Assembly: GCA_030527685.1 (NCBI GenBank)
Contig: JAUNAG010000002.1
Span: 1-55,553 of the forward strand
Direction of reading: 5' to 3'
Source: Lachnospiraceae bacterium
GTDB taxonomy: Bacteria; Bacillota; Clostridia; Lachnospirales; Lachnospiraceae
DNA: 55,553 nt
The position numbers were made by a program, and so were the translations under genes. Each line of letters opens with the position of its first letter. Positions within the stretch are counted from its first letter, which is position 1. Positions 1 to 55,553 of the stretch are shown piece by piece. The notes under the pieces are model-generated. The model made no database searches. It had not been told where the DNA came from and worked only from the letters and a program-made list of their open reading frames with translations.

Positions 1-1348
1 TGCCGAATATATTTGCTACGGTCTCGGTGACTTTTCCTTCTGCTTTATCTACGGAGCAATCGGTTCCTACATGGTATTTTTCTATACCGACATTGCAAAG
101 ATCAGCGCTGCCACCGTCGGCACAATTCTGCTGCTAAGCAAGATCTTCGACGGCATCTCTGATCTGCTGATGGGATACATCATTGAACATGTGCATTCCC
201 CGCTCGGCAAAGCAAGACCGTGGCTGCTCTGGATGTCCATTCCATACTGCATCGGTGCCATCCTGCTGTTTACTGTACCGGATTTTTCGTATACGGGAAG
301 AGTTGTCTACGCGTTTATCTCCTATAACCTCATGGCAACCTTCATCTATACTTCCATGAATGTTCCGTACGGTGTACTCAGCAGTGTCATGACAAACAAA
401 CAGAACGAAAGAGCCATTCTTTCCATCAGCAGAGCTGCTATGGGAGCACTCGGTGTATTCCTCATCAGCTCGTACGCACCTGATATTGTCGATGTACTCG
501 GCGGCGGCGCAGCCGGCTGGCAGCGTGCTTTCATTATCATCGGTATTCTTTCTGTTATCTTATTCTTCATTACCTTCTTCGGGACCAAAGAACGTGTCGG
601 TTCCGGAGTCATGGAACAGAAAACCGGTAAGAAACAGTCGATCGGTATGCTGCAGGGACTGAAGATTCTTGCTCAGAACAAATACTGGTTCATCATGCTG
701 CTGGTCAATGTATTCTACACTGCAATGACCTCCCTGTACGTCATGAATATGTACTATGCAAAATACGTTATTGCTGACAGCAGCTACAACAAACGCATGA
801 TGATGTGTTCCACCTTTGCAGCAATCTTTGTTCCGCTTCTGATCATCCCGATTGTGCAGAAGATCGGAAAACGCAACGTTGCCCTCTACGGCGGTGCAAT
901 TACGGGAATCCTGGGACAGATTCTGGTCATTCTTCTGACCGACCGCAGCCTTGCCGGTATGTTCCTGGGCCTGATTGTCCGTGGTATAGGTGTTGCCTGT
1001 ATCAGCGCAACCAAATTCGGTATGATTGCGGATTCCATTGAATACGGTGAATTTAAAACCGGTGTTCGTGCCGAAGGATTTGTTTATTCTGCTGCTTCTC
1101 TCGGCGTCCGTGTCGGTTCGGCCGTTGCGGCAGCTGTCATCGGATGGATCTTAGGTGCCTACGGCTATAACGGAGCACTGGAAGTGCAGAGTGCAACCGC
1201 AATCCACGGCATACGTATGATGTTCTTTTATGCACCGCTTGTTGTTTTCCTTGTCCTGCTTGTTCTGCTGCTTTTCTATCACCTGGACAAAGAATATGAC
1301 GGCATCATGATTGAGCTTGAAAAGAGACATCTCGAAGCAGAAAACTAA
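1..1348 (+). CDS. GPH-family sugar:cation symporter (MelB-like), 5' end outside window
   Basis: The reading frame is open from base 2 to the stop at 1348, so the gene begins before the window. An internal ATG at 71 is not the real start, because the residues before it (YGLGDFSFCFIYGAIGSY) are the conserved first membrane segment of the glycoside-pentoside-hexuronide family. About 448 residues are visible, with roughly twelve hydrophobic segments. The segment reading MFFYTDI-like, the cytoplasmic stretch near HSPLGKARPW (an arginine-containing loop typical of MelB-like proteins) and the late KTGVRAEGFVYS-like motif support the family. Members import sugars or glycosides with H+ or Na+. The substrate cannot be read from the sequence, and no glycosidase is adjacent inside the window. 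Confidence 0.87.
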   Translation, partial: AEYICYGLGDFSFCFIYGAIGSYMVFFYTDIAKISAATVGTILLLSKIFDGISDLLMGYIIEHVHSPLGKARPWLLWMSIPYCIGAILLFTVPDFSYTGRVVYAFISYNLMATFIYTSMNVPYGVLSSVMTNKQNERAILSISRAAMGALGVFLISSYAPDIVDVLGGGAAGWQRAFIIIGILSVILFFITFFGTKERVGSGVMEQKTGKKQSIGMLQGLKILAQNKYWFIMLLVNVFYTAMTSLYVMNMYYAKYVIADSSYNKRMMMCSTFAAIFVPLLIIPIVQKIGKRNVALYGGAITGILGQILVILLTDRSLAGMFLGLIVRGIGVACISATKFGMIADSIEYGEFKTGVRAEGFVYSAASLGVRVGSAVAAAVIGWILGAYGYNGALEVQSATAIHGIRMMFFYAPLVVFLVLLVLLLFYHLDKEYDGIMIELEKRHLEAEN

Positions 1349-1465
1349 TCTTCTGCAGCAGGCATTATTCACAAAACCACCAAGAAACAGCCTCCAATCC
1401 TTAAAACCGCTTTAAGCTTTCGGACGCATTTTATAACCATTTTTTACAACCAACAGGAGTAATCT

Positions 1466-2689
1466 ATGAAAATCACAAAAGCAACACGCTGGAGAGTATT
1501 CGCCGGCGTATGGATTCAGAGCCTTTTCACCTCTGCGACTGCCTATTTCAGCCTTTTCTGCATTCCGCTGACCACAAAGTTCGGCTGGAGTGACTCCGAT
1601 TTTGCACTTGCTTACACAATCTACATGTTCACCTACTGCGCAGTCGGCTTTATCGGCGGATCTCTTGCAGAGAAATTCAGCCCGACCAAGACCATCTATC
1701 TCGGTCTCTGCCTCTTCGCAGGCGGCTGGTTCCTGACCGGTTTCGCAAACAGCATCCCGCAGCTCTATATCTTCTACGGTCTGCTTGCAGGAGCAGGCGG
1801 CGGTATGATTTATCCGGCCTGCCTTCCGACAGCTCTGAAATGGTTCCCGGATCGTTCCGGTTCTATTTCCGGTCTTGTTCAGGCCGGCGCATCCTGCGGT
1901 CCTTTCATCATGAGCCCGATTGCACAGAGACTGATTGAGGCCTACGGTGCACAGATGACCTGCCGCATTCTCGGTATTGTCTTCCTGATCGGTGTCGGTG
2001 CTGTTGCATGGATGATCGTTCCGTGCCCGGAAGGCTGGCGTCCGGAAGGCTGGGTTCCGAGTGCAGCACAGGAAAAAGATCTCAGTGCTAAAAACTACAA
2101 CATTCCGCAGATGGTCAAGACACCTGTCTTCTGGGTTCTTCTGCTGATGTTTATCTTTGCAAATGCAGCCGGCACGATGATGGTTTCCTTCACAAGCCCG
2201 ATTGCACAGCGCCAGATCGGCCAGTCTGCTATGACAGCAGCCATGTGCGTCTCCATCATGACTCTTGCAAACATGTGCGGTCGTATCGGCTTCGGATTTA
2301 TCTATGATATCCTGAAGGGCTGGAAGAGCCTGATCCTGCTGATGGTCATCAACGGGGCTTCTATGTTAATGCTGACACAGGCTTCCACACTTCCGTTCTT
2401 CATCCTCTGTGTCATCCTTGTCGGTTTCTCCTTCGGCGGACTTCTCGTCGTATTTGCACCGATGGTCCGCATGATTTTCGGTTCAAAGTACTACAACCGC
2501 AACTACGGTCTGATTTTTATCGGCTACGGAATCGGCGCATTTGTCGGCCCGAAGATCAGTGCTTATTTCTATGACACAACAGGTCAGTACACCTTAGGCT
2601 TTGTCGGCTCCGCAATCCTTGCAGCCGCTGCCATCGTACTTGTAATCATTGCACAGAAACTTGCTGCCAAAATGACTGCAGAAGCTTAA
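1466..2689 (+). CDS. MFS transporter, oxalate:formate antiporter (OFA)-like
   Basis: The product has 407 residues and about twelve hydrophobic segments. The start at 1466 is preceded by an AGGAG ribosome site. The N-terminal half carries the loop GGSLAEKFSPTK after helix 2 and the GAGGGMIYPACLPTALKWFPDRSGSISG-like region typical of OFA-type MFS carriers (shown here only in part). The family exchanges small carboxylates, but many members have unknown substrates, and no oxalate-metabolising gene is adjacent. It lies 117 bp after the GPH symporter in the same direction and is followed by a strong hairpin at 2726-2765. A monocarboxylate substrate is inference only. Confidence 0.8.
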   Translation: MKITKATRWRVFAGVWIQSLFTSATAYFSLFCIPLTTKFGWSDSDFALAYTIYMFTYCAVGFIGGSLAEKFSPTKTIYLGLCLFAGGWFLTGFANSIPQLYIFYGLLAGAGGGMIYPACLPTALKWFPDRSGSISGLVQAGASCGPFIMSPIAQRLIEAYGAQMTCRILGIVFLIGVGAVAWMIVPCPEGWRPEGWVPSAAQEKDLSAKNYNIPQMVKTPVFWVLLLMFIFANAAGTMMVSFTSPIAQRQIGQSAMTAAMCVSIMTLANMCGRIGFGFIYDILKGWKSLILLMVINGASMLMLTQASTLPFFILCVILVGFSFGGLLVVFAPMVRMIFGSKYYNRNYGLIFIGYGIGAFVGPKISAYFYDTTGQYTLGFVGSAILAAAAIVLVIIAQKLAAKMTAEA

Positions 2690-2725
2690 CGGCTGACCTC
2701 TATTATCAGATTTGCTCCCAAACAG

Positions 2726-2765
2726 GAACACGCCTTCGATCCGATATCGGACCGAAGGCGTGTTC
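2726..2765. terminator. Bidirectional hairpin terminator between convergent genes
   Basis: Arms GAACACGCCTTCG and CGAAGGCGTGTTC pair perfectly around a 14-base loop. The + strand side is followed by a T-rich stretch. It separates the MFS gene (+) from the MerR gene (-). Confidence 0.8.
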
Positions 2766-2791
2766 TTTCTATAATAAACTTTTTTCATAAT

Positions 2792-3604
2792 TCATACCAT
2801 AAACGGCAGCCACATCTGATGCAGATTAAAATATTCATTGTCCGGTTTCCGCATCACAACCACTCTGGTAAGCAGCGGTCCGTTTGCAATAAAACCGCGA
2901 CGTGACATTTCCTTTAATAAACCTTCATAGCGCTCCGCCCCCTGATTAACGGAGTCTCTGCTTTCCATTGCCGTGTACAGACAGGGACAACTCTCAAAAT
3001 ACTCCACATATTCTGATTTCTTTACATGAAGAAAATCTGCATAAGATTCTTCCAGAACAAGACCGAAAGAGAACTCGTTATTTCCCGCATAGAGATCTTC
3101 CAGTTTAAACATCGCACTGGAATCCATAAATGCAGCATGCGTTTCCCACTCTTTCATCAGCCTCTGAATCTCCGGATTCCGATCCTGCTCATATCGATTC
3201 TGCGTATGAAGCCGGTACAAAGCCGGTCTCCTCTCGATTCGATAGTTTCCTATACTGGAAGCTGCATCTCTGATATTTGCCCGGCTCTCCCGAATTCTGC
3301 GCAACAGATTCATCTCATACGAAATCTCCTGCTGAAGCTCCTGTTCCCTCTCTTCAAGTGCCTCCGCAACATCCAGATCCGAAGGCTTTGCCAGAAGTTC
3401 CGCACCTTCCTCCAGCGGGAAGCCTAACTCATGATAGCTTCTCGCACGATTCAGCATATGAATGTCCCAGGTGCCGTAATATCGATAGCCGTTTTTTTCA
3501 TCTCTTACCGGATTGATCAGCCCAAGCCTCTCATAATAGCGAATTGCTTCGGGTGTAATATCCAGTAACTTTGCAACTTCACTGATTCTGTATCGTTTTG
3601 GCAT
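2792..3604 (-). CDS. MerR-family transcriptional regulator with C-terminal effector-type domain
   Basis: The product has 270 residues from the ATG at 3604, which has GGAGG six bases upstream. A further in-frame ATG at 3631 lies inside the preceding gene and lacks such a site. Residues 1-70 form the winged-helix MerR domain (RISEVAKLLDITPEAIRYYE, then GYRYY). Residues about 80-120 are a helical dimerisation linker. The rest resembles the two-lobed GyrI/effector-binding type domain of BmrR-like regulators. It is the last gene of the ddl-murF operon, 23 bp after the pseudouridine synthase. The effector and target promoter are not evident. There is no cysteine pattern of a metal sensor. Confidence 0.85.
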   Translation of the reverse strand: MPKRYRISEVAKLLDITPEAIRYYERLGLINPVRDEKNGYRYYGTWDIHMLNRARSYHELGFPLEEGAELLAKPSDLDVAEALEEREQELQQEISYEMNLLRRIRESRANIRDAASSIGNYRIERRPALYRLHTQNRYEQDRNPEIQRLMKEWETHAAFMDSSAMFKLEDLYAGNNEFSFGLVLEESYADFLHVKKSEYVEYFESCPCLYTAMESRDSVNQGAERYEGLLKEMSRRGFIANGPLLTRVVVMRKPDNEYFNLHQMWLPFMV

Positions 3605-3627
3605 CTCAACCTCCGTTTCATTTCTTA

Positions 3628-4539
3628 TCATAACAGATAATCCGGAAGCTTTCCAATCCCTCTCCTGATATCCTCCGGAAGTGGTGCCGTAAAGCAGAGT
3701 TCCTCTCCCGTAATCGGATGCCGGAAGCGCATACAGGCGGAATGAAGCGCCTGGCGCGGCAGCTCTCCTTGCTCCGGGTTATAAAGCCGGTCTCCGAGCA
3801 GCGGATGTCCGATTGCCGCCATATGCACACGGATCTGGTGCGTGCGCCCCGTCTCAAGCCTCAGTTCCAGCAGGCTGCTGTTCTCTCCCGACGCTATCAC
3901 CCTGTAGTGCGTGACGGCTCTTTTTCCCTCCTGCAGGTCCACCATCTGCTCCGTTGTGTGCTCACTTTTTCTTCCGATCGGCAGGTCCACTGTTCCTTCC
4001 TCACACCGTACATTTCCCGAAACAAGTGCAAGATAGGTTCTGCCGATCAGCCTTCGCTCGCTCATGGTTGCCAGAATACTGCTGCTGATCTTGTGCTTTG
4101 CCACCGGAATGACACCGGAGGTGTCCATGTCAAGGCGGTTGCTGCAGCGAAACACAAACGGCCTGCTCTGCTTCCGGTAGTAGAAAGCGAGCGCACTGGC
4201 CAGCGAATTCTCCGTGTTGCTGTAGGTCGAATGCGTCGGCATCCCTGCCGGCTTATTCAGTACAATCAGGTCCTCATCCTCGTAAAGAACAGATAAAGGA
4301 AGCTCGACCGGAACAATTCCGGCCGAGCTCTCTTCTTCATAAACGGAAATCCTGATCTCGTCTCCCGCATGCAGCTCATCCAGCAGACGCAGCTGACTGC
4401 CGTTCCGCAGGAGTGCGCCGTCTGTGCTTTTCAATGCGGCAAGATCCGAATGCGAATACAGCCTGTTTTTCAGAAAACGGTCTGCTCTTCTTCCGTCATC
4501 CTCTTTTTTGACCTGATAGTGAATCAATCTCACTAACAT
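3628..4539 (-). CDS. RluA-family RNA pseudouridine synthase
   Basis: The product has 303 residues. An N-terminal S4-like segment (about residues 15-65) is followed by the RluA catalytic domain. The catalytic aspartate is Asp137 in NRLDMDTSG. The usual histidine two residues before the Leu is Asn here. The late motif GRTHQIRVHMAAIGHPLLGD is a family hallmark (residues around 235-255). Members convert uridine to pseudouridine in 23S rRNA or tRNA. The exact site cannot be told from sequence. The gene follows the barstar gene by 24 bp and is probably co-transcribed. Confidence 0.9.
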   Translation of the reverse strand: MLVRLIHYQVKKEDDGRRADRFLKNRLYSHSDLAALKSTDGALLRNGSQLRLLDELHAGDEIRISVYEEESSAGIVPVELPLSVLYEDEDLIVLNKPAGMPTHSTYSNTENSLASALAFYYRKQSRPFVFRCSNRLDMDTSGVIPVAKHKISSSILATMSERRLIGRTYLALVSGNVRCEEGTVDLPIGRKSEHTTEQMVDLQEGKRAVTHYRVIASGENSSLLELRLETGRTHQIRVHMAAIGHPLLGDRLYNPEQGELPRQALHSACMRFRHPITGEELCFTAPLPEDIRRGIGKLPDYLL

Positions 4540-4563
4540 CGTCTTTCTCCGTGCTTCTCTTCC

Positions 4564-4830
4564 TTATGCCCAGATAACAGCCAGATGCGGATTTTCCTCT
4601 TCCGCATCCTGCAGCACATGCTTTACTTTTTCCAGATACAGGTTGATCTCCCGCGGACAGCTGTCCTCATAGAAGCCGACGCAGGTATCCTGATCCATCA
4701 CCGAAAGCTCATCAAACAGGGCATCCAGATTCATGCCGTAGTATTCCGGAAAACCGAAGCTCTCCGCAAGATAGGCCTGTACCTCTTCCGGCGTGGAAAC
4801 ATGTTTCATATCAAGCAGAATCTTTCTCAT
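4564..4830 (-). CDS. Barstar-family ribonuclease inhibitor
   Basis: The product has 88 residues, the usual barstar length (about 90). The MKHVSTPEEVQAYLAESFGFPEYYG stretch (residues 8-32 in part) and the acidic helix NLDALFDELSVMD match barstar, whose acidic helix 2 plugs the barnase active site. It starts 23 bp after the stop of the barnase-type RNase gene, the expected pairing of toxin and cytoplasmic inhibitor. Its role is to protect the cell from its own RNase before export. Confidence 0.88.
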   Translation of the reverse strand: MRKILLDMKHVSTPEEVQAYLAESFGFPEYYGMNLDALFDELSVMDQDTCVGFYEDSCPREINLYLEKVKHVLQDAEEENPHLAVIWA

Positions 4831-4853
4831 CTTCCGTTCCTCTCACTCGAAAT

Positions 4854-5522
4854 TCAGTACAGCTGTTCAAAGGTCTTATAATGATCTTCTGTATAATACA
4901 CAAGTCCGTCGTTCGAATAGATGATTCTCTTCGCGCCGCGGTAGCCGCCCGTGTAGTCAATATCACATTCGAAATACTTGCGTCCGTTCTTCTCCGGAAG
5001 CTGGCCCTCGTAATTGCCGAAGCGGTTGCCGCCGATGCTCTTTCCCGGAGCCACCTCATCCAGATTGCCGGCGCTTGAACTCCATCCGAGCTCCTCCGCC
5101 TCTCTCTTGGTGATGTAATTCTTCGGAAGCTTTCCATAGGTGTAAATGTACAGTGCCACCTCTTCCTTCGAGGTATATTCGCCGTCCTTCTCTACAGAAA
5201 GTGCTGCATCCGATCCTGCCTTTGCACTTTCGGAATCAGCTTTTCCAGAAACAGTACTCTGACTGCTGCTGTTGCTGCTGCCGGCGTCCTTCTTTCCCGA
5301 ACCGGAATTCTGACTGCCGCTGTCCTTCCTGTTATTCGTAACCGTTTTGGATCGTGCTTTTTTGTTCTTTCTCTTTTTCAGCAGAACCTTTGCTTCGACG
5401 GTTTCCGTCACCATCGGGCCGGCTGCCTGCTTTGCGAAATATCCTTCAAAGCCTGTAATTGTCAGTCCGACAATCAACACCGCCAGAAGGAATAACCTGA
5501 GTTTCGGAAACAGCTTTTTCAT
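4854..5522 (-). CDS. Secreted or membrane-tethered barnase-type ribonuclease
   Basis: The product has 222 residues from an ATG with GGAGG seven bases upstream. Residues 1-30 form a basic start plus hydrophobic signal or anchor segment. Residues 45-105 are a Lys/Ser/Gly-rich low-complexity linker. Residues about 115-222 are the barnase domain. The three catalytic residues known from barnase are visible by alignment: Glu185 in FECDIDY, Arg199 in KRIIYS and His214 in EDHYKTF. The family cleaves single-stranded RNA after purines, usually outside the cell. The inhibitor gene follows directly. Its position inside a cell-wall synthesis operon is unusual. Confidence 0.88.
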   Translation of the reverse strand: MKKLFPKLRLFLLAVLIVGLTITGFEGYFAKQAAGPMVTETVEAKVLLKKRKNKKARSKTVTNNRKDSGSQNSGSGKKDAGSSNSSSQSTVSGKADSESAKAGSDAALSVEKDGEYTSKEEVALYIYTYGKLPKNYITKREAEELGWSSSAGNLDEVAPGKSIGGNRFGNYEGQLPEKNGRKYFECDIDYTGGYRGAKRIIYSNDGLVYYTEDHYKTFEQLY

Positions 5523-5563
5523 GGCAGATCCTCCCTGCAGCTGCTCAAGCAGCGCACTCCGTC

Positions 5564-6931
5564 TTATACTGTCAGCTTCTCCACAATCTTTTCAAAGTGC
5601 ATGAAATGTGATGCTTTTACCAGCACGGTGTCACCCTCCTGCACCAGTTCCGGAAGTTTCTCCAGGGCTGTCTCAAGCTCATCAAACTGCAGCACCTCTG
5701 TTTCCGGAGAAACAGCTGCAATACCGTCTGCGAGATTTTTCACCAGTGAGCCGACCAGTACGAAACGCTCAATGCCCATGGTGCCGACAGCCTCTCCGAC
5801 TTCCCTGTGAAGAGCAGCCTCTGTTTTACCAAGCTCTCCCATGTCGCCGAGAATTGCGATTCTGCGTCCCTCAGCCTCCTTCAGAATTCCGACAGAGGCC
5901 TTCATGGACATCGGGTTTGCGTTGTAACAGTCATCGATCACCGTGACGCCGTTCTTCTCCAGGATATGAAGGCGTCCTGCAAGTGATTCCAGACTCTCAA
6001 TACCGGCCTTGATCTCTTCTGCTGTCAGGCCATAGGTATAGCCGACTGCCGCACCTGCAAGTGCATTCATGACCATATGTCTTCCCGGAAGCGGGACAAG
6101 TACCTCGAATGCTTCCTCATCTACATGAATGGTGCATCGTGTTCCCTTCAGACCCTGCGGACAAATCTCATCCGCATAGACGCGGAAGCGCGGATCCATG
6201 CCGTAGAAAATCGGACGTCTTGCGTGAACATCCTCTACTGCGGCAAGCTTGTCATCCTCACCGTTCAGGATCACGGTTCCGTTCAGTCTGACATAGTCAA
6301 AGCACTCTGTCTTGGCCTTGAATACGCCGTCTCTGTCACCCAGAGCCTCCAGATGGCATTCTCCGATATTGGTAATGACCATCGTATCCGGCTCTGCTGT
6401 CTCTGCCAGCTTTGTCATCTCACCGAAATGGCTGATGCCCATCTCGAGAACAGCAATTTCATCCTCTTCTGTCAGACGGAAAACAGTCAGCGGAAGACCG
6501 AGATTGTTATTGAAATTTCCGAGTGTCTTCAGAACGCGGAACTTCTGCGACAGAACTGCCGCAATCATCTCCTTTGTGCTGGTCTTTCCGACAGAGCCTG
6601 TAATGCTGACAACCGGAAGATCCAGAACTCTCCGGTAGTAGCCTGCGATTTCCTGAATTGCCTCCGCCGTATCCTTTACCAGAATATACGGATATTCAGA
6701 TACGCCCTCCGCATGCTCGGTCAGGGTCACCAGTGCGCCGGCCTCCATGACCTGCGGAATATAATCGTGGCCGTCCACTCTCGTTCCGCGCATCGGAATA
6801 TAGAGGCAGCCGGGCTCGCACTTCCGGCTGTCTGTTGTAACCGACGTCACCTCTGTATGTTTGATCTCCTCCGGTCCGTGGTATCTGCCGCCGCAGGCCT
6901 TCGCGATCATCTCCGGTGTCATCTGCTTCAT
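5564..6931 (-). CDS. murF: UDP-N-acetylmuramoyl-tripeptide:D-alanyl-D-alanine ligase
   Basis: The product has 455 residues, typical for MurF. The N-terminal domain carries VTTDSRKCEPG (UDP-substrate binding). The central domain has the ATP-binding GSVGKTSTKEMI near residues 110-120, NFNNNLGLP, and the carbamylated-lysine region. CYNANPMSM occurs near residue 320. The enzyme adds D-Ala-D-Ala to the UDP-MurNAc-tripeptide in the cytoplasm, using the product of the ddl gene 21 bp upstream. A GGAGG site lies ten bases before the start. Confidence 0.96.
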   Translation of the reverse strand: MKQMTPEMIAKACGGRYHGPEEIKHTEVTSVTTDSRKCEPGCLYIPMRGTRVDGHDYIPQVMEAGALVTLTEHAEGVSEYPYILVKDTAEAIQEIAGYYRRVLDLPVVSITGSVGKTSTKEMIAAVLSQKFRVLKTLGNFNNNLGLPLTVFRLTEEDEIAVLEMGISHFGEMTKLAETAEPDTMVITNIGECHLEALGDRDGVFKAKTECFDYVRLNGTVILNGEDDKLAAVEDVHARRPIFYGMDPRFRVYADEICPQGLKGTRCTIHVDEEAFEVLVPLPGRHMVMNALAGAAVGYTYGLTAEEIKAGIESLESLAGRLHILEKNGVTVIDDCYNANPMSMKASVGILKEAEGRRIAILGDMGELGKTEAALHREVGEAVGTMGIERFVLVGSLVKNLADGIAAVSPETEVLQFDELETALEKLPELVQEGDTVLVKASHFMHFEKIVEKLTV

Positions 6932-6952
6932 GTCATTTGTCCTCCGGCTGTC

Positions 6953-7990
6953 TTATTCGTATTTTTTCAGAGAAACTTCAATCAGCTTCTCGCAGAGCTT
7001 CTCATAATTAATGCCGAGAGAAGCAGCCTCCTGCGGCATCAGAGAAGTCGGTGTCATACCCGGAAGTGTATTGGATTCCAGACAGTACATCGCACCGCTT
7101 GCATCCATCATGAAATCAATACGGCCGTAAGCCTCCAGGAAAAGTGCGCGATAAGCACGCTCTGCAAACTGCTTCATGCGTCTTGCCTGTTCTCCGGTCA
7201 GATTGGCCGGGCAGGTCTCGATTGTCGCACCTGCTGTGTATTTGTTCTTATAATCATAAAAACCGGTTTTCGGCTCGATCTCGATCACCGGCAGTGCCTC
7301 TCCGTCAATGACGCCGACAGAGAATTCACGTCCCTTGATATACTGCTCCACCACGACTTCCGGCTCCAGAAGGAAGGCAGCGTCCAGTGCCTTCTGGTAC
7401 TCCTCTTCGTCATGCGCAATATAGACGCCGACAGAAGATCCACCGCAGCACACCTTGACCACAACCGGCCAGCTGAGCTCCAGATCCGAAACATCCATGT
7501 CCTTCTCGTCAGCTCTGAGCACCTTGCCTCTCGGAACCGGCACACCTGCTGCCTGCAGAACAGTCTTGGTCAGCCCCTTATCCATGGAAAGTGCGGAACC
7601 GATATAGCCAGTGCCTGTATATTTGATCTTTCTCAGGTCAAATGCAGCCTGCAGCTTTCCGTTCTCTCCGTTTTCGCCGTGCAGTGCGAGGAAGACAATG
7701 TCGGACATCCGGCAGAGCTTGATGACGTTATCGCCGAAAAAGCCTCTGTTCGGATTGGAGGTTGCGCTGTCGATCATCTCATTCAGAGAGCGGATATAGG
7801 CAGCCGCCTCATCCACATCATAATTTTCGGGAAATGCATTCATCAGATCAACCGATTCTTCTCCGAAATACACATCAAGAAGAATCGCGCGATGTCCTGC
7901 GGCACGCAGTGCCTTGCACACTCCTGTTCCGGATACGATAGAGACCTCTCTCTCTGTGGAGATGCCTCCGCATAATACTACAATATTCAT
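6953..7990 (-). CDS. ddl: D-alanine:D-alanine ligase
   Basis: The product has 345 residues starting at MNIVVLCGGIS, with AGAGGGG upstream of the ATG at 7990. An in-frame ATG at 8056 lies within the upstream gene and is rejected. The ATP-grasp features are present: VVVKVCCGGSSVGV, EQYIKGREFSVGVI, and the metal-binding C-terminal CLESNTLPGMTPTS (NTxPGMT). The enzyme condenses two D-alanines for the peptidoglycan stem peptide. It is translated ten bases after the sigma-like gene and 21 bases before murF, so the pair makes and then attaches the dipeptide. Confidence 0.96.
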   Translation of the reverse strand: MNIVVLCGGISTEREVSIVSGTGVCKALRAAGHRAILLDVYFGEESVDLMNAFPENYDVDEAAAYIRSLNEMIDSATSNPNRGFFGDNVIKLCRMSDIVFLALHGENGENGKLQAAFDLRKIKYTGTGYIGSALSMDKGLTKTVLQAAGVPVPRGKVLRADEKDMDVSDLELSWPVVVKVCCGGSSVGVYIAHDEEEYQKALDAAFLLEPEVVVEQYIKGREFSVGVIDGEALPVIEIEPKTGFYDYKNKYTAGATIETCPANLTGEQARRMKQFAERAYRALFLEAYGRIDFMMDASGAMYCLESNTLPGMTPTSLMPQEAASLGINYEKLCEKLIEVSLKKYE

Positions 7991-8000
7991 AAAACCCCTC

Positions 8001-8459
8001 TCACTTCTCAGATGCGCCGTCGTGAAGCGCATCCTCATCAACTTCGCCGCTTGCAAGCTTCAGAATCCGGATGACCTTCTCCTGCGGAATCTGCATATCG
8101 TTGGCAAGCTCGTCGATATTGGGCTTGGATCCAAGTTCCTCTGTCAGCCTGTCGATACTCTCGTTCAGCTTTTCCACCTGCGCCACCAGACGCAGATCGG
8201 TTCTTCCGAGCTCCTGCTCTGTATTCCGTGCCTCCTCAATTGCTGCACGGACTGCAGCGCGGACTGTTTCGTCAACAGAAAGACCGCCCCACTCATTTTC
8301 CTCTTCCTGCAGAGCATCAATTCCCTTCAGCAGGCCGATACAGCCTTCCTGAAAAAGATCCTCTTCCGCATCGGGACCTTCCGCATATTCTGCGGCGATC
8401 TCACGAACAAGAGGCATAAATTCTTCAATCAGATCATTCCTTACTGCTTCGTTCATCAT
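8001..8459 (-). CDS. Short sigma-70-like protein lacking region 4
   Basis: The product has 152 residues. Residues 8-60 resemble sigma region 2 (LVREIAAEYAEG, then EDLFQEGCIGLLKGID). The aromatic promoter-melting part is replaced by an acidic segment. Residues about 105-140 resemble region 3 (LTEELGSKPNIDELANDMQIPQEKVIRILKLAS). No region 4 (-35 recognition) follows, and the stop is ten bases before ddl. Second-codon Met (8456) is an equally good start; the ribosome site is weak (AGGAT). It may be a degenerate sigma relative or a regulator that binds RNA polymerase. Function unknown. Confidence 0.75.
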   Translation of the reverse strand: MMNEAVRNDLIEEFMPLVREIAAEYAEGPDAEEDLFQEGCIGLLKGIDALQEEENEWGGLSVDETVRAAVRAAIEEARNTEQELGRTDLRLVAQVEKLNESIDRLTEELGSKPNIDELANDMQIPQEKVIRILKLASGEVDEDALHDGASEK

Positions 8460-8586
8460 CTTTCGTTATCCTATCGGAACATCTGTTCATTTTTTGCTTC
8501 TGCCTGCGATCCTGCATGACCGCCGGAGCAAAAAAGATCCATCAGTTTCTTTACATTATACTGACCCATTGTACCACTAATAAATA

Positions 8587-8622
8587 CAAAAAACAGCCCC
8601 CTCCCAACCGGGAAGGAGCTGT
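8587..8622 (-). terminator. Rho-independent terminator after mscL
   Basis: On the minus strand the arms ACAGCTCCTTCCC and GGGAGGGGGCTGT form a hairpin with a GGTT loop followed by six T. It lies 45 bp after the mscL stop and upstream of the sigma-like gene. Confidence 0.8.
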
Positions 8623-8666
8623 CGCGATCGTTCTTTATAAAGCTTTCCGCTTATTTCTGAATCAGA

Positions 8667-9077
8667 TTATTTCAGCTCAGATGTGCAGTGCGGGCAGCGT
8701 GTTGCAGCGATGGAAATCTCAGACTGGCAGAACGGGCAGATCTTGGTTGTCGGAGCTGCCTCTTCCTGCGGACCGTTCTTCAGATCCTTAGCCTTATTGA
8801 ATGCCTTGATGACAGAGAAGATGCAGAGTGCAATGATCAGGAAATTGATGATTGCCTGAATGAAGCTGCCGACCATGATGTTCGCGCTGCCGATTGTGAT
8901 TGCCAGCTTGCTGAAATCAATGCCGCCTGTGATTGCACCGATGATCGGTCCGATGATGTCATCAACAAGAGAAGTTACGATGCTGCCGAAAGCGCCGCCG
9001 ACAACAACTCCAACTGCCATATCCATGACGTTGCCTCTTGAGATGAATTCCTTGAATTCTGAAACGAATCCTGCCAT
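8667..9077 (-). CDS. mscL: Large-conductance mechanosensitive channel with C-terminal zinc ribbon
   Basis: The product has 136 residues. The N-terminal helix ([27 protein letters not shown], in part) and the pore helix are typical of MscL. The second membrane helix spans about residues 65-90. The channel opens under membrane tension to release solutes on osmotic downshift. The usual C-terminal helical bundle is followed by CPFCQSE...RCPHC (residues about 115-131), a four-cysteine zinc-ribbon pattern not part of the classical channel but known in some Firmicute and Actinobacterial copies. Start chosen at 9077 with GGAGG eight bases upstream. Confidence 0.95.
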
Positions 9078-9190
9078 TTTCCTACCTCCGTAAAATCAAT
9101 ATGCTTGCCTGCAGTCATCCCGCATACAGCGGTCATACCACAGACAGGACAACAGTTTTTCAATAAGCTCACTACTGTAAGCATTAAAAC

Positions 9191-9219
9191 ATTCTACCAC
9201 AGATTTACGCCGGTTTAAA
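9191..9219 (-). promoter_or_regulatory. Candidate promoter for mscL
   Basis: On the minus strand TTTAAA, a 17-base spacer and TAGAAT lie about 115 bases before the mscL start. The -10 box fits well, the -35 box moderately. Confidence 0.5.
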
Positions 9220-9242
9220 TTGCATATTCAGCTAAAATGCAC

Positions 9243-9270
9243 TTGCAACTGTCCATTCGTACTGTATAAT
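9243..9270 (+). promoter_or_regulatory. Promoter of the FMN riboswitch-ribU transcript
   Basis: TTGCAA at 9243-9248, a 16-base spacer and a perfect TATAAT at 9265-9270. The riboswitch begins about 16 bases downstream. Confidence 0.75.
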
Positions 9271-9285
9271 AATATATGACAATAT

Positions 9286-9424
9286 TCTTCGGGGCAGGGT
9301 GTAATTCCCTACCGGCGGTAAAGTCCGCGGCCACCTCAGGTGAATGAACCGGTGACTCTCATTTGGAAATGCCAATTCCGTGAGCCAGAATTCCGGTACC
9401 GACAGTATAGTCTGGATGAAAGAA
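9286..9424 (+). ncRNA. FMN riboswitch (RFN element)
   Basis: The conserved RFN blocks are present in order: GGGGCAGGGTGTAATTCCC, ACCGGCGGTAAAGTCCGCG, the TGAACCGGTGA region, and ATTCCGGTACCGACAGTATAG followed by CTGGATGAAAGAAG. The variable P3 arm lies around 9360-9390. It precedes ribU with a terminator hairpin between them, so FMN binding should stop transcription of the riboflavin importer. Confidence 0.95.
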
Positions 9425-9514
9425 GGATCTGTTTTGTACATTGGATACCGGCAGAAATGCTATCTGCTTTCTTCCGTATTTCCCATGTGCAAACTCACAC
9501 AGGCATGATCATTC

Positions 9515-9550
9515 ACCCCGGATGCGACCTTCGGTCATCCGGGGTTTTTT
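9515..9550 (+). terminator. Riboswitch-controlled terminator before ribU
   Basis: ACCCCGGATG and CATCCGGGGT form a ten-pair stem followed by a run of T. It is placed between the FMN aptamer and ribU and is the likely expression platform. Confidence 0.85.
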
Positions 9551-9645
9551 CTGTCCGCAAATCCTCCCTCGGGTTCATTTACGGCAGTAAAACCACCTTG
9601 TCTGTCCCGCCCCTTACATTTTTCAAATGAAAGGAAAGAAAAAGC

Positions 9646-10272
9646 ATGAGTACAGCAAATCCCGCAGCACGCAAATCATTTCTCAACACGAAAGAAATCG
9701 CCTTCATCGGTATCTTCGGAGCTCTCGCTTCCGTCCTGATGCTGATCGAGTTCCCGCTTTTCTTCGCGCCGTCTTTCTATGAGCTGGACTTCAGCGAGGT
9801 GCCGGTTCTGATCGCCGCTTTCGCTCTCGGCCCGGTACAGGGCTTCCTGACAGAAGTCGTCAAGCTCTTCCTGCACTTCGTTATGAAGGGTACACACACT
9901 GCAGGCGTCGGTGAGCTTGGCAACCTGCTGGTCGGCTGCGCACTTGTCATTCCGGCTTCTGTTATCTATAAGCTTCACAAGACCAGAAAGTCTGCCGTAA
10001 TCGGCATGATCGCCGGCACTGTCTGCCTGATCGTAACCGGCTGCGTTGTCAATGCCTTCATCCTGCTTCCGTTCTATGCAAAAGCTTACGGTATGCCGAT
10101 GGACGCACTGATCGCAATGGGAACTGCTGTCAACAGCTCCATCAACAGTGTCTTCACCTTCGTTATTCTGGCTGTCGCTCCGTTCAATCTGGTTAAGGGT
10201 GTTCTGGTTTCCATCCTGACCTTCCTGCTTTACAAGCATGTCAGCGTCTTCATCCACAAGGCAGGTGCTTAA
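9646..10272 (+). CDS. ribU: Riboflavin ECF transporter substrate-binding subunit
   Basis: The product has 208 residues with about six membrane segments. After a polar N-terminus, IAFIGIFGALASVLMLIEFPLFFAP and the LDFSEVPVLIAAFALGP region match RibU, as does VVKLFLHFVMKGTHTAGVGELGN (residues about 70-95, in part). RibU binds riboflavin and works with the shared ECF ATPase and EcfT module, which is not encoded here. The upstream FMN riboswitch fixes the substrate assignment. Ribosome site AAAGGAAAG precedes the ATG at 9646. Confidence 0.95.
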   Translation: MSTANPAARKSFLNTKEIAFIGIFGALASVLMLIEFPLFFAPSFYELDFSEVPVLIAAFALGPVQGFLTEVVKLFLHFVMKGTHTAGVGELGNLLVGCALVIPASVIYKLHKTRKSAVIGMIAGTVCLIVTGCVVNAFILLPFYAKAYGMPMDALIAMGTAVNSSINSVFTFVILAVAPFNLVKGVLVSILTFLLYKHVSVFIHKAGA

Positions 10273-10353
10273 CTCCCGCAGGAGTAAACAGTCTTCATCC
10301 CGTACTATCCGCACAGTCAGAACTGTGCTACAATACCTATAGGAAATCCTTAT

Positions 10354-10383
10354 AAAAGCGGTGTCTTTACGACACCGCTTTTG
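10354..10383 (+). terminator. Terminator after ribU
   Basis: AAAAGCGGTGTC and GACACCGCTTTT pair around a five-base loop (TTTAC), 80 bases after the ribU stop. Confidence 0.85.
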
Positions 10384-10449
10384 TACTATCAAAAACTTTT
10401 ATATAAGCACAGTATCAATAATATCCGTACATCAGGGAGGCTGATCATC

Positions 10450-11736
10450 ATGGCAAGAGAATGGAATATCGAGACCAAATGCGTACAGTCCGGCTATCGT
10501 CCCGGCAACGGGGAACCGCGTGAAATCCCCATCATCCAGAGCACGACCTTCAAATACGACACCAGTGCCGATATGGGTAAGCTTTTTGACCTGGAGGCGT
10601 CCGGCTATTTCTATTCCAGACTGCAGAATCCGACTAATGATTATGTCGCTGCCAAAATCACGGAGATGGAAGGCGGAACGGCAGGTATGCTGACTTCCTC
10701 CGGACAGGCTGCCACCTTCTTTGCTGTCTTCAATCTTGCAAATGCAGGTGACCACATTGTCTCCTCCTCCACGATCTACGGCGGAACCTACAACCTCTTC
10801 AACGTCACAATGCGCAAGATGGGCATCGATTTTACCTTTGTCGACCCGAACTGTTCCGAAGAAGAGCTTGAGGCAGCCTTCCGTCCCAATACCAAAGCCG
10901 TCTTCGGTGAAACCATTGCCAATCCGGCTCTCACAGTCTTTGACTTTGAGAAGTTCTCCAGAGCCGCACATGCGCACGGTGTTCCGCTGATCATCGACAA
11001 CACTTTTGCGACTCCGGTAAACTGCCGTCCCTTTGAATGGGGTGCCGATATCATCACCCACTCCACTACCAAATACATGGACGGCCACGGTGCTGCCCTC
11101 GGCGGTGCCGTCATCGATTCCGGCAAATTTGACTGGATGGCACATGCGGACAATTTCCCCGGCCTGACCACTCCGGACGAGAGCTACCACGGCATCACCT
11201 ATGCGGAGAAGTTCGGCAGGGAGGGTGCATTTATCACAAAGGCAACCGCACAGCTGATGCGCGATTTCGGCGCTGCTCAGAGTCCGCAGCATGCATTTAT
11301 CCTGAATCTCGGTCTCGAGAGTCTGCACTGCCGCATGAAGCAGCACTGTGCCAATGCGCTTGCCCTCGCAGAATTCCTGCAGTCCAGTCCGAAGGTCGAC
11401 TGGGTCAGCTATCCTTCTCTGCCGGGCGATCCGTATTATGAGCGTGCGCAGAAATACATGCCGAACGGCTCCTGCGGCGTTGTCTCCTTCGGCATCAAGG
11501 GCAGCCGCGCCGACGCTGAAGCCTTCATGAAGGAGCTGCGTGTCTTCTCCATTGAGACACATGTTGCAGACGCCCGCTCCTGCTGCCTGCATCCGGCAAG
11601 CTCCACTCACAGACAGCTGACGGATGAAGAACTTCTTGCAGGCGGTGTTTCCGCTAACCTGGTCCGTATGAGCTGCGGTCTTGAGGCAGCACAGGATCTG
11701 GTCGGAGATGTCGAGCAGGCACTTGCTAAAATCTGA
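10450..11736 (+). CDS. metY: O-acetylhomoserine sulfhydrylase (PLP-dependent)
   Basis: The product has 428 residues, the usual MetY length. The start MAREWNIETKCVQSGY has AGGGAGG upstream. PLP-binding features: SSGQAATFF near residue 84, DNTFATP at 183-189 and the Schiff-base Lys208 in THSTTKYMDGHG. The longer middle segment around the EFPGLTTPDESYHG-like region (FPGLTTPDESYHG) distinguishes MetY from cystathionine gamma-synthase. The reaction joins O-acetylhomoserine and sulfide to homocysteine. No S-box or T-box was seen in the 66 bases before the gene. Confidence 0.93.
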   Translation: MAREWNIETKCVQSGYRPGNGEPREIPIIQSTTFKYDTSADMGKLFDLEASGYFYSRLQNPTNDYVAAKITEMEGGTAGMLTSSGQAATFFAVFNLANAGDHIVSSSTIYGGTYNLFNVTMRKMGIDFTFVDPNCSEEELEAAFRPNTKAVFGETIANPALTVFDFEKFSRAAHAHGVPLIIDNTFATPVNCRPFEWGADIITHSTTKYMDGHGAALGGAVIDSGKFDWMAHADNFPGLTTPDESYHGITYAEKFGREGAFITKATAQLMRDFGAAQSPQHAFILNLGLESLHCRMKQHCANALALAEFLQSSPKVDWVSYPSLPGDPYYERAQKYMPNGSCGVVSFGIKGSRADAEAFMKELRVFSIETHVADARSCCLHPASSTHRQLTDEELLAGGVSANLVRMSCGLEAAQDLVGDVEQALAKI

Positions 11737-11823
11737 TCTCTTCCTATATTAAACTGCTGCTTTGAGTACGATTTTGTCGTCCCCGGAAAATCCGGCAGAA
11801 TTTCACACGGTATAATAAACGTT

Positions 11824-11867
11824 AAAAAAACAGGCAGGCTTCCCCGAAAAAGGAGAAACCTGCCTGT
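11824..11867 (-). terminator. Terminator between metY and nagB
   Basis: ACAGGCAGG and CCTGCCTGT form a stem with a 20-base loop. On the minus strand seven T follow, fitting nagB. The same stem may also act for metY. Confidence 0.8.
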
Positions 11868-11886
11868 ATTATTTCTGAACTGTTCT

Positions 11887-12612
11887 TTACAGCTTTGAGA
11901 GCGCTGCCTCATCGCCGATGATGGTGCAGTCCGGATGGAACTGCAGGATGGAGCCCGGAACGGACGGGGTAACCGGACCGTTGACGCAGGCTGCAACTGC
12001 ATCAGCCTTGTCTGCGCCGTTGACAACCAGCACGATCTTCCTTGCTCTCATGATCATGCCGATACCCATTGTCAGTGCCTGCTTCGGAACGTCGTCTTCA
12101 CTTGCGAAGAAACGGGCATTGGCCTCAATGGTGCGCGGATCAAGTCCCTGGATATGTGTACCATCCGGGAAATTGTCTGCCGGCTCATTGAAAGCGATGT
12201 GACCGTCATGGCCGAGGCCGAGGAGCTGCAGATCGATGCCGCCGCGGGCGCGGATTGCGTCGTCATAGGCACGGCACTCTGCTTCCGGATCCTCTGCTCT
12301 TCCGTTCAGGACATGTGTCTTGTCTTTCGGAAGGTTCACATGATCAAACAGATGCTCATGCATGAAGTAATAATAGCTCTGATCGTTGGTACGCTCGATG
12401 CCCAGATACTCGTCCAGGTTGAAAGTCTCGATGCCGCTGAAATCAAGAAGGCCTTCCTGATACCAGCCGATCAGACGATCGTACAGGCCGATCGGAGAAG
12501 ATCCGGTCGCAAGACCCAGTACAGAATCCGGTTTTGTCATCACCTGTGCAGCCAGTAATCCGGCTGCCTTCAGGCTGACATCTGCATAATCTTTAGCCTT
12601 AATAATACGCAT
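11887..12612 (-). CDS. nagB: Glucosamine-6-phosphate deaminase
   Basis: The product has 241 residues, the length of the Gram-positive NagB type. Motifs: LGLATGSSPIGLYDRLI (phosphate loop, residues about 33-49), the catalytic region FNLDEYLGI, and LGLGHDGHIAFNEPAD with the catalytic Asp/His pair. It converts glucosamine-6-phosphate to fructose-6-phosphate and ammonia. No nagA is adjacent. A perfect inverted repeat (TATTAAAT/ATTTAATA at 12629-12651) lies just upstream of its ribosome site. Confidence 0.95.
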   Translation of the reverse strand: MRIIKAKDYADVSLKAAGLLAAQVMTKPDSVLGLATGSSPIGLYDRLIGWYQEGLLDFSGIETFNLDEYLGIERTNDQSYYYFMHEHLFDHVNLPKDKTHVLNGRAEDPEAECRAYDDAIRARGGIDLQLLGLGHDGHIAFNEPADNFPDGTHIQGLDPRTIEANARFFASEDDVPKQALTMGIGMIMRARKIVLVVNGADKADAVAACVNGPVTPSVPGSILQFHPDCTIIGDEAALSKL

Positions 12613-12628
12613 TGCTGTTCTCCTTCTA

Positions 12629-12651
12629 TATTAAATGATCTTTATTTAATA
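12629..12651. promoter_or_regulatory. Inverted repeat upstream of nagB
   Basis: TATTAAAT and ATTTAATA are separated by seven bases in the 46-bp gap between the flavoprotein gene and nagB. It could be a weak hairpin or an operator. No regulator is identified. Confidence 0.35.
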
Positions 12652-12658
12652 ATCTTTT

Positions 12659-14440
12659 TCACTCAATCGGACGCACGCACGCCGCAACTGCCTCGGCAAT
12701 CTTTATGCCGTCGACCGCTGCCGACATGATGCCGCCTGCATAACCGGCACCCTCTCCGCACGGGAAAAGTCCGCGCAGGCCTGTCGACTGACCTCCTTCA
12801 TCTCTTGTCAGTCTGACCGGTGATGATGTACGGCTTTCCAGTCCGATCACATAAGCCTCCGGACCCGCAAAGCCCGGAATGATGCGGTCAAAGCGCTGCA
12901 TACCTTCGATCAGATCCGCTGTCAGCTCTTCAGGGAGCAGATCTCTTAACGAGCTTTCCGCCGCAAGCCCCTTCACGCAAAGCTTTTCGGCTTCTTCTTC
13001 GCTTAAACAGCGTACTGCACGAACTCCCTCTCTGTCAAAGCCTGATTGCATTTCCGCAGCAGAAAATTCCTGCTCCAGATCCTGATACTTCTCAACCGGA
13101 ACTCTTCCGTCCGCAATCCGGAATGCCTTTTCCTCCAGTCTTTCCTGGAAATGCAAGCCGGCAAGGACATCTTCTCCTCCGAACTCTTCCGCTCCGACTG
13201 TCATGACGATCGCACTGTTGGCACGTGCACTGTCTCTGGCATAATCGCTCATGCCGTTGACAGCCAGTCTGCCCTGCTCAGAGGATGCATTTACCACATA
13301 GCCGCCCGGACACATACAGAAGCTGTAGACACCACGGCCTGACTTTGCCTGTGCCGTCAGCTTATAGCTGGATGCGGGTATTCCGAGCCGCTGCAGTTCT
13401 TCCTGATCTTCGATGCCGACCGCCCACCTGTCAATCATGGCCTGCGGATGTGAGACGCGGCAGCCGACCGCAAAGTTCTTCTGTGTCATCGGAATGCCGT
13501 CCTGATGCAGCGTCCGGATTGTGTCGCGGGCACTGTGTCCCGGTGCCAGTACGACCACCTCGGCCGGAAGTACATAAGTGCGCGTTTCTTCTTCCTTTAC
13601 ACCACAGGTACTCTGCTCCTGTCCTGTTCGGTAATCGGACTGTCCTGCACGGGATGCATCGAAAACGCTTTCCTCCACTTCCACACCTGTAACGTGTCCC
13701 GACTCCGTCTGAAGAGCTGTCATTCTGGAATGGAACCGGACTTCACCTCCCAGTTCCCGGATCTCCTCTCTGAGACGGACAATGACACCCCGCAGAAGAT
13801 CTGTACCGATGTGAGGATGATATTCATACGTAATATCCTCCGGCGCACCGGCCTTAACAAAGGTTTCCATGACGGCACCGATTCTGCCGAACTTATCTTT
13901 GACGTTTGTTGTCAGTTTTCCGTCTGAATAGGTGCCAGCTCCGCCCTCTCCGAACTGAATATTGGATTTCCCGTTCAAAACGCCTGTTTTCCAGAAGTTT
14001 TCGACGTCCGCCGTGCGCTCTTCCATAGAGGCGCCGCGCTCCAGAACGATCGGTCTGTAGCCGGCACGCGCCAGCATCAGCGCGCAGAAAAGTCCTGCCG
14101 GACCGAATCCGACAACAACAGGACGATGCAACAGTACCGGAAGCTGTTCATCCGGTTCCGGAAAGCTGTATGAAACCGGACGTTCGAAACGGATATTCCC
14201 GCTTTTTGCCGCAGCAGCCTTCTTTTCCTCACGTTTTTCGCTCTTTTTGTCCTCTCCCAGGGAAACCTGCACCGAGTAGATGTCAAAGAGAGCCGGTTTC
14301 TTTCTGGCGTCCAGCGAATGCCGGACGATCTTCCATGTATAGACATCGGAAGGAGAAAGACGGAGAAGCTTCCGGATCTTTCCCTCCAGCATGTCCTTAT
14401 CACTGCCGCACGGCAACTTAATCTGGTCAATTCTGATCAT
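12659..14440 (-). CDS. Uncharacterised FAD-dependent dehydrogenase (COG2509 type)
   Basis: The product has 593 residues. Residues 1-85 are an N-terminal domain with a ferredoxin-like or RNA-binding-like look (RKIRKLLRLSPSDVYTWKIVRHSLDARKK in part). The dinucleotide fold follows with VVVGFGPAGLFCALMLARAG, then GVLNGKSNIQFGEGGAGTYSDGKL and a late GLFPCGEGAGYAGGIMSAAVDG (FAD-binding end). This is the broadly conserved family annotated as NAD(FAD)-utilising dehydrogenase, with no agreed reaction. An extra acidic, Gln/Thr-rich insertion occurs near residues 265-295. It is divergent from the Na/Pi transporter. Confidence 0.85.
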   Translation of the reverse strand: MIRIDQIKLPCGSDKDMLEGKIRKLLRLSPSDVYTWKIVRHSLDARKKPALFDIYSVQVSLGEDKKSEKREEKKAAAAKSGNIRFERPVSYSFPEPDEQLPVLLHRPVVVGFGPAGLFCALMLARAGYRPIVLERGASMEERTADVENFWKTGVLNGKSNIQFGEGGAGTYSDGKLTTNVKDKFGRIGAVMETFVKAGAPEDITYEYHPHIGTDLLRGVIVRLREEIRELGGEVRFHSRMTALQTESGHVTGVEVEESVFDASRAGQSDYRTGQEQSTCGVKEEETRTYVLPAEVVVLAPGHSARDTIRTLHQDGIPMTQKNFAVGCRVSHPQAMIDRWAVGIEDQEELQRLGIPASSYKLTAQAKSGRGVYSFCMCPGGYVVNASSEQGRLAVNGMSDYARDSARANSAIVMTVGAEEFGGEDVLAGLHFQERLEEKAFRIADGRVPVEKYQDLEQEFSAAEMQSGFDREGVRAVRCLSEEEAEKLCVKGLAAESSLRDLLPEELTADLIEGMQRFDRIIPGFAGPEAYVIGLESRTSSPVRLTRDEGGQSTGLRGLFPCGEGAGYAGGIMSAAVDGIKIAEAVAACVRPIE

Positions 14441-14493
14441 CTGAATACCATTTTCCCGTTCATTTTTATCAGAATTTGAATGATTCTGAATAG

Positions 14494-14522
14494 TTACAGA
14501 TTAACATACTTTGTGTTATTAT
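14494..14522 (+). promoter_or_regulatory. Promoter of the Na/Pi transporter operon
   Basis: TTACAG at 14494-14499, a 17-base spacer and TATTAT at 14517-14522, about 58 bases before the GTG start. Confidence 0.6.
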
Positions 14523-14579
14523 GAAATCGTATGCTTATGAAAAGGTTATGTTTCTTCTACGTTTGAAAGGAGACATTCA

Positions 14580-16523
14580 GTGAGTACCTTCTATAACATC
14601 ATATTCATGCTCGGCGGACTTGGCATGTTCCTCTACGGCATGAGAATCATGGGCGACGGTCTGAAGAGCAGTTCCGGCGGCACCATGAAAAATGCTCTCG
14701 CCAAGGTTACGAACAAGCCGATCATGGGTCTGATCTTCGGCTGTCTGGTTACAGCCATGATTCAGAGTTCGACGGCCACGATCGTCCTGACAGTCGGTCT
14801 CGTCGGTGCCGGCTTCCTGACCTTCCGTCAGTCTGTCGGTATTGTATTCGGTGCAAATGTCGGTACTGCCATCACCGCTCAGATCATCCGACTGATGGAT
14901 GTCGATGCCGGAAGCGGCAGCATTATCAATTTCTTCAAATCCGAGAACCTTGCTTCGATCGCACTGATCGTCGGCATCATTCTCATCATGTTTGTTCACA
15001 CCCGTTCCTCAAACACAACAGGTAATGTCCTGATGGGCTTCGGTATCCTGTTCATGGGTCTGATGAACATGAGTACAGGTGTCAGCTACATGAAGGACTC
15101 GGTCAGCGGACTTCTGGTCGCCTTCGAAGGCAATTACTTCCTCGGCTTCCTCGCCGGTGTCGCTGTAACCGGTCTCATCCAGAGCTCTTCGGCTGTTGTC
15201 GGTATCATCCAGACAATCGCCAGCTCCGTCGGTGTCAAGTTCTGCGGTATCTTCGCTGTCATCATCGGTGTTAATATCGGTGACTGTATCACTACCTTCC
15301 TTGTCTGCCGCATCGGCGCCAAGAAGGAGCAGATCCGCACCTGCCTGGTTCATATTATCTACAACGTATTTGCCGCACTGCTGCTGATTACTTCTCTGAT
15401 TATTCTCCGAATGACAGGCATCATGCCCGATGCATTCTGGAATAAGACCCTGAATTCCGGCGGTGTCGCAAACGTACACGGTCTCTTCAGACTGATCCCG
15501 GCGGTTGTCCTGATTCCGTTCGCCAACCGCTTCGCTGCAATTGCAGAGAAGATCGTTCCGGAAGTCGCAGGCGACGAGGAAGAGGACGATATCGAGAGAA
15601 ATCTTCGCGAGCTCGATATGCACCTCATCACAAACCCGAAACTTGCACTTGATGAATGTGAGCATCTGATCGGACACATGGCTGATGTATCCATCAAGAA
15701 CTACAACTCCACCATCAAGCAGTTCTTTGAATTCAAGAAGAAGCGTGCAGGAAAGATTCTCTACAGAGAAGATCTTCTCGACCGCATGGCCGATGCCTGC
15801 AACCAGTATATTGTCGCTGTATCACCTCATGTGACACGCGATATCGATAACCGCACACAGAGCTTCCAGCTGAGAGCCCTGACCTGCTTCGAGCGTATCG
15901 GCGACCTGGCAATCAACATCAACGACAGTGTTGTAAAGCTCTATGAAACCGATAAGCATTTCTCGGAAATTGCGCAGCAGGAACTGCAGATTGCTTATGA
16001 CTGCATCCGCGACATCCTGCAGCTGACTGTCAATGCCTATAAGAACGATGACGTTGCTCTTGCAAGACAGGTCGAGCCGCTTGAAGAAGTCATCGATGAG
16101 CTGATTGAAGATCTGCGCGGCCGTCATGTTTACCGCATGACACACAATGAATGCGATATCTTCAACGGCATTGAGTATCAGAACCTCCTCGGCAACCTGG
16201 AGCGTATCTCTGATCAGTGCTCCGACCTTGCAGTCTACCTCCTCGGCAGACATGATGATTCCATCAACGGCAAGGAGCATATCTACATTCACAACCTGCA
16301 TCACTCCGACAACAAGCAGTACATGGAGCTCTTCCAGACAAACTATGAGACCTACTTCGGAAGACTGAATATCATCCCGCCTTCCAACGCTGATCTCCTG
16401 AAGGCACAGGCCGTCAATGCTTCCAATGAAGCACCTGTAGACGGAGCTGCCGAAGCAGCAGCTGTTGTTGCAGAAAGTCAGACAGCAGATGCTTCCGCCG
16501 AGAGCTCTTCCGATCCTTCTTAA
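14580..16523 (+). CDS. Na+/phosphate cotransporter with C-terminal PhoU domain
   Basis: The product has 647 residues starting at a GTG with AAAGGAG seven bases upstream. The membrane part (residues 1-320) carries the two inverted repeats of the Na/Pi family, each with a glutamine-serine motif (MIQSSTATIV and LIQSSSAVVG). Residues about 340-560 form a PhoU-like helical domain, as in YjbB/NptA-type proteins, thought to tune transport. The C-terminus is an Ala/Glu/Ser-rich tail. Phosphate uptake or efflux is the known family role. The direction cannot be told from sequence. Confidence 0.92.
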   Translation: MSTFYNIIFMLGGLGMFLYGMRIMGDGLKSSSGGTMKNALAKVTNKPIMGLIFGCLVTAMIQSSTATIVLTVGLVGAGFLTFRQSVGIVFGANVGTAITAQIIRLMDVDAGSGSIINFFKSENLASIALIVGIILIMFVHTRSSNTTGNVLMGFGILFMGLMNMSTGVSYMKDSVSGLLVAFEGNYFLGFLAGVAVTGLIQSSSAVVGIIQTIASSVGVKFCGIFAVIIGVNIGDCITTFLVCRIGAKKEQIRTCLVHIIYNVFAALLLITSLIILRMTGIMPDAFWNKTLNSGGVANVHGLFRLIPAVVLIPFANRFAAIAEKIVPEVAGDEEEDDIERNLRELDMHLITNPKLALDECEHLIGHMADVSIKNYNSTIKQFFEFKKKRAGKILYREDLLDRMADACNQYIVAVSPHVTRDIDNRTQSFQLRALTCFERIGDLAININDSVVKLYETDKHFSEIAQQELQIAYDCIRDILQLTVNAYKNDDVALARQVEPLEEVIDELIEDLRGRHVYRMTHNECDIFNGIEYQNLLGNLERISDQCSDLAVYLLGRHDDSINGKEHIYIHNLHHSDNKQYMELFQTNYETYFGRLNIIPPSNADLLKAQAVNASNEAPVDGAAEAAAVVAESQTADASAESSSDPS

Positions 16524-16535
16524 AGGAGAGTCATC

Positions 16536-16730
16536 ATGAACACATTCTATTACCTGATGGTTACCGTCGGTGTCATCGGCGTCGTGATCTCGGAAATTCT
16601 GCTGGTCATTGCCATGCTGAAACCGAATGACAGGATCACAACAAGAATGGCAGGAAAGCTGATCGTCTTCTTCTTCCTGCTTCTGACAGTCAGTGTAACA
16701 GTTACCATGTTCCTGAATAAATTCGCATAA
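16536..16730 (+). CDS. Small two-helix membrane protein downstream of Na/Pi transporter
   Basis: The product has 64 residues with ribosome site AAAGGAG. Two hydrophobic helices (about residues 5-27 and 42-60) are separated by a short basic loop (KPNDRITTRMAGK). It starts 12 bp after the transporter stop and ends just before a strong terminator, so it is part of that operon. I do not recognise a family. A small accessory subunit of the transporter is a reasonable but untested idea. Confidence 0.7.
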   Translation: MNTFYYLMVTVGVIGVVISEILLVIAMLKPNDRITTRMAGKLIVFFFLLLTVSVTVTMFLNKFA

Positions 16731-16735
16731 CAAAG

Positions 16736-16763
16736 GACCCGGTTCAACTGAACCGGGTCTTTT
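16736..16763 (+). terminator. Terminator of the Na/Pi operon
   Basis: GACCCGGTTCA and TGAACCGGGTC form a tight stem followed by TTTT, six bases after the small-protein stop. Confidence 0.9.
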
Positions 16764-16836
16764 CATTCACTGAAATATAAGAAGACGCGCTGCCCTTTCA
16801 CGGGTCTGCGCAGCTAACTACAAGGAGCACGCAGCT

Positions 16837-17463
16837 ATGATTTCCAGAGAAGATATGCTCGAACTGACACGGCGCATGACACCGACCCGCACCTGCTTCT
16901 CCCGGGTTGCCGGCGCCTATATGGACAGCGAGGGCTTCATCGACAACACCTTCAATGTCAACTTCCTGAATCTGAAGGAAGCTGATAAAACCAGCAATCT
17001 CAAACTTGCCAAAACAGTCCCCTTCTCCAAAACCAATGTGCAGCTCAAAGAGCACACGTTCTCAAAAGAAGCCATGGGAAACGGCAGTATGTGGCAGCTC
17101 CTGACCGGCATCCATAACTGCGGACTGAAGAATGATCTCCTGATGGAGGTCCTCTACGAGCAGATCGGCAGCGCCTACAAAAGCTATCGTGACTATGCTG
17201 TTGCTGTCTTCCACGGCACCTATGATGTACCGATGAAGTCAACCGATCACGGCTATCTCTACGAGTCGGAAGAGGTTTACAGCTTCATTATCTGTACTGT
17301 CTCCCCACTCCTGCCGGATTATGAAATCGGGCGGCCGGACTACGGCTTCCTCTTCCCTGCCTTCTCCTTCCGCAGCGCTTCTCCTGATGCCATCGACATC
17401 TTCAACAGAGATCCGGAGAATCCGCAGAGTAAGCTTACGAATCTGATTCTCGGCCGGCCCTGA
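16837..17463 (+). CDS. DUF4317-family protein, half-length
   Basis: The product has 208 residues with AAGGAG upstream. ITR-like start (ISREDMLELTRRMTPTRTCFSRVAGAYMD, in part), then YAVAVFHGTYDVPMKSTDHG and the block SEEVYSFIICTVSPL...DYGFLFPAFSFRS match the N-terminal portion of DUF4317, a family of unknown function in anaerobic Firmicutes. Members I recall are about twice this length. Here the stop follows shortly after the FLFPAF block, so the C-terminal half is missing, without an obvious frameshift remnant before the convergent gene that ends 12 bp away. Confidence 0.7.
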   Translation: MISREDMLELTRRMTPTRTCFSRVAGAYMDSEGFIDNTFNVNFLNLKEADKTSNLKLAKTVPFSKTNVQLKEHTFSKEAMGNGSMWQLLTGIHNCGLKNDLLMEVLYEQIGSAYKSYRDYAVAVFHGTYDVPMKSTDHGYLYESEEVYSFIICTVSPLLPDYEIGRPDYGFLFPAFSFRSASPDAIDIFNRDPENPQSKLTNLILGRP

Positions 17464-17475
17464 AATCTGCTCTTT

Positions 17476-18417
17476 TCAATCCAGAACCAGCTTCACTGCG
17501 CCGTACATGCCGGCATCATTGCCAAGCTTTGCCAGAACAATCTTTGTATCGACAGATGCATGGAATGCTGTCTTCTTAAAGTTCTCGGAAACCAGATTCA
17601 GAAGATAGGAGCCTGCTCTTGAAACACCGCCGCCGATGACATAGATCTGCGGATCAATGACGCAGGAGATTGATGCCATTGCTCTTCCGAGGACCTGGCC
17701 GACATGCTCGGCAACCTCTACTGCGACTTCATCGCCCTGCTTTGCTGCATCGAATACATGCTTTGCGGTCAGATTCTTCTTCTCGCGAAGTACAGACGGA
17801 CGGTCTGTATTCTTCAGTGCCTCTGTTCCAAGATAAGCGATGCCTGTTGCGGAGCAGTACTGCTCCAGATGGCCTGTGCCGCCGCAGCCGCAGACTCTTG
17901 TCTCCTCTGCATTGACCTGCATATGGCCGACCTCGCCTGCTGCACCGAAGGTTCCGCCGACGATCTTTCCGTTAAGGACGATGCCGCCGCCGACACCTGT
18001 TCCGAGTGTGATCATCACGACGTCGGTGTAGCCTTCGCCGCCGCCCTTCCACATCTCGCCGAGGGCAGCTGCATTTGCATCATTCGCAACCTTGACATTC
18101 TCAATGCCTGTCAGCTTTCTCATCTCCTCCGCTACCGGACGGACGCCCCATCCGAGATTGACGCAGCGATTGACAACTGCCTCCTCATGTACCGGTCCCG
18201 GAACGTCGATGCCGATTCCGTGGAGGTCATCCTTCTCAAGACCTGCTTCTGTCAGATCCTTCATGATGGAATCTGCGATATCCTTCAGGATAAATGCACC
18301 CGAATCTTCTTTTCTTGTCGGAATTTCGTATTTATGGACGAGCTCTCCGTCTGTTGAGAAGCGGCCGATCTTTACTGTAGTTCCGCCGAGATCCACTCCG
18401 TATGCATACTTCTTCAT
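17476..18417 (-). CDS. ROK-family sugar kinase (glucokinase-like)
   Basis: The product has 313 residues from MKKYAYGVDLGGTTVKIG at 18417. GGAGG lies six bases upstream, while the ATG six bases earlier directly abuts that site and is less likely. The ATP-phosphate motif DLGGTTVKIG, NDANAAALGEMW, TLGTGVGGGIV and the ROK zinc motif VCGCGGTGHLEQYCS are all present. The enzyme most likely phosphorylates glucose released by metabolism or uptake. Next to galK/galT, it suits a monosaccharide-processing role. The AraC regulator gene lies 132 bp upstream in the same direction. Confidence 0.9.
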   Translation of the reverse strand: MKKYAYGVDLGGTTVKIGRFSTDGELVHKYEIPTRKEDSGAFILKDIADSIMKDLTEAGLEKDDLHGIGIDVPGPVHEEAVVNRCVNLGWGVRPVAEEMRKLTGIENVKVANDANAAALGEMWKGGGEGYTDVVMITLGTGVGGGIVLNGKIVGGTFGAAGEVGHMQVNAEETRVCGCGGTGHLEQYCSATGIAYLGTEALKNTDRPSVLREKKNLTAKHVFDAAKQGDEVAVEVAEHVGQVLGRAMASISCVIDPQIYVIGGGVSRAGSYLLNLVSENFKKTAFHASVDTKIVLAKLGNDAGMYGAVKLVLD

Positions 18418-18549
18418 CTTCATCCTCCTTATAAAAAAGCAGCCGTTTTCCGCTGTCATTTTTGCTGAAAACCTGCTCAATTGCACTTTTTTTATCATAC
18501 CCCATCCGTATGGAATTCGTCCACAGCAGACCTTCAAAAATGCACTCGA

Positions 18550-19398
18550 TTATGTGCTTTCTTTTGCATTCTGCTTTCTGCGTCTGTAGTCGGAAGGAGT
18601 CTCTCCCATCAGCTTGTGAAAGACCTTTGAAAAGTACAGACCGTTGTCGTAGCCGACGGACATGCCGATGGCCGAAACAGTCAGCTGGCTTCTTCTTAAA
18701 AGCTCCGCTGCCCTGCGTATTCTGTAATTGTCCAGATACTCTTTCGGAGAGGCTCCTGTCTCCGCGGAAAAGGCGCGAAACAATGTGCTGCGGCTCACAC
18801 CGGCATAAGAGGCAATCTCCTCTACCGATATCGGATAGGAATAATTCTGATCGATATAGGCTGCCGCCCGCTGTACGGTTTCCGCTGCACTGCTCCGCGC
18901 AGATTCCGGTTCATCTGCCTCCTTAATCAGAAGAGCCAGCAGCAGATACAGCTCACCCGTCATACGTGCTGCATTTTCCACTCTGTGGCCGAAAGCCGCA
19001 TTGATTCTCTCCAGTCTCTTTTCAAGTTCCTTTCCGAAGGTAATCTGCCGGAGCACCGGTGTTTCCTTTCGAAAATCGGTTTCACGAATCAGTCCCCGTG
19101 CATCAGATCCCGAAAAACCGACCCACTCGTAGATCCATGGATCCTTCGGATCGGCCTGATAGCTGATCTCCGTCTTCGGATAAGCCAGAAATACATCACC
19201 TGCCGTAAGCTCGTACACCGTTCCTCCGACCCGGTAGCAGCCTTTTCCGCTGCTGATATAGTGAATCAGAAAATGATCACGGATACCCGGTCCCCAGGAA
19301 TAGAGAGGGGTGCATTTCTGATGACCGACATTGACAACTGTCAGCGAAACCATCCGGTTGTCTTCTGTTTTGTTGCTGAGTTTTTCCGGTTCTCTCAT
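18550..19398 (-). CDS. AraC-family sugar-type transcriptional regulator
   Basis: The product has 282 residues from the ATG at 19398 with GGAG five bases upstream. The in-frame ATG at 19548 has no ribosome site. Residues about 15-95 are a cupin sensor (LIHYISSGKGCYRVGG, then LTAGDVFLAYP). Residues about 180-278 hold the two helix-turn-helix motifs (ISVEEIASYAGVSRSTLFRAF and VSAIGMSVGYDNGLYFSKVFHK, each shown in part). The layout resembles MsmR/RafR activators of sugar genes. It is divergent from galT-galK, so galactose control is a fair inference. No palindrome was found that settles it. Confidence 0.88.
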   Translation of the reverse strand: MREPEKLSNKTEDNRMVSLTVVNVGHQKCTPLYSWGPGIRDHFLIHYISSGKGCYRVGGTVYELTAGDVFLAYPKTEISYQADPKDPWIYEWVGFSGSDARGLIRETDFRKETPVLRQITFGKELEKRLERINAAFGHRVENAARMTGELYLLLALLIKEADEPESARSSAAETVQRAAAYIDQNYSYPISVEEIASYAGVSRSTLFRAFSAETGASPKEYLDNYRIRRAAELLRRSQLTVSAIGMSVGYDNGLYFSKVFHKLMGETPSDYRRRKQNAKEST

Positions 19399-19638
19399 GC
19401 CTGCTCCTTTCCTGCGGTGATCTGACTGCCGTAAAATCCCGATTGCTGTTGTGTTTCGCAGAACTTTTAACAGATCTATTGTATAGCCGCCGACAGCTGC
19501 AGACAAGATGTGATCCGCACCTTCTGCAACATAATTGCATATACGCACAACGATATTCTATTCACTTTCCTCCCCCGCAAAGGCAAAATAAAGGCATAAG
19601 AAACAACCGTTATTTACATCTATTTGAGGAAAACAGCC

Positions 19639-21177
19639 ATGACAGCAGAACAGGCAGTAAAAGCATTGATCTCCTACGGAATCCGCACCGGACTGATCGA
19701 AAAAGCCGACAGCCACTGGGCAGCCAACAGCATTTATCATCTGATCGGTATTGAACCGGAGTCAGACTTTGATCCTGCAGGCGGTGAAGAGGCCGAACTC
19801 GAGGATATCCTCGCCGTCCTTCTTGATGATGCAGCTGCACGCGGCCGTATTGACAGCGGCATCGCCAGCCGTGATCTTTTTGACACAGAAATCATGGGCT
19901 GCCTGACACCGCGCCCGAGTGAAGTACAGCGCACCTTCAACAGGCTTTACGAAGAGAGCCCGGAAAAGGCTACAGATTATTTCTATAAGCTTTCAGGCGA
20001 CAGCGATTATATTCGCCGCTACCGTATCCGCAAGGATATCAAGTGGACTGCAAAGACTGCTTACGGCGATCTGGATATCACCATCAATCTCTCCAAGCCG
20101 GAGAAGGATCCGAAGGCTATCGCAGCAGCACTCACAAAGAAGCAGAACTCCTATCCGAAGTGCCTGCTCTGCCGTGAGAACGAAGGCTATGCAGGACGTC
20201 TGGACCATCCGGCACGCGAGAATCTTCGTCTGATTCCGCTGACTCTGGACGGCGAGGACTGGTATCTGCAGTATTCTCCGTATGTCTACTACAACGAACA
20301 CTGCATCGTGTTCTCCGGAAAGCATGTTCCGATGAAGATCAGCCGTGCAACCTTTGCAAGACTGCTGGAATTCATCACCCGCTTCTCGCATTACACCGTC
20401 GGCTCCAATGCCGATCTGCCGATCGTCGGCGGTTCCATCCTGACACATGAACATTTCCAGGGCGGAAATTACATCTTCCCGATGGCAAGAGCAGGCATCC
20501 GTGAGTCTCTGTCCTTCAAGGGCTTTGAGGATATCGAAGCAGGCATTGTTGACTGGTCCATGTCCGTCATCCGCCTGACCGGCTCCGATCCGGACCGCAT
20601 CATCGAACTTGCCGACAGAATTCTGACATCCTGGCGCGGTTATTCCGATGCCTCCTGCGGCATCCTTGCAGAGACGGACGGCACACCGCACAACACGATC
20701 ACACCGATCGCGCGCAGACGCGGTGAAAGATTCGAGCTGGACCTCGTGCTCCGCAACAACCGCACAACAGAGGAATATCCGCTCGGCATCTATCATCCGC
20801 ACAATGAATATCATCACATCAAGAAGGAAAATATCGGCCTGATCGAGGTCATGGGACTTGCCGTTCTGCCGGCACGTCTGAAGGGCGAGATGGAGCTTCT
20901 TGAAAAGACCATCCTCGAAGGAAAGAGCGTCCGCTCCGAGGCTTCTCTTGAAGCACACGCAGACTGGGCCGATGAAATTCTCCGCGCACATCCGGAATTC
21001 GCTCCGGCAGCTCTCGCTGGTCTTGAGGACAAGACTGAAATCGCCGCTGCACTCGACCGCGTCATCAAGGACGAAATCGGTATTGTCTTCTCAAATGTTC
21101 TTGAAAACTGCGGCGTCTTCAAGGATACTGAAGAAGGAGCCGAAGGCTTCCGCCGTTTTGCCTCACAGGTACTGTAA
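19639..21177 (+). CDS. galT: UDP-glucose:hexose-1-phosphate uridylyltransferase, type 2
   Basis: The product has 512 residues from the ATG at 19639 (AGGA eight bases upstream). A TTG at 19624 extends the frame but has no site. The length and sequence (PRPSEVQRTFNRLY, CLLCRENEGYAGRLDHPARENLRLIPL in part, ILTHEHFQGGNYIFPM with the HEHFQGG block) match the Firmicute GalT family, distinct from the E. coli type. It swaps galactose-1-phosphate for glucose-1-phosphate on UDP in the Leloir pathway. galK follows 40 bp later. No galE or mutarotase is in the window. Confidence 0.94.
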   Translation: MTAEQAVKALISYGIRTGLIEKADSHWAANSIYHLIGIEPESDFDPAGGEEAELEDILAVLLDDAAARGRIDSGIASRDLFDTEIMGCLTPRPSEVQRTFNRLYEESPEKATDYFYKLSGDSDYIRRYRIRKDIKWTAKTAYGDLDITINLSKPEKDPKAIAAALTKKQNSYPKCLLCRENEGYAGRLDHPARENLRLIPLTLDGEDWYLQYSPYVYYNEHCIVFSGKHVPMKISRATFARLLEFITRFSHYTVGSNADLPIVGGSILTHEHFQGGNYIFPMARAGIRESLSFKGFEDIEAGIVDWSMSVIRLTGSDPDRIIELADRILTSWRGYSDASCGILAETDGTPHNTITPIARRRGERFELDLVLRNNRTTEEYPLGIYHPHNEYHHIKKENIGLIEVMGLAVLPARLKGEMELLEKTILEGKSVRSEASLEAHADWADEILRAHPEFAPAALAGLEDKTEIAAALDRVIKDEIGIVFSNVLENCGVFKDTEEGAEGFRRFASQVL

Positions 21178-21217
21178 ACGAGCATTTATTTCATCTGCAT
21201 ATCACAGGAGTATAAAG

Positions 21218-22420
21218 ATGGCTGACAATAAAACCATGCTGAATGAAACTGAAATTCTTGAGAAGCTTTCCGAGGGCTTTGTCTCCCGTTTCGGAGGAGA
21301 CGGCTTCCGCTTCTTCTTTGCACCGGGCCGTGTCAATCTGATCGGTGAACACACTGATTACAACGGCGGTCATGTATTCCCCTGCGCTCTTTCCTTCGGA
21401 ACCTACGCAGTGGCAAGAAAGAGAGACGACGACCGCGTCCTTCTTTCCTCTCTGAATGTCGGAGCCGGCCTCGTCAGCGAGACCTCCGTCAGCAATATTG
21501 TGAAGAGCGAAGGCATGGACTGGACCAACTATCCGAAGGGCGTCATCTGGGCATTCCTTGAAGCCGGCCACAAGCTTCCTTCCGGCTTCGAAGTACTCTT
21601 CTACGGCAATATTCCGGCAGGTTCCGGTCTCTCCAGCTCTGCTTCTCTTGAAGTACTGACAGGTCTGGTTCTGCGCGAGCTCTTTGAGCTTCCGAATGTA
21701 TCCGGTGTCGATCTGGCTCTCTACGGTCAGAAGGCAGAGAATGATTTCGTCGGCATGAACTGCGGCATCATGGATCAGTTTGCCTCTGCCATGGGCAAGG
21801 AGAATCACGCCATCTATCTTGATGCCAATACCCTGAAATATGAATACGCACCGCTCACCATGCCGGATGCAAAGATTGTCATCACCAACAGTGCAGTCAA
21901 GCACCAGCTTGCCTCTTCCGAATACAATACAAGAAGAGCCGAGTGTGAGCAGGCCGTACGCGAAATCAGCGCTGTCCGCAAGATTGAAACTTTAGGCGAG
22001 CTGACACCGGCTGAATTCGAGGAACTGAAAGGTAATCTCTCCAGTGATGTTCTGGTTCGCCGTGCACGCCACGCCGTAACCGAGAATGCCCGCACACTGG
22101 ATGCTGTCAACGCACTGAAGGCAGGCGATATCGAAACCTTCGGCAAGCTGATGAATGCCTCCCATGACTCCCTGCAGTATGATTATGAAGTCTCCTGCCC
22201 GGAAGTTGACGTTCTCGTTGCAGAAGGACGCAAGATCCCGGGTGTCATCGGAACCCGCATCACAGGCGGCGGCTTCGGCGGCTGCACCGTCAGCATCGTA
22301 AAGAACGAGCAGGTGGAGACCTTCAAGGAGACCATCGGCCGTATCTATAAAGAAAAGTGCGGACTGGATGCCATCTTCTATATCGCATCTCCGGGAGAAG
22401 GCGCACACGAACTGAAGTAA
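21218..22420 (+). CDS. galK: Galactokinase
   Basis: The product has 400 residues from the ATG at 21218 with AGGAG seven bases upstream. GHMP-kinase motifs are clear: FFAPGRVNLIGEHTDYNGGH (galactokinase signature, residues about 30-49), IPAGSGLSSSASLEV (ATP loop) and ITGGGFGGCTVSIV near residue 350. GIMDQFASAMG carries the catalytic aspartate. It phosphorylates galactose to galactose-1-phosphate for the adjacent GalT. The operon ends at the hairpin 22425-22463. Confidence 0.96.
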   Translation: MADNKTMLNETEILEKLSEGFVSRFGGDGFRFFFAPGRVNLIGEHTDYNGGHVFPCALSFGTYAVARKRDDDRVLLSSLNVGAGLVSETSVSNIVKSEGMDWTNYPKGVIWAFLEAGHKLPSGFEVLFYGNIPAGSGLSSSASLEVLTGLVLRELFELPNVSGVDLALYGQKAENDFVGMNCGIMDQFASAMGKENHAIYLDANTLKYEYAPLTMPDAKIVITNSAVKHQLASSEYNTRRAECEQAVREISAVRKIETLGELTPAEFEELKGNLSSDVLVRRARHAVTENARTLDAVNALKAGDIETFGKLMNASHDSLQYDYEVSCPEVDVLVAEGRKIPGVIGTRITGGGFGGCTVSIVKNEQVETFKETIGRIYKEKCGLDAIFYIASPGEGAHELK

Positions 22421-22424
22421 ATAA

Positions 22425-22463
22425 AAAGTCCCGTGACTGATATCACACCAGTCACGGGACTTT
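22425..22463. terminator. Bidirectional terminator between galK and lipoprotein gene
   Basis: AAAGTCCCGTGACTG and CAGTCACGGGACTTT pair perfectly, with T runs on both strands. Confidence 0.92.
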
Positions 22464-22475
22464 TTTTATGCCTTC

Positions 22476-23774
22476 TTAATTTGACTTCTCTTTCCAGGTG
22501 CCGTCAGCCACCCAGTACTCTTTTCCTTCCGCATCAAAGCGCGTCCAGTTGGCTCCGTTGCCCTGCTGAAAACCGTAAACAGTGAACTGATAAACATCCG
22601 GCTCTGCTTCATACTGACCGTTTTTCCAGATGATATAGAAATGTGTTCCTTCTGCATCGAGAGCCTGCAGCACATTATCCCCTGATGCAGTTCCCGCACG
22701 AAGTCCGATAATGTTGCTGAGCTTTGAGACAGCTTCCTGACCCGCAATTGCAGCACGGCCGGCGATCTTAACAGTACCGTCCGGAAGAAGGCCTGCAATC
22801 AGTCCGCTGTCCATGGAGATGTAATTGAGCTTGCCCCAGGACTGAATCTCCTCTGCATAATCACCGACTGCGAGAACTGTTCCGTCAGCCTGAATACCTG
22901 CAACAGTCAGTTCAAACTTCTTCTCGGAATCTCCCCAATTAGTGAGCATATCCTTGGACGCATCAATCACTGCAAGATTATCCCAGTCACTCCATGCAAG
23001 GTCTGCATATGCCTCGTCCATATAGTCCACTCCGCCGGAAACAAATGCTCTTCCTTGTTTTGTCAGCAGAAACATGGTTCCCTTTTCCGGACTCAGACGC
23101 AGGTAATCTCCCTCTGCAAGCTGATTGTTCTCTGTTTTTCCGTTTGTAAACTGATCCTTTCGATACTCATAAACAAGGAACGCATCTTCCCCTGACACCG
23201 CAGAACCAGGATACTGAGTCAGATCCTTCTCTTCAGCTCCAACTGAATAACCGCAGTAAACCTTGTTATCCGAAATCAGATAGAGCTGGATGTTGGCATT
23301 CGTAGTCGTAAATTGTGCATCTGCGACATTTTCAAAAAGAACCTGATCGTGGAAATACAGCACACCTTCATTGGAAAGTGCCAGTTCCTGCATATTACCG
23401 GAAGAATAGACGATTCGCTTCAGATTTGAGAGCTTCGCCATATCACCAGCCATATTATGATATGAAAAGCTGTCATTCACCAGGATAGAACCGTCCTCCA
23501 GAAGGATATAAGAACCGCTGGAAAGTGTCTCCGACATAGTGACGGCATTCTGAATCTCTTCCGTCGGCACAACCACATCACCGGAAGCTTCTGCTGCTGC
23601 AGGAGCTGCTGCGTCCACTGCAGGAGCATTGGTATCAGCTGCAGTCGAAGAAGTCGCAGAACCGGTCTCCGCAGCCGTGGACGCTGCTGTCTCAGCTGCC
23701 TTCCGACCTCCGCAGCCGGCAAGTGTCATCATTGCCGCAAGTGCAAGAATCATTGCAATATTTTTTCTCTTCAT
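22476..23774 (-). CDS. Lipoprotein with RCC1-like repeats
   Basis: The product has 432 residues from the ATG at 23774 (GGAGG upstream). A signal peptide ends in the lipobox LAGC, giving a lipid-modified Cys at about residue 21. Residues 25-70 are a low-complexity Ala/Thr/Ser spacer. The remainder contains repeats of the form LLEDGSILVND, LSNEGVLYFHD, IQADGTVLAVGDY and LLPDGTVKIAGR spaced about 50 residues apart, like bacterial RCC1-type beta-propeller blades. An exported sensor or ligand-binding protein is possible. No specific function is known to me. Confidence 0.7.
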   Translation of the reverse strand: MKRKNIAMILALAAMMTLAGCGGRKAAETAASTAAETGSATSSTAADTNAPAVDAAAPAAAEASGDVVVPTEEIQNAVTMSETLSSGSYILLEDGSILVNDSFSYHNMAGDMAKLSNLKRIVYSSGNMQELALSNEGVLYFHDQVLFENVADAQFTTTNANIQLYLISDNKVYCGYSVGAEEKDLTQYPGSAVSGEDAFLVYEYRKDQFTNGKTENNQLAEGDYLRLSPEKGTMFLLTKQGRAFVSGGVDYMDEAYADLAWSDWDNLAVIDASKDMLTNWGDSEKKFELTVAGIQADGTVLAVGDYAEEIQSWGKLNYISMDSGLIAGLLPDGTVKIAGRAAIAGQEAVSKLSNIIGLRAGTASGDNVLQALDAEGTHFYIIWKNGQYEAEPDVYQFTVYGFQQGNGANWTRFDAEGKEYWVADGTWKEKSN

Positions 23775-23926
23775 ATGTCCTCCCTCTCTGTCTGCAGTGC
23801 TGCCCTTTTTAGTGTTCACCAATGAGCAACACAAATCTTTTTTCAGTATAAAATTCTTATGTTCTGAATACAACCTGTACTTTCCTTCTGATGCTGCCTG
23901 TTTTACAACTCTCCTGCCTGCAAAGC

Positions 23927-23974
23927 AAAAAATGTCCCGGATCTTTGCAGCTCCTCACTGCACTGATCCGGGAC
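23927..23974 (-). terminator. Terminator after nitroreductase
   Basis: On the minus strand GTCCCGGATC and GATCCGGGAC pair around a 21-base loop and are followed by a T-rich run, 13 bases after the gene's stop. Confidence 0.85.
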
Positions 23975-23986
23975 TTTTCCATTTCT

Positions 23987-24658
23987 TTATTTTTTCCAAT
24001 CAAATGCATCTTTTCCGGCACCGATCTCGAAGTGATACTTTCCGATTCCGAGATCCGCATCTGAAAAAGCGCCTTTTTTACAGGTCATAGTGACCTGACT
24101 GCCTTTACCGGCAATGGTGTATGCCTGACGGTTTACTGCTGTCGGTGCCAGCAGCACAGCCTCAACGCCCGCCTTAAACCAGTCCGGAGCCTCACCCTCG
24201 TAGGAGCTGATCTCCTCTGCCTTCTTTGACTTGTGCGGCCTGCCCTGGTTCTCTCCGTATCCGACTACAACGATGCCGATCACCTTATTCTCATCGGCAG
24301 CCCCCGCTGCCTTTCTGACACCATTTCTGCTGAAGGTGCCGCCGATCCACCAGGTATTCAGTCCGATTGTCTGCGCATAGAGCATCAGATCGGCACTGGC
24401 ATATCCCAGCTTCTCTTCCATATCCGGAGTCTCCGGTCCTGCGAGAACAAAATAGTTCTTCACATTTTTCGTCATCAGCAGCTTCACGATGCCCGGAATT
24501 CCTTCTTCCGTATCCGTCACAAGACTGATCGCTGTGCCGAGCTTTTCGTTGTTGGCATCAATTCTTGCCTGCAGCTGTTCCACTACCTCTTTTGACAGCG
24601 GCGTATCCTTATACTTTCGCACCGTATGTCTGGCGCTCATTGCCTCTGTAAAGTTCAT
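23987..24658 (-). CDS. Nitroreductase-family protein (TM1586-like)
   Basis: The product has 223 residues with AAGGAG before the ATG. The start FTEAMSARHTVRKYKDTPL is the FMN-binding RxxxRxF-type region. GYASADLMLYAQTIGLNTWWIGGTF (residues about 85-110, in part) and the C-terminal PTAVNRQAYTI match the putative TM1586-type nitroreductases. FMN-dependent NAD(P)H oxidation of an unknown electrophile is expected. It sits 69 bp after a flavin reductase gene, in a run of redox genes (24-27 kb). Confidence 0.85.
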   Translation of the reverse strand: MNFTEAMSARHTVRKYKDTPLSKEVVEQLQARIDANNEKLGTAISLVTDTEEGIPGIVKLLMTKNVKNYFVLAGPETPDMEEKLGYASADLMLYAQTIGLNTWWIGGTFSRNGVRKAAGAADENKVIGIVVVGYGENQGRPHKSKKAEEISSYEGEAPDWFKAGVEAVLLAPTAVNRQAYTIAGKGSQVTMTCKKGAFSDADLGIGKYHFEIGAGKDAFDWKK

Positions 24659-24727
24659 GCTTACTCCTTCCGATTGAGCGGCATCTCAAAAAAGCTTCTT
24701 AACACAGTGAAGTCCGCACGGCGTCTG

Positions 24728-25279
24728 TTATTTCAGGGCGCTGCCGTCCTTAAATGCATTTCCCACCTTCTTACCAAGGCCGATATAGGCATTGTTGAAG
24801 GGATCAAAGGTAATCGGACGGAACTTCTCCAGATCCACCTTGCCGTCTGTCACAGCGCTCTCATCTGCACTGACATTGACGATCTCACCGATCAGAATGC
24901 CGTCCTCGAAAGACTTTACTTTGCACTCCATGGCAACCGGCAGCTCTGCGATCAGCGGAGCGTTGACAAACTCGCTCTTTACAGCGTGGAAGCCCGCCTT
25001 CTCAAACTTATCCGGCACCTTTCTGCCGGATGCAATGCCGACATAGTCACAGCCGACCAGTGCCTCTTCTGTTGCGAAGCTGACTGTAAATGCACCTGTT
25101 GCGGCGAGGTTATCGGTTGTCTTGTGCTCGCTGAGGCTGATGGTGATCTCATGGAAATCTGTTGTGATGCCCCATGCTGCGTTCATCGCATTCGGAACAC
25201 CGTTCTCATCATAAGTGCCGATAATCAGAACCGGCTGCGGAAACATCAGCGGCTTGGAACCAAAATTCACTCTGCTCAT
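24728..25279 (-). CDS. Flavin reductase-like, FMN-binding split-barrel protein
   Basis: The product has 183 residues, start preceded by GGAG. KPLMFPQPVLIIGTYDENGVPNAMNAAWG (in part) near the N-terminus and TDFHEITISLSEHKTTDNL match the DIM6/NTAB flavin reductase family, in which FMN sits in a split barrel. Proteins of this type reduce flavins or act as small flavoproteins. In this gene set it may serve the neighbouring nitroreductase and disulfide-reductase-like protein, but that is inference. Confidence 0.85.
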   Translation of the reverse strand: MSRVNFGSKPLMFPQPVLIIGTYDENGVPNAMNAAWGITTDFHEITISLSEHKTTDNLAATGAFTVSFATEEALVGCDYVGIASGRKVPDKFEKAGFHAVKSEFVNAPLIAELPVAMECKVKSFEDGILIGEIVNVSADESAVTDGKVDLEKFRPITFDPFNNAYIGLGKKVGNAFKDGSALK

Positions 25280-25388
25280 ATTTTTCTCCTTTTTCTTTTG
25301 TGCCGGCTTATTCAGCCCTGCATATTCATGGGTTTACGTACGCTTAACTTTATATACTCTTTCACTCCGCTTCCTTCTGCTGCGATAC

Positions 25389-26738
25389 TTATCTCTTCAG
25401 CATCAGCGGAATCAGTCCTGAGATAATCGCATAGCTCTGCGTCGGGAATGCGAAAATCATCTGGCCGAGTTCAATGCCGGAGATTCTCTTCTGGATCAGA
25501 AGCGTCACGAAATCAATCATCATCGCTGCTTCGCTGCCATACATAGCGGCACCGACAAGGTATCCTTCTCTATCGAAAATGTACGTGAACTCCGCTTCCG
25601 TATCGCGGTTATTCACCCAGCTCTGCGTCATGCCGTAGGGAACGACTTCCGTTCTGTAAAGTTCCGGATGTGCTTCTGCCTCACTGACCGTGACACCGAC
25701 CTGCGCAATACGAGGAAGGGTAAATACAAGATTCGGGATCACCGGATACTGAATCGGATTCGGATTCAGGCCAAGGATCTGCATGGCGATGTAGTTGGAC
25801 TCAAACTCAGCCGTCGGCGTCAGCTTCGGAACTGTCTTGTCAATGGCATCGCCGCTGACAAAGATGTTCGGAACGGAGGTGCGCAGATATTCATCAACCT
25901 TGATACCTCTTCTGCCTGCCTCGATGCCAAGTTCCTCGAGACCCAGATCCTCGACATTGGCGATTCTGCCGGTTGCATCCAGTACATAGTCTGCTTCGAT
26001 CTCCTCGCCTCCTGCTGTCTTCACAACATAGGCGCCGTCCTTCTCCTCAACGGAAGCAACACCCTGTCCGAAGATGAAGCGTGCTCCGAGAGCTTCCATC
26101 TTTTCAACCATCTTTGCGACGTATTTCTCCGGATAAGCTGCCAGTGCGCGCGGTGCAAACTCGACAACCGTCACGCTCTTGCCAAGTTCCAGTGCCATGG
26201 AGGCAAACTCCATGCTCACGATGCCTGCACCGATCATGACCAGACGCTCCGGCATCACATCCAGATCCAGGAAGTGGCTGCTGCCGTGCGTATATTCCTT
26301 GCCCGGAATATTGAGCTTTGCATTTCTCGCACCGGAACCGATGACAATGCACTCTGCCGTGTGCGGTCTGCCGTCGACCATAACCGTATGAGCATCAGCC
26401 AGCTTTCCGTGGCCGTGCAGCATATCAATGCCCATACCGGCAAATGCCTGTCCCAGCAGCGGATCAAACGCCCCGATCAGCTGCTTCTTGTAGCCCATCA
26501 GCTTCGTCCAGTCAATCTCCGGAACCTCGATTCCCAGATCTGCATAGCGGCTGATGCCCTCTCTGTATTCAAACGGGCCGTCCAGTACGATTTTTGCATC
26601 GCAGCCGAAATTGGTGCAGGTACCGCCGTTCTTGTACTGCTCGACCATTGCAACCTTCTTACCTGCCAGCTTCAGTGCAATCGCACCGTGATTGCAGGCA
26701 TGACCGCTTCCAATAAATATTACATCATAATCATACAT
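25389..26738 (-). CDS. Pyridine nucleotide-disulfide oxidoreductase (dihydrolipoyl dehydrogenase-like) lacking the catalytic His
   Basis: The product has 449 residues starting at MYDYDVIFIGSG (26738) with GGAGG eight bases upstream. An ATG at 26855 is rejected. FAD fold at residues 3-35, redox disulfide GGTCTNFGCDAK (about 40-50), NAD fold MIGAGIVSMEFASMALELG (about 170) and the FAD end FVSGDA. The C-terminal dimer-interface motif reads FAFPTQSY where lipoamide and mercuric reductases have AHPT..E, so the usual His-Glu base pair is absent. No pyruvate dehydrogenase genes are near. The natural substrate is unknown. Confidence 0.88.
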   Translation of the reverse strand: MYDYDVIFIGSGHACNHGAIALKLAGKKVAMVEQYKNGGTCTNFGCDAKIVLDGPFEYREGISRYADLGIEVPEIDWTKLMGYKKQLIGAFDPLLGQAFAGMGIDMLHGHGKLADAHTVMVDGRPHTAECIVIGSGARNAKLNIPGKEYTHGSSHFLDLDVMPERLVMIGAGIVSMEFASMALELGKSVTVVEFAPRALAAYPEKYVAKMVEKMEALGARFIFGQGVASVEEKDGAYVVKTAGGEEIEADYVLDATGRIANVEDLGLEELGIEAGRRGIKVDEYLRTSVPNIFVSGDAIDKTVPKLTPTAEFESNYIAMQILGLNPNPIQYPVIPNLVFTLPRIAQVGVTVSEAEAHPELYRTEVVPYGMTQSWVNNRDTEAEFTYIFDREGYLVGAAMYGSEAAMMIDFVTLLIQKRISGIELGQMIFAFPTQSYAIISGLIPLMLKR

Positions 26739-26756
26739 GGCTTCAACCTCCATTTT

Positions 26757-26812
26757 AATTGTTCGCAATTGATTGTATAAAATCATTATAGCTTCGATTT
26801 GGGAAATGTCAA
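26757..26812 (-). promoter_or_regulatory. Strong promoter with downstream palindrome for the disulfide-oxidoreductase gene
   Basis: Minus strand: perfect TTGACA (26807-26812), a 16-base spacer, perfect TATAAT (26785-26790). The palindrome AATTG-TTCG-CAATT (26757-26770) lies between the -10 and the ribosome site, where a repressor could block it. Both consensus boxes are exact, so unrepressed expression should be high. Confidence 0.75.
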
Positions 26813-26836
26813 CTGCGAGTTGAAGGGATTCCATAT

Positions 26837-26870
26837 AAAAAACAGATAGCAGCAACTTTGCCGCTATCTG
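26837..26870 (-). terminator. Terminator after PsiE-like gene
   Basis: CAGATAGC and GCTATCTG pair around a 12-base loop. On the minus strand TTTTTT follows. Confidence 0.85.
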
Positions 26871-26884
26871 CCAAATCCTGTTTC

Positions 26885-27490
26885 TTATAAAGTTCTGATA
26901 ACCTCTATTCTTGTGATCACATCATTATGAATATGATCGATTCTCAACGCACAGTCCCTGTAATGCACACAGGCACCGATAGCCGGTGTCTTCCCCTCTT
27001 CCTCCAGCTTCTGCAGCATGACATCACGCAGCAGCTTGCCCTTCGGTTCCGGAATCTTGGTTTTCGCAATAAAATTGGCATGGCCGACTGTGTAGCTTGC
27101 ACGCAGGATGACGTGATCCAGCTCATCCTTGTAGGAGAAGAGATACTTGCGGATTGCAAACAGTCCGGCGATCGCAACCACGCCGAGCAGCGTGTTTACA
27201 ATACTGGAATGATCCATGACGATCTGTCTGGCCGTCGCAAAGAGCAGGACCTCGATAATGGTGGTCGGCGTATGTGTGGAAAGCATTTTGACAAACTCGA
27301 CGCCGATTGCCAGTGTCAGCGCATTCCGCAGATAATATTCCAGCTCATAGGAACCGGAGCCCACCTGTGTAAACGCCTCCACAACCAGCCGCGCCGATAT
27401 GAATACGACTACAATAGTCAGGAAAAATGCCAGCATAATTTCTGTGTAAGAGGCAATCTTGTTCAGAAGATCTTTCAAAAGCTTTTCCAT
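26885..27490 (-). CDS. PsiE-like membrane protein with soluble C-terminal domain
   Basis: The product has 201 residues from the ATG at 27490, which has GGGGAG upstream. Four hydrophobic helices (about residues 15-135) resemble the phosphate-starvation-inducible PsiE family (ITVVVFISARLVVEAF-like helix, YLRNALTLAIGVEFVKML). Residues 140-201 (FIAKTKIPEPKGKLLRDVMLQKLEEEGK, in part, then RIDHIHNDVITRIEVI) form a soluble domain reminiscent of TrkA-C modules. Function unknown. Monocistronic by its own terminator. Confidence 0.7.
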   Translation of the reverse strand: MEKLLKDLLNKIASYTEIMLAFFLTIVVVFISARLVVEAFTQVGSGSYELEYYLRNALTLAIGVEFVKMLSTHTPTTIIEVLLFATARQIVMDHSSIVNTLLGVVAIAGLFAIRKYLFSYKDELDHVILRASYTVGHANFIAKTKIPEPKGKLLRDVMLQKLEEEGKTPAIGACVHYRDCALRIDHIHNDVITRIEVIRTL

Positions 27491-27725
27491 ATGCACTCCC
27501 CCGGAGATTTTTGTAAGTACTTCTGTCAATTCAGGAATATACAACTCCCCGTTTTTGCGGATTACTTACAGAATATTTTCCCACAGAAAAGCAAGCCGTG
27601 CAAGCAATTTCATCGTTCAAAGAATACACTCTCTAAGAAAATCATTCATCCGGCTTTTTCTGCCGGAGCAAATCCATCCTGGAAAAACGGACAACTCTGA
27701 AATAAGAATTTCCAGTCACATATCG

Positions 27726-27770
27726 AAAGCCCCGGCTCTGCGCCGCAAGCGCAAATCCGGGGCTTTTCTT
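27726..27770. terminator. Hairpin after the Arc-like gene
   Basis: AAAGCCCCGG and CCGGGGCTTT form a ten-pair stem with a 21-base loop, directly downstream of the Arc-like gene stop. T runs are better on the + side. Confidence 0.65.
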
Positions 27771-27773
27771 TAC

Positions 27774-27974
27774 TTAATGAATATCCAGTTCAGGCGGTTC
27801 ATCCAGATGCTCTGAGACGTACTTTCCGTCCTTCTTCCTCTGCTTCACACATTCTGTCAGAAGATACTCGATCTGTCCGTTGACGGATCGGAAATCATCT
27901 TCTGCCCAGGCTGCTATGGCGTTGTAAAGCTTGGCAGACAGGCGAAGCGGAACCTGTTTCTTTGAATCTGCCAT
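27774..27974 (-). CDS. Arc-family ribbon-helix-helix DNA-binding protein
   Basis: The product has 66 residues. Its ATG overlaps the stop of the SPFH gene by one base (TGATG), indicating translational coupling. KKQVPLRLSAKLYNAIAAWAED and the following SVNGQIEYLLTECV match the Arc fold: a strand that reads DNA, then two helices. The tail is charged. Its obvious candidate target is the perfect palindrome in the promoter of its own operon (29029-29045). Confidence 0.8.
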   Translation of the reverse strand: MADSKKQVPLRLSAKLYNAIAAWAEDDFRSVNGQIEYLLTECVKQRKKDGKYVSEHLDEPPELDIH

Positions 27975-28996
27975 CAGTACAGACTTCCTGAATTCACAAT
28001 GGGCTGTGCATCGTGATTTCCACATAAGACAACGAGAAGATTCGATACCATAGCTGCTTTGCGCTCCTCGTCAAGTTCTACTACATCGTGCTCATTCAAA
28101 CGTTCCAGCGCCATCTCCACCATGCCGACAGCACCGTCGACGATCATCTTGCGAGCATCAACGATGGCACTTGCCTGCTGGCGCTGCAGCATGACTGCCG
28201 CAATTTCCGGTGCATAGGCAAGATAGGTGATGCGTGCCTCAATGATTTCAAGTCCTGCCTCTCCGACCTTGGCCTGAATTTCATCGCGGATGCGGGAAGC
28301 TACCAGCTCACTGGAACCGCGCAGGCTGCCGTCATCTGCTACGCCGTCGCCTGTTGTATCCACATTCGGTGCCACGTCATAAGGATAAAGGCGGACAATA
28401 TTGCGAAGTGCCACATCGCACTGCAGAGAAAGGAATTCCTTGTAGTTGTCTACCTTGAAGACTGCCTTTGCCGTGTCTACGACTCTCCATGTAACGGCGA
28501 TTCCGATTTCAATCGGATTGCCCAGGATGTCGTTGATCTTCTGGCGGCTGTTGTTGAGTGTCATGACCTTCAGAGAGATCTTTTTATTGGCGCTCTCCAG
28601 ATCAGCAGAAGCACCGCTGCCTGAGATCGTCAGGATTCCCTTCTTGGCTCCGCTGTCCACGTCACCGCTCTGGCTCAGCTTTGTCTTTGCGGCCGGATTC
28701 ACGGCTGTACAGAAAGGATTGACAAAGTAGAAGCCCGGCTCACGAAGTGTGCCGATATAATTGCCGAACAGTGTCAGGACCAGCGCTTCCTGCGGCTTGA
28801 TGACCTTCAGTCCGCAGAACGGAATCCAGCAGACACAGGTCAGCACAATACCGATAATCAACAGTACCGGATTATCGGTCTTCTCCACTACAATTGCTCC
28901 CAGAACGATCACACCGACCGAAATAATGCAGCCCAGAATGGTGAGCAGAAGCATTGGCATACCGTTCTTTTTTGTTGATAATACTTTTTCCTCCAT
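27974..28996 (-). CDS. SPFH-domain (stomatin/prohibitin-like) membrane protein
   Basis: The product has 340 residues from the ATG at 28996 with GGAG six bases upstream. Two hydrophobic segments near residues 15-60 anchor it. The SPFH domain follows ([31 protein letters not shown], in part, then [13 protein letters not shown]), then a helical segment with [23 protein letters not shown] typical of slipin-like proteins. Such proteins scaffold membrane microdomains. The insertion [21 protein letters not shown] at about 220-245 is Asp/Gly-rich. Gene order with the coupled Arc-like regulator is distinctive. Confidence 0.88.
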
Positions 28997-29028
28997 AGCC
29001 GTCTCCTTTTCGATGACCATATTGATTT

Positions 29029-29065
29029 GATATCAAAATGATATCATAACATTGTGTAAAATCAA
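29029..29065 (-). promoter_or_regulatory. Promoter and 17-bp palindrome of the SPFH-Arc operon
   Basis: Minus strand: TTGATT (29060-29065), 16-base spacer, TATCAT (29038-29043). The perfect palindrome GATATCA-AAA-TGATATC (29029-29045) covers the -10 box. A repressor bound there would block transcription. The operon-encoded Arc-like protein is the prime candidate. Confidence 0.65.
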
Positions 29066-29130
29066 GCAGCGCAGAATCATCTGAGCGATTACTCTAAAAT
29101 CTCCGCTCCTGTGACTCCGCGCTGCTTTTT
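29065..29130. terminator. Long-loop hairpin after folC
   Basis: AGCAGCGC and GCGCTGCT pair over a 46-base loop, with T-rich stretches on both sides, between folC and the SPFH promoter. The large loop lowers confidence. Confidence 0.4.
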
Positions 29131-29157
29131 ATTCTTTATTCTTTCTCGTATTCACTT

Positions 29158-30471
29158 TTATATCTTTGCAGACTCCGGAATCTTTGCCCGCAGCTTTCCG
29201 ACCAGATACAGCGATCCGCAGAGAACCACATTGTGATCCGCAAGTCCTGCCATCTCCAGTGCCCGGTCATACATCTCATCCGGCGTCCGGCCTTCCGCTG
29301 CCACGGCCTCCACGCCCTGCTCCCTCAGAAGCTCTGCAAGCGCCGATGCGGCAAGTGCACGGGGATTATCCGGCGTGACACAGACAAAACGCTCCGCAAA
29401 CGGCAGAAGCTGCTCTGTCATCTCCCTGAAGTTCTTATCTGCCAGCACACCCATGATAAAAGTAAAGCGTTCCTTCGGAAAATGCACCTGCAGATTTTCT
29501 GCGAGTGCCTCTATGCACTGCGGGTTGTGAGAGCCGTCCGCAATCAGATAAGGCTGACTCCTGAGAATCTCAAAGCGGGCCGGCCAGCGCACGGAACGAA
29601 GTCCGGCACGGACTGCCTCTTCAGAAAGCTTCCAGCCCTTCTTTCGAAGCTCTTCCACAGCAGTCAGAACGACCGATACATTCTTCAGCTGGTTGACCCC
29701 GGCAAGGCTCAGCTCGTAGACCGTTTCCCGGCCCCACTGAAATCTCTGCATCGGAATCACTTTCCCGTTCTCCTGCAGAAGTCCTCTCTCCAGAAGCTGC
29801 AGACATCCGAAATCGGTCGTCACACAGGACGCGCCGCGCAGGCGGCATGCATTTTCAAAAACAGCCTGCACATCCTCATTGACCGGATAGCAGACAGCTG
29901 TTGTGCCCGGCTTGATGATACCGGCTTTTGCTTCTGCAATCTTCGGCAGGGTGTCTCCCAGAAACTGCGTGTGCTCAAGACCGATGTTCATCAGAACAGC
30001 CGCTTCCGGGCTGTCGATGACATTGGTACTGTCGAGCTCACCGCCAAGGCCCACCTCCAGAATCACCATATCACAGTGCTCTTCCATGAAATACTGCATG
30101 GCAGCTGCCGTGGAGAGCTCAAATTCACTCGGATGATCTTCCATCGCATCCGCTGCCGCAGCCGTTGTCTTCGTGACCTCGGCCAGACGCTCCGGTGTGA
30201 TCATCTTTCCGTTGATGACCATCCGTTCTTCAAAATGCACCAGCTCAGGGGAGGTAAAGAGGCCTGTCTTATAGCCTGCCTGTTCAAAAACAGAGGCCAG
30301 CATTGCACATGCCGACCCCTTTCCGTTCGTCCCTGCCACATGAATAAAATGCAGTTTTTTCTGCGGATTTCCCATCCTCTCAAGCAGCTCGCGGATGCGC
30401 TCCAGTCCGAGACGCATCGTTGACCACTGATAGCTTCGAATATAAGTAACCGCTTCGTTTCCGTTCATCAT
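29158..30471 (-). CDS. folC: Folylpolyglutamate synthase / dihydrofolate synthase
   Basis: The product has 437 residues if started at 30471. The next codon (30468) is also ATG and equally possible. A GGTGG site lies five to eight bases upstream. FIHVAGTNGKGSACAMLASV is the FolC ATP loop (residues about 40-60). SPELVHFEERM and VILEVGLGGELDSTNV are the family's substrate and metal motifs. It adds glutamates to folate, trapping it in the cell. It lies 91 bp downstream of folT on the same transcript, so import and trapping are coupled under one riboswitch. Confidence 0.93.
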   Translation of the reverse strand: MMNGNEAVTYIRSYQWSTMRLGLERIRELLERMGNPQKKLHFIHVAGTNGKGSACAMLASVFEQAGYKTGLFTSPELVHFEERMVINGKMITPERLAEVTKTTAAAADAMEDHPSEFELSTAAAMQYFMEEHCDMVILEVGLGGELDSTNVIDSPEAAVLMNIGLEHTQFLGDTLPKIAEAKAGIIKPGTTAVCYPVNEDVQAVFENACRLRGASCVTTDFGCLQLLERGLLQENGKVIPMQRFQWGRETVYELSLAGVNQLKNVSVVLTAVEELRKKGWKLSEEAVRAGLRSVRWPARFEILRSQPYLIADGSHNPQCIEALAENLQVHFPKERFTFIMGVLADKNFREMTEQLLPFAERFVCVTPDNPRALAASALAELLREQGVEAVAAEGRTPDEMYDRALEMAGLADHNVVLCGSLYLVGKLRAKIPESAKI

Positions 30472-30562
30472 CCTATCCACCATAAAACCACGCTGTATCA
30501 ATTATTTTCTCATGACCGTACCACTGTCTTCGGCATAGCCATACAGCTGTCTTCAGCAGTAC

Positions 30563-31096
30563 TTAATCTGCCATAATCCCTGCCTGTCTGCGGAGTGCGC
30601 TGACAACCGGCGGAAGGATCAGACCGTAGGCAACACCTCTTATAGCAGCAGCCAGAATTCTGACGCCGAGAACACCGGTGATAATCGTCGGCGTGTAGTA
30701 GCCGAAGATCTTGCTGTCCACATAAATGGCAAATGTATTAATTGCTGTCACGAGCAGCTCGCTGACGACAAGAGCCGGTACCACTTCTGCTCTGCGGAAG
30801 CGAAAGGCCTTCTTCTGTGCAAACAGACCGACAACCAGACCGCTCACAACATGCGGAAGAATCCACAGCGGTGTTGTCACAGTCACACCGTAACCGCTCA
30901 GGAAAAGCTGGTAGACCAGGGCTCCGATAAAGCCGACCAGCGCGCCGTCCGGTGCACCGAACAGAAGTGCTCCGACCAGAACAGGCACACCCTCAAAGGT
31001 GATTTTGATATTCTGCAATCTGATCGGGGTCATGATACTCAGTGCCGCGAAGACAGCAGCAAGCATCGCAACCATTGCAATTTTTTTAGTTTTCAT
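30563..31096 (-). CDS. folT: Folate ECF transporter substrate-binding subunit
   Basis: The product has 177 residues from the ATG at 31096 with GGAGG seven bases upstream. Six membrane helices. KKIAMVAMLAAVFAALSIM and IKITFEGVPVLVGALLFGAPDGALVGFIG (in part) are the folate-type ECF S-component pattern. The upstream tetrahydrofolate riboswitch and downstream folC support folate as substrate. It needs the shared ECF energising module, which is encoded elsewhere. Confidence 0.9.
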   Translation of the reverse strand: MKTKKIAMVAMLAAVFAALSIMTPIRLQNIKITFEGVPVLVGALLFGAPDGALVGFIGALVYQLFLSGYGVTVTTPLWILPHVVSGLVVGLFAQKKAFRFRRAEVVPALVVSELLVTAINTFAIYVDSKIFGYYTPTIITGVLGVRILAAAIRGVAYGLILPPVVSALRRQAGIMAD

Positions 31097-31147
31097 GGAT
31101 ATCCTCCTTTGCAAAACAACACCGGTACTGATACTTTTTGCATAAGG

Positions 31148-31188
31148 AAAAGCCCCCTATGCAGTTGTAAAAAACTACATAGGAGGCT
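31148..31188 (-). terminator. Riboswitch terminator before folT
   Basis: Minus strand AGCCTCCTATG and CATAGGGGGCT form a stem followed by TTT. Its 5' arm can instead pair as CCTATGTAG (31175-31183) with CTACATAGG (31203-31211), a clear antiterminator alternative. Confidence 0.85.
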
Positions 31189-31202
31189 CCGGATATACTT
31201 CA

Positions 31203-31358
31203 CCTATGTAGCAGCGGCTGCGGATGGGGCACCGCGATTCTGCCACACAGTTCTGGCAGGTCTTTTCAGACTGCCTTTCCTGCTTTAAGATCAGAATCTT
31301 CGTTCGCGGGCAACTTCCCATCCCGCGACACTTAACGCGCCGGATCCTACTCTGCACA
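31203..31358 (-). ncRNA. Tetrahydrofolate riboswitch (THF-I type)
   Basis: Minus strand, in order: AGAGTAGGATCC, CGCGTTAAGTGTCGCG, GGGATGGGAAGTTGCCCGCG, AACGAAG, a longer than usual variable arm (about 31230-31300), GCGGTGCCCCATCCGC. These match the conserved cores GAGUAG, CGCGUUAAGUG, AACGAAG and GCGGUG...CAUCCGC of THF-I riboswitches. The closing P1 stem could not be resolved by eye. The antiterminator strand overlaps its 3' edge. It controls folT-folC. Confidence 0.88.
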
Positions 31359-31410
31359 TTTTTCCGGAAGAGCATTCTCTTTCGGAACCGTTCAAGTATA
31401 GCATCCCTCT

Positions 31411-32241
31411 TTATTTCTGTGAAGAATTCTTTTGCTCAATTTCATCCAGAATCTTCTGCAGCTGCTGCAGAACGCCGTGATGACGGTAAGAGTGCTGGAT
31501 CAGATCTGCCTGCTCCTTCACCTCATCGCGGGCATTGGAAACCGTAACCGTCATGCCTGCCTCGCCGAATGCCGGCAGATCGTTGAGGTTATCACCGAAG
31601 TAGACCGTCTCCTCTTTTGTGACACCCAGATGCTCCTGCAGCACCTTCAGAGCCTCTCCCTTATTGGCTTTCGGAGAGATTGCGTCAACCCACATTGTGC
31701 CGGCCTGTGCCACGCTCAGCTTCTTCATCCAGTCCGATGCAAGGAAGTCCGCACAGGATTCTTCTACATGAACATCTGCCGAATACAGAGAAAGCTTCAG
31801 AACCTCCTCCTCCGGGATGGCTGTGAGATCCGAAACATTTTCCACAGCGAACTGATAGCCGTCATGGATAAAACGGAACAGCCTGCTGTCCTCACCTGCA
31901 TTTACATAGACACAATCGGCTGTATCGATCATCACCTGCACACCCGGGATGTCGGATGTCTCCTCCAGAAGCTCCTCATAGCTGCCCTGCGGAAGTGACC
32001 ATGCCTTCATGATATGATCCGAAGTCCGGAGAAGTGCTCCGCCCTCACAGATATAATAGATCTGATCCGCCACCGGTCCGAACAGGCCGGTCATGCCTGT
32101 AATATGACGTCCGCTTGCCGCGCAGAAGGCGACGCCGTGGTCCAGCAGCTTCTGAATTACTTCAAAATACTCTTCATATAATTCATGTCCGCCGTCTTTT
32201 AAAAGCGTTCCGTCAATATCACTTGCAATCAGTTTAATCAT
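31411..32241 (-). CDS. Cof-type HAD-IIB sugar-phosphate phosphatase
   Basis: The product has 276 residues from MIKLIASDIDGTLL (32241), with GGGGAG upstream. HAD motif I is SDIDGTLL, motif II AASGRH, motif III includes KANKGEAL, and motif IV GDNLNDLPAF. The C2B cap lies between about residues 85 and 195. The family dephosphorylates small phosphates such as FMN, PLP or sugar phosphates. The substrate is not predictable here. Confidence 0.9.
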   Translation of the reverse strand: MIKLIASDIDGTLLKDGGHELYEEYFEVIQKLLDHGVAFCAASGRHITGMTGLFGPVADQIYYICEGGALLRTSDHIMKAWSLPQGSYEELLEETSDIPGVQVMIDTADCVYVNAGEDSRLFRFIHDGYQFAVENVSDLTAIPEEEVLKLSLYSADVHVEESCADFLASDWMKKLSVAQAGTMWVDAISPKANKGEALKVLQEHLGVTKEETVYFGDNLNDLPAFGEAGMTVTVSNARDEVKEQADLIQHSYRHHGVLQQLQKILDEIEQKNSSQK

Positions 32242-32490
32242 AAATCTCCCCTGTATATCCTTATACAACGCGCATTCATTAAAATCCTGCTTCACGCTTT
32301 GCCTTAAGTTTACAGCAAAGCAGCCCTTATTCTTGCATACTTTACGGCAGGTGTCAAAGCAAAATGCAGTCTTCCCGGAATTTATGCATTCCCTTTTTAT
32401 GCTCTTCTGCGCTATAATCGGCAGGAAGTGCCTGCGGTTCCCGCATCTGTGCGCGTCCCTTATGCACCATCTTTTCGCAAGGAGTTTTTT

Positions 32491-33207
32491 ATGATCGGTA
32501 TCGGATCCCTTATTAATATGGCCGCCATTGTCGTCGGCGGCACCATCGGCCTCCTCTTCCGCAAGGGAATGAGCGAGCGCTTTCAGGATATTATCATCAA
32601 GTCCATCGCACTCTGCATCGTCTTTGTCGGCGCGGCAGGTGCATTTGAGAAAATGCTGGTGATCCGCGAGGGTTCTCTCCAGTCACAGGGAACGATGATG
32701 GTCATCAGCAGCTTTGCAGCCGGCTCTCTTGTCGGTGAACTGATCAATCTGGATCAGAAGTTCACGGACTTCGGCAGATGGCTGCAGGAGAAGACAGGCA
32801 GCACCGGTGACGCAGCGTTTGTCCGGGCATTTGTCACAGCATCTTTAACCGTCTGCATCGGAGCCATGGCGATTGTCGGCTCGATTCAGGAAGGCACAAC
32901 GGGCGATTACTCTACGCTTGCCACGAAGGCGATTCTCGACTTCCTGATTATCCTGATCATGGCATCCTCTCTCGGCAAGGGCTGCATCTTCTCTGCGATT
33001 CCGGTCGGTGTTCTCCAGCTCAGTGTTACCTGGCTGGCACACTTTCTCGCACGTTTCCTGACACAGCCGTCACTGGACGCTCTCTCACTTGTCGGCTCCA
33101 TGCTGATCTTCTGTGTCGGCGTCAACCTGATTAAAGAACATACATTCAAGGTTGCCAACATGCTTCCGACCGTCATCGTCGCGATGATCTGGGGACTGCT
33201 GGTATAA
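32491..33207 (+). CDS. DUF554-family membrane protein
   Basis: The product has 238 residues with AAGGAG upstream of the ATG at 32491. About seven hydrophobic helices. GIGSLINMAAIVVGGTIGLLF, GSLVGELINLD and FVTASLTVCIGAMAIVGSIQEG (in part) match DUF554 (YdfK type), conserved in Firmicutes and of unknown function. It is convergent with the pucR-type gene. Its terminator (33222-33258) lies inside that gene's last codons. Confidence 0.88.
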   Translation: MIGIGSLINMAAIVVGGTIGLLFRKGMSERFQDIIIKSIALCIVFVGAAGAFEKMLVIREGSLQSQGTMMVISSFAAGSLVGELINLDQKFTDFGRWLQEKTGSTGDAAFVRAFVTASLTVCIGAMAIVGSIQEGTTGDYSTLATKAILDFLIILIMASSLGKGCIFSAIPVGVLQLSVTWLAHFLARFLTQPSLDALSLVGSMLIFCVGVNLIKEHTFKVANMLPTVIVAMIWGLLV

Positions 33208-33214
33208 GCTCACA

Positions 33215-34366
33215 TCACATCTGCCGTATCAGACATGCAAGCTGATACGGCATTTTTTCCATCGGCGTATCGAGCTCACTGTTCAGCAGGCTGCGGATCT
33301 TTGTCATGCGGTAGCTGATTGTATTGCGATGAATGAACAGATCTTCCGATACCGCCTGAATACTCCCGTCATTGCGCAGATAACTGTCCAGCGTCTTTAC
33401 ATAATCCGAATCATGCTTCTGATCGTACTCCAGGAGAGGCGCCAGAAGTTCATCACTCATCTGGGAAAGAAGTGCCCGGTCCTCTACGCTGTAGAGAAGG
33501 CGGAAGATTCCCATCTGATCAAATTCCACCATCCCGCTCTGCTCCGAAACGGCGCGCAGGGCTGCCGCTCTGGCTCGCTTATATGTACTGCGGAGGTGTG
33601 TAATATCCGTCACCTGACTCCCGATACCTATGACAAAACCGGAGCGGGGCATCCTTTTCCGCAGATTTTTCTCAAAGCCCTTTATAATCTTCCGGACCGT
33701 ATCCGTCTCAACTGCATTGATCACGACCACAAACACGGAGTCGTAATAAAAGAAATGCGCGTTATGCGTCAGGTTGGTCATGTTGATCTGCAGACGATAG
33801 GCAATTCGCTTTCGTTCTACCGTGTCCATGCTGTCGAGGCCTTCCTTGTAGAGCACGACAGCCTGAAATGTTCCGTCTACGTCAAAATACGGCAGCAGCA
33901 CCTTCATGTACCGTCCCTGCTCCTCCGGACTGTCAATGGCCTGAATCAGAGCCTTGGAAATCTCCTCGTCCGTTGTACCCTGCAGGAAGACACGAATACT
34001 CAGGTCCTTAATCATATCCGCCAGATAGACATCCCACGGTACCGTCAGAAGCGGGAAATCGTGCTCATCGCAGAACGCAAGCACCTCTTCTGAAAAATCG
34101 TTGATATAGCGGCCCACATTTACAATCAGACCAGCGGCATGAGCAGAGGTCAGCTGCTCCAGAAGCATCATAAAGGCTTCCTCGCTCTGAAATCCCAATC
34201 CTGTCGTCACCGCCAGCTCTTTTCCTCTGAAGTTATGGATAATAGTAAAATCCTCCAGCATCAGCAGCCAGCTGATGGAATTGGACCACCCCTGTCTGCC
34301 TGCAATCAGCTTCATCCGGTAGCGGTTTTCCGAAACCAGCATCATATCTTCCACTGTAAAACCCAT
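33215..34366 (-). CDS. PucR-family transcriptional regulator
   Basis: The product has 383 residues from MGFTVEDMMLV (34366) with GGGAG seven bases upstream. The N-terminal PucR domain occupies about residues 5-125 (LLMLEDFTIIHNFRGKELAVTTG, in part). A degenerate GGDEF-like middle follows. The C-terminal helix-turn-helix is LDSYLRNDGSIQAVSEDLFIHRNTISYRMTKIRSLL (in part). PucR proteins control purine or amino-acid use. It is divergent from a 53-residue gene, and two near-identical palindromes lie between them. Confidence 0.9.
   Translation of the reverse strand: MGFTVEDMMLVSENRYRMKLIAGRQGWSNSISWLLMLEDFTIIHNFRGKELAVTTGLGFQSEEAFMMLLEQLTSAHAAGLIVNVGRYINDFSEEVLAFCDEHDFPLLTVPWDVYLADMIKDLSIRVFLQGTTDEEISKALIQAIDSPEEQGRYMKVLLPYFDVDGTFQAVVLYKEGLDSMDTVERKRIAYRLQINMTNLTHNAHFFYYDSVFVVVINAVETDTVRKIIKGFEKNLRKRMPRSGFVIGIGSQVTDITHLRSTYKRARAAALRAVSEQSGMVEFDQMGIFRLLYSVEDRALLSQMSDELLAPLLEYDQKHDSDYVKTLDSYLRNDGSIQAVSEDLFIHRNTISYRMTKIRSLLNSELDTPMEKMPYQLACLIRQM
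33222..33258 (+). terminator. Terminator of the DUF554 gene inside pucR coding sequence
   Basis: TGCCGTATCAG and CTGATACGGCA pair perfectly, followed by TTTTTT, all within the last 15 codons of the oppositely transcribed regulator. Confidence 0.9.
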
Positions 34367-34400
34367 CGCAGTTCTCCCTTTTTGAAATACTGCATACAAT

Positions 34401-34415
34401 TGTGCTCTCAGCACA
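34401..34415. promoter_or_regulatory. Candidate operator 1 (TGTGCT-N3-AGCACA)
   Basis: Perfect 15-bp palindrome 35 bases upstream of the pucR-type start. A second copy at 34475-34489 differs in one arm base. Confidence 0.6.
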
Positions 34416-34447
34416 TATTTTACCACATACTTTGAGGTTGCGGCATA

Positions 34448-34489
34448 TTGTTATAGTTTTTAAAAATGTTATTATGTGCTTAGAACACA
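34448..34489 (+). promoter_or_regulatory. Promoter of the 53-residue gene with operator copy 2
   Basis: TTGTTA (34448-34453), 16-base spacer, TATTAT (34470-34475). The palindrome TGTGCT-TAG-AACACA (34475-34489) begins on the last base of the -10 box and covers the expected start of transcription, so a bound protein would repress. Confidence 0.6.
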
Positions 34490-34519
34490 AAAGAAATCCA
34501 TTTTAATGGAGGTGTCGTT

Positions 34520-34681
34520 ATGTTATGTACAGCGTCCGATGTTTATACAAGAAACACTTATCAGCCGGTAGAAGAAGATTGGCAGAGACGTGAACGTCTG
34601 GATTATTGCGATCATCCTCTCAGTGAAAAAAAGGAATTCAGTTTCCGTAAGATGCTTACTTCCTGGTTCTCACATCTTTAA
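34520..34681 (+). CDS. Small 53-residue protein, unknown
   Basis: ATG at 34520 preceded by GGAGG (TGGAGGTGTCGTT). The frame runs 53 codons to TAA at 34681 and is followed by a clear terminator (34776-34810). The product is polar and charged (EEDWQRRERLDYCDHP, then EKKEFSFRKML) without a membrane helix. The promoter, ribosome site and terminator together argue for a real gene. It may be a peptide regulated by the divergent PucR protein. No family recognised. Confidence 0.65.
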   Translation: MLCTASDVYTRNTYQPVEEDWQRRERLDYCDHPLSEKKEFSFRKMLTSWFSHL

Positions 34682-34775
34682 TAAATGTTCTTCCTGTCCA
34701 ATTTAAAAAACATTGACAGATGTGTGAATCAAGAAATTATTCCATAATTGTATAAAAACCATCCACTAGAAAAAG

Positions 34776-34810
34776 CCACCTGAACGCTTATGCGGATCAG
34801 GTGGTTTTTT
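34776..34810 (+). terminator. Terminator of the 53-residue gene
   Basis: CCACCTGA and TCAGGTGG form the stem with a 13-base loop, followed by six T. Confidence 0.85.
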
Positions 34811-34874
34811 CCGTATCCGGATCATGCGGTCCGGGTCAGATTGCTGCCGCATGTTTCTTTCATGGAGCTGCGGC

Positions 34875-34908
34875 AAAAAGATGGGGCTGCCGGATCGGCA
34901 GCCCCATC
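34875..34908 (-). terminator. Terminator after frdA
   Basis: GATGGGGCTGCC and GGCAGCCCCATC form a 12-pair stem. On the minus strand a T run follows. It is 40 bp past the frdA stop and ends the hdr-flx-frd transcript. Confidence 0.9.
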
Positions 34909-34947
34909 TTTTATGTTGTTCTTTTTAATTATCCGCGGCCAGCAGAA

Positions 34948-36570
34948 TTACTGGATGATGCCTACGCCTTCCAGTGTTGTGCGCTCACGAACGTACTTCG
35001 GAAGAAGCTTCGGAGATACAAGCTCTGTCTCGATGCCTGCATCAGCGATTTCCTTCTCGTAAGCTGCAACATGGTCGATGTTCAGCTTGCCGACTGTAAC
35101 GTCCTTGAATCTTGCACCTGCAGCCTTACCTGCGTCACGGCCGAAGACGATGACGTCAAGCAGAGAGTTGCCCATCAGACGGTTTGTTCCGTGAACACCA
35201 CCTGTTACCTCGCCTGCTGCGAACAGGTTCGGAACTGCTGTCTCGCAGTTTGTGTCGATGTCCAGACCGCCGTTCTGGTAATGCAGTGTCGGGTAAACCA
35301 GCATCGGCTCCTTTGTGATATCGATGCCGCGCTTCTCGAACATACGGTACATAGCCGGGATACGCTTCTGGATTGTGCCCTCACCGTTCTTCATATCGAT
35401 GATCGGGGAGTCAAGCCATACACCGTAGCCGTGCTCTGTCTCTACGCCGTTGCCTCTCTTGCACTCGCGGATGATGGCAGCTGCCTCAACGTCACGGGTC
35501 TCAAGCGGATGTACGAAGATCTCGCCGTTCTTGTTGACAACCTTTGCACCAAGGGAACGAACCTTCTCTGTTACCAGTGCGCCGTAGATCTGATCCGGAT
35601 AAGCAACGCCTGTCGGATGATACTGCAGTGTGTACTGATACAGAAGCTTAGCGCCTGCTCTGTAACCAAGAACAAGGCCGTCAGCTGTTGCACCGTAGTG
35701 GTTGGATGTCGGGAAGCCCTGGTAATGCATACGGCCTGCACCGCCTGTTGCCAGAACGACGCACTTAGCCTTTACAACGAAGAGTTCAAGAGTCTCCATG
35801 TTGATGAGGATAGCGCCTGCTGCATTGCCCTTCTCGTCCTTGATGATTTCGACTGCTGAAGTGAACTCCAGAATCGGGATCTGACGATTCAGAACTTCGT
35901 CACGAAGAGTACGCATGATTTCTGCACCGGAGTAGTCCTTGCATGCATGCATTCTCTTTCTGGATGTTCCGCCGCCGTGTGTAGTAACCATACGGCCTGT
36001 CTCATCCTTATCGAACTCGCAGCCGAGCTTGTTCAGCCACAGAATGTCTTCCGGAGCTTCTGTAACAAGCTTTGCTACCAGTTCCTTCTTAGCCATGAAG
36101 TGGCCGCCGCCGTAAGCATCAAGGAAGTGCTGCTGCGGAGAGTCATTCTCCTTGTCAGCTGCCTGGATGCCGCCTTCTGCCATCATGGTGTTAGCGTCAC
36201 CTGTGCGGAGCTTTGTTGCGATCATAACCTTAGCGCCTGCATCGTCAGCTTCGATTGCTGCAGAGCAGCCAGCGCCGCCGCCGCCGATGATCAGGACATC
36301 GACGTCATATGCCGGATTCTCAAGGTCGACATCGCCGTCATGAATTCTCGCATGAGCCTGCAGCATATCTGCCAGCTCGTGAGGTGCCTTCTCACCCTTG
36401 TTCGGGCCGATTTTCAGTTCCTCAAAAGCATCCTCGTTGTAATCCGGATGGAATTCTGCAAGAAGAGCGTCCTTCTCTTCTGCAGTCATACGTCTCGGTT
36501 CTGCTGCCGCATTGGCTGCACGATTCTCCGCGACCTTCTCGAGCGATTCCTTATAACTTTCTGGATACAT
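34948..36570 (-). CDS. frdA: Soluble fumarate reductase flavoprotein subunit
   Basis: The product has 540 residues. The family FAD fold starts late, with GGGGAG at residues 96-101, after a roughly 88-residue N-terminal extension. All fumarate-site residues known from the family are visible: His318 (QYHPTG), Arg359 (ETRDV), His430 (LHYQNGG) and Arg464 (GTNRLMGNSL). The position of the covalent-FAD histidine of membrane enzymes is Asn127 (GDANTMMAEGG), so FAD should be non-covalent. The usual C-terminal helical domain is mostly missing. No membrane anchor gene is present. It lies 111 bp after frdB. Direction (fumarate reduction) is inferred from context. Confidence 0.88.
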   Translation of the reverse strand: MYPESYKESLEKVAENRAANAAAEPRRMTAEEKDALLAEFHPDYNEDAFEELKIGPNKGEKAPHELADMLQAHARIHDGDVDLENPAYDVDVLIIGGGGAGCSAAIEADDAGAKVMIATKLRTGDANTMMAEGGIQAADKENDSPQQHFLDAYGGGHFMAKKELVAKLVTEAPEDILWLNKLGCEFDKDETGRMVTTHGGGTSRKRMHACKDYSGAEIMRTLRDEVLNRQIPILEFTSAVEIIKDEKGNAAGAILINMETLELFVVKAKCVVLATGGAGRMHYQGFPTSNHYGATADGLVLGYRAGAKLLYQYTLQYHPTGVAYPDQIYGALVTEKVRSLGAKVVNKNGEIFVHPLETRDVEAAAIIRECKRGNGVETEHGYGVWLDSPIIDMKNGEGTIQKRIPAMYRMFEKRGIDITKEPMLVYPTLHYQNGGLDIDTNCETAVPNLFAAGEVTGGVHGTNRLMGNSLLDVIVFGRDAGKAAGARFKDVTVGKLNIDHVAAYEKEIADAGIETELVSPKLLPKYVRERTTLEGVGIIQ

Positions 36571-36681
36571 AGATCTGTGATCCTCCTGTTTTGTTCTCTC
36601 TTGCTAATCATACGTGACTGCTGTACGGAGGCTCCGGTGCTTCCGGGCCTGCCGTTTTATTCTTATGTCGCGTCTGACCAG

Positions 36682-37353
36682 TTATGCCTCAATGTCGCGG
36701 GTGTTGTACATCTCGCGGATTTCTGCGTCGGACTTGTTCATGTAGTCTTCCATTGCAGACTTGAAGTTGCCGTCGTAGATTTCCTTCACGCGGTTGATCA
36801 GATGCTCTGCATCCGGTGTGAGATACTTTCCGTTCAGTCTTCTTGCAAGCTCAGCAACCTGCGGATGAGAGATGCCTGCCGGGCATCTTGAGGAGCAGAC
36901 ACCGCACATGACGCAGTCGAAGGACTCATCAGCGCAAGCCTTGAAGTCGCCTCTCTGTGCGTAAGCGATATACTGCATGGTGTTCAGACCCTGTGTGCAG
37001 GCCTTTGTGCAGGCGTTGCAGCCGATGCAGGAATAGATTTCCGGATAGAGCTGCATCATCAGCATCTGTGTCGGCTCAACCTTGTTGATATCGTAGATCT
37101 GCTTAACAAGCGGGAAGAACGGAAGTGTAGCAACGTACATCTCGTCCTCAACCTTTGTCTGGCATGCAAGAGCCATCTGAAGCTCCTGCTTTCCCTTAAT
37201 TCTGTAGATTGTTGCGCATGCGCCGCAGAAACCGTTGCGGCAGCCGCATCCGCGGACAAGCTGATAGCCGGCATACTCCAGAGCCGTCATAATCGTCAGA
37301 TTATCCGGTACCTCGTACTTCTTACCGAAGAAGTATACATTTACATTTGCCAT
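36682..37353 (-). CDS. frdB: Fumarate reductase iron-sulfur subunit
   Basis: The product has 223 residues from MANVNVYFFGKKYEV (37353) with GGAGG 11 bases upstream. The longer open frame from 37515 runs through a repeat and is rejected. Residues 1-70 form a [2Fe-2S] ferredoxin domain with Cys36, 38, 43, 46 and 64. Then come two cubane motifs, Cys109/112/115/119 and Cys147/150/153/157. This differs from the classical FrdB, which binds one [3Fe-4S] cluster, and recalls the N-terminal half of methanogen thiol:fumarate reductase TfrB. The HdrB-like half of TfrB is absent here but hdrB is encoded in the same gene cluster. Confidence 0.85.
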   Translation of the reverse strand: MANVNVYFFGKKYEVPDNLTIMTALEYAGYQLVRGCGCRNGFCGACATIYRIKGKQELQMALACQTKVEDEMYVATLPFFPLVKQIYDINKVEPTQMLMMQLYPEIYSCIGCNACTKACTQGLNTMQYIAYAQRGDFKACADESFDCVMCGVCSSRCPAGISHPQVAELARRLNGKYLTPDAEHLINRVKEIYDGNFKSAMEDYMNKSDAEIREMYNTRDIEA

Positions 37354-37409
37354 AAGAGTGAAATCCTCCTGATTCCTTGGTTTTACAATACTTCGAAGTG
37401 GCAATTTCG

Positions 37410-37660
37410 GCTCCTTCTCATGCGGCATCTTCTTGCCCTCCGGGCAAGAAGCCCACGGCTGGCGCCGTATGACCGTCTGCTCCGCCCTTCGCGTTCGGAT
37501 GCAAACGTGTCGCATGTAAGAATAATTAGCTCCTTCTCATGCGGCATCTTCTTGCCCTCCGGGCAAGAAGCCCACGGCTGGCGCCGTATGGCCGTCTGCT
37601 CCGCCCTTCGCGTTCGGATGCGAGCATCCGACGCTTGTGCGTCGCAGACATGCCGCATGG
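37410..37660. repeat. Two 93-bp direct repeats with internal hairpins between flxA and frdB
   Basis: 37410-37502 and 37529-37621 are identical except one base (A at 37472, G at 37591), offset 119 bp. Each holds the perfect hairpin CTTCTTGCCC-TCC-GGGCAAGAAG. The 3' end adds CGGATGC-GA-GCATCCG and GACGC-TTGT-GCGTC. The outer ends CATGCGGCAT (37419) and ATGCCGCATG (37650) are inverted copies. It interrupts an otherwise tight operon and looks like a REP or small non-autonomous mobile element that duplicated internally. Confidence 0.85.
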
Positions 37661-37674
37661 CTTGTAGCCTATGA

Positions 37675-38502
37675 TTAGTACTCCGGCGGAAGTTTGTTCA
37701 GCTGATCGAAGCTGAAGACCGGGCCGTCTTTGCATACGTACTGGTTACCGATGTTGCAGCGTCCGCATTTGCCGATACCGCACTTCATTCTCATCTCCAT
37801 CGTTGTCCAGACCTGCTCTTCCTTGAAGCCAAGCTTCTTTAATCCCTCCAGTGTGAAGTGGATCATGATCGGCGGTCCGCAGATGATCGGAACAAGGGTT
37901 GTCGGGAAGTTCAGCTCTGTTACGTAGTTCGGTACGAAGCCTACGTGGCCGTCCCAGCCTTCCTGCTCACGGTCAATCGTCAGGTAGATATTGGTGTTCG
38001 GGCAGTCCATCCACTCATTCAGGATTTCCTGGTAATCTACCAGATCATCCTTGGAACGGGAGCCGTAAAGTACGTTGATCTGTCCGTAGTTCTCACGATT
38101 GTCACGGCAGTAGTTGATGACAGAACGGAGCGGTGCAAGACCGATACCGCCTGCGATGAACAGCAGATCCTTGCCCTTGAAGAAGCCTTCTACCGGGAAG
38201 CCGTTGCCGTACGGTCCGCGTACGCAGATCTCCTGTCCTACATCCATTGCATGCAGCCAGCTTGTCAGGCAGCCGCACTTCTTAATTGAAAACTCCATGT
38301 ACTCTGTGTTGGTCGGTGAGGATGTAATAGAGAACATACCTTCACCGATTCCCGGGATTGAGAGCATGGCGCACTGTCCGGGGATGTGCTCGAACAGCTT
38401 CTTTCCGTCAAGTCCTACAACACGGAAGGTCTTGACATCCGGCGTATCCTGTCGGATATCAATGACGACACCGAGCTGCGGAATCAGTTCTTCTCTGACC
38501 AT
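37675..38502 (-). CDS. flxA: NADH/FAD/[2Fe-2S] oxidoreductase subunit (FlxA-like)
   Basis: The product has 275 residues. Its ATG (38502) overlaps the upstream stop by one base, with GGAGG seven bases before. The ferredoxin-reductase fold binds FAD (MFSITSSP, residues 56-63) and NAD (AGGIGLAPLRS, 117-127). The C-terminus carries a [2Fe-2S] site of the PyrK type: Cys241, 246, 249 and 257. It would take hydride from NADH and pass electrons to the iron-sulfur subunits encoded upstream. Hydrogenase and PyrK gamma subunits look alike. The linkage to hdr genes points to FlxA of the Flx-Hdr complex. Confidence 0.85.
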   Translation of the reverse strand: MVREELIPQLGVVIDIRQDTPDVKTFRVVGLDGKKLFEHIPGQCAMLSIPGIGEGMFSITSSPTNTEYMEFSIKKCGCLTSWLHAMDVGQEICVRGPYGNGFPVEGFFKGKDLLFIAGGIGLAPLRSVINYCRDNRENYGQINVLYGSRSKDDLVDYQEILNEWMDCPNTNIYLTIDREQEGWDGHVGFVPNYVTELNFPTTLVPIICGPPIMIHFTLEGLKKLGFKEEQVWTTMEMRMKCGIGKCGRCNIGNQYVCKDGPVFSFDQLNKLPPEY

Positions 38503-39527
38503 TATGCGTCCTCCTCGAGTGTCTTCATGACTTTGACAATGTTCATCTGAATCGGGCACTTCTTGAGGCATCTGCCGCAGCCCACGCAGCTGTACATACC
38601 GTCATTCTTGATCGGGTAGTATACAAGCTTGTGCATGAATCTCTGGCGGAAGCGCTCCTTCTGTGTCAGTCGCGGTGTACCTGCTGCCATCAGAGTGAAG
38701 TCATTGTACATGCAGCTGTCCCAGCAGCGATAACGCTCGATGCCGTGGCCGGAGTCGAAGTCGTTGATGTCGAAGCACTGGCAGGTCGGGCATACGAAGG
38801 TGCATGCGCCGCAGCCGAGGCAGTGGCTGGAAAGCTCTGCCCACTTCGGAGAATTGAAGAGCTCAAGCTCCTTTTCTCTGTTGTCGACCGGCTTCAGCTC
38901 TGCAAGCGGAAGCTTTGCAAGGATCGTGCGGGTCTTCTCAACCTGCTCTTCAACCTTGTCTTCGCCGCCTTCCTTCAGTACATCCTTTGCATAACCGACG
39001 AGCTTTTCGCCCTTCTCGGTCAGCGGCTCAATGTAGAAGGAATCGCCTGTAATCCATGCTCTTGCATCGCCGTCTGCCGGCTTTGCAGCATCAATATCGA
39101 AGGAGCCGCAGAAGCAGGTTTCAGCCGGTCTTGTGCAGGCCAGTGTCACTACTGTCGCATGCTCTCTTCTTGTCTGGTAGTTTGTGTCTACCGGATCAGC
39201 AAGGAAGACGTTGTCCAGAACCTTGAAGGATCTGACGTCACATGCTCTTGCACCGAAGATAACGAAGTCTTCGGATTCTTTTCTGTGATCGATGATCTCG
39301 ATCTTCTTTCCTTCACGGCGGAACTTAGCCAGCGGCTGAATCTGCGGGAAGAAGAAGTCCTTTGCAGAACGCAGTGTGTTGAGCTTTGTGCTGAGCTTCA
39401 GGCCCGGCTTGTACTCGGTAAAGTTAGCTTCACCCTGTGCTGTTTCGGCGGGAATGTAAACCTTCTCTGCTCCGTTGATGAGAGAAAGGATCTGATCAAG
39501 ATCCGCAAGTGCTGCCTGATAGATCAT
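38502..39527 (-). CDS. flxB: Dicluster iron-sulfur subunit (FlxB-like)
   Basis: The product has 341 residues, start overlapping the previous stop by four bases. The N-terminal 200 residues are the domain shared with anaerobic sulfite reductase A and hydrogenase beta subunits (FGARACDVRS near 91-100, CFCGSFD near 138). Two ferredoxin motifs follow: Cys236/239/242/246 and Cys314/317/320/324. Extra cysteines (CQC at 249-251, CWDSC at 268-272) lie between. It is expected to relay electrons between the NADH site and the MvhD/HdrA part. Confidence 0.82.
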   Translation of the reverse strand: MIYQAALADLDQILSLINGAEKVYIPAETAQGEANFTEYKPGLKLSTKLNTLRSAKDFFFPQIQPLAKFRREGKKIEIIDHRKESEDFVIFGARACDVRSFKVLDNVFLADPVDTNYQTRREHATVVTLACTRPAETCFCGSFDIDAAKPADGDARAWITGDSFYIEPLTEKGEKLVGYAKDVLKEGGEDKVEEQVEKTRTILAKLPLAELKPVDNREKELELFNSPKWAELSSHCLGCGACTFVCPTCQCFDINDFDSGHGIERYRCWDSCMYNDFTLMAAGTPRLTQKERFRQRFMHKLVYYPIKNDGMYSCVGCGRCLKKCPIQMNIVKVMKTLEEDA

Positions 39528-40501
39528 TCTGCGCCTCCCTTCTGTACGATTGACGGTTCCACATCATTGTGCTCAGTGTAAGCAGCGACCGGGCTCATCT
39601 GTCCGACCTCTTCACCGGCCTGGAACTCACCGTAGAACTCATTGATATCACGGATGAACTTACGGTTCAGGAGATGCAGCGGAATGTTCTCCGGGCATAC
39701 TCTTGAGCACTCGCCGCAGTCTGTGCAGCGTCCGGCAACGTGATAAGCGCGGATAATATGGAACATATTCTCCTCGAAGGAATCACGCGCACCTCTGTTC
39801 TGTGTGCCGGAGTTCGGGTTGTCGAATACGCACTTCTCGCAGGTACATGCCGGGCAGACATTTCTGCAGGCATTGCAGCGGATGCAGCGTGAGAGCTCGC
39901 CTCTCCAGAAGTTGAAGCGCTCTTCTGCTGTCATCTTCTCCAGCTTCTCGACCATATCGAAACGGCCGCTGTCTGCTACTACTTCACCGTCCTCACCGAC
40001 CAGCTCGTCGTAAACAACGTGCTTCTTGGACTTGCAGGTGAGGCAGCGGTTCAGCATGACTTCGTAAGCCGGAACCTGCTCTTCGCCGTAAATTGTGCTG
40101 ACCTTCAGCGTGCCGTTGACATTTTCAATATCTGTAATGCCTTCGATGCCGCGCTGGCGGAGCTTTTCCACGTCAACCTTGCCGTAGCTCTCGATACCGA
40201 TGATATAAACGTTCTCTCGCTTAATCTTGTACTCAGTCTGCAGCTGGTTGAAGCTGTAGGTATCGCAGGGCTTTAAGAATACCAGCACCTTGCCTTCCTT
40301 CTCGGATTCCTTGATCAGATACTTGGAGAGGTTGTCGGCGCAGAAATCATTATATACAAAATGCTCTTTCACATCTTCAACGCTTGTGAAGACTGCCGGA
40401 GTGATGTCGTAGACGAACTGGCCTTTCTGCCAGCCGAGAACGCGATTCACGGTGCCGTCTTCAAGAAGCTCGCAGGCGCGTTTAATCAGTTCTCCTTGCA
40501 T
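39524..40501 (-). CDS. flxC: Dicluster iron-sulfur subunit (FlxC-like)
   Basis: The product has 325 residues. It overlaps mvhD/flxD by 16 bases and has its own GGAGG. The middle (FLKPCDTYSF, VYIIGIESYG, CLTCKSK) resembles the F420-hydrogenase/formate-dehydrogenase beta domain, though nothing suggests F420 use. The ferredoxin motifs are Cys206/209/212/216 followed by CTCEKC, and Cys259/262/265/269. It is a sister of the FlxB-like subunit and would add further electron-relay clusters or a flavin site. Confidence 0.8.
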   Translation of the reverse strand: MQGELIKRACELLEDGTVNRVLGWQKGQFVYDITPAVFTSVEDVKEHFVYNDFCADNLSKYLIKESEKEGKVLVFLKPCDTYSFNQLQTEYKIKRENVYIIGIESYGKVDVEKLRQRGIEGITDIENVNGTLKVSTIYGEEQVPAYEVMLNRCLTCKSKKHVVYDELVGEDGEVVADSGRFDMVEKLEKMTAEERFNFWRGELSRCIRCNACRNVCPACTCEKCVFDNPNSGTQNRGARDSFEENMFHIIRAYHVAGRCTDCGECSRVCPENIPLHLLNRKFIRDINEFYGEFQAGEEVGQMSPVAAYTEHNDVEPSIVQKGGAE

Positions 40502-40932
40502 CTTATATCCTCCAGTCTTCTGTTCGGTCCAAGCTTTGTGATATCAGCCACAAAGCTGTCCATAACACTCTTGAATCTTGCACCCTCTGCTGCAGATACC
40601 CATTCAACGCGGGTTCTTGCGCTCTCTACGCCAAGGAAGTTCAGCATGGAGAAAAGCAGTGCCATACGGCGTCTGGTGTGGAAGTTTCCGGTGCTGTAGT
40701 GGCAGTCACCCGGGTGGCAGCCGCAGACGATGACGCCGTCGGCGCCGCGCTGGAATGCACGAAGGATGAACTGCGGGTTAACACGGCAGGAGCACGGTAC
40801 GCGGACAATCTTGACATTGGCCGGGTAGCTCAGTCGGTTTGTACCTGCAAGATCCGCACCGCCGTAGGAACACCAGTTGCAGCAGAATGCGATGATCTTC
40901 GGTTCATAGGGCTTGTTTTCATTTACTGACAT
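40486..40932 (-). CDS. flxD: MvhD-type iron-sulfur adaptor (FlxD)
   Basis: The product has 148 residues, the length of MvhD. Cysteines sit in the family pattern: FCCNWCSYGGADLAG (17, 18, 21), RVPCSCRV (47, 49) and CGCHPGDCHY (70, 72, 77). MvhD binds a [2Fe-2S] cluster and docks an electron-donating enzyme onto HdrA. It overlaps the end of hdrA by ten bases, consistent with a stoichiometric complex. With no hydrogenase in the window, the donor is most likely the NADH-oxidising Flx part. Confidence 0.92.
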   Translation of the reverse strand: MSVNENKPYEPKIIAFCCNWCSYGGADLAGTNRLSYPANVKIVRVPCSCRVNPQFILRAFQRGADGVIVCGCHPGDCHYSTGNFHTRRRMALLFSMLNFLGVESARTRVEWVSAAEGARFKSVMDSFVADITKLGPNRRLEDIRCKEN

Positions 40933-42926
40933 AATGCATCAACCTCCGCCATGATTTCTGTGTTGGAGAAGCCCTGCAGATCCATTGCGCCGGACGGGCA
41001 GGTAACGGTGCAGGCACCACAGCCCTGGCAGACAGCCGGGTTAACGGATGCGACACGACGTACCTTTGTTGTACGGTCAGGCATTCTGAATTCCTTCTCG
41101 ACATAGGTGATAGCGCCGTACGGGCAGACAGTTGCGCACTGTGAGCAGCCGTTGCACATCAGTTCGTTCGGTTTGGAAACGCACGGATTGCCTACAAGGT
41201 GATCCTTGGCAAGAAGGCCGATAACCTTAGCTGCAGCAGCGCCGGCCTGGCCGACAGTTTCCGGAATATCCTTCGGTCCCTGGCAGAAACCGCTGAGGAA
41301 GATACCTGCTGTAGCGGACTCAACCGGACGAAGCTTTGCATGAGCTTCTGTGAAGAAGTCATTTGTATCCATCGGAGCAGTCAGCATGGTTGCAAGCGGT
41401 CTTGCTGTCTCGGATGCCTGAAGAGCACCTGCAAGGACGACCATGTCTGCATCGATGTGAAGCTGCTCGTTGAGGATCAGGTCTGAACCCTGGACCTCGA
41501 GCTTTCCTGTTTCCTTGTTCGGAGTAACCTTGCCGACAGCGCCCTTGATGTAATGGACGTTGTACTGCTCAACTGCTCTTCTGTAGAACTCATCGAACAG
41601 CTTGCCCGGTGTACGGACATCGATGTAGAAGACATAGATGTCTGTGTCCGGATAATGATCCTTTGTCAGGATGGCATGCTTAGCTGTGTACATACAGCAG
41701 ACCTTGGAGCAGTACTCCTTGCCGCCGCGGCAGCTGTCCGCAGATTCACGGGAGCCTACGCACTGAACGAAGACGATGGTCTTCGGCTGCTTGCCGTCGG
41801 ACGGGCGAACAAGGTGGCCGCCTGTCGGGCCGGCTGCGGACATCAGACGCTCATACTCAAGAGAGGTGACGACATCCGGGCTCTGTGCATATGCATACTC
41901 ATCATATTTCTCAAGGTTGATCATCTCATAGCCTGTAGCAGCGACAATTGCGCCGTACTCGACATCGATGTACTCATCCTTTGCGTCATAGTTGATCGCA
42001 CCTACGCCACAGACCTTGGAGCAGATACCGCACTTGCCTGTGTTCAGCTTCATGCAGTAGTTCGGATCGATTGTAGCGATCTTCGGAATAGCCTGTGCGA
42101 ACGGAATGTAGACAGCAGAACGGGTTCCAAGACCCATGTTCCACTCATCCGGAACCTTCTTCATCGGGCACTTTTCAGTACACAGACCGCAGCCTGTACA
42201 CTTGTCTTCATCGACATAACGTGCCTTTCTCTTGATGGTTGCGGTGAACTGACCGACGAAGCCCTTGACTGCAGTGACTTCTGAATAAGAGTAAATATGA
42301 ATTCTCTCATTCTGTCCGACATCTACCATCTTCGGTGTAACGATACAGGAAGAGCAGTCCAGAGTCGGGAATGTTTTGTCGAGCTGAGCCATCTTACCGC
42401 CGATGGTCGGCTTCTTCTCGACGATGTCGACTTCGTAGCCTGCCTCTGCGATATCCAGAGCTGTCTGCATACCTGCAATACCGCCGCCGATGACAAGTGC
42501 ACGCTTGGTTACCGGTGTGTTGCCGGCTGTCAGCGGAGTATTCAGAGTAGCCTTGGCAACAGCTGCCTTCATCAGGGCGATTGCCTTCGGTGTACCGATT
42601 TCCTTATCCTTATGTACCCAGGAGCACTGCTCGCGGATATTGGCAACCTCGAGCATGTACGGGTTCATGCCGACAGATGCAACTGCCTTGCGGAAGGTCG
42701 CCTCGTGCATACGCGGCGAGCAGGAGCAGACAACAACATTTGTCAGGTTATACTCTTTAATAGAATCCTTGATCAGTGTCTGACCGGCCTCGGAGCACAT
42801 GTACTGATAGTCCGCGGAGAAAACCACGCCCGGCACTGATTTCGCTGCTTCGGCAACCGCTTTGACATCAACTGTCGCTGCGATATTGGTGCCGCACCAG
42901 CATACAAATACGCCAATTCTCTGCAT
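40923..42926 (-). CDS. hdrA: Heterodisulfide reductase subunit A homologue (bifurcating flavoprotein)
   Basis: The product has 667 residues, typical of the standard HdrA. Domains: an N-terminal cluster domain (Cys9, Cys11; CSCSPRMHE at 67-75), the thioredoxin-reductase-like FAD fold (GGGIAG 147-152, GGKMAQLDKTFPTLDCSSC at 177-194), an inserted ferredoxin (Cys243-253), CGICSKVC near 299, and a C-terminal pair of cubane motifs (from Cys591 and Cys633). HdrA carries the flavin that splits electron pairs between a high- and a low-potential acceptor in methanogens and in HdrA-linked bacterial complexes. Confidence 0.95.
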   Translation of the reverse strand: MQRIGVFVCWCGTNIAATVDVKAVAEAAKSVPGVVFSADYQYMCSEAGQTLIKDSIKEYNLTNVVVCSCSPRMHEATFRKAVASVGMNPYMLEVANIREQCSWVHKDKEIGTPKAIALMKAAVAKATLNTPLTAGNTPVTKRALVIGGGIAGMQTALDIAEAGYEVDIVEKKPTIGGKMAQLDKTFPTLDCSSCIVTPKMVDVGQNERIHIYSYSEVTAVKGFVGQFTATIKRKARYVDEDKCTGCGLCTEKCPMKKVPDEWNMGLGTRSAVYIPFAQAIPKIATIDPNYCMKLNTGKCGICSKVCGVGAINYDAKDEYIDVEYGAIVAATGYEMINLEKYDEYAYAQSPDVVTSLEYERLMSAAGPTGGHLVRPSDGKQPKTIVFVQCVGSRESADSCRGGKEYCSKVCCMYTAKHAILTKDHYPDTDIYVFYIDVRTPGKLFDEFYRRAVEQYNVHYIKGAVGKVTPNKETGKLEVQGSDLILNEQLHIDADMVVLAGALQASETARPLATMLTAPMDTNDFFTEAHAKLRPVESATAGIFLSGFCQGPKDIPETVGQAGAAAAKVIGLLAKDHLVGNPCVSKPNELMCNGCSQCATVCPYGAITYVEKEFRMPDRTTKVRRVASVNPAVCQGCGACTVTCPSGAMDLQGFSNTEIMAEVDALCQ

Positions 42927-42938
42927 TTGATTTCTCCT

Positions 42939-43331
42939 TTACTTCGTGAACTTTCTGTAAGCGCTGACAAGAGCCTGCTGCGGAAGATCCGGATCGAGAA
43001 GTGCCGGAACATTGTCCGGGATCAGGTGATTGCCGCCCTGCTTGCGAACAACGGCAAGACGAATTGCCTCAACAAGCTTAGCCGGCTGTACCTGACGCGG
43101 GCATCTCTCGATGCAGGCCATGCAGGACATGCACTTGTAGATACTGCCGCTCTCCATCAGCTTCTCAATTTCGCCGCGCTCTACCATTGCAACGAACTGA
43201 TGCGGATGATATTCCATGTTATCGAAGGACGGGCAGGTTGCGGTACAACGGCCGCAGCGCATGCACTTTAACGGATTAACGCCGCTGATTGCTTCGATTT
43301 CTGCTTTTGTAACATCGTAGTTAGAGGCCAT
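42939..43331 (-). CDS. hdrC: Heterodisulfide reductase subunit C homologue
   Basis: The product has 130 residues with two cubane motifs: Cys23/26/29/33 (CMRCGRCTATCP) and Cys67/70/73/77 (CMSCMACIERCP). It connects HdrA to HdrB. It starts one base after the hdrB stop and ends 12 bases before hdrA, an arrangement that suggests tightly coupled translation. Confidence 0.93.
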   Translation of the reverse strand: MASNYDVTKAEIEAISGVNPLKCMRCGRCTATCPSFDNMEYHPHQFVAMVERGEIEKLMESGSIYKCMSCMACIERCPRQVQPAKLVEAIRLAVVRKQGGNHLIPDNVPALLDPDLPQQALVSAYRKFTK

Positions 43332-43332
43332 C

Positions 43333-44139
43333 TTATGCGTCCTCCTTTCCTGCTTCCTTCACGCCGAGAGCTTCTGCAAGAACCTCTGTGAAGTATACAA
43401 TCTCGATTCCGGTGCCTTCGGCATGCTTCTTCAGATTGTAATAGCAGAGCGGGCATGCTGTAACCAGCATCTCTGCGCCTGCGTGCTTTGCATCAGCAAG
43501 AATAGCTGCTACTCTCTTCTCCGGAATGCTCTTGTCTTCCAGGGTCAGATAGCCGCCGCAGCACTCATTGCGCTGTGCATAGCTGACTGCATCAGCACCG
43601 AGAGCGCTGATCAGATCCTCGATGATAGTCGGGTTCTCAGCATTGTCCATAGCCATGACATTGCTCGGACGAAGCAGGAGGCAGCCGTAGTACGCGCCGA
43701 TCTTCTTGCCCTTCAGCGGATTCTTCACAGCAGCCTTGACCTGATCAAAACCGATTTCATCGCGAAGAAGCTCAAGGTAATGGATAACCTTTGTTTCGCC
43801 GTGATACTCGATTCCGTCTGCCTTCAGGTAGTTGTTTGCACGAGTTGCGATGTACTCATCTGTTGCCATGTCATTGTTGACCTGCTTGATCACGTTATGA
43901 CATGCAGAGCAGACAGTAACCAGTGCCTGGTCCTTTTTCTGGGCATCGGCAAGTGCTCGGACAGAGCTCAGCTTAATGGCAATTTCATCGTGTGACAGCG
44001 GGTAAACGCCGCCGCAGCACTGCCATTCCGGGATCTCCTCAAGTGTGGCACCGAGAGCTTCGGCAGATCTTCGACCGTATTCGTCGAGGTCACGTGCCTT
44101 GTTCTTCAGTGTACAGCCCGGAAAATAACTGTAAACCAT
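43333..44139 (-). CDS. hdrB: Heterodisulfide reductase subunit B homologue with two CCG domains
   Basis: The product has 268 residues. Both CCG motifs are intact: Cys9, Cys41-Cys42, Cys77, Cys80, then Cys153, Cys193-Cys194, Cys229, Cys232. In methanogens each set holds a non-cubane [4Fe-4S] cluster that splits a disulfide. Intact sets imply a real redox role, not a remnant. The organism shows no sign of CoM/CoB, so the acceptor must be something else: a protein disulfide, a low-molecular thiol, or onward transfer to FrdB. A GAGGAC site precedes the ATG. Confidence 0.93.
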   Translation of the reverse strand: MVYSYFPGCTLKNKARDLDEYGRRSAEALGATLEEIPEWQCCGGVYPLSHDEIAIKLSSVRALADAQKKDQALVTVCSACHNVIKQVNNDMATDEYIATRANNYLKADGIEYHGETKVIHYLELLRDEIGFDQVKAAVKNPLKGKKIGAYYGCLLLRPSNVMAMDNAENPTIIEDLISALGADAVSYAQRNECCGGYLTLEDKSIPEKRVAAILADAKHAGAEMLVTACPLCYYNLKKHAEGTGIEIVYFTEVLAEALGVKEAGKEDA

Positions 44140-44202
44140 ATAGGGTGTCCTCTTCCTTTCGTAAAGGGATGTTTATATAACTGTAAAAGCCCTGCGGTAC
44201 GG

Positions 44203-44290
44203 CCATGACGGAGTCATGCGTGCATGAACATCTGTCATGGACATCCCGCTGACTTTTAGTTCTTTGTAAGTCCGCTCAGCGGACATGACA
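44203..44290. repeat. Cluster of palindromes between fumC and hdrB
   Basis: Outer CCATGAC (44203)/GTCATGG (44234) enclose the perfect TCATGC-GT-GCATGA (44214-44227). Then GTCCGCT-C-AGCGGAC (44270-44284), flanked by TTTGT/ACAAA. No T run follows on the fumC (minus) strand, so it is not a standard terminator. It may stabilise or process a fumC-hdr transcript, or be a REP-type element. Confidence 0.6.
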
Positions 44291-44305
44291 AACCTTTTTT
44301 ATCAA

Positions 44306-45685
44306 TCAGTTTGCCATTTCTTCCGGATGGAAGACTTCATCGAAGCGCTCTTCTGTCAGGAAGCCGAGCTTCACGCATGCTTCCTTCAGAGAGATATTCT
44401 CTTCAAATGCAAGGTGAGCGGTCTTGGCAGCCTTCTCATATCCGATGTACGGATTGAGTGCTGTAACCAGCATCAGAGAGTTGTGCAGGTTGTAATGCAT
44501 CTTCTCTTCGTTTGCCTTGATGCCGACAGCGCAGTTGACGCGGAAGGACTCCATGGACTCTGCAAGAAGTCTTGCAGACTGCAGGAAGTTGTAAGCGATA
44601 ACCGGCATGAAGACGTTCAGCTCGAAGTTACCCTGAGAAGCAGCCATGCCGATTGCTGTGTCGTTACCGATAACCTGAACAGCAACCATGGTAACCTGCT
44701 CGCACTGAGTCGGGTTTACCTTGCCCGGCATGATGGAGCTGCCCGGCTCATTTGCCGGAATTGTGATCTCGCCGAGACCGTCACGCGGGCCGGATGCCAG
44801 CCAGCGAACGTCGTTGGCAATCTTCATCATGTCTGCAGCCATAGCCTTGATAGCGCCGTGTGCAAATACCATCTCATCCTTGGATGTCAGAGCATGATAC
44901 TTGTTCTCTGCAGTACGGAATTCCTTGCCTGTCAGAGCGGAAACCTTCTCAGCAACCTTAACATCGAAGCCTGCCGGTGCATTCAGACCGGTTCCGACAG
45001 CTGTGCCGCCGAGAGCCAGTGTGCGAAGCGGATCCAGGGAAAGCTTCAGCAGCTCGACATCGCGCTCCAGAGAGCTTCTCCAGCCGGAGATCTCCTGGCA
45101 GAACTTGATCGGAACAGCATCCTGCAGATGTGTACGGCCGGACTTAACAATAGACGGATTAGCGGCCTCAAGTTCCTTGAAAGTTTCAATCAGTCTCTCA
45201 GCTGACGGGATCAGCTTGTCCTCGATTGCAATTGCAGCAGAGATGTGCATTGCTGTCGGGAATGTATCGTTGGAGGACTGGCTCATATTGATGTCATCGT
45301 TCGGATGGCAGATCTTCTTGCCTGCGATCTCGTTTGCACGATTGGCGATGACTTCGTTTGTATTCATATTGGACTGTGTGCCTGAACCTGTCTGCCAGAC
45401 AACCAGCGGGAAGTTTTCGTTCAGCTCACCGGAAATAACCTCATCGCAGGCCTTTTCGATTGCTTCAACCTTCTCATCTGTCATCTTTTCCGGCTTCAGG
45501 TCATGGTTAGCCTGTGCAGCTGCCTTCTTCAGAATTCCGAACGCATGAGTAATCTCTCTCGGCATGGTTTCGATACCGACACCGATCAGGAAATTCTCAT
45601 GGCTGCGCTCAGTCTGTGCACCCCAGAGCTTGTCTGCGGGAACCTTGACTTCACCCATTGAATCATGCTCAATACGATATTCCAT
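44306..45685 (-). CDS. fumC: Class II fumarate hydratase
   Basis: The product has 459 residues from MEYRIEHDSMGEVKVPADKLWGAQTERS (in part), ATG at 45685 with GGAG upstream. The signature GSSIMPGKVNPTQCE, the catalytic His in SGRTHLQDAVP, and NDTFPTAMHI are all present. It is an oxygen-stable, iron-free enzyme interconverting malate and fumarate, here supplying fumarate to the reductase. It precedes hdrB by 166 bp in the same direction, making the full block a malate-to-succinate module. Confidence 0.96.
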   Translation of the reverse strand: MEYRIEHDSMGEVKVPADKLWGAQTERSHENFLIGVGIETMPREITHAFGILKKAAAQANHDLKPEKMTDEKVEAIEKACDEVISGELNENFPLVVWQTGSGTQSNMNTNEVIANRANEIAGKKICHPNDDINMSQSSNDTFPTAMHISAAIAIEDKLIPSAERLIETFKELEAANPSIVKSGRTHLQDAVPIKFCQEISGWRSSLERDVELLKLSLDPLRTLALGGTAVGTGLNAPAGFDVKVAEKVSALTGKEFRTAENKYHALTSKDEMVFAHGAIKAMAADMMKIANDVRWLASGPRDGLGEITIPANEPGSSIMPGKVNPTQCEQVTMVAVQVIGNDTAIGMAASQGNFELNVFMPVIAYNFLQSARLLAESMESFRVNCAVGIKANEEKMHYNLHNSLMLVTALNPYIGYEKAAKTAHLAFEENISLKEACVKLGFLTEERFDEVFHPEEMAN

Positions 45686-45748
45686 CTTCGTTTCTCCTGT
45701 TTTCAAACAAATATTTTGTGTTGAACGGGAAGGGCAAAACGCCGCCTC

Positions 45749-45827
45749 TGAAATAAAATTTCAAAAAACACCCAGTGGCGCATGCTCATACGTATTGACT
45801 ATAGCACATTGTTTTTTGGTTAAACAA
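45749..45827 (-). promoter_or_regulatory. Candidate fumC promoter with two inverted repeats
   Basis: Minus strand: TTGTTT (45822-45827), 18-base spacer, TATAGT (45798-45803). The -35 box is half of a perfect inverted repeat TTGTTT-N7-AAACAA (45809-45827), similar to but one base longer than a Rex box. A second one, TGAAAT-AAA-ATTTCA (45749-45763), lies in the leader. Leader length is about 110 bases. Confidence 0.5.
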
Positions 45828-45829
45828 CA

Positions 45830-45973
45830 CAAACTCCCGTTTATATCGATACCGTAATATCGATTCTGAATGTTGCACATAGATGTGTCCATATACGGTT
45901 CTCCACTTATGCAAAAAGCGGATTTCCACTCTGTAAAAGGCACTTGTTCCATGCTTCGCGGAGCTTATAAATT
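45830..45973. other. No gene recognised upstream of fumC promoter
   Basis: This AT-rich stretch separates the fumC promoter from the Dlt-like operon's terminator. A 63-codon frame crosses it (45761-45952, minus) but has no ribosome site or family likeness. I see nothing else in it. Confidence 0.5.
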
Positions 45974-46013
45974 AAAAAACCGCACCCGGCCGTTTCATCT
46001 TCGGCAGGTGCAG
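45974..46013 (-). terminator. Terminator of the Dlt-like operon
   Basis: Minus strand ACTGCACC/GGTGCGGT arms with inner GCCG/CGGC, followed by TTTTTT, 60 bp after the carrier-protein stop. Confidence 0.85.
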
Positions 46014-46072
46014 TTTTCGCATTCCGTATTCTGTTCTATTTCAGGCCTTTTTCACCGTTCCCCGGTCTGTTC

Positions 46073-46303
46073 TCAGTCCTGATTCTGCAGCTTCGTAATC
46101 AGTTCAAAAATCGCCTCTGCAGAATTGAAATTCTCCGGCAGAAGATCGTCCGCATTAATCTCCACATCGAATGCATCGTTGATCTCTCCGACAATTGAGA
46201 TGATGTCAAAAGAATCCAGAATTTCATCATCGATCAGGCTGTCTGCGGTTCTGAAATCAACATCCGGTCTCGCATCCTCAAGAATCTCAAAAAGCTGTTC
46301 CAT
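46073..46303 (-). CDS. DltC-like carrier protein
   Basis: The product has 76 residues, strongly acidic. The phosphopantetheine serine is Ser31 in EILDSFDIISIV, the LDSF form seen in DltC-type carriers. The expected four-helix pattern is present. It would receive an activated acyl or amino-acyl group from the adenylation enzyme encoded first in the operon and present it to the MBOAT protein. It is the last gene, 120 bp after the GT-C-like gene. Confidence 0.85.
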   Translation of the reverse strand: MEQLFEILEDARPDVDFRTADSLIDDEILDSFDIISIVGEINDAFDVEINADDLLPENFNSAEAIFELITKLQNQD

Positions 46304-46423
46304 AGTCTGACTCCTCGTTATTTCTCTTTCTAGTCATAGGATTGTCTGCAGTAAAATTTCATAACTGCAGTTTCTATACTAAAATGTCTTATCCTACTGA
46401 GACGCAGTTGTCAAGATAATCAT

Positions 46424-47629
46424 TTAAGATTCTCTGCTCAAACACTCCGTTTTCATCGTTTTCACGAAGAAGAATCCATAGCACACGAGCCAGCCGAGCG
46501 CCGCTGCCTGCATGGAATAATTCAGTCCGAAGAGGTAGCCGCAGTAGGAAAGCGTACTCTCCAGCACCGCTGCCGCCGCAATCACACCGTATCTGCCCGG
46601 CTTCCGGAGAGCCAGCACCACCAGCAGCAGATCCAGCATATAGGCATAGCGGTCGTGCATGCCCGGAAGCAGCAGCAGGGCCGTCCAGACGGAAAGAGCC
46701 GCCACGCTGATCAGGCCCTCCGGATCCTCAAAGAGCTGCTTTCTGTCCTGCAGCATGAAAACCAGAAGACCGAGCACCGTTACCGTGGCGAGCAGCGCTC
46801 CGTTTTTCAGTGTATTGTAATCCCCTCCGAGCAGCATCCAGATATTCGGGAAGCGCGCCGTCATCACCGGATAGGTCGCCGTCTGGTTGAGATACACGCC
46901 GAATGTATCAAAGAGGGATCGTCCCGCAGGCACTGCCGGAAGGGAAGTCACCACCATCATCAGCGGCACATAAAGCAGGTACAGAATGCTGCAGCGCTTC
47001 CGGAAGAACCAGTACATCAGATAAAACGGAAGAATAAATACCGCCTGCAGCTTAAAGGAGAATGCAAGGCCCAGCAGCACAAAGGCAGCATGATATTTTT
47101 CATCCAGCAGGCACACGAGTGACCACAGAATAAAGGAGACGTAGATCGAATCACACTGCGCCCACATCGAGGAATTGAAAATCACCGTCGGAAGGAGCAG
47201 CACCACGGAGGCAGACAGATAAAAGAGCTTTGCCGCTCTCCTCTCCGTATCCCCTGCATTTCCTTTGAAAATGCAGCTGAATCCGGCCAGTCTGCAGACC
47301 AGAACACCGGCCCCCGCTGCCATCACATAGTCAAAGACAATGGAGAGTCCCTTGTACATTGTCAGCGCGGAGAACGGAAGGTAGGTCATCAGCGCAATCA
47401 GAAACTGATAAAGCGCATTATAGTCGCCCACCTGCTTCGACAGCGCTTTCAGTCCGCCTGCAGCCTTGATTTCGTCAAACCAGGGAAGCAGGAAGCGCGC
47501 CGCATCCTTTGACACGAAGTGACGGTTTGTTACACGGATTGCAAATGTCAGCAGGATCACCGCCGCAAAGCAGATCTCCGGAAGATGTGCCTCAATCAGA
47601 TCAAGAAACTGTTTTTCTTTTTTGCTCAT
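46424..47629 (-). CDS. GT-C-like polytopic glycosyltransferase
   Basis: The product has 401 residues with about ten membrane helices. Motifs MWAQCDSIYVSFILWSLVCLL, GLAFSFKLQAVFILPFYL and LLPGMHDRYAYMLDLLLV (in part) are typical of lipid-linked-sugar (GT-C fold, GT39/GT87-like) enzymes. An early loop reads SKDAARFLLPWFDEI, with acidic residues at the usual catalytic position. Its place between the MBOAT and carrier genes is not part of the standard dlt operon. It may build the glycan that the acyl system decorates. Confidence 0.75.
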   Translation of the reverse strand: MSKKEKQFLDLIEAHLPEICFAAVILLTFAIRVTNRHFVSKDAARFLLPWFDEIKAAGGLKALSKQVGDYNALYQFLIALMTYLPFSALTMYKGLSIVFDYVMAAGAGVLVCRLAGFSCIFKGNAGDTERRAAKLFYLSASVVLLLPTVIFNSSMWAQCDSIYVSFILWSLVCLLDEKYHAAFVLLGLAFSFKLQAVFILPFYLMYWFFRKRCSILYLLYVPLMMVVTSLPAVPAGRSLFDTFGVYLNQTATYPVMTARFPNIWMLLGGDYNTLKNGALLATVTVLGLLVFMLQDRKQLFEDPEGLISVAALSVWTALLLLPGMHDRYAYMLDLLLVVLALRKPGRYGVIAAAAVLESTLSYCGYLFGLNYSMQAAALGWLVCYGFFFVKTMKTECLSRES

Positions 47630-47707
47630 TTTGAAATTTCCTGTCCTTTTATCGGAATACGGTGACAGACAGAGCGTCCGTCACCGTTTTGTCAGTACCT
47701 TATCATC

Positions 47708-49315
47708 TTAGAATTTCTGATAGATAAATGCAGCCGCATTATATCCAGGTCCGTAGCTTCCCCACAGCAGAATGGCAAAGATTGCGATCAGGTAAAACAG
47801 CCATCTGAACACAAGTCCCTGCTTTGCCACGACATCACGGATGATGATGCCCTTTTCATTCAGGATGTCGACACCGACAAGCAGCACCAGCAGGTACATG
47901 GAGAGGCGGAATACGCCGGGTTCCAGACCCATCTGCAGGAAACTGCCGTCAAACAGAACGCCCGGATTCCAGGACGTAAATGTCGCCTTCAGCATTTTCA
48001 GAGAAATCTTCAGGCCGTTTGTGCAGTCGAAGTAGCGGCCGATGTTGATCAGGAAAACGGTACGCAGCATCCGGAAGAGATGCCATGCAAAGCTGTCTCC
48101 GTCGATCCGGCAGGCATTCCGCAGTTTTTCGGACGGACGCTCCAGAAGCGTGTCAGCCGAGGTCAACGTTGCCTGATAGAAGCCGAAGGCCACATAGCGC
48201 CACGCAGCTCCGTGCCACAGACCAACCGTCACGAAGACGATGAAGGAGGCCAGCGCGGAAGGAACGACCTTGCCGTAATACGGGTCAATCTTCTTCTTCA
48301 TGAACTTCGCGAGACGGGAGAAGCGCTTGGAGAGCGCGATCGGATAAAAGAGATAATCTCTCATCCAGTGTCCCAGCGAGATGTGCCATCTCTGCCAGAA
48401 GTCCGAAACAGTCTCCGCCATATACGGATTGTGGAAGTTTTCGGAGAGCGAGATGCCGAAGAGTTCGGAGATACCGATGACAATATCTATGCCTCCGGAG
48501 AAATCGGCGTACATCTGAATGCCGTAAAACAGAACGCCGATGAATACGGTCAGACCGCGGTAGCCTTCTGTCTCAAAATTATTGATGATGTGATCCGAGA
48601 GAATGACGACATTGGCCGAAATCACCATCTTCTTGAAGTAACCCCAGAGCATCCGGAGCAGGCCCTTGCGGAAGCGCATCTCGTCGAAATGATGCTCTCC
48701 GTACAGCTGTTCCGCCAGCTGTGCATGGCGGTTAATCGGTCCCTGAATGATCTGCGGGAAGTAGCAGGCAAAAAGCGCATACTGCAGAATGTTCCGGTCT
48801 GCACGGCATTTGCCCTTATAAACATCGATCAGATAGCCCGTCAGCTGGAAAGTGTAAAAGGAGATGCCGAGCGGAAGCAGAAGATCCGGTATGGGGAGCT
48901 GACGGCTGCTGTGTGCGATTCGTAATAAGCCGTTGATATTCTGCACTGTAAAATCACTGAATTTCAGGACAATCAGAATACCCAGACAGAAGATCATAGC
49001 CAGTACGAAGATCTTCTTTCTGCGGCGGCCGTAGCGCTCCTTAATCTCCTTCTTCTGTTCCCTTGTCAGCGGCTCCGTTCCGCTTTTCAGTTCTCTCTTC
49101 TGCTCCTCTGCCAGGTCATCCATGCGTCGTGCCGCAAGGAAGGAAACCACGATCGTGACGAGCAGGAAGGCTCCTGCCTCCAGACCGCCCATCGCATAAT
49201 AGAAGATGATGCTTGTTGCAAGAAGCACGCACCACTGAAAGCGCTTAGGCAGACAGTAAAACAGGATAAATGCAGCGCTCATCAGGAGCAGAAACTGTAT
49301 TGAAAATAGTGTCAT
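47708..49315 (-). CDS. MBOAT O-acyltransferase (DltB/AlgI-like)
   Basis: The product has 535 residues with about eleven membrane helices. The MBOAT signature is clear: YFPQIIQGPINR, MYADFSGGIDIVIG, NPYMAETVSDFWQRWHISL and the catalytic His in TVGLWHGAAW. A charged insertion (residues about 65-100) is cytoplasmic. DltB and AlgI carry activated acyl groups across the membrane or onto surface glycans. With carrier and adenylation genes in the same operon, a DltB-like role is likely. Start has an AGG-rich site after the SGNH gene, nine bases away. Confidence 0.88.
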   Translation of the reverse strand: MTLFSIQFLLLMSAAFILFYCLPKRFQWCVLLATSIIFYYAMGGLEAGAFLLVTIVVSFLAARRMDDLAEEQKRELKSGTEPLTREQKKEIKERYGRRRKKIFVLAMIFCLGILIVLKFSDFTVQNINGLLRIAHSSRQLPIPDLLLPLGISFYTFQLTGYLIDVYKGKCRADRNILQYALFACYFPQIIQGPINRHAQLAEQLYGEHHFDEMRFRKGLLRMLWGYFKKMVISANVVILSDHIINNFETEGYRGLTVFIGVLFYGIQMYADFSGGIDIVIGISELFGISLSENFHNPYMAETVSDFWQRWHISLGHWMRDYLFYPIALSKRFSRLAKFMKKKIDPYYGKVVPSALASFIVFVTVGLWHGAAWRYVAFGFYQATLTSADTLLERPSEKLRNACRIDGDSFAWHLFRMLRTVFLINIGRYFDCTNGLKISLKMLKATFTSWNPGVLFDGSFLQMGLEPGVFRLSMYLLVLLVGVDILNEKGIIIRDVVAKQGLVFRWLFYLIAIFAILLWGSYGPGYNAAAFIYQKF

Positions 49316-49323
49316 ACTTTACC

Positions 49324-50376
49324 TCAGCTGTTCGCAGACTGCTTATCGACAGTCTGCTTTTCTTCTTCAACGGATGCTGTCCAGGATTCCAGATCGGCTT
49401 CCCAGCTCTCATAGCCGGCCTCACCGCGGCGATCCGGAAGTCCGTATCTGTCCTGCAGTTCGCGTGACAGCCATGCCGTGATCTTCTCTGCTCCGTAGAC
49501 ATTCCAGTGTGCATCATTGCAGAAATCCTGCTCCAGTGTCAGTCCCATCTCCTCTTTATGAGCAGAGAGGTCGAGGAAGTCAAAATTCTCTTTTTCCAGA
49601 ATGTCAGCGATATAATTCCGATGCTGCAGGAGCTCCGGGCAGCGGTCATAATGACCGTACGGCAGGAAGAAAAAGACAACCTTGCCGTCCAGTTTTCTGC
49701 AGTTCTCAAGCAGAGCATAGAGCTGTTCCTCTGCATACGGATCAATGGCGATCCGCTCTTCGGTCTCTTCATCGTAGGTGACGCTTCCGCCCCACGGATA
49801 GAAGTCAAAGCCGCGTCTCGCATTGTGGTAGGCACTGTTCCAGTTCTTCAGGTTCAGCTCTTCCTTATGATATCTGGTCAGATCAAAGTAATAGGAAAGG
49901 GAGCTTACCTTATGCGGCAGATAACGGTACAGCTGGCGCAGACGATCAAAGGAATAGCGGAAGGCGTCCGTATTATAGGCGACGTCCTTGATCTCGTCAT
50001 TCTCCGCATAGCCCTTCAGCGTGGCACCCGTTACAAACGGACGGATATCAATCACGTAGAGCTTCGGGTTCTGTGTCTTTTCTGCCTCATTAATTACATA
50101 GGGAACAGTCTCACAGGCAATGTCGTCCAGACAGAAATCGTAGGCTGCGATTCCCTGCTCCGCATAGGCCTTCATCGGCATGAAGGCTGACATGCAGCCG
50201 CTGGCACCGATCAGCACCATATCGATGGTATTCTTCTTTTCATCATAAAATCCGCTGACGCTGTCGCGCACTCCCGAGAGATCCGGTCTCTTCGCATAGG
50301 AAATATGAACAAAGAGATAGGAAAACAGCAGGAGAAACACGAGGCCCCGCAGAATAAAGCTTCGTTTTTTCTTCAT
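49324..50376 (-). CDS. Membrane-anchored SGNH-type protein (DltD-like position)
   Basis: The product has 350 residues. One N-terminal membrane helix (residues 7-27). The outside domain has a candidate nucleophile Ser59 in MVLIGASGCMSAF and a DxxH-like block FCNDAHWNVYG with Asp288/His290, matching the SGNH hydrolase fold used by DltD and AlgJ/AlgX proteins. Acidic C-terminal tail. It sits directly before the MBOAT gene, so it probably takes part in final acyl transfer at the cell surface. Confidence 0.75.
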   Translation of the reverse strand: MKKKRSFILRGLVFLLLFSYLFVHISYAKRPDLSGVRDSVSGFYDEKKNTIDMVLIGASGCMSAFMPMKAYAEQGIAAYDFCLDDIACETVPYVINEAEKTQNPKLYVIDIRPFVTGATLKGYAENDEIKDVAYNTDAFRYSFDRLRQLYRYLPHKVSSLSYYFDLTRYHKEELNLKNWNSAYHNARRGFDFYPWGGSVTYDEETEERIAIDPYAEEQLYALLENCRKLDGKVVFFFLPYGHYDRCPELLQHRNYIADILEKENFDFLDLSAHKEEMGLTLEQDFCNDAHWNVYGAEKITAWLSRELQDRYGLPDRRGEAGYESWEADLESWTASVEEEKQTVDKQSANS

Positions 50377-50448
50377 ATATAATCACTCACGTACGTCATC
50401 TCTGCCGTGCTCAGACCGGGACATCGTCACCGGCGCCGGGAACGTCTT

Positions 50449-51969
50449 TTATGACAGATACTCCTTTTTCAGTGCCTGTCTGTCAATCTTATCGTGCGAA
50501 TTCATCGGAAGCTTTTCCATATGAATGTAGCGGTTCGGCCACATGAATTTCGGAAGCTTCTTTGAAAGTGCAGCTACGATCTCTTTCTTGCACTCTTCTT
50601 CTGCTTCATAGATGCAGAGAATCTTCTCAGCAGACTGGTCATAGAGGCAGCAGGCCACATGCAGGAACGGAATACCGTTCAGCGCAGCCTCAATCTCACC
50701 AAGCTCAATGCGGTGTCCCATGTGCTTGATCTGGGAATCAGCGCGGGCAGCGAAGAACAGCAGACCCTCTTCATCATAGTAGCCCATATCACCGGTGTGA
50801 TAGATCTTTGCCTTGTAGCCGCTGACGCAGGGATCATCCGCGAAGCTCTCTGCCGTCTTTTCCGGCATATCGTAATAGCCGAGTGCCAGACCGGTTCCCG
50901 CAACGCAGATCTCTCCTGTTTTCCCCGGCTCTGCAATGACATTTCCCTGCTCATCACGCAGAGTGACACGCATATTGCGGAAGCTTCTGCCGATCGGCAG
51001 CATGGCGTCCGGCGCATAGGTTCTGTCGATGATGTGATAGGTGCAGTTGCAGGTAATCTCCGTCGGTCCGTAGAGGTTGACGCAGATTGTCTCCGGCAGA
51101 TTCTCTCTCCAGTAATTCAGCGCGCGCACCGGCATGATTTCACCGGAGAACATCAGATAGCGCAGTGAAAGCGGATGCTCCTCCTGATTCAGCACGGCAA
51201 AGTCAGCCACAATACGGACAGCCGATACAGCCCAGATCAGTACCGTGATCTTCTTTTCGGAGAGCACAGCCACAAGCTGCTTCGGCATCATAAAGTACTT
51301 CTTCGGTACGATGTAGACACAGCCGCGGCAGGCCATTGCATTGTAAAGATCCTTGACCGAGACATCGAAGTCAAACGGTGCCTGGTTTGCAAAGATATCT
51401 TCTTCATTAAAATGGAAGGCCTCATCAAAGGCAGCGACCAGGTCGAGCACGCCCCTGTGCGAAATCAGCACGCCCTTCGGCACACCTGTTGAACCGGAGG
51501 TGAAGATCGAGTACAGCGGATCCGTGTCGATGATATCTTCGACACGCCTGTCGATGCGCTTCTCCTCTTCTTCGGAAAGCGGCTCATCCGAGAGAATGTC
51601 GGCCACCTGTGTGACACCGGCTGCCTTCATGCGTCCGCCTGCATCCAGCACAGCTGCGGGCTGAAGACTTTCCAGAATCATCTCGCAGCGGCTTTCCGGC
51701 ATGGTCGGATCAACCGGCACATAGAAATTCCCGGTGTAGACAGCACCGAGAAAAGCAAATACAGAGAGCGCATTTCTGTCAATATAGACGACAACCGGAC
51801 GGCCTGTCTCCTTGACTCCGCACTCTGTCATCAGATAAGAAGCAATTCGTCTTGCATTCCGACGATACTGCGCATAGGTATAGGAATCTGTTGTATCTTC
51901 AAGGGCAGTCCGGTCAGGACAGACGGCTGCCGCTTCTTCCAGCCAGGATATAATACTGTTTTTCATCAT
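50449..51969 (-). CDS. DltA-like adenylation enzyme
   Basis: The product has 506 residues, typical of DltA. The P-loop is YSIFTSGSTGVPKGV. The adenylate-forming motifs NLYGPTEITC, YHTGDMGYYDEEG and the hinge RADSQIKHMGHRIELGEIE follow. The catalytic lysine region reads NSHDKIDRQAL instead of the common NGKIDR. It activates an amino acid, D-alanine in classical DltA, and loads a carrier. Substrate identity here is inferred, not shown. GAGGAG lies just before two consecutive ATG codons. Confidence 0.85.
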   Translation of the reverse strand: MMKNSIISWLEEAAAVCPDRTALEDTTDSYTYAQYRRNARRIASYLMTECGVKETGRPVVVYIDRNALSVFAFLGAVYTGNFYVPVDPTMPESRCEMILESLQPAAVLDAGGRMKAAGVTQVADILSDEPLSEEEEKRIDRRVEDIIDTDPLYSIFTSGSTGVPKGVLISHRGVLDLVAAFDEAFHFNEEDIFANQAPFDFDVSVKDLYNAMACRGCVYIVPKKYFMMPKQLVAVLSEKKITVLIWAVSAVRIVADFAVLNQEEHPLSLRYLMFSGEIMPVRALNYWRENLPETICVNLYGPTEITCNCTYHIIDRTYAPDAMLPIGRSFRNMRVTLRDEQGNVIAEPGKTGEICVAGTGLALGYYDMPEKTAESFADDPCVSGYKAKIYHTGDMGYYDEEGLLFFAARADSQIKHMGHRIELGEIEAALNGIPFLHVACCLYDQSAEKILCIYEAEEECKKEIVAALSKKLPKFMWPNRYIHMEKLPMNSHDKIDRQALKKEYLS

Positions 51970-52107
51970 ATTTTCTCCTCACATAATTGTAAGCATTATC
52001 GCACACCGGATACAAAAACTCAACCGCACAGGAACAGTAGAAATGGCGGCTGAATCAAGGTATAATACCTGAGACCGACACAAATGTTCACACACAGGAG
52101 AATTCTA

Positions 52108-54093
52108 TTGAAAACTTCAAAACATCATTCCGGCCCGGCAGTGCCTGCTGTTTTCACACTGCTGGCGGCAGTTCTGACCCTGCTGCCCTTCTTCATCCGT
52201 CCGGTCTATTTCATGGTCGCGGATGACTATCTTCTGAATTATATTGCGAACGGTTCCTACGGAAAGGACGGAAGCGCGCATCTGGTCTACATCCGGATCG
52301 TCCTCGGCGGACTTCTGAAAGGTCTGTACACGCTGACCACGGCAGTCAACTGGTTCCTGGTTCTGCTGCTCGTTCTGCTGATTGTATCCTTCGCCGTTCT
52401 CTACTGTGTTGTCCTGCGCAGCACGGGACATCTTCTCCCGCTGCTGCCACTCATGGTCATCAACCTCTCCGTACCGGTCTTCTTCCTGACCTACACCGCG
52501 GTGGCCTTCATTGTCTGTGCAGCCGGCGCAGGACTCTGGTATCTCTTCTTCCTGCATGGAACAACCCGGAAGCGTAATGCCTTCGTCGGAAGCATCCTGA
52601 TCGTAACGGCGCTCTGCCTGCGTGCGGATTCCGTTGTTCCGACTCTGCTCCTCTGCTCGCCGCTGTTCCTGCATCTGCTTGTCAGCGCCGTTAAGGAAGG
52701 ACGCCTGAAGAGTCCGAAAGCGTTTGCATCCGTTGTGAAAAATGCATGCCTCCCGCTTTTGCTTCTTGCAGCACTCCTGATTTCCACCGGTGCCGCAGAG
52801 CGCTATGCCTATTCCGATCCCGGCTGGCGTGATTTCCTGGATTATACCAATGCCAGAGCCGCCGTCGTCGATTATGCCGGAGCCGATTACAGCACCTATG
52901 CAGATGCATTTGCCGAAATCGGACTTTCCGAGCTCGACTACAACCTGCTTCGCGCATGGAAGTACTGTGAGAAGCCTGTGTATTCAAAAGAAGTTCTGGA
53001 AGCAGCCGCAAAGATCGGTTCCGATGCCGTCACATTGCAGAAGCGCATCAATTACGCAAAGAGCTCCTACACCCTGCCGAACTGCATGCTGTTCCTGCTT
53101 CCGGTTCTGCTCCTGCTGATCCTGATGCTTCTGTACCCGGGCTATCCGGCAGCTGCCGGACTGCTGACAATCTTCTTCTATGAAGGCGTCACCTGGGCAC
53201 TGATCTTCATCCGCATGCGCTACGTGATCCGTGTCGCCGTTCCGCTCTGCATGATTGCGGCATTCGCACTCTGCATGCTGCGGCCGAAAAAGAAGGATGC
53301 CGAGGATGCTTCCGCAGAGACAGAGAATGCAGAAACCGATGCCGTCGAAGTCTATCGCTTCGAGGAAATCCCGGAAGAGCAGGCAGCCGAGGCAGCAGAT
53401 CTTTCCGAAGTCCAGGCTTCTGAAGATGAATTTTACTCAGATATTTCTGCTTACCAAAACAGCTCCGCAGACGTGAATGCAGAGGTCAAAGCGGAAAATG
53501 AAATTCCGTACTGCGAAACACGTGAATACAAGCGCGCTCTTTTAGTTCTGCGTATCTTCCGTTATGCAGCCGCACTCCTGCTTGTTGTAATCGCTGCGGC
53601 AGGCGGCCTCCTCTTTATTAAGGATTATCGTGCCAACAACTGGGTCTCCCGTGTTCCGCACGATGGTTATCCGAAGGTGCAGGTCACAGAGGCCATCTAC
53701 GAGGATCAGGATACACTCTATGTCATCGATGCAGGTCTTTTAAGCATCCTGTACTACTTCGGCACAGAGGCCAAGGATGTCCTGACAACCGACCGCTTCG
53801 CCAACGTAGCAAGAAGCGGAAGCTGGGACAGCTTCTCTCCGCGCTACTACAATCAGGTCGGCAGCTATCTGACCGATCCGGATCGTCTTCTCTCCGGTCT
53901 CGGAACTGAAAAACAGCTTGCCTATGTTGCGACAGCCGAAGGTGCGATGCGCCAGTTTGTCACAGAACAGACAGGCAGGACTTATGAACCGGAAATCCGT
54001 GAGTTCCCGGATATGAGCACCAAGATCTACCGCTATCACGAAAAGACAGAAGGCAAAGAAAAGAAGAAGGACACTGATAAAAAACAGCCCTGA
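52108..54093 (+). CDS. Large polytopic GT-C-like membrane protein
   Basis: The product has 661 residues from TTG at 52108, which has AGGAG seven bases upstream. The in-frame ATG at 52084 has none. About ten helices (residues 10-380) include an early MVADDYLLNYIANGSYG loop with the Asp pair expected in GT-C enzymes. A long acidic linker (about 395-480) leads to one more helix (about 495-515) and a soluble domain ending in a Lys-rich tail. A TATAAT (52061-52066) precedes it. Divergent from the Dlt-like operon, so a joint envelope role is plausible. Confidence 0.7.
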   Translation: MKTSKHHSGPAVPAVFTLLAAVLTLLPFFIRPVYFMVADDYLLNYIANGSYGKDGSAHLVYIRIVLGGLLKGLYTLTTAVNWFLVLLLVLLIVSFAVLYCVVLRSTGHLLPLLPLMVINLSVPVFFLTYTAVAFIVCAAGAGLWYLFFLHGTTRKRNAFVGSILIVTALCLRADSVVPTLLLCSPLFLHLLVSAVKEGRLKSPKAFASVVKNACLPLLLLAALLISTGAAERYAYSDPGWRDFLDYTNARAAVVDYAGADYSTYADAFAEIGLSELDYNLLRAWKYCEKPVYSKEVLEAAAKIGSDAVTLQKRINYAKSSYTLPNCMLFLLPVLLLLILMLLYPGYPAAAGLLTIFFYEGVTWALIFIRMRYVIRVAVPLCMIAAFALCMLRPKKKDAEDASAETENAETDAVEVYRFEEIPEEQAAEAADLSEVQASEDEFYSDISAYQNSSADVNAEVKAENEIPYCETREYKRALLVLRIFRYAAALLLVVIAAAGGLLFIKDYRANNWVSRVPHDGYPKVQVTEAIYEDQDTLYVIDAGLLSILYYFGTEAKDVLTTDRFANVARSGSWDSFSPRYYNQVGSYLTDPDRLLSGLGTEKQLAYVATAEGAMRQFVTEQTGRTYEPEIREFPDMSTKIYRYHEKTEGKEKKKDTDKKQP

Positions 54094-54123
54094 TCTCTGT
54101 GCAATGCAAACTGCCAACACATA

Positions 54124-54174
54124 AAACAGGCGGATCATCCGATCGGTTCCCCCGATCCGGATGATCCGCCTGTT
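54124..54174 (+). terminator. Terminator of the GT-C-like gene
   Basis: AAACAGGCGGATCATCC and GGATGATCCGCCTGTTT form a long perfect stem. The loop holds a second small inverted repeat (GATCGG/CCGATC). Confidence 0.9.
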
Positions 54175-54267
54175 TCGTTTGGGAGGTCTTTCAAAGTTTT
54201 TACAAGCTCTGACGGGCTTTAAACTTCAGACTCAGATTTTAGCTTTGGACTCCTGATTTTCTGTCCT

Positions 54268-55485
54268 TCAGATTTTTCCCTCTCTCTTCTTCTCGAGGCG
54301 GTTGACGATCACGCAGCAGGAAGCGTCGCCCGTGATATTGACAACGGTACGGCCCATATCGAAGATTCGGTCTACGCCTGCGACAAGGGCAATACCTTCA
54401 ACCGGAAGTCCGACAGAGGCAAGAACCATAGCGAGCATAACCATGCCGGCACCCGGGACACCTGCCGTTCCGATGGAGGCAAGTGTAGCCGTCAGAACGA
54501 TGGTCATCATCTGCGGCAGTGTCAGATTGATGCCGTAGCAGGATGCAATGAAGATTGCACAGACACCCTGATAGATGGCAGTTCCGTCCATGTTGATGGT
54601 GGCACCGAGCGGAAGTACAAAGGATGAAATTTCACGATCAACTCCAAGCTTCTCTGTACACTCCAGGTTGATCGGAAGTGTTCCTACTGAGGATGCTGAT
54701 GAGAAGGCAAAGATGATTGCCGGCAGCATTTCCTTAAAGAATTTCGCCGGGCTCATGCCGCCCATTGTCTTGACTGCCGTTGAATACACCACGAGGGAGT
54801 GCACGATATAGCAGATATAAGCGGTCAGAAGGACCATAGCCAGAGAGCCGATGATCTGCGGTCCGTTCGATGCGACAACCGGACATAAGAGACAGAATAC
54901 ACCAATCGGTGACAGCTTCAGAATCATCTCCATACACTTCATGAAAACATCATTCAGCGTTGTAATGCCTTCGATAATTTTTTCATTTTTCGGTCCGATC
55001 AGAATGATCGAGAAGCCGATCAGAAGTGCCATGACGATGATCTGCAGCATATTTGCGTTGACCAGCGGCGACACAATGTTGCTCGGGAAGATGTTGACCA
55101 GCGTATCCATAAACGGCGTCGGTGCGGCAGCTTCATAGCTCAGTTCTGTCGTGGCAATAGCGGGGAAAAGTCCCTTAAACAGGTTGCCGCCGATCAGACC
55201 GACGATAATGGCAAATGCTGTTGTGCACAGATAGTAAACGACTGTCTTCAAACCGACTGAGCCGACCTTGCGGATATCCTGCATGGAAATGATACCGCAC
55301 ATAATCGAGAACAGGACAATCGGTACGACGATGAATTTCAGCAGGTTCAGGAAGATCGTTCCGAACGGCTTGATGTAGGAGTTGGCAAATGCTGCCTGCG
55401 GCTGCAGCAGGAGGCCGGCAATGATGGCAGCCACCAAAGCAATGAAGATCTGCGCAGCGAGTGACATGGTCTTTTTCTCTTTCAT
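54268..55485 (-). CDS. Dicarboxylate/amino-acid:cation symporter (DAACS)
   Basis: The product has 405 residues from the ATG at 55485 with GGAGG six bases upstream. An earlier ATG (55509) has none. Eight helices and two re-entrant loops of the GltPh fold are indicated by FAFSSASSVGTLPINLE (hairpin 1 serines), LPLGATINMDGTAIYQG (NMDGT motif in helix 7), and ASIGTAGVPGAGMVMLAMV (hairpin 2). GVDRIFDMGRTVVNITGD is helix 8 with the substrate-contact Asp and Arg region. It imports glutamate, aspartate or C4-dicarboxylates with Na+ or H+. A C4 substrate would feed the fumarate module. Confidence 0.92.
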   Translation of the reverse strand: MKEKKTMSLAAQIFIALVAAIIAGLLLQPQAAFANSYIKPFGTIFLNLLKFIVVPIVLFSIMCGIISMQDIRKVGSVGLKTVVYYLCTTAFAIIVGLIGGNLFKGLFPAIATTELSYEAAAPTPFMDTLVNIFPSNIVSPLVNANMLQIIVMALLIGFSIILIGPKNEKIIEGITTLNDVFMKCMEMILKLSPIGVFCLLCPVVASNGPQIIGSLAMVLLTAYICYIVHSLVVYSTAVKTMGGMSPAKFFKEMLPAIIFAFSSASSVGTLPINLECTEKLGVDREISSFVLPLGATINMDGTAIYQGVCAIFIASCYGINLTLPQMMTIVLTATLASIGTAGVPGAGMVMLAMVLASVGLPVEGIALVAGVDRIFDMGRTVVNITGDASCCVIVNRLEKKREGKI

Positions 55486-55506
55486 ATGAGCCTCCTTTTT
55501 TGTCTG

Positions 55507-55535
55507 CAAATATTCGATATTCGCATGAATATTTG
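55507..55535. promoter_or_regulatory. Inverted repeat upstream of the DAACS gene
   Basis: CAAATATTC (55507-55515) and GAATATTTG (55527-55535) are separated by 11 bases, 22 bases before the start codon. It may be an operator or leader hairpin. Confidence 0.5.
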
Positions 55536-55553
55536 TACGATATTGAGGTAATC

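What the first reader, a model, noticed from the sequence alone, without database searches (positions are those of the whole stretch)
34948..45685. A soluble NADH-Flx-Hdr-fumarate reductase module, possibly an electron-bifurcating fumarate reductase
Seen: fumC, hdrB-hdrC-hdrA-flxD-flxC-flxB-flxA (gaps of 1 and 12 bases, then overlaps of 10, 16, 4 and 1 base), then frdB-frdA, all in one direction, closed by one terminator. All cluster-binding cysteines are intact. No membrane anchor, hydrogenase or CoM/CoB gene is present. Known: FlxABCD-HdrABC in sulfate reducers oxidises NADH and bifurcates to ferredoxin and a disulfide (DsrC); TfrAB in methanogens joins an FrdB half to an HdrB half. Inference: electrons from NADH split between ferredoxin and fumarate through HdrBC to FrdB-FrdA, giving energy from succinate formation without a quinone. 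An alternative is that Hdr serves a thiol/disulfide pair and Frd is merely a neighbour.
Basis: partly seen in the sequence, partly recalled or inferred. Interest (0 to 1): 0.92.

Follow-up and report, generated by a model that had tools for sequence, protein, structure and literature searches.

The report
Likely electron-splitting fumarate reductase operon
A gut bacterium carries ten neighbouring genes that probably let it reduce fumarate to succinate with NADH in the cell interior while saving part of the energy as reduced ferredoxin, an idea already in print for a relative but, as far as I found, not yet proven in a test tube.

Summary
The operon is real and as described: fumC-hdrB-hdrC-hdrA-flxD-flxC-flxB-flxA-frdB-frdA (45685-34948, minus strand). 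It is not a new kind. A fumarase / Flx-Hdr / fumarate reductase operon in the same block order, with the same idea, is in print for Pseudoclostridium thermosuccinogenes (PMC7282089, citing a 2019 preprint); direct Hdr-Flx-to-TfrAB transfer is proposed for tubeworm symbionts (PMC6315080, PMC11636981). No passage I read reports a purified complex. What I add: (1) Of 80 near relatives, all 64 not cut by a contig end keep the nine hdr/flx/frd genes in order. (2) In the wider FrdA family 21 of 41 loci lie beside hdr-type genes, in several architectures; 20 do not. (3) FrdAB has E-type (SdhABE/Mfr) features: no covalent-FAD histidine, a second [4Fe-4S] motif in FrdB; E-type anchors are HdrB-like. 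(4) In nine operon genomes searches found no UbiA, no DsrC and no CCG protein except this HdrB. Best reading: NADH -> Flx -> HdrA bifurcates to ferredoxin and, through HdrC-HdrB, to FrdB-FrdA. A shared pathway is likely (about 0.85); direct HdrB-FrdB transfer without a thiol is favoured, not shown (about 0.6).

The parts
44306..45685 (-). fumC, class II fumarase, 459 aa
   Evidence: TIGR00979 699.9 bits, over its cut-off 664.75; a TTG start at 45706 is also open
43333..44139 (-). hdrB, 268 aa, two CCG domains, 10-Cys motif
   Evidence: PF02754; nearest solved kin are CoB-CoM heterodisulfide reductase B chains; best NCBIfam hit MFR_anch_SdhE 143.2 bits, below its cut-off 500
42939..43331 (-). 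hdrC, 130 aa, two 4Fe-4S motifs
   Evidence: TIGR03290 58.7 bits, below its cut-off 160
40923..42926 (-). hdrA, 667 aa, flavin and ferredoxin domains; presumed bifurcating subunit
   Evidence: NF040770 771.5 bits, below its cut-off 1100; aligns end to end with solved HdrA 5odc_A
40486..40932 (-). flxD (MvhD/FlpD-like), 148 aa
   Evidence: PF02662 182.2 bits
39524..40501 (-). flxC, Fe-S protein, 325 aa
   Evidence: Fer4 families; position and identity to relatives
38502..39527 (-). flxB, Fe-S protein, 341 aa (sulfhydrogenase beta-like)
   Evidence: NF040829 159.2 bits, below cut-off; solved kin 9nez_B
37675..38502 (-). flxA, FAD/NAD(H) oxidoreductase with a DHODB-type Fe-S domain, 275 aa
   Evidence: PF00175, PF10418; NF006220 222.5 bits, below cut-off
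37410..37621 (.). two 93-nt direct repeats (99%, 119 apart) with a 23-nt palindrome in the flxA-frdB gap
   Evidence: RNA fold of one unit z -5.1; gap median 18 in 79 relatives
36682..37353 (-). frdB, 223 aa, 2Fe-2S plus two CxxCxxCxxxC (4Fe-4S) motifs, no HdrB-like half
34948..36570 (-). frdA, 540 aa, N127 at the covalent-FAD histidine position, catalytic residues kept, no C-terminal flavoprotein domain hit
34876..34912 (.). intrinsic terminator-like hairpin after frdA

Best explanation
The operon encodes a soluble NADH:ferredoxin:fumarate oxidoreductase. FlxABCD takes electrons from NADH and passes them to the HdrA flavin. HdrA bifurcates: one electron goes to ferredoxin, the other through HdrC to the two CCG clusters of HdrB. 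HdrB then serves FrdB, as the HdrB-like SdhE subunit presumably serves SdhB in E-type fumarate reductases, and FrdB feeds the non-covalently bound FAD of FrdA, where fumarate from the co-encoded fumarase becomes succinate. Sum: 2 NADH + fumarate + oxidised ferredoxin -> 2 NAD+ + succinate + reduced (two-electron) ferredoxin. Ferredoxin would be reoxidised by hydrogenase, or by Rnf in those kin that have it. Shown here: genes, motifs, linkage, co-occurrence, absences in searches. Inferred: complex formation, bifurcation, direct HdrB-FrdB transfer.
For: Nine-gene order kept in 64 of 64 loci not cut by a contig end, among the 80 best named contigs. fumC upstream in 57 of the 64. Of 60 of those 80 loci with over 1.5 kb beyond frdA, 47 match an AspT/YidE-type permease, 4 an MDH/LDH and 3 a GTP-PEPCK within 2.5 kb, 6 none of these, which fits a PEP-to-succinate route. 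In 398 genomes of the phylum 41 have this FrdA (E 1e-90) and 37 of these have HdrA (E 1e-150), against 92 of 357 without it (Fisher 4.6e-16; relatedness not corrected, three candidates scored per genome). Flx-Hdr linkage needs 3 changes on the FrdA tree and 3 on the HdrA tree, with differing gene orders. UbiA 0 of 9 operon genomes, control 14 of 14. DsrC 0 of 9 (control rang in 1 of 14, E. coli). CCG domains only in the operon's HdrB, 9 of 9. FrdA catalytic residues H318, R359, H430 in 116 of 116 and R464 in 115 of 116 (one gap); N127 in 115 of 116, one R. E-type traits match the Wolinella SdhABE description (PMC2680327 passages). Energetics (my arithmetic; E0' fumarate +33 mV and NAD -320 mV, ferredoxin -420 to -500 mV recalled): about -49 to -33 kJ/mol. 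In P. thermosuccinogenes the corresponding operon rises about 4-fold at low CO2, though not significantly for all subunits (PMC7282089 passages).
Against: 20 of 41 family loci have no hdr genes in the stretch fetched, and 4 of 18 such genomes searched show no HdrA at E 1e-80, so FrdAB can evidently work without Hdr. HdrB keeps both CCG sites, so disulfide reduction stays possible. The mutual-information test had no power. The FrdB model was unusable (pLDDT 47.8). RnfC stayed under its cut-off in the window's genome and two others of nine, and 1 of 9 showed no [FeFe] hydrogenase, so the ferredoxin sink varies. The 321-base repeat-bearing gap before frdB could weaken co-transcription. In the tubeworm symbiont tfrAB were the exception to the shared expression pattern of the cluster (PMC11636981 passages). 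One of the three linked groups on the trees rests on a single long row, L147.
Confidence: 0.6

Rival explanations
1. Thiol relay: Flx-Hdr reduces a small or protein disulfide, and the resulting thiol is used by FrdAB or elsewhere, as in thiol:fumarate reductase.
For: HdrB keeps all ten CCG cysteines (87 of 87 tallied) and its solved kin are heterodisulfide reductase B chains.
Against: DsrC 0 of 9. FrdB has no thiol-oxidising CCG half, and no other CCG protein was found in 9 of 9 genomes, so a thiol would have no known way into FrdB.
Confidence: 0.2
2. Flx-Hdr-Frd works without bifurcation: NADH electrons go to fumarate only, or the module runs in another direction.
For: Fumarate is positive enough that no coupling is needed; nothing here measures coupling.
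Against: HdrA aligns end to end with methanogen HdrA 5odc_A, whose complex bifurcates (recalled). A plain NADH:fumarate reductase would not seem to need HdrA or nine genes.
Confidence: 0.12
3. FrdAB is only a metabolic neighbour of Flx-Hdr; its donor is another low-potential carrier such as ferredoxin or flavodoxin.
For: 20 of 41 wider-family loci stand apart from hdr genes; 3 of these, in one genus (g102), lie beside a 1,144-aa ORF that I read as pyruvate carboxylase from its first residues (no search), with no HdrA found in the genome.
Against: Unbroken order in the near clade and linkage in separate places on two trees; four loci hold hdrBC, without hdrA nearby, beside frdBA.
Confidence: 0.08

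Closest known systems
'Succinate operon' of Pseudoclostridium thermosuccinogenes (CDQ83_RS03365-RS03315; PMC7282089)
   Same: Fumarate hydratase, then the Flx-Hdr genes (RS03360-30), then fumarate reductase (RS03325-20), then a possible transporter; the same bifurcation hypothesis, credited to a 2019 preprint
   Different: Thermophile; its sequence and the order inside the Flx-Hdr block were not seen here. The window has a terminator and a PucR-type regulator gene after frdA instead of a transporter
rTCA cluster of tubeworm symbionts and Thioflavicoccus mobilis (PMC6315080, PMC11636981)
   Same: flxABCD-hdrABC interspersed with fumarate reductase genes; direct electron delivery proposed
   Different: Autotrophic rTCA setting with korABCD; tfrAB named as putative thiol:fumarate reductase; sequences not compared here
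E-type (SdhABE / 8-methylmenaquinol) fumarate reductase of Wolinella succinogenes (PMC2680327)
   Same: No covalent-FAD histidine, second [4Fe-4S] in the B subunit, partner subunit with a ten-cysteine motif related to heterodisulfide reductase
   Different: Wolinella's enzyme is quinol-linked and exported; here no UbiA gene was found in 9 of 9 operon genomes and HdrB is encoded within an Hdr set
FlxABCD-HdrABC of sulfate reducers (Ramos et al. 2015, seen only as a reference entry)
   Same: Same seven subunits
   Different: No frdAB, disulfide/DsrC acceptor (both recalled)

Membership tests
FlxABCD-HdrABC complex | All seven subunits encoded together | tested here: met
   64 of 64 uncut relatives
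FlxABCD-HdrABC complex | DsrC available as the disulfide acceptor | tested here: not met
   DsrC 0 of 9 genomes, (control: 1 of 14, E. coli); other disulfides not testable; so filed as Flx-Hdr by gene content only
FlxABCD-HdrABC complex | Electron bifurcation to ferredoxin | not testable with these tools
   needs enzymology
P. thermosuccinogenes-type succinate operon | fumarase, Flx-Hdr and frd blocks in one operon, in that order | tested here: met
   against the gene list in PMC7282089; protein sequences of that species not compared
E-type (SdhABE/Mfr) fumarate reductase | No covalent-FAD histidine in the flavoprotein | tested here: met
   N127; 115 of 116 tallied N, one R
E-type (SdhABE/Mfr) fumarate reductase | Second [4Fe-4S] motif in place of [3Fe-4S] in the B subunit | tested here: met
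   C147/150/153/157 in all 123 tallied FrdB rows
E-type (SdhABE/Mfr) fumarate reductase | Curated Mfr family score | tested here: not met
   HdrB 143.2 bits against MFR_anch_SdhE cut-off 500; FrdA 212.8 against 1100
E-type (SdhABE/Mfr) fumarate reductase | Quinol as donor | tested here: not met
   no UbiA prenyltransferase in 9 of 9, control 14 of 14; an indirect test
Thiol:fumarate reductase TfrAB | B subunit with FrdB half fused to an HdrB-like half | tested here: not met
   FrdB is 223 aa without CCG; TfrB model 39.4 bits against 385
Thiol:fumarate reductase TfrAB | TfrA equivalog score | tested here: not met
   362 bits against 718, though TfrA is the best hit
Quinol:fumarate reductase (FrdABCD) | Membrane anchor genes and quinone | tested here: not met
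   no anchor-family hit among the operon's ORFs; UbiA not found

The most novel reading that the evidence does not exclude
HdrBC is a general outlet of HdrA-type bifurcation that can be docked straight onto a soluble E-type fumarate reductase without any thiol. Evolution has made this joint several times with different donors: Flx (NADH) in the window's clade and two other places, a second HdrA-like 1,092-aa flavoprotein with FlxD in family f80, and HdrBC alone in a few lineages. It would be a quinone-free way to conserve energy from fumarate reduction, common in gut Clostridia.
Probability: 0.4. Interest if true: 0.8.

Novelty: new member of a known kind. Interest (0 to 1): 0.55.

Why it matters
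If the mechanism holds, fumarate reduction, usually taken as quinone-linked or wasteful, conserves energy in the cytoplasm of gut and rumen bacteria that seem to lack quinones. That would change energy budgets of succinate formation, a precursor of propionate and a hydrogen sink that competes with methane (recalled).

Tried and rejected
Co-evolution between subunits: 54 sequences, effective number 32; the positive control FrdA-FrdB (4.68) scored below HdrA-FumC (5.27), so no conclusion was drawn; FrdB-HdrB was 4.40. AlphaFold of FrdB: mean pLDDT 47.8, not used, and no fold search was run. The FrdA job was never accepted, so its roughly 85-residue N-terminal extension remains unexplained; family matches begin at model positions 1-5, so it is not limited to Hdr-linked members. 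Gene fusions linking frd to hdr or flx: none found in the loci scanned; only L064 has flxB and flxA in one frame. Urocanate reductase, L-aspartate oxidase and flavocytochrome c were considered for FrdA and set aside because of the FrdB partner, the fumarase neighbour and the conserved dicarboxylate-site residues. Organism: near kin are labelled uncultured Lachnospiraceae/Clostridiales, but I did not establish the taxon of the window.

In one search the tallies cover 71 FrdA, 80 FrdB, 64 HdrB and 65 HdrC rows of the 80, plus 45, 43, 23 and 22 of 45 other loci; short rows were dropped, and the aligned L004-L008 and the window were not tallied. Of the 41 non-own family loci, 5 are Flx-Hdr linked, 11 of the second type (L178 and L183 are cut by contig ends before hdrB and are placed by their FlxD and HdrA-like genes), 4 hdrBC only, 1 other, and 20 unlinked (L174 on an 8.8-kb contig). 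'Unlinked' means within the stretch fetched, 8.8 to 19.5 kb. The phylum searches scored three candidates per genome. The trees are quick trees on part of the rows (58 FrdA, with every sixth of the 80; 52 HdrA, with every eighth). Labels sucC, sucD, aconitase, icd and pyc are my reading of the sequences, not search results.
Full report
What is there. Ten genes lie on the minus strand from 45685 to 34948: fumC, hdrB, hdrC, hdrA, flxD, flxC, flxB, flxA, frdB, frdA, followed by a strong hairpin at 34876-34912. One thing was not mentioned: the flxA-frdB gap is 321 bases and holds two 93-nt repeats with a 23-nt palindrome. In 79 relatives the median gap is 18 bases; the two best-matching named loci, L062 and L063, also have long gaps, 306 and 352.

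How conserved it is. Most are labelled gut or rumen Clostridia and relatives, with single labels of Spirochaetaceae, Treponema and Pyramidobacter. In all 64 that are not cut by a contig end, hdrB-hdrC-hdrA-flxD-flxC-flxB-flxA-frdB-frdA stand in this order on one strand; the other 16 are cut. fumC precedes in 57 of the 64. Of 60 of the 80 loci with over 1.5 kb beyond frdA, 47 match an AspT/YidE-type permease there, 4 an MDH/LDH, 3 a GTP-PEPCK and 6 none of these (family scans of examples; matches). This neighbourhood describes PEP to succinate and, with the conserved active site, makes fumarate the likely substrate. In the window's own genus the operon is an accessory trait: 5 of 36 other genus members have a close FrdA.

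The wider family. In 398 genomes of the phylum, 41 have this FrdA. Besides the window's, 41 loci in 40 genomes were read: 5 beside a full flx-hdr set, 11 beside hdr genes with a second HdrA-like protein and FlxD (two of them cut by contig ends before hdrB), 4 beside hdrBC without hdrA, 1 beside another hdr set, and 20 with no hdr gene in the stretch fetched. Of 18 unlinked genomes searched, 14 have an hdrA-flxD cluster elsewhere and 4 show no HdrA at E 1e-80. Over the whole sample, 37 of 41 FrdA genomes have HdrA against 92 of 357 others (Fisher p 4.6e-16; not corrected for relatedness, three candidates scored per genome). On the FrdA tree the Flx-Hdr linkage needs three changes, and so it does on the HdrA tree. 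The three linked groups differ in gene order, which suggests repeated assembly; but one gain with losses is not excluded, one group is the single long row L147, and these are quick trees.

What kind of fumarate reductase. Aligned with E. coli FrdA, the position of the covalent-FAD histidine holds N127, while H318, R359, H430 and R464 match the catalytic residues (alignment; the roles of the E. coli residues are recalled). N127 is kept in 115 of 116 tallied rows. No C-terminal flavoprotein domain is found. FrdB binds, by motif, a 2Fe-2S and two 4Fe-4S clusters, and has no HdrB half. The passages I read of the Wolinella SdhABE paper (PMC2680327) describe the same traits for that enzyme: histidine not conserved, a second [4Fe-4S] pattern, and a third subunit SdhE with a ten-cysteine motif related to heterodisulfide reductases and no predicted transmembrane domain. 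They also cite yeast mutants showing that covalent FAD is needed for succinate oxidation. The window's HdrB scores best with the SdhE model, only just ahead of HdrB (143.2 and 139.2 bits, both under their cut-offs). So the likely joint is HdrB to FrdB. By curated scores it is neither a TfrAB nor an Mfr enzyme.

What else could HdrB serve? In nine operon genomes no CCG domain was found outside this HdrB, no DsrC was found (control 1 of 14), and no UbiA prenyltransferase was found although the control rang in 14 of 14 genomes. [FeFe] hydrogenase was found in 8 of 9, including the window's genome; RnfC exceeds its cut-off in 6 of 9, not in the window's genome. The window's genome is 91% complete, so its own absences are weaker than the pattern over nine.

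What is in print. PMC7282089 (passages read) describes the 'succinate operon' of P. thermosuccinogenes: fumarate hydratase, Flx-Hdr, fumarate reductase and a hypothetical protein that may be a transporter, about 4-fold up at low CO2, though not significantly for all subunits. [quoted passage not shown] PMC6315080 and PMC11636981 (passages) propose direct delivery from Hdr-Flx to TfrAB in tubeworm symbionts; the latter names tfrAB as the exception to the shared expression pattern of the cluster. Ten searches of the library listed no paper on a purified bifurcating fumarate reductase by title or by the start of the abstract; most papers of subscription journals, and preprints, are not held.

Verdict. 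The central idea is plausible and already published as a hypothesis, and the window is a further member with strong comparative support. The open questions are whether HdrB hands electrons straight to FrdB and whether ferredoxin reduction is obligatory.

Noticed in passing
window 37410-37621; L186 10529-11279: Repeats with a 23-nt palindrome lie in the flxA-frdB gap of the window (2 copies, 119 apart) and of genus relative G027 (126-nt spacing, different sequence). They look like a mobile or structural repeat, perhaps affecting frdBA expression.
   Followed up: partly
L156, L165, L169, L173, L175, L176, L178, L180, L182, L183, L184: In family f80 the FrdAB cluster has hdr genes, a 1,092-aa HdrA-like flavoprotein, flxD and a weakly FlxC-like protein, without FlxA or FlxB; genes that I read as sucC and sucD (no family search) lie nearby in all 11.
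   Followed up: partly
L151, L159, L172, L177: Only hdrB and hdrC stand beside frdBA (three of the four with class I fumarase genes), while the genome's HdrA lies elsewhere.
   Followed up: partly
HdrA hits listed: Many HdrA hits outside this operon type carry one in-frame TGA, perhaps selenocysteine; none of the listed Frd-linked HdrA hits do (the list was cut).
   Followed up: no
L066, L083, L132: The operon also occurs on contigs labelled Pyramidobacter, Spirochaetaceae and Treponema, suggesting gene transfer or mis-binning.
   Followed up: no
window 33215-34426: A PucR-type regulator gene lies just beyond the terminator, on the same strand as the operon.
   Followed up: no
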